A stretch of DNA of 39,290 nucleotides from Anaerolineae bacterium. GTDB taxonomy: Bacteria; Chloroflexota; Anaerolineae; Aggregatilineales; JAFGMM01. Below, piece after piece: positions 1 to 39,290 of the stretch. Location: assembly GCA_016927535.1 (NCBI GenBank), contig JAFGMM010000240.1, positions 1 through 39,290 on the forward strand, in the 5' to 3' direction. The notes beneath the pieces are model-generated. The model was not told the origin of the DNA. It made no database searches and worked only from the letters and a program-made list of their open reading frames with translations. The stretch's first letter is position 1. Each line of letters opens with the position of its first letter. The position numbers and the translations under genes are program-made.

Positions 1-260
1 TCATCGGAGATGTCCCAGCTTTCGGCGAGGGCTGGCATCGGTTCGCCGGTGTTTAGGTTTAGAACGGTCAAGCCTTCGTAAATCTTGCGGTTGATCTCGC
101 CGGTGGCGACGGTGACGGCGGTGAAGGGGTTCAGGTGTTCGGGGTCGGGGGTGATGGGATAGCGCAGGAAAGCTTGCTCGTCTTGCGCGGTCGCCATCAT
201 CGGCGCCAGTACACTGGCGATCATCAGCACGGCGAGAACAACGGACAGCTTCTTAAACAT
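1..260 (-). CDS. ABC transporter substrate-binding protein, family 5 (5' end only)
   Basis: Only the first 86 codons are present; the gene runs off the left edge of the window. The ATG at 260 follows AAGGGAGGAG (280-271) at 10-nt spacing. Residues 1-26 form a Sec signal peptide: KK at 3-4, a hydrophobic core, and a likely cut after MMATA. There is no lipobox cysteine. The mature start contains PDPEHLNPF, then GEINRKIYEGL and ALAESWDISD. This order (DPxxLNP, then YEGL, then ALAESW) is the N-terminal signature of the SBP_bac_5 family, which delivers peptides, nickel or sugars to ABC importers. The substrate cannot be told from this fragment. It lies downstream of the PP2C gene on the same strand, 243 bp away, so it probably has its own promoter. 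Confidence 0.85.
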   Translation of the reverse strand, partial: MFKKLSVVLAVLMIASVLAPMMATAQDEQAFLRYPITPDPEHLNPFTAVTVATGEINRKIYEGLTVLNLNTGEPMPALAESWDISD

Positions 261-503
261 GTTTATCTTTCTCCTCCCTTAGATAAATGGCGTGTTGACG
301 CAGCGAAACACTTTGGGGATGTTGAGTGTTTGGGTAATCTGTGCCCTCCTTTCGATTCTCATTTGGTTGTGTGTGGTACGAGGCCGGTAAACTGGGCGAT
401 GAACGCCGAGCCGATAGTTTACCAATTCACTCGTATAGTATAACGCGCTTTCCCGTGGTCGGTCTAGTGCGGGATTGACAAGTGAGGGTTGTGCAAACTT
501 GTC
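261..503 (-). other. intergenic leader of the solute-binding protein gene
   Basis: This stretch holds the ribosome-binding site of the gene below it. A TATACT sequence on the minus strand (442-437) could be a -10 element, but no convincing -35 lies 16-18 nt upstream of it. I see no terminator hairpin for the preceding PP2C gene. Confidence 0.3.
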
Positions 504-2201
504 TCACCGCTGCCGCTTGATGACGACGAGCGTTTCGTCGTCAAAGGTGCCCTGGTCTTCAACAAAATGCGCGACTTCTTTTACGATCAAATCGGCGATT
601 TTTTGCGCGGGGTACGCCGCGTGCGCCCTAATGATTTCGCCCAGGCGCTCCTCGCCGAATTCTTCGTCGTCCGGGTCAATTGCGTCGGTGATGCCGTCGG
701 TATAAAAGACCAACACATCGCCCGGCGTCAGCGTCGTCGTCTTACAAGCAAAGCGCGCGTTTTTGAAAAGCCCGATCGCCACGCCCGCCGCCTCCAACGT
801 CTCGCAGCCGCCGGCGCCGGCGCGGTGGAGAAACGGCGGGTTGTGTCCTGCCGAAGCGAACTCCATGACGCCCGTGGCGAGGTCCAGGTAACCGACAAAG
901 ACGGTGGCGAACATAGCAGACTGCTGGTTGGCGATAATCACGCGGTTCGCCTGATCCAGCAGCGCCGCTGGCGCCAGGTTCAAGCTCATGGCGAAGCGCA
1001 GCACCGTTACCGTGAGCGACATAAACAGCGCCGCCGGGACGCCCTTGCCCGAAACGTCGGCGATGAGCACGGCGATGCGCCCGTCGGGCAGCGGGTAAAA
1101 ATCGTAGAAATCGCCGGCCACCTCGCGCATGGGATGCCACGACGCCGCGATCTCCCACCCGCTATGCTGGGGAATGTTCTGCGGGAGGAAGCTCTTTTGA
1201 ATGGACCGCGCGGTTTCCAGTTCTTGGTTGACGAGCCGCTGTTGGATTTCTTGGGCGTAGAGCCGGGCGTTTTCGATACTGATAACGGCCTGGGCGGCCA
1301 TCGCGTTGAGCAGCCGCTCGTCGCGCGCCGTGAACCGCCCGCCCTCTTTGTTGATAAGCTGGACTACGCCGATGATTTCTTGCTGGGGGTTGCGCATAGG
1401 CATCGTCAGCATGCTTTGCGACTGGAAGCCGGTTATGTCGTCGAAGTCACGCACGAAGCGCGTGTCTTCGTAAGCGTTTTCGATGTTGATGGTCTCGCCG
1501 GTGGCGGCCACGTGTCCCGCGATGCCTTCGCCCATCTTCAGCCTGATTTCGCGCAGCACGCCGGGATCCTCCAGCAGAACGCGCGAGAAAAGCTCGTCGT
1601 GTTCCGGGTCAACCAAAAAGAGCGTACCGCGCTCGGCGCCGATGGTCTCGATCAGTTCGTCGATGATGCGGCGCAGCAGCGCGTCCAGGTCGAGCGTGCT
1701 GCCGGCCATCTCGCTGACGCTGAGCATGGCGTCCAGTTCGCGCGCCAGGTCCGGCTCGTGAGCGCCGCCGGCGCGCGGTTCGACGTGCTTGGTAAGGATG
1801 AGGGTGTTCGGCCCGCCGGTTTGGGGCGCGGCTTTGCGCATCACGCTGTCGCTCAGGCTGCTGATGAAGTGCAGGCCCATCCCGCCCTTCATGCGGGCCT
1901 CAATCGGCGCGTTCCGGTCGAAGGGAGCGACCGACTCCGGGTTGAAAGGCTCGCCCCAGTCGGTCAACGTGATGCGCACGATGTCGTCCATCGCCTCGGC
2001 CTGCACGAGGAGGTCGCCGAGCCGGCCGGGCGGATAGGCGTGTTCAACGATGTTGGCGGCGGCTTCTTCGACCGCCAACTCCAGTTCGAACAAGGTCTTC
2101 TCGCTCAGTTGGAGCCGGTGCCCGATGCCGTATAGAAAATAGGAGACGGTGCGCAGATTTGGGATCGTCGCTTCGACGCGCAGTTCACCCAGCGATATCA
2201 T
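504..2201 (-). CDS. RsbW-like kinase / GAF / PP2C (SpoIIE-type) phosphatase fusion
   Basis: This 565-residue protein appears to be a switch regulator that can both phosphorylate and dephosphorylate a STAS partner. Residues 1-140 are a GHKL ATPase of the anti-sigma-kinase type, with an N-box (ELAVEEAAANIVEHAY, 41-56), a G1-like DWGEPFNP (81-88) and KGGMGLHFI (105-113). Residues about 165-315 are a GAF domain. Residues about 345-563 are a SpoIIE-type PP2C phosphatase, with metal-site motifs GDFYDFY (363-369), ADVSGKGVPAAL (381-392), GHNPP (452-456), FYTDGITDA (499-507) and FDDETLVV (553-560). No membrane segment is present. The ATG follows GAAGG at 9-nt spacing. It is 42 bp downstream of the STAS gene and almost certainly co-transcribed. 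The domain calls are strong; the partner is inferred from position. Confidence 0.93.
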   Translation of the reverse strand: MISLGELRVEATIPNLRTVSYFLYGIGHRLQLSEKTLFELELAVEEAAANIVEHAYPPGRLGDLLVQAEAMDDIVRITLTDWGEPFNPESVAPFDRNAPIEARMKGGMGLHFISSLSDSVMRKAAPQTGGPNTLILTKHVEPRAGGAHEPDLARELDAMLSVSEMAGSTLDLDALLRRIIDELIETIGAERGTLFLVDPEHDELFSRVLLEDPGVLREIRLKMGEGIAGHVAATGETINIENAYEDTRFVRDFDDITGFQSQSMLTMPMRNPQQEIIGVVQLINKEGGRFTARDERLLNAMAAQAVISIENARLYAQEIQQRLVNQELETARSIQKSFLPQNIPQHSGWEIAASWHPMREVAGDFYDFYPLPDGRIAVLIADVSGKGVPAALFMSLTVTVLRFAMSLNLAPAALLDQANRVIIANQQSAMFATVFVGYLDLATGVMEFASAGHNPPFLHRAGAGGCETLEAAGVAIGLFKNARFACKTTTLTPGDVLVFYTDGITDAIDPDDEEFGEERLGEIIRAHAAYPAQKIADLIVKEVAHFVEDQGTFDDETLVVIKRQR

Positions 2202-2243
2202 AAAATTATGCCTTCAAAAAACTGCCGGCGCGGGATGCGGCGG

Positions 2244-2576
2244 CTAAAAATCGTCGACGGCGTCCTGGACCGAGTCATAGATCGAAAAGAAATTATCAAA
2301 TCCAATAATACTAAAGACCCGCATCACCTTCGAATTCAGCGACACCAGTTTTAGATCGCCGCCCGCGTCCCGGTTCTTGGTGAGCACGTCGGCCAGCGTG
2401 CGCAGCCCCGCGCTGCTGATGTAGCGCACCCCGGCCATGTCGAGCACCATTTTATGCTTGCCGGCATCCACGGCGTCCTGCAAGGTCAGGTCCATGTTGA
2501 CGGCGCCCTCGGTGTCGATGCGTCCTTCGAGCGTGAAGATGGTAATGTCGTTTTGCGTACTTTCGATAATTTGCAT
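2244..2576 (-). CDS. STAS-domain anti-sigma factor antagonist
   Basis: A 110-residue single STAS domain like SpoIIAA/RsbV. Such proteins bind an anti-sigma kinase when unphosphorylated and are released by serine phosphorylation. The phospho-acceptor motif YISSAGLR is present, with the two adjacent serines at about residues 54-55. The C-terminal end (MRVFSIIGFDNFFSIYDS) is typical of the family. AAGGAGG (2591-2585) lies 8 nt from the ATG at 2576. A GTG one codon upstream is only 5 nt from it and is less likely. The kinase/phosphatase fusion follows 42 bp downstream, making a compact partner-switching cassette. No sigma factor is nearby, so the output may be a distant sigma factor or a non-transcriptional target. 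Confidence 0.93.
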   Translation of the reverse strand: MQIIESTQNDITIFTLEGRIDTEGAVNMDLTLQDAVDAGKHKMVLDMAGVRYISSAGLRTLADVLTKNRDAGGDLKLVSLNSKVMRVFSIIGFDNFFSIYDSVQDAVDDF

Positions 2577-2661
2577 CACTCAAGCCTCCTTGTGTATGCT
2601 ACTATGATAATCGTTTTGTGGTGAGATACCAGTTTTCATACTGGCTTGAGTGGAGGGCGAG
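2577..2661. other. divergent intergenic region between the STAS operon and the small membrane genes
   Basis: An 85-bp AT-rich divergent spacer. It holds the AAGGAGG site of the STAS gene (2591-2585, minus) and the GGAGGG site of the plus-strand gene (2652-2657). ACTATGATAAT (2601-2611) resembles a -10 on either strand, but no matching -35 is evident. Confidence 0.3.
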
Positions 2662-2901
2662 ATGGAACCGGCGACTTTAGGGCTTTTGCTGCTCACGGGC
2701 ACGGTGGTGTTATTTTTGGTAGTCTATTATCTGGCGCAGAGTCCGGAGAACCGGAGGCGTGGTTACATTACCTACAAGGAAATACGCCAGATCGCACAGG
2801 AAGAAGACGCGCAGCTCCGCGAAGAAGTTGCGACACTGCGCACCGAGCTTGAGTCGCTGCGTGCGGAAATGGCGCGCCTGCGCGACAACGGCAAGACATG
2901 A
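2662..2901 (+). CDS. small membrane/coiled-coil protein A
   Basis: A 79-residue protein of unknown function. It has one N-terminal membrane span (GLLLLTGTVVLFLVVYYLA), a linker containing YKEIRQIAQEE, and a C-terminal heptad-rich coiled coil (LREEVATLRTELESLRAEMA). The ATG at 2662 follows GGAGGG by 4 nt. A GTG at 2650 in the same frame would overlap that site and is rejected. The next gene is a paralog with the same N-terminal pattern (M-E/D-P-x-T-x-G), the same YxEIRxIAxEE motif and a nearly identical coiled coil. The topology suggests a membrane-anchored oligomerising protein. I do not recognise a named family. Confidence 0.75.
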   Translation: MEPATLGLLLLTGTVVLFLVVYYLAQSPENRRRGYITYKEIRQIAQEEDAQLREEVATLRTELESLRAEMARLRDNGKT

Positions 2902-2965
2902 AAGCTGCTGTGTCGCGCCGCGCAGTTTGTGATTGGTGAAGGCGAGTAAAGTCGAGGACGGCAAA

Positions 2966-3325
2966 ATGGATCCTTGCACTACTGGTGTTTTGTTCCTTGC
3001 TATGATGGGTTTTTTAGCGCTGATATCTCGCGGATTAAACTTAGACTCAGAGACTGCTAAACGAGTTGTCTCTTATAGAGAAATCCGTGAAATTGCCCAT
3101 GAGGAAGTGAGTCGCGCACAGAGTAGACGGCATATTTCCGAGAATAAGCCCAATACTTACTATGTGACAGCGAATGAGTTTGCCAAATACCAAGCTGAGC
3201 AAGCTCAGCCCGCGACCAAGCAAGACGAAATCGCGCAGCTCCGCGAAGAGGTTGCGACACTGCGCGCCGAGCTTGAATCGCTGCGCGCGGAGGCAGCGCG
3301 CCTGCGCGACGATGACAAGGCTTAG
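2966..3325 (+). CDS. small membrane/coiled-coil protein B (tandem paralog of A)
   Basis: A 119-residue paralog of the preceding gene: N-terminal MDPCTTGVLF and a membrane span, then SYREIREIAHEE, then a C-terminal coiled coil that differs from protein A at only a few positions. The extra length is a polar insert of about 35-40 residues (roughly 50-90) between the two shared blocks. The ATG at 2966 is chosen because AGGA (2955-2958) lies 7 nt upstream and because it aligns with the start of protein A; a GTG at 2933 lacks both. The central insert has lower GC than its flanks. The gene ends 3 bp before the convergent SH3b gene. Function unknown. Confidence 0.75.
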   Translation: MDPCTTGVLFLAMMGFLALISRGLNLDSETAKRVVSYREIREIAHEEVSRAQSRRHISENKPNTYYVTANEFAKYQAEQAQPATKQDEIAQLREEVATLRAELESLRAEAARLRDDDKA

Positions 3326-3328
3326 CCG

Positions 3329-4390
3329 CTACTGCATCGCGCCGCGCCACACCGCATCGAGCGCTTGCAGCGCCATCAGATTGCGCAGCGCGTGCCCGGT
3401 CTCCATCGCCAATGGGTTGTTGAAGTCCAGCGGAAAGTAATAGCTCAACCGCGCGCCGTCCTCGCGCACGCCGTGATTAGGGAGCGCCTGCGCCGCCGCG
3501 CCGAAATCCACCAGCGGCAGACCGTACTCGGCGGCGACGCTCGCCATGATCGCGTTGTTCTCGTTGTTGTACCAATCGGCTTTGGTGACCAGAATCGGGA
3601 TCACGCCGCGCGCAATCGCGTAGTCGATGATCGCGCGCAGGTCGCCGGCGAAGCGCGCGGGGTCGTCATGCGTGCCGAAGCTGACAAAGACGATGCCGGG
3701 CCGGTTCAGCCGGAACTCGCACGCGATGGGCGACTCGCCGGTGTTGCAATATGCGGGATTGGCCCAGGTCGAGTCGAGTGCGGCCCATGCGCTGCTGCTG
3801 CCGAATACGGCCTGTCCCTGCCGCGCGAACGAGCCGGCGAAGTGATTGATCGCCGGCTGGAGATAGGCGTAGTCGCCCAGGTCGTAATCGCCGTAGTCGA
3901 ACGAAGCCAGGAAGAAAGGAAGCCGGCTGTTACAATCGCCGGCGCGCGAGAAGGCGTGCGGGTTGTTGCCCAGCGCCAGCCCGCGCAGATAGATTTGACG
4001 CACGTTCTCGCTCACCGCCATGACGGGCGGCGGGGCGCTTGGTTCGACTTCCGGCGGCGGCGCGGCGGCGCCGATGACCTCGCCGCTGATTGGGACCGGC
4101 TCAAGCTGCACGCCCTCGGCGAAGTCCATGTAGTACGCCGACGCCCAACCGCGCCGGCCGTCCCCGGCGCGCGCCAACACCCATATCCTTAGAACGTCGC
4201 GCGCCTCGATGACGACAGTCGTGCCGTAGGGCAGCTTGCCGATGATTGCATGGTCTTCGCCAGGGCCGGCCCGGAGGTTGAGGCTGACGGCGGTGGTGCG
4301 CGCGGTGGGGGCATCCTGGGCAATCGCCAGCGCCGCCGGCGTTATCACAACGAGGAAGACGGCGGCAGCGCGCGCCCATTTACGAGTCAT
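3329..4390 (-). CDS. secreted SH3b / SGNH-like protein
   Basis: 353 residues. Residues 1-24 are a signal peptide ending near LAIAQ. Residues 32-92 form a bacterial SH3 domain (SLNLRAGPGEDHAIIGKLP ... GWASAYYM), a fold that often binds cell-wall or surface ligands. A proline-rich linker (111-122) leads to an SGNH-hydrolase-like domain (about 130-350): block I is GDCNS (151-155), block III is VSFGTHDDP (237-244), and a block-V-like region reads EDGARLSYY (310-318). The usual catalytic Asp-x-x-His is DGAR here, so the histidine is arginine and activity is doubtful. A good promoter lies just upstream. The gene follows tex on the same strand but is probably its own unit. Confidence 0.75.
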   Translation of the reverse strand: MTRKWARAAAVFLVVITPAALAIAQDAPTARTTAVSLNLRAGPGEDHAIIGKLPYGTTVVIEARDVLRIWVLARAGDGRRGWASAYYMDFAEGVQLEPVPISGEVIGAAAPPPEVEPSAPPPVMAVSENVRQIYLRGLALGNNPHAFSRAGDCNSRLPFFLASFDYGDYDLGDYAYLQPAINHFAGSFARQGQAVFGSSSAWAALDSTWANPAYCNTGESPIACEFRLNRPGIVFVSFGTHDDPARFAGDLRAIIDYAIARGVIPILVTKADWYNNENNAIMASVAAEYGLPLVDFGAAAQALPNHGVREDGARLSYYFPLDFNNPLAMETGHALRNLMALQALDAVWRGAMQ

Positions 4391-4423
4391 CGTGTTTCTC
4401 TTTCGCCAGTGCCGGTTTGTCGT

Positions 4424-4452
4424 ATTGTACTACAGATGTTAAGAATATACAA
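4424..4452 (-). promoter_or_regulatory. sigma-70-like promoter of the SH3b gene
   Basis: On the minus strand, TTGTAT (4452-4447), a 17-nt spacer, and TACAAT (4429-4424). The -10 matches consensus at 5 of 6 positions and lies 33 nt before the ATG. Confidence 0.5.
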
Positions 4453-4470
4453 AACACTCATCGCACAACC

Positions 4471-4487
4471 GCCCGGCCTTTGCCGGG
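4471..4487 (-). terminator. weak hairpin downstream of tex
   Basis: CCCGGC (4472-4477) pairs with GCCGGG (4482-4487) across a 4-nt loop, a few nt past the tex stop. No T-tract follows on the minus strand, so termination would be weak or factor-assisted. Confidence 0.35.
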
Positions 4488-4491
4488 AGAA

Positions 4492-6630
4492 TTACTCTTC
4501 CGACCAACCAAGCCCAATGCGCCCGCGCGCCGCATCAACGCTCAATATCTCGACCTCGATCACCTCGCCCACGCTGAGCCGCAGCCCGCGCGGAATCTGG
4601 CTGATGTGCAGCAGACCGTCCTGCTTCACGCCGATATCGACGAACGCGCCGAAATCGACCACGTTACGCACCGTGCCGTTCAGCAGCATCCCTTCGCGCA
4701 GGTCGTCCATCGAGAGCACATCGCTGCGCAGGATGGGCGCGGGCAGGTCTTCGCGCGGGTCGCGGCCCGGACGAACAAGCTGCTCGAAGATGTCTTGCAA
4801 AGTCGGCGCGCCCGCGCCGAACTCGCCCGCCAGCGCCTCCCACGGCTTCCCATCGCGCAGCGCCGCCAGCGCCGCCTCGCGCGCCTCCGGCTCGACGCTC
4901 ATCGCGGTCCCGGCGCGTTTCATCACCTGCTTGGCGACGGCGTAGCTCTCCGGGTGGATGGCGCTGGCGTCCAGCGGTTCCGCGCCGGCGCGGATACGCA
5001 GAAAGCCCGCGCACTGCTCGAAGGTCTTCGCGCCTAACCCTTTGACCTGCATCAGGGTCTTGCGGTCCGGGAACGGCCCATGCTCGTCGCGGTGGGCCAC
5101 GATCTGCTCTGCCAGCTTAGGGCCGATGCCCGCCGCGTAGGTCAGCAGCGCCGCCGATGCCGTGTTCAGATCCACGCCTACGCGGTTGACCACACTCTCG
5201 ACCACGGTATTAAGCGCGTCGGCAAGCTGCTTCTGGTTCACGTCGTGCTGGTACATCCCCACACCGATAGACTTCGGGTCGATCTTCACCAGTTCGGCGA
5301 GCGGGTCTTGTACGCGCCGCGCGATGCTCACCGCGCCGCGTATACTCACGTCCAGGTCGGGCAGTTCGGCGCGGGCCAGCGGGCTGGCGCTGTAGACGCT
5401 CGCGCCCGCTTCGTTGACCATCAGGTAATGCACGTCGCTGCGCTCGCGCGTCAGGTCGGCGACAAGCTGCTCGGTCTCGCGCGAGGCCGTCCCGTTGCCG
5501 ATGGCGACCAGCGTCACGCCGTGCCGCGCGACGAGCCGGTCGAGTGTGCTGAGCGCCGCCGCCCGCTCGCGCTGCGGCTCGTGCGGGTAGACGGTCACCG
5601 TGTCGAGCACCTTGCCGGTCGGGTCGATTACGCATACTTTGCAGCCGGTGCGGTAGGCCGGGTCGATGCCCATGACCACGCGCCCGGCAAGCGGCGGCTG
5701 GTTGAGCAGGCCGCGCAGGTTGGCGGCGAAGACCTCAATCGCGTGCGCCTCGGCCCGTTCGGTCAGGGCGCGGCGCACGTCGCGCTCGATAGCTGGCAGC
5801 AGCAGGCGCGCCGCCGAATCTTCCATCGCCGCTTCAAGCTGCCCCGCCATCGGCGAGCGCCGGTCTGCCGGGAAGTGCGATTCTAGCGCGCCGCGCCAGT
5901 CGCGCTCGTCAACTGCGACCGACACGCGCAGCACCTTTTCCGCCTCGCCACGATTGATAGCAAGCACCTGGTGCGGCTTGACGCGCTCGACCCGGAACTC
6001 GAACTCGTAATACATTTCATACGTGCCCTTCGGGTCTTCGGCGTCTTTGATCTTGCCGCACGTCATGCGACCAAAGCGCATCGCTTTGCTGCGCACCTCG
6101 CCGCGCACCGCCGCATGATCGCTGATCGTCTCCGCGACGATATCGCGCGCCCCGGCGAGCGCGTCCTCTACCGTCGGGATTGCGTCGTTCACATACGCCG
6201 CCGCGAGCTGCTCCGGCGTCTCTTTGCCGCGCGCCTGCGCCAGGATGAGGTCGGCAAGGCCCTGTAAGCCTTTCTCGCGCGCGATGCCGGCGCGGGTGCG
6301 GCGCTTGGGCTTGTACGGCTGGTAAAGGTCCTCCAGCGCGGTCAGCGTCTCGGCGGCGAGCAGCGCTTTGTGCAGTTCGGGCGTCATCTGCCCCTGCTCC
6401 TCGATAGACGCGATGATCGTCGCGCGCCGCGCGTCCAGGTTGCGCAGCTTCTCCAACAGTTCGCCGATCTGCCGGATTTGCTCCTCGTCCAGGCTGCCGG
6501 TGCGCTCTTTTCGGTAGCGCGCGATAAACGGCACCGTGTTACCCTCGTCGAGTAGTTCGATGGTCGCGGCTGCCTGCGCCGGTCTTACGCCCAGTTGCGC
6601 AGCGAGTCGTTGTTCGTAGTCTGTAGCCAA
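4492..6630 (-). CDS. tex: Tex family RNA-binding transcription accessory protein
   Basis: 712 residues with the full Tex architecture. An N-terminal helical region includes NTVPFIARYRKERTG (31-45) and DLYQPYKPKRRT (101-112). A YqgF/RNase-H-like domain starts at GIDPAYRTGCK (321-331). Helix-hairpin-helix motifs follow (NTASAALLTYAAGIG, 489-503, and VKGLGAKTFEQCAGFLRI, 529-546). A C-terminal S1 RNA-binding domain occupies about 645-712 (GTVRNVVDFGAFVDIGV ... DGLLHISQI). It ends immediately after S1, so it lacks the basic tail found in some longer homologs. Tex acts on RNA and transcription in the cytoplasm. It is 38 bp downstream of the ROK kinase, so it probably shares its mRNA. Identification is very secure. 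Confidence 0.97.
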   Translation of the reverse strand: MATDYEQRLAAQLGVRPAQAAATIELLDEGNTVPFIARYRKERTGSLDEEQIRQIGELLEKLRNLDARRATIIASIEEQGQMTPELHKALLAAETLTALEDLYQPYKPKRRTRAGIAREKGLQGLADLILAQARGKETPEQLAAAYVNDAIPTVEDALAGARDIVAETISDHAAVRGEVRSKAMRFGRMTCGKIKDAEDPKGTYEMYYEFEFRVERVKPHQVLAINRGEAEKVLRVSVAVDERDWRGALESHFPADRRSPMAGQLEAAMEDSAARLLLPAIERDVRRALTERAEAHAIEVFAANLRGLLNQPPLAGRVVMGIDPAYRTGCKVCVIDPTGKVLDTVTVYPHEPQRERAAALSTLDRLVARHGVTLVAIGNGTASRETEQLVADLTRERSDVHYLMVNEAGASVYSASPLARAELPDLDVSIRGAVSIARRVQDPLAELVKIDPKSIGVGMYQHDVNQKQLADALNTVVESVVNRVGVDLNTASAALLTYAAGIGPKLAEQIVAHRDEHGPFPDRKTLMQVKGLGAKTFEQCAGFLRIRAGAEPLDASAIHPESYAVAKQVMKRAGTAMSVEPEAREAALAALRDGKPWEALAGEFGAGAPTLQDIFEQLVRPGRDPREDLPAPILRSDVLSMDDLREGMLLNGTVRNVVDFGAFVDIGVKQDGLLHISQIPRGLRLSVGEVIEVEILSVDAARGRIGLGWSEE

Positions 6631-6652
6631 GTCGTCTTATCCTTCTTGTCTT

Positions 6653-6679
6653 ATTCGCGTCATTCGCGTTATTCGCGGT
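6653..6679. repeat. three tandem 9-nt units (ATTCGCGnn) between ROK kinase and tex
   Basis: ATTCGCGTC, ATTCGCGTT and ATTCGCGGT run head to tail across the last codons of the ROK gene and the spacer before tex. On the minus strand this reads CGAATAACGCGAAT (6675-6662). A one-mismatch copy of that 14-mer (CGAATAACACGAAT) occurs on the plus strand at 8352-8365, in the spacer before nanE. Confidence 0.6.
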
Positions 6680-7598
6680 TTTTTCCTAATTCAATGAACA
6701 CCCGCTGCGCCGCGCCGATTTGCCCTGCATCCGGGCCGAGCGCCATGGCCTGCGCGCGGAGATGCCGCCAGTTCGGGAGCAGCGAATCGGTGAACCCCCG
6801 GTTGACTGCTTTCAGATAGCGCGGCTGCACGCCGATGCTCCCGCCGACCAGGCACGCCTCCGGCTCGAAGACGAGCGCCAGCCCTGCCAGCACCCGCCCC
6901 ATCCGCACGCCCGCCTCCTCGATAACGGCTTGCGCCCCGGCGCTGCCGGCCGCTGCGAGCGCGAACAGGTCTTGTGCAGCGCCGCCGGGCGGTATGATAC
7001 CACAATCGGCGGCAATTCGCGCCAGCGCTTCGCCGCCGGTCAGCGATTCGATATCGACGCCGCTCTCCGCGCTCGGCACCTGCCCGACATGCCCCGCCAG
7101 CCCGCTCGCGCCGTGGAAAAGCTTCCCATCGACGACCAATGCGCCGCCGACGCCGGTCCCGACTGCAACACAAATCAGGTTCTTGTAGCCGCGCCCTGCG
7201 CCCACCGTTAGCTCGCCAAGCGCCGCCATCTTCACGTCACTATCGACATACACCGGCGCACCCAGCCGCGCCGCCAGTTCGTCGCCCAGCGGGTAATCGA
7301 CAAAAGCCGGGTGGCGTGTGTGCACGCCGCGCATCACGCCGGTGCGCGGGTTGAACTGCCCGCCGCTGCCCAGCCCTGCGCCCCGCGCGTCCGGGTGGGC
7401 ATCGAGCAGAGGGCGCGCGCAGTCTGCCAGCGCCTCGACCAAGACCTCCGGCAGCGCCAGGTGAATCCCGTCGCGCGGGGTGGGTGCATGGCGTCGGGCG
7501 ATGATCGCGCCGGCCCGCGTGACGATGGCAGCCCGGATGTTGGTCCCGCCCAGGTCTAACCCCAGCGCAATTTCACGTTCCTGATCGTCAGAAGACAT
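6669..7598 (-). CDS. ROK family sugar kinase (glucokinase or N-acetylmannosamine kinase)
   Basis: 309 residues. It has the ATP-binding phosphate-1 motif GLDLGGTNIRAA (13-24), a VDSDVKMAALGE segment holding the catalytic aspartate, the phosphate-2 motif GTGVGGALV, and the conserved LAGHVGQV histidine region. The usual ROK zinc signature (CxCGxxGCxE) is absent: after GHVGQ the chain reads VPSAESGVDIESLTGG with no cysteine, so the zinc site is lost. It lies 45 bp downstream of nanE. In sialic-acid or amino-sugar pathways a ROK kinase makes ManNAc-6-P, the NanE substrate, so ManNAc kinase is a reasonable guess. Glucokinase cannot be excluded. No strong ribosome-binding site precedes the ATG, which suggests translation depends on the operon. 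Confidence 0.9.
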   Translation of the reverse strand: MSSDDQEREIALGLDLGGTNIRAAIVTRAGAIIARRHAPTPRDGIHLALPEVLVEALADCARPLLDAHPDARGAGLGSGGQFNPRTGVMRGVHTRHPAFVDYPLGDELAARLGAPVYVDSDVKMAALGELTVGAGRGYKNLICVAVGTGVGGALVVDGKLFHGASGLAGHVGQVPSAESGVDIESLTGGEALARIAADCGIIPPGGAAQDLFALAAAGSAGAQAVIEEAGVRMGRVLAGLALVFEPEACLVGGSIGVQPRYLKAVNRGFTDSLLPNWRHLRAQAMALGPDAGQIGAAQRVFIELGKNRE

Positions 7599-7643
7599 CG
7601 CTGTATTCTCTGTGTCTCTGTGGTGAAAGAGGTTCGAAGAGGT

Positions 7644-8315
7644 TCATGGAATGGCCTTGACGTACCGCTCGGTAATCAGCCACGGGCGCGTGATCGCCGA
7701 GCCGACGACCACCGCATACGCGCCGGCCTCAAGCGCGCGCGTCACGTCGGCAGGTTCCCAAAAGTTGCCCTCTGCGATGACCGGCAAATCGAAAGCGGCG
7801 ACGAGCCGGGCGATCAGGTCGATATCCGGCACGTAGGCGGGTTGACGCCATACCGAGAGCGTGGTACCGATTATGTCCACGCCGCGCGCCGCCGCGCGCT
7901 CGGCGTCCTCGAACGCGCTGATATCGGCCATTGCCAGCGCGCCGCCGGCGTGGATGGTCTGCACAATCTCGACGAGCGGGCTGTGGCGCGCGCGGTCCAG
8001 CGCGTCGAAGGCGACGATATCGGCGCCGGCTTCGATCAGCGGCGGGATATCGGCGGCGCTGCCGGTGATGAGCACACGGGTCTCGCTGCCCACACCCGGC
8101 CCTTTTTGAATGCCGATGATCGGTAGCCGCGTCGCTGCACGCACGACGGCGATGTGTTCTGCGCCGTTGAGCCGCAGCCCAACTGCGCCGCCCCGTTCCG
8201 CCGCGAGCGCAAACCCTGCTATACACACGGGTGAGTCGGTAGAGTCGCCCGGCTCCGACTGGCAGGAGACAATGAGGCCGCCTTTAAGCTTTTCTAACGC
8301 CAAACTGTCGGGCAT
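7644..8315 (-). CDS. nanE: N-acetylmannosamine-6-phosphate 2-epimerase
   Basis: A 223-residue TIM-barrel enzyme converting ManNAc-6-P to GlcNAc-6-P. Visible motifs are GGLIVSCQ (12-19), IGIQKGPG with the catalytic lysine (K71), MADIS (129-133), and VIAEGNFWEP with the catalytic glutamate (E182). The C-terminal AYAVVVGSAITRP (199-211) is the phosphate-binding end of the barrel. AAAGGA lies 8 nt before the ATG. It begins the nanE-ROK-tex gene string. No sialate lyase (NanA) or sialate transporter is visible, so its substrate may come from cell-wall amino sugars or from an unlinked pathway. Confidence 0.93.
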   Translation of the reverse strand: MPDSLALEKLKGGLIVSCQSEPGDSTDSPVCIAGFALAAERGGAVGLRLNGAEHIAVVRAATRLPIIGIQKGPGVGSETRVLITGSAADIPPLIEAGADIVAFDALDRARHSPLVEIVQTIHAGGALAMADISAFEDAERAAARGVDIIGTTLSVWRQPAYVPDIDLIARLVAAFDLPVIAEGNFWEPADVTRALEAGAYAVVVGSAITRPWLITERYVKAIP

Positions 8316-8380
8316 TGATGTTATCCTTTAAGACAGACTAAACCACGAGAACGAATAACACGAATTTTCGGAAAAGCAAG

Positions 8381-8413
8381 AGGCGGTGCAGCCTTTGGAC
8401 CGCACCGCCTTTT
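8381..8413. terminator. terminator hairpin between the DUF11 gene and nanE
   Basis: AGGCGGTGC (8381-8389) pairs perfectly with GCACCGCCT (8402-8410) around a 12-nt loop. TTTT follows on the plus strand and TCTTGCTTTT on the minus strand. It sits 58 bp past the stop of the long minus-strand surface-protein gene and should end that transcript before nanE. Confidence 0.75.
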
Positions 8414-8470
8414 GTTCTCAGGCCGTTACCTTAGGTCTGGCCTGGGAACCGCTGCTAAAGGTCAGCAACG

Positions 8471-11400
8471 TTAGTTGATATCCATTGCGAACTCCCAGCC
8501 CTGTCCCAAAATGGGTTCGACTGTGACGTCGCTTGGAACAATCCCGCAGGTATCACCGGTGGCCGTGACGGTATGGTTACCGACCGTAACCACCAGTTCC
8601 GTGGACCCGCCCGTTGAGACTGCACCGAAGGCGAACGGACCGAACATACCACCGGTTACGTTGCATTCTGGCATGTTGTTGAAGAGCGTGACTCGGACTT
8701 TAGGACAACCATCCGCTTCCAACCCTTCGCCCAGGTTACCCACGGTTGGGCATCTGTCATCGTCGTCACACACGCCGTCACCGTCGGTATCCGTGCAGGG
8801 CGCGGCTTCGCAGGCATCGCCTACGCCGTTGCCGTCGGAGTCGGCCTGGTCCGGGTTGTACGTATCGACGCAGTTGTCGCAAGCGTTGCCCACGCCGTCG
8901 TCGTCGTTGTCTTCCTGGTTCGGGTTAGACACCGCCGGGCAGTTGTCATTGACATCGCATACGCTGTCGCCGTCCGTATCCGTGCACTCGTCGCAGGCGT
9001 CGCCGATACCGTCATTGTCAGCGTCGGCCTGGTCCGGGTTGTACATACTCGGGCAGTTGTCATCGACATCACACACGCTGTCACCGTCGGTATCCGTGCA
9101 CTCGTCGCAGGCGTCGCCGATGCCGTCGTTGTCAGTGTCGGCCTGGTCTGGGTTGGCGACCGCCGGGCAGTTGTCCTCGGCATCCGGGACGCCGTCGCCA
9201 TCGCCGTCCGCCAGGGCCGCGGTGGTCTCGACCGAAGCTGTGTTGTTATCGAGGTTCGGGTCGTCCGGGCGGTCCATGCTCACCGTGGCGGTGTTGACCA
9301 GCACGCCGGGCTCGTTAACCATCACAACGATGGTAACGGTGGCGACTTCGCCGGCCCCCAGGTTGCCCAGGTTGCACACGACCGCGCCCCCGCACGAACC
9401 TATACTCGGCGTCGCCGACACCAGCGTCACGCCGGCCGGCAGCCAGTCTTCCAGCGTCACCGGATGGAAGGCGGCGTTCGGCCCGTTGTTGGTCACGGTG
9501 ACCGTGTAGGTCAGTTCTTGGCCGACCGACACCGGATCGGGGCTTGCCGTCTTCGTAACTGCAAGATCGGTGGTGAGCGGGCAGAATTCCTCGCCGCCGT
9601 GCCGCGCCTTGATGAGGCGGTCATCGTAGAACGGCGGGATCGTTACTTCACCGCAGAACAGGTCGATCTGGGTGTTGCAGTCCGGCACACCGATAGCGAA
9701 CTGGTAGCCTTCACCCGGCCCCAGCGTGAACTGCTCCGACGCGAAGAGTTCTTGCCCGGCGATGTCGCCCAGCTCAAACTCTTTGTAGGAGGCCACGCCG
9801 AAGAGGAACGTGAAGGCCGAGTTGTTGACCAGGTGGCCGGAGCCGTCGTCCAGCAGCGCGTAGTCGAACAGACCGGCGCGTTTGGCTTCCACGCAGGTCA
9901 TGCGCGGCAAGACGGTCGTATCGGTCGTCGCCGAGTTGTTGTCCAGGTTCGGATCGGGTGACCCGGCTTCCGCCGTCGTCGTGTTGCCGATCAGGCCGGA
10001 TTCGACGGCGATGACCTGGATCGTGATCGTAACGCTCGCGCCGGCGGGGATGTCGCCCAGGCTGCACACTATCGTGCTGTCGCAGCTACCCTGGCTCGGC
10101 ACTGCCGACACCAGCGTCACACCGGCCGGCAGCGGGTCGTTCACCATCACGCCGGCAGCGGTCATCGGCCCGTCGTTGGCGACGGTGATCGTGTAGGTCA
10201 GCATCTCGCCGGAGCCTACCGGGTCGGGCGCGTCGGTCTTCGTCACCCAGACATCCGCCTCGCGCGTGATGACCGAGGTCTGCGCTTCGGCGCTGTTGTT
10301 GTCCGGGTTGGGATCGGTGGGCATCTCGGCCTGCACCGTGGCGGTGTTGACCAGCGTGCCTACTTCATTTGTCATGACCACGATGGTCACGGTCGCGCTC
10401 GCCCCGCTGTTGAGGTCGCCCAGGCTGCACGCGACGGTGTCATCACAGCTACCCTGGCTCGGCGTCGCCGATACCAGCGTCACGCCGGCCGGCAGCGGGT
10501 CGCTCATCTGCACGCCAACCGCTGCAGACGGGCCGCCGTTGGTTACCGTGATGGTGTAGGTCAGTTCCTGGTGGACGTCGATCTCTGCCGGGGCTTCCTT
10601 CGCGATCGACAGGTCGGCGCTCGGCTCGATGACTTCGGTGTCGATGCTCACGAAGTTGTTCTCGGTGTTCGGATCGACCGGATCAAGCGCGCTAACTTCG
10701 GCGCTGTTGGTCAGGGTGCCCGCTGCATCCGGCGTCACCGGGATGGTGATGGTCACCAGTTCGCCCATCGGCAGGTCGCCGATTTCGCAGGTGACGGTGC
10801 TTTCGTCTACCGTGCAGGTGCCCTGCGTGATGAGGATTTCATCGGGGATCAAGCCGGCCGGCAGCGTATCGGTCATGGTTACGCCGGTCGCCGTCGACGG
10901 GCCGTTGTTGGTTACCGTGACCACGTAAGCCAGCGGCATACCAATCGATGCCGGCTCAGGCGAAGCGGTCTTGGTGATTGCCAGGTCCGCGCTCGGCGCG
11001 ACCACTTCGGTCTCTTCGGTGTCGGTGTTGTTTTCTTCGTTGGGATCTTCCGGCTCGGTCACATCCGCCACCGCGACGTTGGTCAGGATGGTGCCGGGTT
11101 CGTCGGTGACGAACACCACGATGGTCACGGTCGCGGTTGCGCCGTTCGCCAGCGGGCCGAGTTCACACGTGACGACGCCTTCGTCCACAGAGCAGGTGCC
11201 CTGGGAAGGCGTGATCTCGCCGACCGTTACGGTGGTCGGCAGCGTATCGGTCACCATCGCGTCGTTGGCATCGGATGGGCCGTTGTTGGTCACGTTGATC
11301 GTATAGGTCAACTCGGAGCCGGTTACCACCGGGCTGGGCGAAGCGCTCTTGTCAATCGACAGATCGGCGCTCGGCGGGACGACTTCGGTCTCGGTCGTAG

Positions 11401-13369
11401 CGGTGTTGTTATCCAGGTTGGGATCCGTCGGCGCGGTCGAGGCGACTACGGCGGTGTTTTCCAGGTTGCCGGGTTCGTCGCCGACCGTCACAACGATGGT
11501 GATCGTCGCGCTTGCGCCGCTCGCCAGGTCGCCCAGGTTGCAAAGGACGGTGACGCCTTCGCCGATAGAGCAGGTGCCCTGGGAAGGCGTAATTTCGCCG
11601 GCCGTCACGCCGCCGGGCAGCGTGTCGGTCACCGTCACGCCGGCAGCATCCGCCGGGCCGCCGTTGGTCACGGTCAGCGTGTAGGTTAGTTGGCCGCCAA
11701 CCAGGACCGGGTTGGGCGACGCGCTCTTGGTGATCGCTACGTCGGCAACTGGTTCGACCACTTGGGTCTCGGCTATAGAGGTATTGTTGTCCGGGTTGGA
11801 GTCTTCGGGGTTGGTCGCCTCTACGACTGCGGTGTTGGTCAACAGAAGCGGCTCGTCGCCGACCGTCACGATGATCGTAATGGTCGCGCTTGCGCCGCTC
11901 GCCAGGTCGCCCAGTTCGCAGATGATCTTGTTCTCGTCGGCGAAGCAGAGATCGGAAGGCGTGAACTCACTAACCGTCACGCCGCCCGGCAGCGTATCGG
12001 TCACCAGCACGCTGCTGGCATCCGCCGGGCCGAAGTTCGTCACGGTCAGGGTGTAGGTCAAGGTGCCTCCGACCAAGACTGGGCTGGGCGAGGCCGTCTT
12101 CAAGACCGCCAGGTCAGCAGTCGCCTGGACCATCGCGGTTTCGATTGTGGTGGTGTTGTTGCTCAGGTCGGGGTCTTCGGGTGCGGTCGATGCGACCGCC
12201 GCCGTGTTGGTCAGCGTGCCGGGTTCATCTTGCGGAGTCTGCACCACGATAGTAATGGTTGCACTCGCGCCGCTCGCCAAGCTGCCCAGATCGCAGGTCA
12301 CGACGCCGCCCTCGGCATTGCATGTGCCTTGAGACGGGGTGATTTCACCGACTGTTACGCCGCTGGGCAGCGTGTCGGTGGCGGTTACGCCGGCGGCATC
12401 CGCCGGGCCGTCATTGGTCACGGTCAGCGTGTAGGTCAGTTGGTCGCCAACTATTACCGGGTTGGGCGCGGCATCCTTGACGATGCGCACGTCGGCCGGC
12501 TGCGGCAGAGCGATGGTCGTGCTTTCGGTTGCTACGTTGTTGTTCGGGTCGATGTCGCGTGGGCGGGCGTGGGTAACCGTGGCGGCGTTGACCACCGTCC
12601 CGGCCGCGGCCTCATCCACCGTCACCACCACCTGGATGGTCGCGCTTGCGCCCGCTTCGAGGTCGCCCAGGTTACACATCAGTGTGCCGGCGCATGTGCC
12701 CTGGCTCGGCGTCGCCGAGACGAGCGTCACACCGGCGGGCAGGAAGTCCTGTACCCATATGCCGTAAGCTTTGAACTCGCTATCGTTGAGCACGGTGATG
12801 GTGTAGGTGATCGTGCCCCCGACCGGCACCGGGTCTTCCAGGTCGGTCTTGTCGATCTTCAGATCGACCAAGCCCAGGTCGCACCAACCCGACCCGCCGA
12901 ACCGCGCAGCGATCAGATCGTCGTCGTAGAAGGGCGGGATGCGCACTTCGCCGCAGAACAGGTCGAGCTGGTAGTTGCACTCCGTGGTGCGGACTGCGAA
13001 TTCATAGGTCTCGCCTGGCCCCAGCTCAAATGTCTCCGACGCGAAGAGGCGCTGATCGGCGATGTTGCCCGGCTCGAATTCTTCGTAGGATGCGACGCCA
13101 AACTGGTAGGTGTAGTCGCTGTTATTGGTGATGTAGCCGGTGCCTTGTGTGTACAGCGCATAGTCGAAATAGCCGGCGCGCTTTGCCTCTGCGCAGGTCA
13201 TCGACGTTAGCCGGGGACCGTCGTCGTTCCCGTCGTCGGGAATAACATCGTCCAGCAAGATGGGTTCGCTGCGCCCCTCCTCACCCGGATTGTAGGCGCT
13301 GGCTACCCCGACAGCCATCAGCAAAACGCCGACGACTGCCAGGCCGATCCATAGGTGCCTTTTACTCAT
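8471..13369 (-). CDS. giant secreted DUF11-repeat / thrombospondin type 3 surface protein
   Basis: 1632 residues. The ATG at 13369 follows CAGGGGGC by 4 nt and begins a signal peptide ([20 protein letters not shown], cut near GVASA). In order: an acidic linker; an unrecognised domain of about 108 residues ([16 protein letters not shown] ... [21 protein letters not shown]); eight DUF11 repeats of about 120 residues (pattern ADLxIxKxASPxPVxVG, LTYTxTVTNxGP, DTLPxGVT, PSQGTC, LGDLxSGAxATxTIxV, PxDPNxDNN); a second copy of the 108-residue domain; a ninth DUF11 repeat; calcium-binding thrombospondin-3 repeats (DxDxDGxxDxxDNCPxxxNPDQ); and a C-terminal beta-rich domain with CNVTGG and VTATGDTCG. 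No LPXTG motif or C-terminal membrane anchor is seen. It is likely an extracellular stalk or adhesin-like protein. It is a single gene with a terminator after it. Confidence 0.93.
8745..9219 (-). repeat. thrombospondin type 3 calcium-binding repeats inside the DUF11 protein
   Basis: About four complete units plus partial ones with pattern [35 protein letters not shown]. The regular Asp spacing and paired cysteines fit Ca2+-stabilised TSP3 folds. The DNA copies are very similar, so the array could vary in length by recombination. Confidence 0.85.
9225..12870 (-). repeat. nine DUF11 repeats (encoded tandem array)
   Basis: Repeat starts on the minus strand are near 12870, 12497, 12119, 11748, 11372, 10996, 10622, 10260 and, after an inserted domain, 9575. 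Units are about 360-375 bp. Copies 2 to 5 share long identical protein stretches such as [11 protein letters not shown]. Confidence 0.85.
9578..9901 (-). repeat. second copy of the unrecognised ~108-residue domain
   Basis: It encodes [20 protein letters not shown] through [21 protein letters not shown], clearly homologous to the copy at 12877-13201. Shared features are an N-terminal MTCxEAKRAGxFDYAL, a central FGVASYxEFExG, FASExFxLGPGExYxFA, and CNxQxDLFCGEVxIPPFYDD. Cysteines are conserved in both copies. Confidence 0.85.
12877..13201 (-). repeat. first copy of the unrecognised ~108-residue domain
   Basis: It lies between the acidic N-terminal linker and DUF11 repeat 1. In both copies the domain comes directly before a DUF11 repeat. 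I do not recognise it as a named domain. Confidence 0.85.
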
Positions 13370-13440
13370 TATTGCCCCCTGTAAAAGATAATTGAACGAT
13401 TTAAAACTAAGTCTTTCGGCGGTAAGAATTGGTATACAGG

Positions 13441-13476
13441 AAAAAAGCGGCACACAACGGCCTTCACGGCTGTGTG
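13441..13476 (-). terminator. hairpin plus T6 in the DUF11 5' leader (possible attenuator)
   Basis: On the minus strand, CACACAGC pairs with GTTGTGTG (one G-U pair) and is followed by CCGC and TTTTTT (13446-13441). It lies about 70-110 nt upstream of the DUF11 ATG. No gene on this strand precedes it, so it may be a leader attenuator. I could not match it to a riboswitch class. Confidence 0.5.
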
Positions 13477-13734
13477 ACCCCAGCGCTTTGAGAAATTGAA
13501 CTTGGTATGCGCATATTACCTGATAAAACGTGTAATCATTGTCATATTCACTTTTCCCTCATCTCACTTTTGCTTTGAAGCGCACTACGGTTGAACAGCT
13601 TATTGGATGCTCTTTCGCCCTGTGTTGGTTAGCTTTTATCAGAATCTAACGATTTCCGGGACGAGAACCGTTTAAGTACATAAACAATCGTAATATAGAA
13701 TACAGCAAGTAAAATTAGTTTTATTTGACCGTTT

Positions 13735-13792
13735 CGTAGAAAGTTTGTAGAAGGTTTGTGATAGATTTGTGGATGCCATGTAGAAGGTTTGT
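13735..13792. repeat. short direct repeats (GTAGAAGGTTTGT)
   Basis: GTAGAAGGTTTGT occurs exactly at 13747-13759 and 13780-13792. Relaxed copies are GTAGAAAGTTTGT (13736-13748) and GTGATAGATTTGT near 13759-13771. Copies are spaced roughly one or two helical turns apart, about 170 nt upstream of the comM promoter. Confidence 0.6.
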
Positions 13793-13930
13793 TGACCATC
13801 TGTTGATGCAGCGGATATCGAGACGAAATCTCGTATTTGAGTGAGATTTTGCCCTGCTCAGCAACCTCATTGACCAACACAGGATTTGGGGCTATTCCGG
13901 CGTATGCTACCGCGCCGGCGATCCTCATGC

Positions 13931-13936
13931 TATAAT
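13931..13936 (+). promoter_or_regulatory. extended -10 promoter of comM
   Basis: TGCTATAAT is a perfect -10 with the extended TGn motif. No -35 is evident 17 nt upstream, as is usual for extended -10 promoters. The leader to the ATG at 13991 would be about 48 nt. Confidence 0.55.
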
Positions 13937-13990
13937 CGCGCTTGTTGCTGTTTAATTTCTGTTCTCTTTCATAAAAAAGGATATCAAGCG

Positions 13991-15520
13991 ATGCTGGCGA
14001 CTGTTGCATCGTGCGCCGTCGTAGGATTATCGGGCGTCCTGGTCCAGGTCGAAGTCGATTTCAATCCCAACAGCTTACCGGCGTTTACCGTGGTTGGCCT
14101 GCCGGACAAGGCCGTGCAGGAAAGCCGCGAGCGTGTGCAATCGGCGATTCGCAACACCGGCTTGATGTACCCGATGAAGCGCTACACCGTCAACTTGGCC
14201 CCCGCCGACCTGCGCAAAGAAGGCCCGGCATACGATCTGCCGATTGCATTGGGGGTGCTGGCGGCGACCAACCAACTTCCTTTAGATTTACTCGACCATG
14301 CGGTATTCATCGGCGAGCTTTCGCTCGACGGCAGCCTGCGCCCGGTGAATGGCGTGATATCGATGGCCGAGATGGCGCGCGAAGAAGGGTTCGAGATGAT
14401 CTATGTGCCGGTCGAAAACGCCGCCGAGGCGGCGTTGGTGCCCGACGTCGAGGTAATCCCCGTGTCTTCGCTCGGTCGCCTGGTCGAGCATCTGTTCGGC
14501 ATCCAGATCATCTCACCCTACCACCGCGATGAAAACGTCCCAATCTTGCCGCCGCCGGCTAATTTGCTGGACTTCGCCGATATTAAAGGGCAGGAACATG
14601 TCAAGCGCGCGCTGGAGGTCGCGGCGGCGGGGGCGCACAACGTTTTGCTCACCGGGCCGCCCGGCGCCGGCAAGACCTTGATGGCGCGCGCCTTGCCCGG
14701 CATCCTGCCGCACATGACCATTGAGGAGGCGTTGGAGGCCACGCGCATCTATTCGGTCGTCGGGATGCTGCCCGGCAGCGGGCTGATGGGTTACCGGCCT
14801 TACCGCGCGCCGCACCATACGACCAGCCATGCCGGGCTGGTCGGCGGCGGGCAGTGGCCGCGTCCCGGCGAGATCAGCCTGGCGCATCGCGGCGTGCTTT
14901 TCTTGGACGAACTGCCGGAATTCAGCCAGAAGGTGCTCGAAGTGCTGCGCCAGCCCATCGAAGACAAGCAGGTGACCATCAGCCGGGCGCAGGGCGCGCT
15001 TACCTTCCCGGCTAATTTTATGCTGGTCGCCGCGATGAACCCCTGTCCGTGCGGTTACTACGGCGACCCAGAGCGTGAATGCACCTGTTCGCGCGGCCTG
15101 ATCGACCGCTACCAAAAGCGCATCTCCGGGCCGCTGCTAGACCGCTTCGATATCCACGTAGAAGTGCCGCGTGTGGACCCCGATAAGCTCGCCGACGACC
15201 GGCGCGGCGAACCTTCCGAGGTCATCCAGGCGCGCGTGGAAGTTGCCCGCCAGCGCCAGCGCCAGCGCTTCGATGGATGCGAGCACCTGCAATCCAACGC
15301 CGACATGGGGCCAAGCGAGATTCGGGAGTTCTGCCGGCCCGATGCAGCCGGCCATAAGCTGTTGAAAGCCGCGTTGCAGCAGATGAAGCTCAGTGCCCGC
15401 GGCTATCACCGCATCCTCAAGCTGGCGCGGACCATCGCCGACCTCGCCGGCAGCGACGCTATCGAGGTGCCGCACCTGGCCGAGGCGATCCAATACCGGC
15501 CCAAGCGTCATGTGTGGTAA
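13991..15520 (+). CDS. comM: YifB/ComM family Mg-chelatase-like AAA+ ATPase
   Basis: 509 residues. ComM is a hexameric helicase promoting branch migration when transformed DNA recombines; related YifB proteins are common in non-competent bacteria. The ATG at 13991 gives the family's usual start (MLATVASCAVVGLSG), with AAAGGA about 9 nt upstream; a longer frame from 13886 adds an unrelated leader. The N-terminal ChlI/S5-like domain (about 20-165) includes FTVVGLPDKAVQESRERV. The AAA+ core has Walker A GPPGAGKT (222-229), Walker B VLFLDE (302-307) and the pore-region YRPYRAPHHTTSH (268-280). The cysteine motif CPCGYYGDPERECTCS (352-367) and a C-terminal helical lid follow. A perfect 31-bp inverted repeat starts 66 bp past the stop. 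Confidence 0.96.
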   Translation: MLATVASCAVVGLSGVLVQVEVDFNPNSLPAFTVVGLPDKAVQESRERVQSAIRNTGLMYPMKRYTVNLAPADLRKEGPAYDLPIALGVLAATNQLPLDLLDHAVFIGELSLDGSLRPVNGVISMAEMAREEGFEMIYVPVENAAEAALVPDVEVIPVSSLGRLVEHLFGIQIISPYHRDENVPILPPPANLLDFADIKGQEHVKRALEVAAAGAHNVLLTGPPGAGKTLMARALPGILPHMTIEEALEATRIYSVVGMLPGSGLMGYRPYRAPHHTTSHAGLVGGGQWPRPGEISLAHRGVLFLDELPEFSQKVLEVLRQPIEDKQVTISRAQGALTFPANFMLVAAMNPCPCGYYGDPERECTCSRGLIDRYQKRISGPLLDRFDIHVEVPRVDPDKLADDRRGEPSEVIQARVEVARQRQRQRFDGCEHLQSNADMGPSEIREFCRPDAAGHKLLKAALQQMKLSARGYHRILKLARTIADLAGSDAIEVPHLAEAIQYRPKRHVW

Positions 15521-15586
15521 AAGTCTTTCCTGGCCGACCGGCGGTCGAGACGCCGGGCGCAGGCCGATTCGTTCTAACGTTGTTTT

Positions 15587-15649
15587 ACCTCACCCCCGCG
15601 CGCTTCCCCTCTCCACGCCGTGGAGAGGGGAAGCGCGCGGGGGTGAGGT
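15587..15649. repeat. perfect 31-bp inverted repeat with 1-nt spacer
   Basis: The left arm is 15587-15617, the centre is the C at 15618, and the right arm is 15619-15649; every base pairs. Arms begin ACCTCACCCCCGCG and end CCTCTCCACG. It could terminate comM, but the extreme perfection and GC-rich content look like a dispersed palindromic repeat. A short TTATCTT follows the right arm. Confidence 0.95.
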
Positions 15650-15775
15650 TATCTTAAAGAAGCATCAGAATGAATCGGCTCTTGATGCCAGGCTGAGTTG
15701 ACCAAAATATTTTGATATTGTGGGTAAAATTTAGGTGATACGTTCCGGCGGCAGATTAGGGGCTTGCAAGATTGC

Positions 15776-15803
15776 TTGGGTCGTGGACTGTAGACGGTAT
15801 AAT
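15776..15803 (+). promoter_or_regulatory. promoter of the Nif3-family gene
   Basis: TTGGGT (15776-15781), a 16-nt spacer, and a perfect TATAAT (15798-15803). The expected transcript start near 15810 leaves a 60-nt leader before the ATG at 15871. Confidence 0.55.
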
Positions 15804-15870
15804 GGTGGCAGTAATCCAGGCGGTTGTCCACGGCAAACGGCAGCCGGTTTGTGACAGGGGGCAAGAAGAT

Positions 15871-16782
15871 ATGGACCCGTCTACGCTCATCGCACAACTC
15901 GATGCCTTCTTCGAGATCGGCAAATATGACGAGCGCGGCTTTTGGGATACCCAGCCCGAAAGCTACCGGCTGATGGCGAGCCGCTTCGTGGCGCCGGGCT
16001 TTTGGGAAGGCGTCGGCAACGGTTTAATGCTCGACAACACGGCGCAGATCGAACGAGTTTACCTGGCGGTTTTCCCCGCCCAGGCCGTGATTGATATGGC
16101 GATTGCGCGCGAGATCGAGCGGGGCGCGCCGGGAGCGCTGCTTTTTACCCATCATGTTTTTGCCTACGATCCTCTTAAAGGCTACGTCAATATACCCGAG
16201 GTTCAGTTGGCCGATCTGCGCGATCAGAACATCAGCCTGTACGTCAGCCATGCGCCGCTCCAATGTCACGCCGCGATCTCTACCGCCGGCGCGCTGGCAA
16301 ATGCGCTCCGGCTGCGCGAGCAGGAGCGCTTCGTCTGCCATGCCGATAGTCACCAGGGTGTGTGGGGACATGTGAAGCCGATGACCTTTCAGGCGTTTGC
16401 TCAACGGCTGGCGAAGGTGTGCGAATTGTCGGCGCTGCGCTACGACCAAGTGTGTCATAACGGTTTGATGGTTGAGCGGGTGGCGATTGTGCCCGGTATG
16501 TATGAACGGGGCGATATCGTTGAGTTGGTCGGTGAAGCGCTTGAACTGGGATGTGATACCTTCGTCAGTGGGCAGTGGTGGCCCTATGCCGAGACCGAAT
16601 GGGCCGAGGCGCAGCGCGCCCGTCTGCGCGAATATATGACCGGACTGCAAATGAATCTGCTGGGCGCCGGTCACTACCAGAGCGAACTTGTGGTATTGCG
16701 CGATCAGATGCAAGATTGGTTCAAACAGTTAGGGATCGACACCCAACTGCTGCGCGAGCCGGCCCCGGCCCCGGCCGAGTAA
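15871..16782 (+). CDS. Nif3-like dinuclear metal centre protein
   Basis: 303 residues with the Nif3/YbgI fold markers: FTHHVFAYDP (H94-H95), ISLYVSHAPLQCHAA (121-135), VERVAIVPGMYERG (201-214), LGCDTFVSGQ (226-235) and GAGHYQSE with H268 and E272 in the H-x3-E spacing. These residues normally bind two metal ions. The residue usually given as aspartate in the SAHTxxD segment appears as Gln131, so one ligand may be changed. The biochemical role of Nif3 proteins is unsettled. The ATG at 15871 is preferred to an upstream frame start at 15772, which would begin upstream of the promoter. The GH3 gene follows 68 bp later. Confidence 0.8.
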   Translation: MDPSTLIAQLDAFFEIGKYDERGFWDTQPESYRLMASRFVAPGFWEGVGNGLMLDNTAQIERVYLAVFPAQAVIDMAIAREIERGAPGALLFTHHVFAYDPLKGYVNIPEVQLADLRDQNISLYVSHAPLQCHAAISTAGALANALRLREQERFVCHADSHQGVWGHVKPMTFQAFAQRLAKVCELSALRYDQVCHNGLMVERVAIVPGMYERGDIVELVGEALELGCDTFVSGQWWPYAETEWAEAQRARLREYMTGLQMNLLGAGHYQSELVVLRDQMQDWFKQLGIDTQLLREPAPAPAE

Positions 16783-16850
16783 GAGCCGGGATTTGTTGCT
16801 GGAGTAAGCGCTTGCAATTTTTGATCTTGGTTTTTTAGGAGGCTTTGACG

Positions 16851-19289
<2,439 letters not shown>

Positions 19290-19330
19290 GGCTTCTGGGA
19301 TAGTTCTGTAAAATGACGCGGCGTCGATAG

Positions 19331-19358
19331 TCGGGGCGGGTTTGCAAACCCGCCCCGA
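19331..19358. terminator. 13-bp palindromic hairpin between convergent genes
   Basis: TCGGGGCGGGTTT (19331-19343) and AAACCCGCCCCGA (19346-19358) pair perfectly around GC. A further CGCGGC/GCCGCG pair flanks it. It lies between the 3' ends of the GH3 and glycerate kinase genes and probably serves both. It also has the look of a dispersed intergenic palindrome. Confidence 0.75.
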
Positions 19359-19416
19359 TGCCGCGCCGTGACCGCGCCAGTTTGCGGCGCTCGCTTCTTG
19401 GCCCTGTCTCACTGCA

Positions 19417-20760
19417 TCAAAGTACAAAAACAAATATCAGATCGTTTACGTTGGTGTTCGTCGGGCCGGTGACGATCAGGTCGCCTAACCGCTGCAAGAA
19501 ATGATACGAATCGTTGTTCGCCAGGTGCGCCCACAGATCAAGGCCGGCGGCGCGCGCCCGCGTGAGCGTCGTCCCATCGGCGATGCCGCCTGCCGCATCG
19601 GTTGGGCCGTCGGTGCCGTCGGTCGCCAGCGCGATCACCATCACATCCTCGCCTAACCCGTCCAGGCGCGGCGCCGCCGCCAACGCCATCTCTTGGTTGC
19701 GCCCGCCGCGCCCCGCGCCGTGCAGCGTGACCGTCGTCTCGCCCCCGGCGATCAGGCAGGCCGGGCGGCGCAGCGGGCGCTGGCAGACCAGGATTTCGCG
19801 CGCGACCGCCGCGAACACTTTCGCCACTTCGCGCGCTTCGCCTTCGACATAAGTCGAGAGTATCATGCTGTTGAACCCCAGGAAGCATGCCTGTTCCAGC
19901 GCCGCTTGGGCCGCGATATCATTGCCGGCGATGATCTGATTCTGCACCCGCTCGAATACCGGGTCGCCGGCTTTCGGCGTCTCGACTTCGGCGCGCGCCA
20001 GGTGCGCGGTGATGCTCGCCGGGATGTCGCCGGCGATGCCGTAGCGTGCGATGATCGCGCGCGCATCCGCGAACGTCGCGCCGTCGGGCACGGTGGGGCC
20101 GGATGCGATCACGTCGAGCGGGCTGCCCACCACGTCGGAGAGGATGAGCGAGACCACCGTAGCCGGGTATGCCAGATGCGCCAGGTGGCCGCCCTTGATT
20201 TGTGAAAGATGTTTACGGATGGCGTTGATCTCGTTGATGGTCGCGCCGCTACGCAGCAGCGCCTCGGTGAGCTGCTGCATGTCGGCAAGCGTGACGCCCG
20301 CCGCCGGCGCGGTCATCAACGCCGAGCCGCCGCCTGATATCAGGCAGAGGACGAGGTCGCGCGCGCCGGCGGCGCGTGCAAGATCGAGCATACGGCGCGC
20401 GCCGTTCACACCCGCTTCGTCGGGGATGGGGTGGCCGGCCTCGTTGATCTCGATGTATCGGGTCGGATTCGTGTAGCCATACTTAACGTTGATTACCCCG
20501 GCGGTGATGCGGTCGCCCAGGATGTCTTCAACCGCGCTTGCCATCGCAGCGCCGGCCTTGCCGCCGCCGACGACGTAAAGGTGTTCGTGCTGCGCGAGGT
20601 CGTAAGTCCGGTCGCCGGTGCGGAGCATGCTACCGTCGAACTGTACATGTCGTTTGACCGCTTTTACCGGGTCGGCGGCGTCGAGCGCGGCGTCGAGCAC
20701 CGAGAACGCCAGTTCGCGCGATGGGTTGTTTTTGAACAGGGCCGGGTCAAAGTGTGACAT
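19417..20760 (-). CDS. glycerate 2-kinase (GckA/MOFRL type)
   Basis: 447 residues. It phosphorylates D-glycerate to 2-phosphoglycerate with ATP. The N-terminal DUF4147 domain shows VVGGGKAGAAMASAVE, the AGHPIPDEAG segment, LISGGGSALMTAPA, NAIRKHLSQIKGG and LILSDVVGSPLDVIASGPTVPD. The C-terminal MOFRL domain shows IAGGETTVTLHGAGRGGRNQE and ALATDGTDGPTDAAGG. The length is normal for the family. GGAG lies 5 nt before the ATG. It is last in the tightly packed UbiA - kinase - DUF3592 - glycerate kinase string, 28 bp after DUF3592. A hairpin 58 bp past the stop probably ends the operon. Confidence 0.95.
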   Translation of the reverse strand: MSHFDPALFKNNPSRELAFSVLDAALDAADPVKAVKRHVQFDGSMLRTGDRTYDLAQHEHLYVVGGGKAGAAMASAVEDILGDRITAGVINVKYGYTNPTRYIEINEAGHPIPDEAGVNGARRMLDLARAAGARDLVLCLISGGGSALMTAPAAGVTLADMQQLTEALLRSGATINEINAIRKHLSQIKGGHLAHLAYPATVVSLILSDVVGSPLDVIASGPTVPDGATFADARAIIARYGIAGDIPASITAHLARAEVETPKAGDPVFERVQNQIIAGNDIAAQAALEQACFLGFNSMILSTYVEGEAREVAKVFAAVAREILVCQRPLRRPACLIAGGETTVTLHGAGRGGRNQEMALAAAPRLDGLGEDVMVIALATDGTDGPTDAAGGIADGTTLTRARAAGLDLWAHLANNDSYHFLQRLGDLIVTGPTNTNVNDLIFVFVL

Positions 20761-20788
20761 GGTGTCTCCGGGGTTTCTGCGGGCGCGC

Positions 20789-21277
20789 TCAGCTTTTGGC
20801 CCGGCGCATGTAGATGACCAGGCCGGTGATTACTGCAAGGTTGAGAACAATGGCGACAGGAAAATAAAAGCCGACAAACTCGAAGGGGAAGAATGTTCCC
20901 GGCAGATCTTGCCCTTCTAACTTAGCGCCTGCGATGCCGGCAATGGCCGAAGCGCTGGGGTCGATGGGACTGTAGGTGATTTCAACCGTATCGCCTACCC
21001 GGAATGTTTCGTATGCGCTGGGCATGGTGAACCGGCGTTCGTGCACGAAGGTTTGCAAGGCATGGTCAGGGCCGGGCGCTGCAAATTGATAGGTGACATA
21101 GTAGCGCGTGCCGTTATCATCCTTCTCCTCGCGCAGGCCGAGTATGGTGCCTTCGGCGGTCGGCCCGTTGAGCAGCCATTCAATGGTCCAGCGATAGTAG
21201 CCATAGGCAAACAATATCATCAGGGTGATTTCAACTATCACCAGCCCTATCAAGAGTTTCTGGAGGATGGGCGACAT
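20789..21277 (-). CDS. DUF3592-type membrane protein
   Basis: 162 residues from the ATG at 21277, with AAAGGAC 7 nt upstream. A longer in-frame start at 21364 would overlap the kinase gene and lacks a ribosome-binding site. There is one membrane span near residues 6-28 and another near the C-terminus (FPVAIVLNLAVITGLVIYM), with an extracytoplasmic beta-rich domain between them: AEGTILGLREE, RYYVTYQFAAPG, and the typical FRVGDTVEITYSPIDPS. DUF3592 proteins have no agreed function. It starts 10 bp after the histidine kinase stop, so it is translationally linked. Confidence 0.8.
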   Translation of the reverse strand: MSPILQKLLIGLVIVEITLMILFAYGYYRWTIEWLLNGPTAEGTILGLREEKDDNGTRYYVTYQFAAPGPDHALQTFVHERRFTMPSAYETFRVGDTVEITYSPIDPSASAIAGIAGAKLEGQDLPGTFFPFEFVGFYFPVAIVLNLAVITGLVIYMRRAKS

Positions 21278-21287
21278 TGCGGGTCCT

Positions 21288-22100
21288 TTATTCGAGGAGG
21301 TTGGGCGCGTAGGGTAGGGTAAAATAGAATGTACTGCCCGCACCGGGCGCGCTTTCGACGCCAACCTTACCGCCGTGCATTTCTACGATCTCCCTGACAA
21401 TCGATAGACCCAGCCCGGTGCCTTCATATTTCAGATCGTTCTCGACTCGGAAGAAGCGCTTCCAGATGTCGTCGTGATGGATTGCCGGGATGCCGATTCC
21501 GTGGTCGCGCACGCTGGCCCGCAGCGCTTTCTCCTCCGGCCCCAGGTCACAGATGCTTACCACGATCTCGCCGCCCGGCGGGCTGAACTTAATCGCGTTG
21601 CTGAGCAGGTTTTCGAAGACCCGGCAAATCTGATTGGGGTTGGCCCACACGTCCGGTAGGTCGTCAGGAACGTTCATGATAATAAGCAGCAGCCCAGCTT
21701 CCTCGGCGGCGGCGCCGGCGCTCTGAACGGCGGTTCGCGCTGCTCCGGCCAACGACATGACCTCGCGCGAGAAGTCCGGCGCTACTTCGGCGTCCGAAAG
21801 ACTTTTGACCAGTCCGGACATTTGCTGAGCTTTCTTGTGGACGACCAGCAAAATTTGTTTCTGTTCGCCGCTCAGCGGGCCAAACTCGTCGTTGGCGAGC
21901 ATGTCGATGTAGGCGGTGATGAAGCTCAGCGGCGCGCGCAGGTCGTGTACGACTTCTTCGAGCTGCTTTTGCTTTTGTTCGCCGGCGGCGTGTAATTCCT
22001 GGTAGGCGACTTCCAGGTTTTTGATGTGCTGCACCAGGGCGCGATACACGGGGTCGTCGGCGGGAAAATCCGGCTGATTCGGATCATTAGGTGCCGGCAT
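21288..22100 (-). CDS. soluble histidine kinase without a sensor domain
   Basis: 270 residues from the ATG at 22100, which has GAGGG at 9-nt spacing; a GTG at 22106 would be only 3 nt away. A short coiled-coil N-terminus leads to the HisKA dimerisation domain with EEVVHDLRAPLSFI (phospho-histidine about H52), then HATPase_c with FENLLSNAIKFSPPGG (N-box), DHGIGIP (G1), WKRFFRVEND (F-box) and GTGLGLSI (G2). There is no membrane span, PAS or GAF, so it must sense through a partner. No response regulator is adjacent, so it is an orphan. Its ribosome-binding site overlaps the UbiA stop codon, giving translational coupling. Confidence 0.92.
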   Translation of the reverse strand: MPAPNDPNQPDFPADDPVYRALVQHIKNLEVAYQELHAAGEQKQKQLEEVVHDLRAPLSFITAYIDMLANDEFGPLSGEQKQILLVVHKKAQQMSGLVKSLSDAEVAPDFSREVMSLAGAARTAVQSAGAAAEEAGLLLIIMNVPDDLPDVWANPNQICRVFENLLSNAIKFSPPGGEIVVSICDLGPEEKALRASVRDHGIGIPAIHHDDIWKRFFRVENDLKYEGTGLGLSIVREIVEMHGGKVGVESAPGAGSTFYFTLPYAPNLLE

Positions 22101-22112
22101 CGCCACTCGCCC

Positions 22113-23105
22113 TCAGCCTACGATCATGGCGGCGAGCCAGACCAGGCTCACCAGGTTGGCCCATACAAGTACCTGAATTTGCAGCCGGCCGCTGGCATCC
22201 GCCGCTTCGCCGCCGCGCATATCCACCCGGGGGCGGAACCCAAAGAAAACGACCGGCAGGGCCACCAGCCCGGCCACGCCCACCCACAGCGGGACGAGTT
22301 CTGCTTGTAGCACCAGGATGATGCTGGCAATCCCACAGCCTACCGCCGCCGCCAATACCAGATACATCAAGAGGCGCGCGGCGCGCGCCCCGACGGTCAC
22401 CGCCGTGTTGTGCAGGCCGGCGGCCCTGTCCATCTCGAAGTCGCGTAGTTGGTTGTAAAGCTGCCCGTAGGCCGACGCGAAGAACGCCGCGCCCGTCGCC
22501 AGCCAGAATGCGCCGGGATCGGGGGCGTAGGTCACGTAGCCGGCCAGCAGCAGCAGCGCGCTGAGCATAAGCGCGTGCGAGATCACATCGAGCGCCGGCA
22601 GCGCTTTGAGGCGTACCGGCTTCCACGAGTAGAGATGCGAGAGCACCAGCGTGACCAACCCGACGATGAGCGCCTGCGGGCTGCAAAGCCAATAAAATAG
22701 AAGGGTGAACGCCGCCACGCCCAGCGCCGCCGTCCAGCCGAGCCGGGGCGATACCTCGCTGCACGTGATGGGGTTGCGCGCGGCGCGGGCCGGGTCGCGT
22801 GCGTCGTCCGGCGCGTCCTCGATATCGTTAATCATGAAGGCGTAAGCGACGACGAGCGCGTTTGCCAGGGTCACGGCCAGGATGCGCAGGTCAGGCTCTT
22901 GCCCGGTATAGCTGAGAGCCAGCGCCGCGCCGATCAGGCTGAGCGGCACGACGAAAGGTACATATTCCTTCCAGCGGCTCAGGCGGATGAGTCCGCGCAG
23001 GGTCGTTTTGAAATTGGCTGTGGACAGAGTAGCCTCCCGATAATGGCTCGAATAAATAAACCTGCGCCAATTGTACCGCGCTTTGTTGGGCTTATCACTT
23101 GACAT
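22113..23105 (-). CDS. UbiA family prenyltransferase
   Basis: 330 residues, an integral membrane protein with about nine hydrophobic spans. Both Mg-diphosphate motifs are visible: NDIEDAPDDARD (93-104) and NQLRDFEMDRAAG (218-230), with HNTAVTVG just after. UbiA enzymes attach isoprenoid chains to aromatic or polar acceptors (quinones, hemes, (bacterio)chlorophyll, lipids). The acceptor is not evident here. The ATG at 23105 has only a weak ribosome-binding site, and the first 40 or so residues are polar, so the true start might be slightly downstream. It heads the four-gene minus-strand string. Confidence 0.88.
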   Translation of the reverse strand: MSSDKPNKARYNWRRFIYSSHYREATLSTANFKTTLRGLIRLSRWKEYVPFVVPLSLIGAALALSYTGQEPDLRILAVTLANALVVAYAFMINDIEDAPDDARDPARAARNPITCSEVSPRLGWTAALGVAAFTLLFYWLCSPQALIVGLVTLVLSHLYSWKPVRLKALPALDVISHALMLSALLLLAGYVTYAPDPGAFWLATGAAFFASAYGQLYNQLRDFEMDRAAGLHNTAVTVGARAARLLMYLVLAAAVGCGIASIILVLQAELVPLWVGVAGLVALPVVFFGFRPRVDMRGGEAADASGRLQIQVLVWANLVSLVWLAAMIVG

Positions 23106-23176
23106 CCCGATAAGAATGGGTAGTCTTGAGGGGCCTATTTTTTTGATCCTTTTCTCAAATGATTGGAGTATCGTGG

Positions 23177-23296
23177 ATGGCCGAATCGGAAATTAAAACC
23201 ATCGATGTGCTCGATACGGCTGCTTACCTGGTGGTGTTGAGCATTGCACTGCTGATCGTCATACGAGTGCTCAAAGGGATACTCGGCGGCGATTAG
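23177..23296 (+). CDS. 39-residue single-span membrane peptide
   Basis: A small gene between the divergent UbiA gene and threonine synthase. ATG at 23177 follows GGAG (23165-23168) at 8-nt spacing. The product is polar at the start (MAESEIKTIDVLD), has one hydrophobic segment (TAAYLVVLSIALLIVIRVL) and a short positively charged end. The frame closes with TAG. The ribosome-binding site and clean topology support a real small protein; the function is unknown. Confidence 0.6.
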   Translation: MAESEIKTIDVLDTAAYLVVLSIALLIVIRVLKGILGGD

Positions 23297-23363
23297 CGCA
23301 AGGTTTCGGCACGGCGGGCCGGCCTCTGAGATCGAGGCCGGCGGCCAGGAGTAAAGCGAAAAT

Positions 23364-24614
23364 ATGGACCATGTAACCGGGCTGCGCTGTACGGTGTGCG
23401 GGCATGACTACGGTGTATCTGAGGCAATGTACACCTGCCCGGCCTGCGGCGAAGCGGCCACGCTTGACGTACAGTACGATTACGATTTGCTCAAATCGCG
23501 CGTGCTGCGTGATGAAATCGCATCCGACCCGCAGGGATGGATGTGGCGCTATCGAGCTTTGCTCCCGGTCGAGCCGGGCAGCGCGCCGCCGCCGCTGACG
23601 GTGGGCGGTACGCCGCTCTATCCCGCGCCGCGCCTGGCGGCAGACCTGGGGCTGCGCAGCCTGTGGGTGAAGGACGAGGGGCGCAACCCCACCGCTTCGC
23701 TCAAGGACCGCGCCAGCGCGATGGCGGTCGTCAAGGCGCAGGAGTTCGGCGCGAGCCTCATCACCACGGCCAGCACCGGCAACGCGGCGGCGGCGCTTGC
23801 CGGCGTCACGGCGAGCGTGGGCATGCCGGCGCTGATCTTCGTGCCGGAGACCGCGCCGCCCGCCAAGATCGCGCAGCTTTTGGTCTACGGCGCTAAAGTG
23901 ATCCTGGTGAAGGGCACGTATGACCAGGCGTTCGACCTGTGCTTCGCCGCATCGCAGGCGAACGGCTGGTACTGCCGCAACACGGGCATCAACCCTTACG
24001 TGGGCGAGGGCAAGAAGACCGCCGCCTACGAGGTGGCCGAGGCGCTGGGCTGGGACGCGCCGGACGTGCTGGCGACCAGCGTCGGCGACGGCTCGATCAT
24101 CGGCGGGCAGTACAAGGGCTTCTACGATTTGTTGCAGCTTGGCTGGATCGAGCGCATGCCGCGCCTCATCGGTGTGCAGGCCGAGGGCAGCGCGGCGCTG
24201 TACACCGCCTGGCGCGACGGCATCGACCCGGTGGCTATGCAGCCCATCGACGCGCACACCATCGCCGACAGCATCAGCGCCGGCCTGCCGCGCGACCGCG
24301 TGAAAGCGATGCAGGCGGTGCGCGCGAGCGGCGGCGCTTACGTCAGCGTGAGCGATGAAGAAATTCTTGCTGCGATCCCGCACCTGGCGCAGAGCACGGG
24401 CGTCTTCGCGGAGCCGGCTGGCGCGGCGGCGCTGGCGGGCCTGCGCAAGGCGGTTGATGCGGGATTGGTGGAGCCGGGCGAGCGCGTGGCGCTGTTGGCG
24501 ACCGGCAGCGGCCTTAAGGACATTACCAGCGCGCGCAAGTCGGTCGGCGACGCTGTGACGGTCGAGCCGGCGCTGGACGCGGTGTACGCGGCGGTAGATG
24601 CGATGGGGGTGTGA
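23364..24614 (+). CDS. thrC: threonine synthase
   Basis: 416 residues. It converts O-phosphohomoserine to threonine using PLP. An N-terminal zinc ribbon is visible (C9-x2-C12 and C25-x2-C28). The catalytic lysine is K114 in NPTASLKDRAS. TASTGNAAAALAG and TSVGDGSIIGGQYKG match the substrate- and PLP-phosphate-binding loops, and LATGSGLKD is near the C-terminus. The zinc-ribbon form is common in archaeal-like and Chloroflexota ThrC. The ribosome-binding site of the next gene overlaps its stop codon. Confidence 0.94.
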   Translation: MDHVTGLRCTVCGHDYGVSEAMYTCPACGEAATLDVQYDYDLLKSRVLRDEIASDPQGWMWRYRALLPVEPGSAPPPLTVGGTPLYPAPRLAADLGLRSLWVKDEGRNPTASLKDRASAMAVVKAQEFGASLITTASTGNAAAALAGVTASVGMPALIFVPETAPPAKIAQLLVYGAKVILVKGTYDQAFDLCFAASQANGWYCRNTGINPYVGEGKKTAAYEVAEALGWDAPDVLATSVGDGSIIGGQYKGFYDLLQLGWIERMPRLIGVQAEGSAALYTAWRDGIDPVAMQPIDAHTIADSISAGLPRDRVKAMQAVRASGGAYVSVSDEEILAAIPHLAQSTGVFAEPAGAAALAGLRKAVDAGLVEPGERVALLATGSGLKDITSARKSVGDAVTVEPALDAVYAAVDAMGV

Positions 24615-24626
24615 GGTCACCAGAAC

Positions 24627-26738
24627 ATGAAGCGGCTGCTCGTAATCGCCGGCCTATGGACTGCGCTGCTTTTTTCCATCTCTCCCACCGTGCACGCGCA
24701 AGCGGCATTTATTACCATCACCACCACGGACGACGAAGTTAACGAGGACGGCGATTGTTCTCTCCGTGAAGCGATCCAAGCGGCGAATATCGACGCTGCG
24801 GTTGATGCTTGCCCTGCCGGTTCCGGCGCCGACGTGATTATTCTGCCCACCGGTTCTTACCGTTTGAGACTGGGTGCGCTCTCTATCGATAGTGATATGC
24901 ACATCATCGGGGCGGGCGCGGAGCAGACCAACATTAACGGCGCGTGTGCTGCAACTCAGGGAAAAATAGGTGACGCCGAGCGCGTGTTCACGGTTCAGCC
25001 CGGCGGCTACGCGGTTACCTTTGAAGGAATCACCATCAAGAACGGCATCGCCTATCATGGGGCAGGTATCTACAACACGGACGGGCGTTTGACGGTCGCC
25101 CGCAGCGTGTTCACCGGCAACATGGGCGAATACGGCGCGGCCATCTTCAATGGGAGTTTCGACGTTGGGGCTGCCGGTACGTTGGTGATTATTGATACCG
25201 TCTTTGTAGACAATTATTATTCAGATACTCTCGGTTCGCGTGTTATTTACAGCAGCGGCGGCGATGTAACGATCATCAACAGCGCTTTCTATTCCGGCGG
25301 TGGTATTGCACACGAGAGAAGTACCGGTAGTCTAACTGTTATCAACAGCATTTTCGACGACAGCTTTTCGTACTATGGCGGTGCTATTCATAACGACAGA
25401 GGTACTGTGTTCATCGTGCACAGCGTATTCACCGACAATCGAAGCATTTTTGAAGGCGGTGCGCTCTATAACTCCGATGGCGTGATGGTAATCGCCGATA
25501 GTACGATTTCGGCAAACCAGGGCAGCACAGGCGGCGGCATTTATAACAAACGGGGAAGTTTGACCATCACCGGCAGCACGATTTCTAATAATCTTGTTGA
25601 CGGCTATGTCTCGGATAAGGGTTATCTGATCTACAATGCGAACGGCGGCGGCCTCTATAACTGGGACGGCGACGTTAAAATCGCCAACAGCACGATATCG
25701 GGTAATCGCGCGCTTGGGCGCATCGCAAAAGATCGCGTTGAAGATTACTGCCACGAAGATTGTTTCCGCTACGCCGACGGCGCGGCGGCTGCCGGGGGCG
25801 CCGGCATCTACAGTGCGGGTGGTACGGTGGCGCTGGTCAACAGCACGGTATACGGAAACGTCGTCACCGATGTTGTCGGCGAGATGGCGTATAAATACGA
25901 GGGCGGCGCCGGCGGCGGCGTCGTCAACGGCCCCAGTCTCGTCTTCAACGAAGACACTCGGTCCTATTCCGAGAATGGGCCGCCTGGCACATTTGTGCTG
26001 TACAACACGATCATCGCAGGGAACACCGCCAATGAAGCTAGGGGACATGATTGCTTAGGGGTATTCCGAAGCCGGGATTACAACCTGATTCAGCACACCG
26101 GCAATTGCATTCTTGAAGGTCCAACCGGACACACAATTACCGGCGTCGCCCCCTTGATCGCGCCGCTGCGCGATAACGGCGGTCCCACGTGGACGCACGC
26201 GCTCGTAGAGAACAATCCCGCCATTGACGCGGGCGAATGCATGTATACCACCGACCAGCGCGGCGTTTTCCGCGATTGGACTTGCGATATCGGCGCGTAT
26301 GAGATCGGCGCGTCACCGCCGGACGTCGTGTATGCTCAACCGCCGGCGCTGCCTGGGCGGGATGAGGGTTCTCATGCCTGTGAGATTGAGGTCGAGGCAC
26401 GCTTAAGGGTCGGTTATCAGGGCGTTTTTACGGGCATGGAGACTTTTATCGGTCATTGCCTTTACGATGATGCATGGCATATCAGCGGATTGTATGGGTG
26501 TTCGGGAGCAGTAGAAATGAGCCAACCCTTTGTCGAGGTTGGCGATACCTTTGACGTGATTAAAGGGCCGGTCGGCATGATGGACTTTTACGATTGCGAT
26601 TGCCTTGTTTGGTGGGAAGTCACGTTGCACGATTTTGATCCTGAAGATTATCTGCCGGGCGCTTCTGGCACCGGTTGGACGATTGAATGGTGGGGCGAGT
26701 ATTTTGCCGAGCCGCTGGATATTCCCAACCGCGAGTAG
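24627..26738 (+). CDS. secreted CSLREA-type parallel beta-helix protein
   Basis: 703 residues. Residues 1-24 are a signal peptide (cut near VHAQA). The N-terminal CSLREA motif reads DCSLREAIQAAN (43-54). A long right-handed beta-helix follows, recognisable by repeated stacks of the type NSTISGN, GGGIYN, GGALYN and ADSTIS. The helix ends at the usual DNGGPTWTHALVENNPAIDAG and QRGVFRDWTCDIGAYE. After it come about 140 residues with several cysteines (HACEIEVEARLRVGYQG, LYGCSGAVEM, YDCDCLVWWEV) that I do not recognise. GAGGT (24613-24617) overlaps the thrC stop and lies 9 nt before the ATG, so it is translationally coupled to an amino-acid enzyme, an odd pairing. Probably a surface or adhesin-like protein. 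Confidence 0.9.
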   Translation: MKRLLVIAGLWTALLFSISPTVHAQAAFITITTTDDEVNEDGDCSLREAIQAANIDAAVDACPAGSGADVIILPTGSYRLRLGALSIDSDMHIIGAGAEQTNINGACAATQGKIGDAERVFTVQPGGYAVTFEGITIKNGIAYHGAGIYNTDGRLTVARSVFTGNMGEYGAAIFNGSFDVGAAGTLVIIDTVFVDNYYSDTLGSRVIYSSGGDVTIINSAFYSGGGIAHERSTGSLTVINSIFDDSFSYYGGAIHNDRGTVFIVHSVFTDNRSIFEGGALYNSDGVMVIADSTISANQGSTGGGIYNKRGSLTITGSTISNNLVDGYVSDKGYLIYNANGGGLYNWDGDVKIANSTISGNRALGRIAKDRVEDYCHEDCFRYADGAAAAGGAGIYSAGGTVALVNSTVYGNVVTDVVGEMAYKYEGGAGGGVVNGPSLVFNEDTRSYSENGPPGTFVLYNTIIAGNTANEARGHDCLGVFRSRDYNLIQHTGNCILEGPTGHTITGVAPLIAPLRDNGGPTWTHALVENNPAIDAGECMYTTDQRGVFRDWTCDIGAYEIGASPPDVVYAQPPALPGRDEGSHACEIEVEARLRVGYQGVFTGMETFIGHCLYDDAWHISGLYGCSGAVEMSQPFVEVGDTFDVIKGPVGMMDFYDCDCLVWWEVTLHDFDPEDYLPGASGTGWTIEWWGEYFAEPLDIPNRE

Positions 26739-26811
26739 ATTCGCGTGCTGCCTTTTGTCGCCTTCGATTTGTCCGTGATCTATCTAATGGAAGCCCCGCC
26801 GGGATCGCTTG

Positions 26812-27576
26812 TCAGCGGTACAGGTCCGTAGACTTGGGCCGGTTGAGATCCGCCGCGCGCCCTTCGAGTTCCGGCAGCGCCAGCCCGCGCACCAGCACCA
26901 CCGGGATGCTCTCGTTTGCCTGCCCGGTGATTAATCCTGCCGCCGCCGCGATTTCGTCGGCGGGCGCGGTGATGGTGGCGCGCAGGATGCGCCCGAACAG
27001 GTCAGGATTGCCGCGCTGATCCCACAGAGCCGGCAGCCCGGCGACGCCAATCGCTACGTTGATGTTGCCCATACGGAAGGGGCGTCCGTGCGTGTCGGTA
27101 ATGACGACGCCCGGCGCGACCCCGGTCAGTTCCGCAATGCGCGCCCGGAGCGCCTGCGCGCTGCGGTCGGGGTCTTCGGGGAGGAGAAGCGCCCAGTCCG
27201 GGCCAAGCCCGACGTTCGATTGATCGACGCCGGCGTTGGCGCTGGTGAAGCCGAGCCGGTGCGTCACGATCAACACGTTAGGGGCCATGCGCGATATCTC
27301 GACCGACTCGCGCAGGATGACCTCGACGATGCGCGGGTCTTTGTTCACCTGCGCCGCGACTTCCTCCGCGCGCGCCGACGGCGTGACCGTGCGCAGGTCC
27401 AGCAAACGGCCTTCGGCTTTGGAGACGATTTTAGAGGTAACGACCAGCGCATCGCCGGGCTGCAAAATCAAACCTGCTTCGCGTAGTGATTGAGCAACGA
27501 GCCGCGCCAGGTCGTCGCCGGGTTGGACTATCGGCACGCCCGGTACGCCGGTTAACGTAAGCTCCGGTGCATTCAT
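26812..27576 (-). CDS. cofE: coenzyme F420-0:L-glutamate ligase
   Basis: 254 residues. CofE adds glutamates to F420-0 to make the polyglutamylated deazaflavin cofactor. Visible motifs are VTSKIVSKAEGR (46-57), ILRESVEISR, NAGVDQSNV and VITDTHGRPFRMGN, all family-conserved. It has only the CofE domain, without the FbiB-type nitroreductase extension. It starts 12 bp after npdG in the same orientation; together they show the organism uses F420. The other F420 biosynthesis genes (cofC, cofD, cofG/H) are not in the window. Confidence 0.93.
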   Translation of the reverse strand: MNAPELTLTGVPGVPIVQPGDDLARLVAQSLREAGLILQPGDALVVTSKIVSKAEGRLLDLRTVTPSARAEEVAAQVNKDPRIVEVILRESVEISRMAPNVLIVTHRLGFTSANAGVDQSNVGLGPDWALLLPEDPDRSAQALRARIAELTGVAPGVVITDTHGRPFRMGNINVAIGVAGLPALWDQRGNPDLFGRILRATITAPADEIAAAAGLITGQANESIPVVLVRGLALPELEGRAADLNRPKSTDLYR

Positions 27577-27588
27577 GCGTTCATTCGA

Positions 27589-28257
27589 TCATTCGATGCC
27601 TGTAATGCGGATACCGGCGCCTTTGACCTTGTAGCGCTTGTTGATGCTGAGCAGCACCGGCGTCAGCGACTCGACTGCGACGGCGTTCTTCAGCGGCCCA
27701 GCATCGACACCGCGCATACCGGCGGCTTCGACCAGCTTGACCGTGACGGCCTTCGCGTCCGCGTCGTCGCCGCAGACCAGCACGTCGCAGTCGATGATCG
27801 CATCAAGTTCCTTGAGTTTGACCGCGCTCACGTTCTGGAAAGCGGCGACCACGCGCACCGCCGCGCCGAGCACGGCCTGCGCTTCGAGCGCGGCGGCTCC
27901 GCCGGGCGGCAGGCTCACCGTGAACACATCCGGCGGTTGGAGCGGCACGGTCAGGTCGATTAGAATTTTGCCCTGCAAGTGCGCCGCCACCGATTCGAGC
28001 GTGAGCTTGTGGGCGCTGTACGGCACCGAGAGCACGACGATATCGGCTTGCGCGGCGGCGGTGGGATTGTCGGCAGGGGCGAGCAATGCCTCGCCGAGGA
28101 TTTCGTTAAATTCTGCGACCTTATCCGTGGCTTTCTCCAGGCTGCGCGAGCCGATGATGACGTTGTAGCCGCCGCGCGCCCAGCGCATCGCCAGCCCTGA
28201 ACCTTCTTTGCCGGTGCCGCCCAGCACGGCGATGGTGTGGAGTGTGTTTTCAGACAA
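27589..28257 (-). CDS. npdG: NADPH-dependent F420 reductase
   Basis: 222 residues from a TTG at 28257, chosen because AAGGAG lies exactly 6 nt upstream; the longer GTG frame start at 28272 would put that site inside the coding region. The Rossmann motif AVLGGTGKEGSGLAMRWA binds NADP, and VVLSVPYSAH and ILIDLTVPLQ are typical of the F420H2:NADP+ oxidoreductase family. It shuttles hydride between F420 and NADP. It precedes cofE and follows the alpha-helical gene by 48 bp. Confidence 0.92.
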   Translation of the reverse strand: MSENTLHTIAVLGGTGKEGSGLAMRWARGGYNVIIGSRSLEKATDKVAEFNEILGEALLAPADNPTAAAQADIVVLSVPYSAHKLTLESVAAHLQGKILIDLTVPLQPPDVFTVSLPPGGAAALEAQAVLGAAVRVVAAFQNVSAVKLKELDAIIDCDVLVCGDDADAKAVTVKLVEAAGMRGVDAGPLKNAVAVESLTPVLLSINKRYKVKGAGIRITGIE

Positions 28258-28305
28258 GCGGAACTCCTTCACGTGCTTGCAAATGGAGACAGGATGAGAA
28301 CACGA

Positions 28306-29685
28306 TTATAACCCGGCTTCACTCAGTTCGCGCATCAGCGCTGACCGGTGACTAAACTCGTTTCTGATGCGCGCAATGCACCGCTCCCAGCCGGCCGCGT
28401 CTTCGACTTGGTGATATAGACTGCGCGTTATTCGAAGATAGTGTATGGCCTGCCGGTAGACCATAGGGTTACGAACACCTTGATCGATGGAATGGCGCGC
28501 ATATTTGACATAAACCTCAAGCGCGCGGCGCGGGCGCGCAAACTGCGATTGTTCCGCGACCTCTAACTCCAGTTGGTAGGTGCGCGGATACTTATATCCT
28601 GACCCAGGCGGCATCTCGGCCTCGATAGCTTTGGTCAGCGCAGCCCATGCCGCATCCCACATTTGGTCGTGCAGGTAAACGCGCGTCAGTACGACGTGAT
28701 TTTTCTGTTCTTCCAGCCAGGCGACGACGTGCGGGCGAATCATCTCCCAGCGCCCAAGCGCCGCCGCCGCTTCCTTGAGCGCGGCGTAGTGGCTGATGTT
28801 AGGGTAAGCCATCATGCGGCGGCGCAGCAAAAACAGGCAAGCTTCCTGTTCGCCGCGCGCGGTGTGCTGCGATAGAAGCCATTCGATTAACATCAGGTCG
28901 GTTTGGCCGGCTTGTACACTTTGCTGCGCGAGCCGCATCGCCGTGTCCGCGTGGCCGGCATCTGCGAGCCGCTTAACCGCATTCAGCCGTGTGTGGGCGT
29001 CGGTGAGATGATCTTTGACGACTTCGGTCGCTTCGTTTATGCGCGCCATCTCAAGCAGCTTCTCAAACAGCAGTTCATAGTGACCTTGCTCGCGCAGCCA
29101 TGCCAGCGCATCTTCAGGGCCGGCGTCATCCATCGAGTCCAGTTCGGCAAGGAAGCACGCATAAGCCACGGCTGCCCATTTGCTGTAGTTGGCGACTTCG
29201 GCCCGGCGCTGCGCTTCGTGCAGGCGCGCCCGGATGCCAGGAAGATCGTCCGGTGTGACATGTGACAAGATGCATTCTGGAATATCGTCGCTTAGCCCCA
29301 CGCCGCCAAAATCCATATCCCAGATGTAGGCATCGAGCAGCGAGTCGAAAACAGCCCGGCGTGCGGCATCATCGGCTGCGGTTTCAGGGTATCGACCGAG
29401 CAGATCGGCCAGCGCACCGGTGACAGCTTGCAGCGCTTCAACAAAGGCGCCGATGTCATCGACGCGGCGTGTGTCTTTAAGGCACTCGGCGAGGATCAAG
29501 TTGTAGAGATCACACGCGGGGCGCCAGTTGCCTCGTTCGGCTTGCCGAGCGGCGGCGTCGGCGATCTCTTGTATGGTATCTTCGAGACTGCAAGCCAAAG
29601 CTGTGTCATCGTACAGCGCCGCATACAGCCGCCGCCGGAATGGCCCAATATCAAAATCAGAGCGCAGCGCGGGCGTATCGTTCAT
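28306..29685 (-). CDS. alpha-helical repeat protein, function unknown
   Basis: 459 residues, almost entirely predicted helix with TPR-like alternation of small and bulky residues (for example LAQQSVQAGQTDLMLIEWLLSQ and AALKEAAAALGRWEMI). The C-terminal part resembles the helical tails found after SWIM zinc fingers in some bacterial proteins, but no SWIM motif (CxC...CxH) is present here. It is soluble, with no signal peptide. Its start overlaps the end of the ssnA-like gene by 29 bp, so the two are translationally coupled. I do not recognise a specific function. Confidence 0.8.
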   Translation of the reverse strand: MNDTPALRSDFDIGPFRRRLYAALYDDTALACSLEDTIQEIADAAARQAERGNWRPACDLYNLILAECLKDTRRVDDIGAFVEALQAVTGALADLLGRYPETAADDAARRAVFDSLLDAYIWDMDFGGVGLSDDIPECILSHVTPDDLPGIRARLHEAQRRAEVANYSKWAAVAYACFLAELDSMDDAGPEDALAWLREQGHYELLFEKLLEMARINEATEVVKDHLTDAHTRLNAVKRLADAGHADTAMRLAQQSVQAGQTDLMLIEWLLSQHTARGEQEACLFLLRRRMMAYPNISHYAALKEAAAALGRWEMIRPHVVAWLEEQKNHVVLTRVYLHDQMWDAAWAALTKAIEAEMPPGSGYKYPRTYQLELEVAEQSQFARPRRALEVYVKYARHSIDQGVRNPMVYRQAIHYLRITRSLYHQVEDAAGWERCIARIRNEFSHRSALMRELSEAGL

Positions 29686-31006
29686 AACGCTTCCAGGCCT
29701 CGGCGGCCAACTCGCGCGAGCGGGCGGTAATCGCGGTCTCGTCGAGCGTGCGCAGTTCCCGGTTATGCATCAGCACCCGCCCGCCGGCAATGGTCGTCGT
29801 GACCATGCCCGCCTCGAAGCCAAAGATCACATGCCACGGCAAATTACCGGCACTCAGCGGCGTAGTGGAGGGGTAATCGACGAAGATGATGTCGGCTGCC
29901 GCGCCGGGCGCCAGCGCACCGATGCGCGCGCCGGGGAAGAACATCTCGGCCAGGCGCGCGTTGTTGTACCACGCCATCTGTGCGACGGCGTCGCCCGGCG
30001 CGCGGCGTGGGTCGTAATGCATGGCTTTGTGCTGCAAGTAGGCGGCCTTCCACTCGGCCCACATGTTGTTGCTGAAACCGTCGTTGCCCAGCCCCAGCTT
30101 GACGCCGCCGGCCAGCATCGCCTCGATTGGCGCTGCGCCGACCGCGTTGTTCATGTTAGAGCGCGGCTGGTGCGTGACCCACGTCCCGGTGTCGCGGATG
30201 ACTTCAAGCTCCCACGGGTCCACGTGGACGCAGTGCACCAGGATCGTCTTGGGGCCGAGAATGCCGGCGTCGTGCAGGCGGTGCACGATGCGCTTGCCCG
30301 ATTTTTGGATGCTGTCGTATTCGTCGGCTTGGTGTTCGGCGACGTGGATGTGAAAGCCGGTGTCGAGTCCTTGCGCCGCTTCGACGCACGCGGCGAGCGT
30401 GGCGTCGCCCACCGTGAGCGAGGCATGCAGCCCGAAGCTTGCCGCGATCATAGGCCGGCCCTTCGCGGCCCGGAGAAAGCGCGCGTTTTCCGCGATGCTC
30501 GCTTTTGCTTTCGCCGGGCCGTAGCGGTCGGTGACCTCGTAGCACAGCGACGCGCGCAGCCCGGCCTGCTCCACTGCATCGGCGATCACGTCGAGCGAGC
30601 CTTCGAGCGCGTTGGGGCTGGCGTGGTGGTCGATGAGGGTAGTTGTGCCGTGTTTGACTGCATCGGCCAAGCAGACCAGCGCCGAGTACTTTACGTCCTC
30701 CATGCCGAGCGCCTGGTCGAGCGGCCACCACAGCTTTTGCAGGATTTCGGGGAAGTCTTGCGCCGGCGCGCCGGGGATTGCCATGCCGCGCGCAAACGCG
30801 CCGTAGAAATGCGTGTGTGCGCAGATGTTGCCCGGCATTACGAGCTGGCCGCGCGCATCCAGGACCTCGGCTTCCGGGTGCGCGGCGGCGAGCGCGGCGC
30901 TCGCACCCAGCGCTTTGATGCGCCCATCTTCGATCAGCAGCGCGCCGTTTTCGATGATTTCGTTGGGTTCATCTAGGGTGATGAGTGTGCCGTTTGTGAT
31001 CAGCAT
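29657..31006 (-). CDS. ssnA: SsnA-like aminohydrolase
   Basis: 449 residues of the metal-dependent amidohydrolase superfamily (TrzA/AtzA branch). Metal ligands appear in NICAHTHFYGAFARGMAIPG (60-79, His64 and His66), HIHVAEH, HCVHVD and GNDGFSNNM. The HFYGAFARGMAIPG segment and EILQKLWWPLD are diagnostic of SsnA, a putative aminohydrolase whose substrate is not firmly established. The Se-dependent xanthine dehydrogenase and selenium genes that accompany ssnA in some bacteria are absent here. It is first in the string ssnA - helical protein - npdG - cofE. The upstream ribosome-binding site is weak (GAGGG at 13 nt). Confidence 0.9.
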   Translation of the reverse strand: MLITNGTLITLDEPNEIIENGALLIEDGRIKALGASAALAAAHPEAEVLDARGQLVMPGNICAHTHFYGAFARGMAIPGAPAQDFPEILQKLWWPLDQALGMEDVKYSALVCLADAVKHGTTTLIDHHASPNALEGSLDVIADAVEQAGLRASLCYEVTDRYGPAKAKASIAENARFLRAAKGRPMIAASFGLHASLTVGDATLAACVEAAQGLDTGFHIHVAEHQADEYDSIQKSGKRIVHRLHDAGILGPKTILVHCVHVDPWELEVIRDTGTWVTHQPRSNMNNAVGAAPIEAMLAGGVKLGLGNDGFSNNMWAEWKAAYLQHKAMHYDPRRAPGDAVAQMAWYNNARLAEMFFPGARIGALAPGAAADIIFVDYPSTTPLSAGNLPWHVIFGFEAGMVTTTIAGGRVLMHNRELRTLDETAITARSRELAAEAWKRYERYARAAL

Positions 31007-31199
31007 CGTATTTGCTTTTCCCTCTTTGCTGCTGAGGTTTTGGGTTCGTCTTTTCTTCAGCTTCGCAACGCCGGAGGAACCACGACCTCGAACGGTATCT
31101 TGGCGTCAAGGTTACCCTATTTTCATCCTTTTGTGGTACCGTGGTCGTAGAGAGGTCAGCTCGTTTGAATTTGTGTGATGTCGGCGTGGCCCGATTGCA

Positions 31200-31841
31200 T
31201 CAATCCGGCGCCGGCGTACCGATAATGCCGTACTGGTTCAGGTTGGTAGTCGGCGTGTAGGCGGCGCCGTCCGGCATGGTGATGTCTTTTAGCTTTGTGC
31301 CGGTCAGCCGAGTTAGCGTCATGTTCGCGTTGGTAAAGTCAGCGCCGTCCAGCGTTGCGCTGCTCAGGTTGGCGTTGTTCAGATCGGCGCTGGTGAAATT
31401 CGTCTGGTTTATTTCGGCATTGCTGAAGTCGGCGCTGTTCAGGTTGGCGTTGAGGAACTGCACCAAGGTCAGCGACGCGCCGTTCAAATTGGCGCCGGTC
31501 AGGTCGGCGCCGACCAGGTTCGTCTGAGCGAGCACCGCGCCGCTCAGGTTCGCCCCGTTGAGGTCAGCGTCGCGCAGGTCGGTGCCGACCAGGCTGGAGG
31601 CGCGCAGATCGACCAGGCTCAAATCCAGGCCGCGCAAATCTACCCCGTTGAGGTTCACGCCGCGCAGCCGGACGCGCTGGCCGATCAACGTATTCGCCAG
31701 GATTTGGATAACCTCCTTGCGCGTCAGGTCCGGGCCGGCGGCCTGGGCATCGACCGGCGGCGTCATTTGACCGGGCAGCAGCAGGAGCACGATGAGCAGC
31801 AGGGCGGCGTCTCGCCAGTGCGCCGAGAGACGTTCTTTCAT
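31200..31841 (-). CDS. secreted pentapeptide-repeat protein
   Basis: 213 residues. Residues 1-33 form a signal peptide ending near VDAQA. Residues about 60-189 are pentapeptide repeats A(D/N)Lxx (ADLNGANLSG, GADLTGANLNGASL, NANLNSADFS, ADLNNANLSSATL), which fold as a right-handed quadrilateral beta-helix. GGAGGT lies 7 nt before the ATG. The role of secreted pentapeptide proteins is unknown; this one sits at the end of the TadE-type cluster and is likely a surface protein, though co-transcription with that cluster is uncertain because a 97-bp gap with an imperfect hairpin separates them. Confidence 0.85.
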   Translation of the reverse strand: MKERLSAHWRDAALLLIVLLLLPGQMTPPVDAQAAGPDLTRKEVIQILANTLIGQRVRLRGVNLNGVDLRGLDLSLVDLRASSLVGTDLRDADLNGANLSGAVLAQTNLVGADLTGANLNGASLTLVQFLNANLNSADFSNAEINQTNFTSADLNNANLSSATLDGADFTNANMTLTRLTGTKLKDITMPDGAAYTPTTNLNQYGIIGTPAPD

Positions 31842-31870
31842 GATTTACCTCCACATGTAGCCTAGTTATA

Positions 31871-31898
31871 GCAGGAGCACGGTACACCGTGCCCCTAC
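31871..31898. repeat. imperfect palindrome downstream of the TadG-like gene
   Basis: GCACGGT (31877-31883) and ACCGTGC (31886-31892) pair around AC, with outer arms GCAGGA and CCCTAC mostly pairing. No T-tract follows on the minus strand. It may be a weak terminator or a dispersed palindrome of the same style as that at 19331-19358. Confidence 0.6.
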
Positions 31899-31938
31899 AC
31901 CATATGCCAGTTTGGCTAAAAAGTACAAGTTGCGCCGT

Positions 31939-33291
31939 TTACTGCACCAACAGCACGCGCGGCGGGTTAGGCGGGCAGTACTCCGGGCGATGGTTGATGC
32001 TGTTGTCGGAGCCGGACGCATCGATCTTGTTCGCCAGGATCATCCCGGCCAGGTCGCTGTTGCGCGCGCCGGACATATCGACGTTGCCGTTCGGCGCCAA
32101 GATCAGGCCGGCCCAGCCGTTGTAGCTGCCGCTGAGCTTGACCGCGCCGTTCGAGATATTGTCGCTCTCGGTGAAGATGAAGATGCCGCGTGCAATGGGC
32201 AACTGCTTGACGCCGCCGCTGATCTGCACATCGCCGCGTGCCACGAAGGTCGCGCGCCAGGGCGGGTCGTCTGCACCGAGATTATCCAGGTTGTTCAACT
32301 TGATCTCGCCTTCGACGACGTATAGCCCATCCTTGAGCGAGCCGTCCGGGTTCTTTACGTCGGCGGTGTTGAGGTCGCCGGTGACGTAGAAGCGCTGCGA
32401 GGCGTTGACCTCATTCCAGATGAAACCGCCGGGCTTGAAGTCCTCGAAGCGGTACGCGAAGTCGTCGGGCAGCGGGTAGTTGGGCACCTGGGTAACGCCG
32501 CGATCTGCCGCGTCGGGGTCGGGGCCGCCTTCGATCTTGTCGGGGTTGATCTGGCTGTCGCCGTTTTCGTCGTACTCGACCGGGCGTCCCGGCTCCAGGT
32601 AAATCCCCTGGCCGCCGCCGCCCAGGTGAATGCCGCCGTTGCTGTGAATGCCGCCGTTGGTGATCTTGGTGCCGGCGCCGATCACGGCGACCACGTCCTT
32701 GTCGCGTTCGGTGCTGATGCCGAAGACGGCGAAGTCGGTGCACCAGTAGCGGTAGTCCCAGATGGCGTAGGCGTGCGTCGTTACGTTGGTTTGGGCGATG
32801 CCGATCAGCGCGGCGAAAAAGGTCTGCTGCGGGAAGCTGGTCGCCGCGTGCAGCCCCTTGATCTTCTGGCCGCACGGGATGGTCGCCGTACCGCCGACCA
32901 CCTCCCAGGGCTGGCCGGTGGCAGGATTGACGAGATCGACCAGGTTGCCGTCGGCGTCTTCGGTCAGGTAGTAGACCTTCACATTGACGCCGTTGCTGGG
33001 GTCGGGCACTTCGTTGTTGCCGGCGTACAAGTACGCCTGGTCCAGGATCGGCTGCTCCGAGCCGCCGCAGCTGACGGTGGTGCCCACCAAGCTTTGTGAG
33101 ATCAAAGCGGTCGTCCCGGCGATGACGGCAGCGTCGGCGCCGTTCTGGGCGCGGCGCTGGTTCCAATAGAGCATCCCGCCGTCAACCGCCAGCGCCACGA
33201 CCCCCAGCAGACCGATTAGCATCAGCGAGATGATAACCAAAGACTGGCCTTCTTCACTGCGCCGTCTGCGACGTTCTTGTTTCGTACCCAT
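31939..33291 (-). CDS. TadG-like membrane-anchored surface protein
   Basis: 450 residues from the ATG at 33291, with GAGGTG 4 nt upstream; the longer frame start at 33321 lacks a ribosome-binding site. The N-terminus is TadG-type: SEEGQSLVIISLMLIGLLGVVALAVDGG then a membrane span and AQNGADAAVIAGTTAL (48-63). The long extracytoplasmic part is beta-rich, with NGGIHSNGGIHLGGGGQG, VEYDENGDSQI and a C-terminal glycine-rich stretch (NGNVDMSGA, SGSYNGWAGLILAPNG) typical of stacked beta-solenoid surface proteins. TadG/TadE proteins are linked to tight-adherence pili. It is the third gene of the TadE-type operon. Confidence 0.82.
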   Translation of the reverse strand: MGTKQERRRRRSEEGQSLVIISLMLIGLLGVVALAVDGGMLYWNQRRAQNGADAAVIAGTTALISQSLVGTTVSCGGSEQPILDQAYLYAGNNEVPDPSNGVNVKVYYLTEDADGNLVDLVNPATGQPWEVVGGTATIPCGQKIKGLHAATSFPQQTFFAALIGIAQTNVTTHAYAIWDYRYWCTDFAVFGISTERDKDVVAVIGAGTKITNGGIHSNGGIHLGGGGQGIYLEPGRPVEYDENGDSQINPDKIEGGPDPDAADRGVTQVPNYPLPDDFAYRFEDFKPGGFIWNEVNASQRFYVTGDLNTADVKNPDGSLKDGLYVVEGEIKLNNLDNLGADDPPWRATFVARGDVQISGGVKQLPIARGIFIFTESDNISNGAVKLSGSYNGWAGLILAPNGNVDMSGARNSDLAGMILANKIDASGSDNSINHRPEYCPPNPPRVLLVQ

Positions 33292-33353
33292 GCTGCACCT
33301 CTTTTTGTCGTAACCGTACATCGAACCCGTCGAGATTTTCTTGCTTGCTTCAC

Positions 33354-33384
33354 CCGGTCCCCCGTCTCCGGGACGAGGGACCGG
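33354..33384. other. intercistronic hairpin between tadE- and tadG-like genes
   Basis: CCGGTCCC (33354-33361) pairs with GGGACCGG (33377-33384), extended by CGTC/GACG after one mismatch. No T-tract follows on the minus strand, so it could set mRNA processing or stability between the two cistrons rather than terminate. Confidence 0.6.
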
Positions 33385-33393
33385 CCATCAGGA

Positions 33394-33858
33394 TTAATAT
33401 TGGTAGCCGGGCGGCGGCGGGCTGAGAACCTTCTGACGGGCAGTGGCCTGTACATGCGCTTCCTTGCCCCACAGCCACAAACCCAGCGGGGTCAGCGGCG
33501 AGAAGGTCGTCTCGACATCGACGCGCAAGACCGCATCGGCGGTGACGACGCCATCGCCTTCCACCTCGACCGTAATCACCGAGTTCTTCGCGCTCAGGTC
33601 GATGATGGGCTTGCTCTCCTCGCGCACCCGCCCGGCTACGCTCTCGGTGCCCTGGCAGATCGTCGCTGCGTGGTCGGTGGTCAGGCAGGCCGGGTGCGTA
33701 GCGCCGTAGAGCGCGCCTTCGGCGGCGGCGTTCTCGACTGCGATGAGGATGAGCAGCGCGCGCCCGACTTCGAAGACACCGCCCAGGATGACGATCAGGA
33801 TCGGCAACACGAGCGCGGTTTCTAACAATGCCTGTCCAAGCTGCTTTTGCTTTTTCAT
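33394..33858 (-). CDS. TadE-like pseudopilin
   Basis: 154 residues with the TadE pattern: QALLETALVLPILIVILGGV near residues 9-28, a single N-terminal membrane span with the conserved Glu at its start, then ENAAAEGALYGAT. The rest is a small extracytoplasmic domain. AGGAGAG lies 7 nt before the ATG. It follows the TadE-SdrB gene by 21 bp on the minus strand. Confidence 0.88.
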   Translation of the reverse strand: MKKQKQLGQALLETALVLPILIVILGGVFEVGRALLILIAVENAAAEGALYGATHPACLTTDHAATICQGTESVAGRVREESKPIIDLSAKNSVITVEVEGDGVVTADAVLRVDVETTFSPLTPLGLWLWGKEAHVQATARQKVLSPPPPGYQY

Positions 33859-33879
33859 CGTTTACTCTCCTATCGTATG

Positions 33880-35427
33880 TTACGAACCCAGCCCAAGGCC
33901 GACCGACAGATCATAGGTCGCCTGGTTATTAGAGATGGTGAAGGTATCTTGTCCGGGCAGGATGCTGTAGGGTGCGAAGTGAACCGCCACCTGGTACGCG
34001 CCCGCCGGTAGATCGCTGAGGCTAAAGCGCCCGTTGCTGTCGGTGGTCGCGCTGAAGGATTGTGTGCTGCCGTCCGGGCCGGTCCAGGTCAGGTCTACTG
34101 CTGTGCCGGCCGGTACGCCGGGGTCCTTCGTCGCATTCTGATAATTGCCGTCGGCGCCGCCGTCCAGCCAGACCAGCGCGCTGAGCGTGGTGATCTGCGA
34201 GATGGTCTCGGTGCTGGTCATGATCGAGTCGCTCGCGGCCATCGGCGCGCTGGCGAGCGCCGACCCGTCTCCTAACCCTACACTGTAGGTGTGGGTTTGG
34301 CCGCCGGGTAGATGAAGTTCGAGCGGGCTGTTGCCGGTCGTCGCCGTGCCGCTGACCGTCACACGGTACAGACCCGCGCCCAGGTTCGAGAAGCTGAAGC
34401 TGCCCTGGTTGTCGGTCCGCCGGTAGTCGGCCTGGTCGTCGCCGGTGTCCAGCGCGCCGTCTGCGCCCGCGTAGACCATCGTCACGTAGACACTGCTGTA
34501 GGATTTGTCGGTCGAGGTTTGCTGAATGCCGTCGCTGTTGACATCCTGCCACACCGTGCCGTTGATCGCGCTAACGAGAGCCTCGGTGCCGCCGCCGCAT
34601 GAAACCGACGAGAAATCAGAGGGCGGGCCGGCCAGTTCGTTCGGGTTTGCGCCGGTTACGGCCACCAGGTAATACATCGCCACGCCGTCGCTCTGCGGGA
34701 TGGTGGCGCAGCTTGTGCATTGACCCGCCCACGCTTCGGTGGGCGAGAGAACCTTTACTACCGTATTGGTCAGCGCCTCGCGGATCTCGGCGCGGCTGCC
34801 CACGCTCAGCGGCGTCCAACTGAAGCTCACCGGCGAGTTGAGGCCGCCGGCATCGGTCACGTCGCAGCGGACGCGCGCTTCGAAGCCCTGCGCAGTTTCG
34901 GGCTGCGCCGGCCACTGGTCGGTGTAGGGCGTGCCCTCGCTGACGATGGTGCGGCGTGATGTGTGGCTGAGGGTGAGCGCAAACAGGTTGGTGAAGTAGG
35001 GCGTGATCGACCGGATCTGGCCCTGGATGCTCACGACCAACACGTCGCCGTTGTTCACATCCCACCAGGTCAAATCGTCTTCGCAGGAGATCGGCCGGCC
35101 CGTGCTCGGGTTCAGCAAGATGTTCCCGGCGGCGTCTTCATAATGGATGCTGATCGTTGCGTCTTGCAGGTTGTAGACGCCGGGCATACTGTGCGCCGTC
35201 TGGCGCAGCCCTTCGCAGTCGAGATAGCGCAGATTGTTCGCCTCAAGCCCAACCGTGATGCCATAGCGCACCGTCTGCCGGGCTGCGTCGATCAACTGGG
35301 AATAGATGAACAGCGCACGCGCCAGGTCGATGATCCCGAAGACGAACAAGAGCAGAATGGGAAGGGTCAGTGCAAATTCGACCAGAGCTTGACCTTGTGT
35401 TTTGGGGGTTCGGGTTGTGGTTTTCAT
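33880..35427 (-). CDS. TadE-like protein fused to SdrD-B-like surface domains
   Basis: 515 residues from the ATG at 35427 (GAGGT 7 nt upstream); the much longer open frame to 35748 is non-coding leader. Residues 10-56 are TadE-like (GQALVEFALTLPILLLFVF, then DAARQTVRYG). Residues about 175-275 look fibronectin-like. Two SdrD-B/Cna-B-like domains follow at about 288-385 and 416-513, each with a VWxDxNxDG start and RTDNQGSFSFSNLGAGLYRV or TTDSNGRFSLSDLPAGAYQV. Joining a TadE membrane module to SdrB domains is unusual and suggests an exposed structural role. It begins the TadE-SdrB - TadE - TadG unit. Confidence 0.88.
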   Translation of the reverse strand: MKTTTRTPKTQGQALVEFALTLPILLLFVFGIIDLARALFIYSQLIDAARQTVRYGITVGLEANNLRYLDCEGLRQTAHSMPGVYNLQDATISIHYEDAAGNILLNPSTGRPISCEDDLTWWDVNNGDVLVVSIQGQIRSITPYFTNLFALTLSHTSRRTIVSEGTPYTDQWPAQPETAQGFEARVRCDVTDAGGLNSPVSFSWTPLSVGSRAEIREALTNTVVKVLSPTEAWAGQCTSCATIPQSDGVAMYYLVAVTGANPNELAGPPSDFSSVSCGGGTEALVSAINGTVWQDVNSDGIQQTSTDKSYSSVYVTMVYAGADGALDTGDDQADYRRTDNQGSFSFSNLGAGLYRVTVSGTATTGNSPLELHLPGGQTHTYSVGLGDGSALASAPMAASDSIMTSTETISQITTLSALVWLDGGADGNYQNATKDPGVPAGTAVDLTWTGPDGSTQSFSATTDSNGRFSLSDLPAGAYQVAVHFAPYSILPGQDTFTISNNQATYDLSVGLGLGS

Positions 35428-35502
35428 TGCCTGTACCTCGTCGAGAATTAAAATAAAATAAATTTGCGATCTGCTTCGCTGGCAAACCAGGGGTCTGCTT
35501 TG

Positions 35503-35531
35503 TATATAGGATAAAGCGTATTCGCGTTCGA
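35503..35531 (-). promoter_or_regulatory. candidate promoter of the TadE-SdrB operon
   Basis: Minus strand TCGAAC (35531-35526), a 17-nt spacer, TATATA (35508-35503). The -35 is weak, as expected of an activator-dependent promoter. The leader would be about 70 nt. Confidence 0.4.
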
Positions 35532-35568
35532 TTGATCCATCCGGCAGTGGATTTTGAGCCGAACAAAA

Positions 35569-35620
35569 GGGGGATTTTTCTCTCCACCATCTGGGGGATA
35601 GAAAATTCATACCACGGGGG
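35569..35620. promoter_or_regulatory. GGGGGA-box element upstream of the TadE operon
   Basis: GGGGGA boxes start at 35569, 35593 and 35616 (24- and 23-nt steps). The first two enclose CTCTCCACCAT. A 32-bp stretch (35569-35600) matches the element at 37409-37440 at 26 of 32 positions. Confidence 0.7.
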
Positions 35621-35756
35621 AGCGAGTTGAAAAGATATGTTTGGGAGAGGTTAGGGAAACGTAAAAACGGCGCATGAGACGGCGGCGCGCCTTCGTTCGC
35701 TCGGAAACGGCAAAGCTTGTCGCCGGTAACCTGGGAGAGCCGGCCCACAACGGTTA

Positions 35757-35787
35757 TAAAAAATCCCCACAGGCGAACCTGTGGGGA
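35757..35787 (-). terminator. intrinsic terminator of the two-TM gene
   Basis: TCCCCACAGG and CCTGTGGGGA form a perfect 10-bp stem with a 4-nt loop, followed on the minus strand by TTTTTT. It lies 32 bp past the stop at 35819. This separates the upstream Flp-like unit from the TadE unit. Confidence 0.9.
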
Positions 35788-35818
35788 CCGCTGAGAGGAC
35801 GGTGAAGAAGTTCAAGTT

Positions 35819-36574
35819 CTAGTAGGGAAAATCCTGGACAAACTGGTTGACGATAGCCATTGAAGTACCCGATACGGTGTAGAGCCAGGGGCCATGCGTC
35901 CAGCTCAGCGAGTTCACGGTTCCGACCCGGTAGTAGATGTAGCTAACATCACCCAGGCCGATGGCGAAGTTGCCGACGCTGCCTTTCTTGCTGGCGTACT
36001 CTCGAAGTTTGCGCATCACGAAAAGCGCCTCGTTTTCCGAGACCATCTCCTCTGCGCTGACCGATGCCGCCTCGCCGGTGGCGAGTGTATAGGTGCTGGC
36101 GATGCTGCCGTTGCTTGCCACGCCGAGCTTTGCCAGGACTTTGCTCTGCGCATCCGTCGAGACATCGCGCACGAAGTCGCCGACGTTCATGGGCAGCAGA
36201 CCGTAAGTGCTGCCGGGGCTGGCGACCAAGCGGCTGTCCAGGTTATAGGGAGCGGCTATGGCGCTCATGTAATCGGTGGCGTTGAGGGAGCGCACCAGCC
36301 CGCCGACGAGCACGCTCACCGTAAACACCAGGACGAACACCGCGCCGGCCATCAGAACCAGAAATGCCAGCTTCTTTTTCTCGGTATACGCGACCTCTTT
36401 GCCGACGACCCGGGAAGCGCGCGCAACATAATAGACTGGGTATGCGATCAGCATCAACATGACGAGCCAGGCGATTTCCCAGTTAGAGGCTTGCGGCTCG
36501 CCGACGACAAGCATCGTGCTTTCGGTTGGGCGCTTACCGCCATTTGTGTTCACCAACGTACCCTGTGCGTTCAT
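35819..36574 (-). CDS. two-span membrane protein of the Flp-like operon
   Basis: 251 residues from the ATG at 36574, with GAAGGG 9 nt upstream; longer starts at 36598 and 36583 would include or touch that site. Two membrane spans (about 32-51 and 68-94) are followed by about 155 extracytoplasmic residues. That part contains TDAQSKVLAKLGVASNGS, SENEALFVMRKLREYASKKG and WTHGPWLYTVSGTS. No named domain is recognised. It lies 74 bp after the Flp-like gene and ends at a strong terminator, so the two form one unit. Confidence 0.8.
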   Translation of the reverse strand: MNAQGTLVNTNGGKRPTESTMLVVGEPQASNWEIAWLVMLMLIAYPVYYVARASRVVGKEVAYTEKKKLAFLVLMAGAVFVLVFTVSVLVGGLVRSLNATDYMSAIAAPYNLDSRLVASPGSTYGLLPMNVGDFVRDVSTDAQSKVLAKLGVASNGSIASTYTLATGEAASVSAEEMVSENEALFVMRKLREYASKKGSVGNFAIGLGDVSYIYYRVGTVNSLSWTHGPWLYTVSGTSMAIVNQFVQDFPY

Positions 36575-36648
36575 CTTAATCATCCCTTCTTTCAACACCC
36601 TTATGTTTCACTTCACACTTTGCCGTTGTTCCCAGTTGAGATGAACGT

Positions 36649-37305
36649 TTACTCTTCGCATTCGTCGGGGTTTTCGCAGCCCGGCGTCTGGATCGTACCG
36701 CTGTTGACCCGCTTGGCCGCCTTGGTCACGACACTGCCGGCTACCTTTTCGAGGTTCCCTTTCAGCGTGACGAAAACCAGGCGGGTTTCATAATCACTAT
36801 AGCCTCGGTCAAACTTGACCCCACGCGCCCCGGTCTTTGGATCGGGATCGACGAATTCGTATGCTTCGGAAGCCGACACGACCGACGAAGCGGTCAGGCA
36901 GCCCGGCAACTCCAGCACCCAATGGCTGATCGCCGGTCCCGGCCCGGTCGCTTGCGAGGTCACCGAATAGCCGACCGTGGTCGTATCACTCGACTCGTTG
37001 TACACCCAGGTCATCAACTCAAAACGATGGATATCGGATGTCGCCGTGACCGGATACGTGGCTTCCTCTTCGGGGACGCAGACCATCGCGGCTTCGGGCG
37101 TCTGCGCGCCGAAGACCGCATCGACAATCGTCTGGTAGGTCTCGCCGAGCCACGGCGACAGCATCACACCCAACGCAGCGAACAACAGCCCGGTCGCGCC
37201 GCCGATAACCGGCCAGTACTCCGAGACCGCCTGGCCGCGCTGCATCCGCCGCGCTTGGGGGCCGCCGACGAAAATCTTGAACTTCAACCATATTCTCTCA
37301 AACAT
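36649..37305 (-). CDS. Flp/prepilin-like protein with a C-terminal extension
   Basis: 218 residues. The N-terminus carries a prepilin-type signature: after a positively charged leader, G24 is followed by QAVSEYWPVIGGATGLLFAAL, with Glu29 at +5 from the presumed cut and Tyr next to it, as in Flp pilins. The hydrophobic stretch (31-49) is the pilin-like helix. Unlike short Flp pilins it has about 160 extra residues with a possible disulfide pair (VCVPEEEATYP, PGCLTASSV) and an acidic C-terminus ending in CENPDECEE. GGAGGA lies about 8 nt before the ATG. It opens the operon beside the two-component system and is probably a minor pilin-like surface protein. Confidence 0.78.
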   Translation of the reverse strand: MFERIWLKFKIFVGGPQARRMQRGQAVSEYWPVIGGATGLLFAALGVMLSPWLGETYQTIVDAVFGAQTPEAAMVCVPEEEATYPVTATSDIHRFELMTWVYNESSDTTTVGYSVTSQATGPGPAISHWVLELPGCLTASSVVSASEAYEFVDPDPKTGARGVKFDRGYSDYETRLVFVTLKGNLEKVAGSVVTKAAKRVNSGTIQTPGCENPDECEE

Positions 37306-37333
37306 TTTATCAATCCTCCACCAAGAAGCCAGA

Positions 37334-37361
37334 CCTATAAGTCCGCGTGGCTTTGATTCAA
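37334..37361 (-). promoter_or_regulatory. candidate promoter of the Flp-like operon
   Basis: Minus strand TTGAAT (37361-37356), a 16-nt spacer, TATAGG (37339-37334). The leader would be about 22 nt and includes the ribosome-binding site. Confidence 0.45.
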
Positions 37362-37408
37362 TCCACTTTCATTAACCTATAATTGAACGAAGCTGTAAAC
37401 GAGCAGGT

Positions 37409-37440
37409 GGGGGAACTTTTTATCCACCAGATGGGGGATA
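37409..37440. promoter_or_regulatory. GGGGGA-box element upstream of the Flp-like operon
   Basis: GGGGGA boxes start at 37409 and 37433 (24-nt step) around TATCCACCAG. It lies about 48 bp upstream of the candidate -35 and 9 bp after the response-regulator terminator stem. It matches the TadE-operon element (35569-35600) at 26 of 32 positions. Confidence 0.7.
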
Positions 37441-37445
37441 TCGAA

Positions 37446-37473
37446 GGGCTGCCGGGCGCGCACCCGGCAGCCC
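37446..37473 (-). terminator. terminator hairpin after the response regulator
   Basis: GGGCTGCCGGG (37446-37456) and CCCGGCAGCCC (37463-37473) form a perfect 11-bp stem with a 6-nt loop, 2 nt past the stop codon. No strong T-tract follows, but the stem is very stable. Confidence 0.7.
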
Positions 37474-37475
37474 TG

Positions 37476-38117
37476 TCAATCAAGCAGATTGTGTTGCAGC
37501 GCCAGCGCGACCGCCTCGACACGGCTGGCGACGCCGAGCTTCGAGAAAATGTTGCTCACGTGGGTCTTCACGGTCGAGCGCCCGATCATCAGCCGGTCGG
37601 CGATCTCGGCATTGTTCAACCCCTCGACCAGCAGGACCAATACCTCACGCTCGCGCGGGGTCAGGTCATCGCCGGGCGCGGGCGGCTCGGTCGCCGCCTG
37701 GATCAGGGCTTGGGTCGCTTCGGGGGCCAGCGTGGGCCGGCCGGCATAGGCCGCACGGATCGCGACCGCGAGTTCGTCCGCCGAGATGTTCTTCAGCAAA
37801 TAGCTGATCGCCCCGGCCTGGAGCGCCTCCTGCACCAGTTCGCCCTCTTTGAAGCTGGTCAGGGCGATCACCTGGACCGTCGGCCAGCGCTTGCGGATCG
37901 CGCGGGTGGCCTCGACGCCGTTCATCCCCGGCATCATCATATCCATCAGCACCACGTCCGGGGCCAACCGTTCGCACATGAGCAGCGCCTCCTCGCCGCC
38001 GGCCGCCTCGCCGACCAGTTCCAGGTCATCCTGAACCCGGAGGAAGAATCCCAATCCCTTACGTACCATCGCATGGTCGTCTACGATCATCACACGGATG
38101 GTTTTTGTTTCGCTCAT
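37476..38117 (-). CDS. NarL/LuxR-family response regulator
   Basis: 213 residues. The receiver domain (about 7-125) has the acidic pair D13-D14, the phospho-acceptor D59 ([13 protein letters not shown]), T87 and K109. The LuxR-type helix-turn-helix spans about 149-210: [22 protein letters not shown] and [17 protein letters not shown]. It starts 4 bp after the sensor kinase stop and is therefore co-transcribed with it. It is the best candidate to bind the GGGGGA elements upstream of the pilin-like operons; that is inference from position only. Confidence 0.95.
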
Positions 38118-38121
38118 CGCA

Positions 38122-39290
38122 CTACCGCCTTTCCCAGGTCACCCGGATTTGCGCCCCCTGGCCGGGCCGGCTGGCCGCTTCAAAGGCCGCGCCAACTTTC
38201 TCGGCGCGCTCTTGCATGATGCTCAAGCCGAAATGCCCGGCGGGGATATCGTCCGGGTCGAAACCACGGCCATTATCCATAATACTCAAAGTGACGGCGC
38301 TGTCACATTCGCACAGCGCGACCGTCACCCGGTCGGCGCCGGCGTGGCGGGCGACGTTGTTCAGCGCCTCCTGCGCGATGCGATATAGGGCGATTCGCAC
38401 GTCCACCGGCAAGGGGTGCCGGGCCTCAATCGTCAAATTGATGTCAACGCCGGTGCGCCCCGCGACCGACTCGGCAAGCTGGCGCAGCATGTCGCTCAGA
38501 TCGGCCCGCTCCAGGGCGTGCGGGCGCATCTCCAGCAGCAGCGCGCGCATCTCGGCCAGGGCGCCCCGCGTCAGCCGCCGCAGATCCACGAGACTTTCCC
38601 GCCCCATTTCGGCATCGCGCTCCCAGAGGACCGGCAGCACGTCGGCGATCAGGCTGGCCGAAAAGAGCATCTGGCTCACCGCGTCGTGGAGTTCATTCGC
38701 CAGCCGACCGCGCTCTTCCATCACCGACAGGTACTTCGCCTCGTTATGCAGCCGGGCGTTCTCTAAGGCAATGGCGGCGTGATCGGCGAAGGCGCGGAGC
38801 CGCGTGCCGTGTTCGGGGGTGAAGAATCCGGGTATGCTGCTATCCAGGTTGATAAAGCCGATCACTTTTGCTCCCAAGATAATTGGGCTGCCGGCATACG
38901 AGCGCACCCAGCGCGCCTCAGGGATATCCAGCCAGGATTCGTCCGCGTGTGTGTCCGGGATAACGACCGGCCAGCCGGTCGCCAACATCTGCCGCTGGTT
39001 AGGTGTCTCCTCGATCACGTAGCGGCGCGCCAGCACCGCCGTCTCGGAAGTATACTCGGCGTATCCCCGGCAGTAAACCAGGCGCGCGACCCCAGGGTCT
39101 TCGATCAACATGACGTTGGCGGCGTCGTGCGGCACCACAAAGCCGACGTTGGCAAGAATACCCTCAAGCACCTCGTCCAGGTCCAGCGTGCTGGTGAGCG
39201 CGGCGGTCACTTCGCTGAGCGCCTCGGCGAGCACGCGCAGTTTGTGCTCGGCGGCCTCGGCGCGTGCGCGCTCGGTGATCTCGTTTCTAA
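38122..39290 (-). CDS. NarL-type sensor histidine kinase, PAS(?)-GAF-HisKA_3 (5' end outside window)
   Basis: The reading frame is open to the right edge, so the gene is partial. The first visible residues ([16 protein letters not shown]) match the classic end of a PAS domain, so a PAS likely lies outside the window. A GTG at 39234 is not needed as the start. A GAF domain follows ([16 protein letters not shown] to [12 protein letters not shown]), then HisKA_3 ([20 protein letters not shown]) with the phospho-histidine, and a HATPase ([34 protein letters not shown]). It is a soluble kinase paired with the NarL-type regulator downstream. Confidence 0.94.

Follow-up and report, generated by a model that had tools for sequence, protein, structure and literature searches.

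Tandem palindromes as predicted operators of a NarL-type response regulator beside pilin-like operons in an Anaerolineae genome

Genes and elements of the locus

The window, by which we mean the whole stretch of DNA that was analysed, covers 39,290 nucleotides of one contig from an Anaerolineae bacterium. Toward one end it encodes a two-component system next to two operons for pilin-like proteins, all on the minus strand:

38122..39290, minus strand: histidine kinase with GAF and HisKA_3 domains (Pfam), running past the window edge
37476..38117, minus strand: NarL/LiaR-type response regulator of 213 aa (Response_reg and GerE domains), the proposed binder, with T185 as specificity residue from covariation
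36649..37305, minus strand: Flp-like membrane protein of 218 aa (open reading frame), first gene of operon 1
35819..36598, minus strand: membrane protein of 259 aa (open reading frame), second gene of operon 1
33880..35427, minus strand: protein with TadE, SdrD_B and carboxypeptidase-regulatory-like domains (Pfam), first gene of operon 2
33394..33858, minus strand: TadE protein (Pfam)
31939..33321, minus strand: TadE/G-like (Tad) protein (Pfam)

The Flp-like protein has no Pfam or NCBIfam match above cut-off and the 259-aa membrane protein no Pfam match, and the Flp/Tad components identified near the elements are only minor pilins of the TadE/TadG type. Among the named NCBIfam equivalogs, the regulator scores best with MadR (168 of 300 bits) and reaches 166 of 250 with NarL, passing no cut-off; it is a member of the NarL superfamily distinct from these named equivalogs. 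A strong terminator-like hairpin, CCCCACAGG-cgaa-CCTGTGGGG, followed by a minus-strand T run, lies at 35757-35786, 3′ of the 259-aa gene and between both operons, and a pentapeptide-repeat protein with an apparent signal peptide is encoded downstream of the Tad genes (31200-31841).

An earlier note on this DNA had described two near-identical elements, each a pair of GGGGGA boxes, and a third box near the TadE-SdrB operon. The positions are as it claimed: GGGGGA-N18-GGGGGA occurs at 35569-35598 and at 37409-37438, with 26 of 32 bases identical between both, and the third GGGGGA is found at 35616-35621, 23 nt beyond the 35.6-kb pair. These two matches in the window compare with 0.00 expected from 100 dinucleotide shuffles. 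The match is real, but on the transcribed (minus) strand the unit turns out to be an imperfect palindrome of 16 bp, TCCCCCA-NN-TGGNGGA, instead of paired G boxes; weaker, degenerate copies are spaced 23-24 bp from the strong site. The element at 37438 has such a weaker second copy at +24, and the 35.6-kb site has four copies in register (offsets -23, 0, +24 and +47), the only offsets in the region of 35598 at which a 16-mer matches at least 8 of the 13 defined positions. The features of the two promoters are as follows:

37445..37474, minus strand: hairpin between the regulator stop codon and site 1 (inverted repeat, 93% complementary), possibly a terminator
37423..37438, minus strand: strong palindromic site 1 of the Flp-like operon promoter, TCCCCCATCTGGTGGA, 13/13 of the consensus
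37399..37414, minus strand: weak site 2 at +24, TCCCCCACCTGCTCGT, 10/13 of the consensus and the region's next best 16-mer
37371..37376, minus strand: presumed -10 box GTTAAT at +62, the relatives' fixed position; weak match here
35606..35621, minus strand: extra upstream site at -23, TCCCCCGTGGTATGAA, which holds the third box of the earlier note; 8/13, in register
35583..35598, minus strand: strong palindromic site of the TadE-SdrB promoter, TCCCCCAGATGGTGGA, 13/13 of the consensus
35559..35574, minus strand: site at +24 of the TadE-SdrB promoter, TCCCCCTTTTGTTCGG, 9/13, in register
35536..35551, minus strand: site at +47 of the TadE-SdrB promoter, TCCACTGCCGGATGGA, 8/13, in register
35508..35513, minus strand: presumed -10 box TATCCT, placed by sequence and by the relatives' fixed spacing

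Site 1 begins 41 bp past the stop codon of the regulator and matches the own-genome model with an E value of 5e-6, the site itself being in the training set. At the TadE-SdrB promoter, the +47 copy contains the GGATG of the relatives' site 2 and is probably the promoter-proximal site. TATCCT starts 38 nt from the start of this copy, and it is because of this spacing, the same as in relatives, that the -10 box was assigned there. The -10 boxes of both promoters are weak, and transcript starts are predicted at about 37364 and 35501.

Genome-wide numbers come from pattern and profile searches. In the window's own genome (5.1 Mb), GGGGGA-N18-GGGGGA has three matches and the reversed control pattern none, and a search with the inner core, allowing three mismatches, returned the same three. 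Besides the Flp-like and TadE-SdrB operons, only a secreted TSP3/DUF5666 protein of 316 aa (contig C300) is preceded by a copy, and all three sites are upstream of their genes and co-oriented with them. They score 32-38 in the profile, lower than most of the relatives' sites, and were part of its training. A second pair of TadE genes in this genome (contig C322, 12332-15564; L235, L237) is without the operator. Single palindromes with one mismatch on contigs C93 and C274 were rejected as lying inside coding sequence.

The tandem site in relatives and its promoter geometry

With one mismatch allowed, the tandem pattern is present in 72 of 396 genomes of the class, and the reversed control gives mostly 0-1 matches per genome. 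Several families of the class share the tandem site, and its copies are often clustered; in three families (f34, f42 and f11) the pattern is multi-copy per genome. Some single-copy matches in other families may be due to chance or coding sequence, and matches with coding-like spacer sequences, in f17, f45 and others, were left out of the analysis. The 56 sites collected, 53 of them outside the own genome, all stack in one register, and an alignment of 43 collected sites and later finds is gapless, with site 1 at 0 and site 2 at +24. In a profile scan over 675 kb, true sites score 36-65 bits as against a maximum of 6.4 for the reversed sequence; one match of 16.1 just past a regulator (L014) was not counted as a site. 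One relative (G053; L129-L131) has about a dozen dispersed copies of TCCCCCATGAGGTGGA, and the three inspected share longer flanks, TCCCCCATGAGGTGGAAGGATGCC; these copies are an unrelated repeat resembling the palindrome.

Downstream of the tandem site, a TAnnnT -10 box lies at +62 from the palindrome start in 44 of the relatives' 53 sites, and no other position has more than nine. The promoters show no -35 consensus 15-19 bp from this box, and the geometry proposed earlier, with elements 38 and 48 bp from -35 candidates, was not reproduced. About ten receiver genes downstream of sites, encoding proteins of the MTRVYIADA type, start exactly at +74. Leaderless bacterial genes are recognisable by a TA-box 12 bp ahead of the start codon (PMC3160421), which together with these starts places the transcript start at about +74 and the centres of the two sites at about -66 and -42.

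Two side observations concern these sites. The leaderless starts belong to a family of stand-alone receivers of about 122 aa (MTRV[YF][IL]AD...), which adjoin CsbD and GlsB/YmgE genes in several genomes (L161:8654, L162:4494, L165:6137, L168:8135, L171:6023, L174:3831, L175:1924, L178:6686, L184:4210, L199:3738). In family f34, site 2 lies within a long inverted repeat, CTCCCCANCC-GATGGAT-GGNTGGGGAG, from +24 to +54, the pairing of which is kept despite base changes (L160, L161, L162, L165, L167, L168, L178 and others) and which is absent in the window. An RNA element was considered and rejected, as only some families have this repeat, which is located 5′ of the presumed start.

Association with the adjacent regulator and competing explanations

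In 20 genomes we identified orthologs of the window regulator, 60-69% identical to it. Of 23 orthologs, 13 have a co-oriented site starting 14-106 bp past the stop codon (limit of 200 bp), but of 76 paralogs only one has a site. Whether a site is present coincides with the residue at one position of the recognition helix, the equivalent, as we take it, of a residue that contacts DNA bases in E. coli NarL: Thr or Ser occupies it in 18/18 site-bearing and 0/36 site-less orthologs (Fisher p 1e-14, a value that overstates the independent evidence, since site and residue change, together, only about three times on the tree of these 54 regulators). Three changes are too few for significance in a tree-corrected test, and the association is complete but phylogenetically shallow. 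The site-bearing helices read ST[VI]K[TS]H, with one SFTIKSH variant obeying the same rule, and the site-less orthologs carry Phe, Tyr, Asn, His or Ile at this position. Many orthologs are without such a site, including the nearest relative compared, G001 of the same family, which has Asn; its regulator may be followed by a diverged promoter that has TATAGT at +62.

In orthologs that carry Phe or Tyr at this position, different palindromes lie immediately 3′ of the regulator gene, namely CTGGCCACCTGGCCAG, CCTGGTCAGTTGACCAGG and CTGGTCACTTGACCAAG (L022, L024, L034-L036, L046), with TGGTCANNTGACCA-type palindromes at L022, L024 and L046. These suggest that the DNA code drifts with the recognition helix.

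The explanation we favour, with a probability of roughly 0.88, is that the elements are tandem operators of the regulator encoded at 37476-38117, which would activate the Flp-like operon, the TadE-SdrB operon and one secreted protein. The sites and their spacing, the fixed -10 box of the relatives, the regulator linkage and the covariation of the recognition helix can be read from the genomes, and the scheme built on them predicts binding, its dependence on phosphorylation, the activating sign and a surface or stress role. The GAF-HisKA_3 kinase (38122-39290) would phosphorylate the regulator, which would then dimerise; one dimer would occupy the strong palindrome TCCCCCA-NN-TGGNGGA and a second the degenerate copy 24 bp closer to the gene. 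Bound with its centres near -66 and -42, the regulator would recruit RNA polymerase to a promoter that has a -10 but no -35 box, and the two operons and the secreted protein would be switched on as a cell-surface regulon. The proposal of the earlier note that the site belongs to the adjacent NarL-type regulator as an activator site finds strong support in ortholog linkage, recognition-helix covariation, the fixed -10 and the LiaR/VraR skeleton discussed below.

The elements might instead be sites of another DNA-binding protein co-inherited with the two-component locus, with the adjacent regulator binding elsewhere. Neighbourhood is no proof, each genome has further NarL paralogs, and in G053 one site (L008) follows a different NarL regulator, only 39% identical. 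However, the motif tracks the recognition helix of the regulator beyond mere location (18/18 against 0/36) and matches the known skeleton of its family, and an unsystematic look noticed no other DNA-binding gene as a constant neighbour, so that we regard this explanation as unlikely. We give slightly less credence still to the site serving in repression, or as a dual terminator/promoter hairpin, instead of in activation. Sites often lie 3′ of the regulator gene, where a terminator would be, and the f34 repeat, CTCCCC...GGGGAG, keeps its pairing around site 2, but this repeat is absent from the sites of both the window and f42; moreover, for a repressor one would expect binding over the -10 box or downstream of it, whereas centres at -42 and -66 and the absent -35 box suit activation.

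It is scarcely credible that the elements are G-runs arisen by chance, or copies of a dispersed repeat or mobile element that came to lie upstream of genes, even though copies cluster in few loci in some genomes and one relative has the unrelated dispersed repeat with a similar core: what is conserved across families is only the sites and the -10 box, not the flanks, and the three copies of the own genome stand against none in shuffles and the reversed control.

Predicted regulon and comparison with known systems

In relatives, the genes associated with the tandem operator encode PAS kinases, receivers, CsbD, Transgly_assoc (GlsB/YmgE), CBS, KaiC, ice-binding and DUF5670 proteins. They are mostly sensor and stress genes, and the element does not hold as a general mark of pilin operons. 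In the 20 genomes, 12 of 25 CsbD genes have a site within 1 kb upstream, and for 17 of 56 Transgly_assoc genes a co-oriented site lies no more than 1.5 kb upstream; at a density of roughly ten sites per genome, the expectation is well under one. These counts above expectation make a general-stress role plausible for the relatives, whose targets suggest a sensory/stress regulon made up, as we read it, of CsbD, GlsB/YmgE, CBS, KaiC, PAS kinases and the leaderless receiver genes. No sigma-B/F/G protein above the curated NCBIfam cut-off is present in the 20 genomes. The own genome of the window is without CsbD, and no homologs of the window's pilin-like proteins were found near other regulator orthologs in the loci examined; the lineage of the window seems to use the operator for surface genes. 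A broader picture, to which we would give a little less than even odds, is that in several Anaerolineae families a general stress and sensory response depends on the kinase/regulator pair with its tandem operator, acting from an ordinary sigma-70-type promoter in the role that sigma-B or PhyR-EcfG have elsewhere, that changes at one recognition-helix residue make the DNA code drift, and that the lineage of the window has re-aimed the switch at surface pilins.

The recurrence of this probable switch across many Chloroflexota genomes points to a previously undescribed gene-control network. Anaerolineae are an abundant, mostly uncultured class, on whose transcription control the searched literature held little, and no Chloroflexota regulon or motif of this kind was found in the openly accessible literature. 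Here the regulator, its DNA code, the promoter geometry and the predicted targets can be read together from genomes. They provide a single-residue hypothesis for a specificity switch and testable targets for the control of surface pili and, in the relatives, of stress and circadian-type genes.

Parts of the arrangement resemble known systems. CsbD belongs to the sigma-B regulon of Bacillus, and the targets in relatives likewise include CsbD and other small stress-type proteins; control here would be by a response-regulator operator instead. In P. aeruginosa, the flp-rcp-tad locus itself encodes PprB, a NarL/LuxR-family regulator that acts directly on Flp/Tad pilus genes as their activator (PMC3510237), and PprA-PprB is induced under starvation stress (PMC6821963). 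The window also has a NarL-family regulator encoded beside pilin-like and tad genes (two TadE and Tad domains downstream). However, the published recognition sequence of PprB differs (putative GGCTAATAC), only pilin-like and TadE/G genes adjoin the regulator here, and the targets of relatives are mostly sensors and stress proteins.

A parallel in DNA recognition is with LiaR/VraR, the envelope-stress regulators of Firmicutes; the window regulator is about 45% identical to Bacillus homologs. The skeleton of LiaR/VraR sites is T(N4)C(N4)G(N4)A; a strong primary site is paired with a weaker secondary one, which serves the phosphorylated form, and in LiaR the primary site extends from -76 to -52 (PMC7191749). 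All three own-genome sites and the 43-site consensus fit this skeleton, in register, as TCCCC C ANNT G GNGG A, a 13/13 site 1 is accompanied by 8-10/13 copies at 23-24 bp (fixed at +24 in relatives), and a NarL-family regulator adjoins a HisKA_3 kinase here too (Pfam). The half site here is TCCCCCA, not the LiaR sequence, and the secondary site overlies the -35 region at a fixed distance of 24 bp downstream. LiaF was not seen, the kinase has a GAF domain, and the phylum and the targets are other than those of LiaR/VraR.
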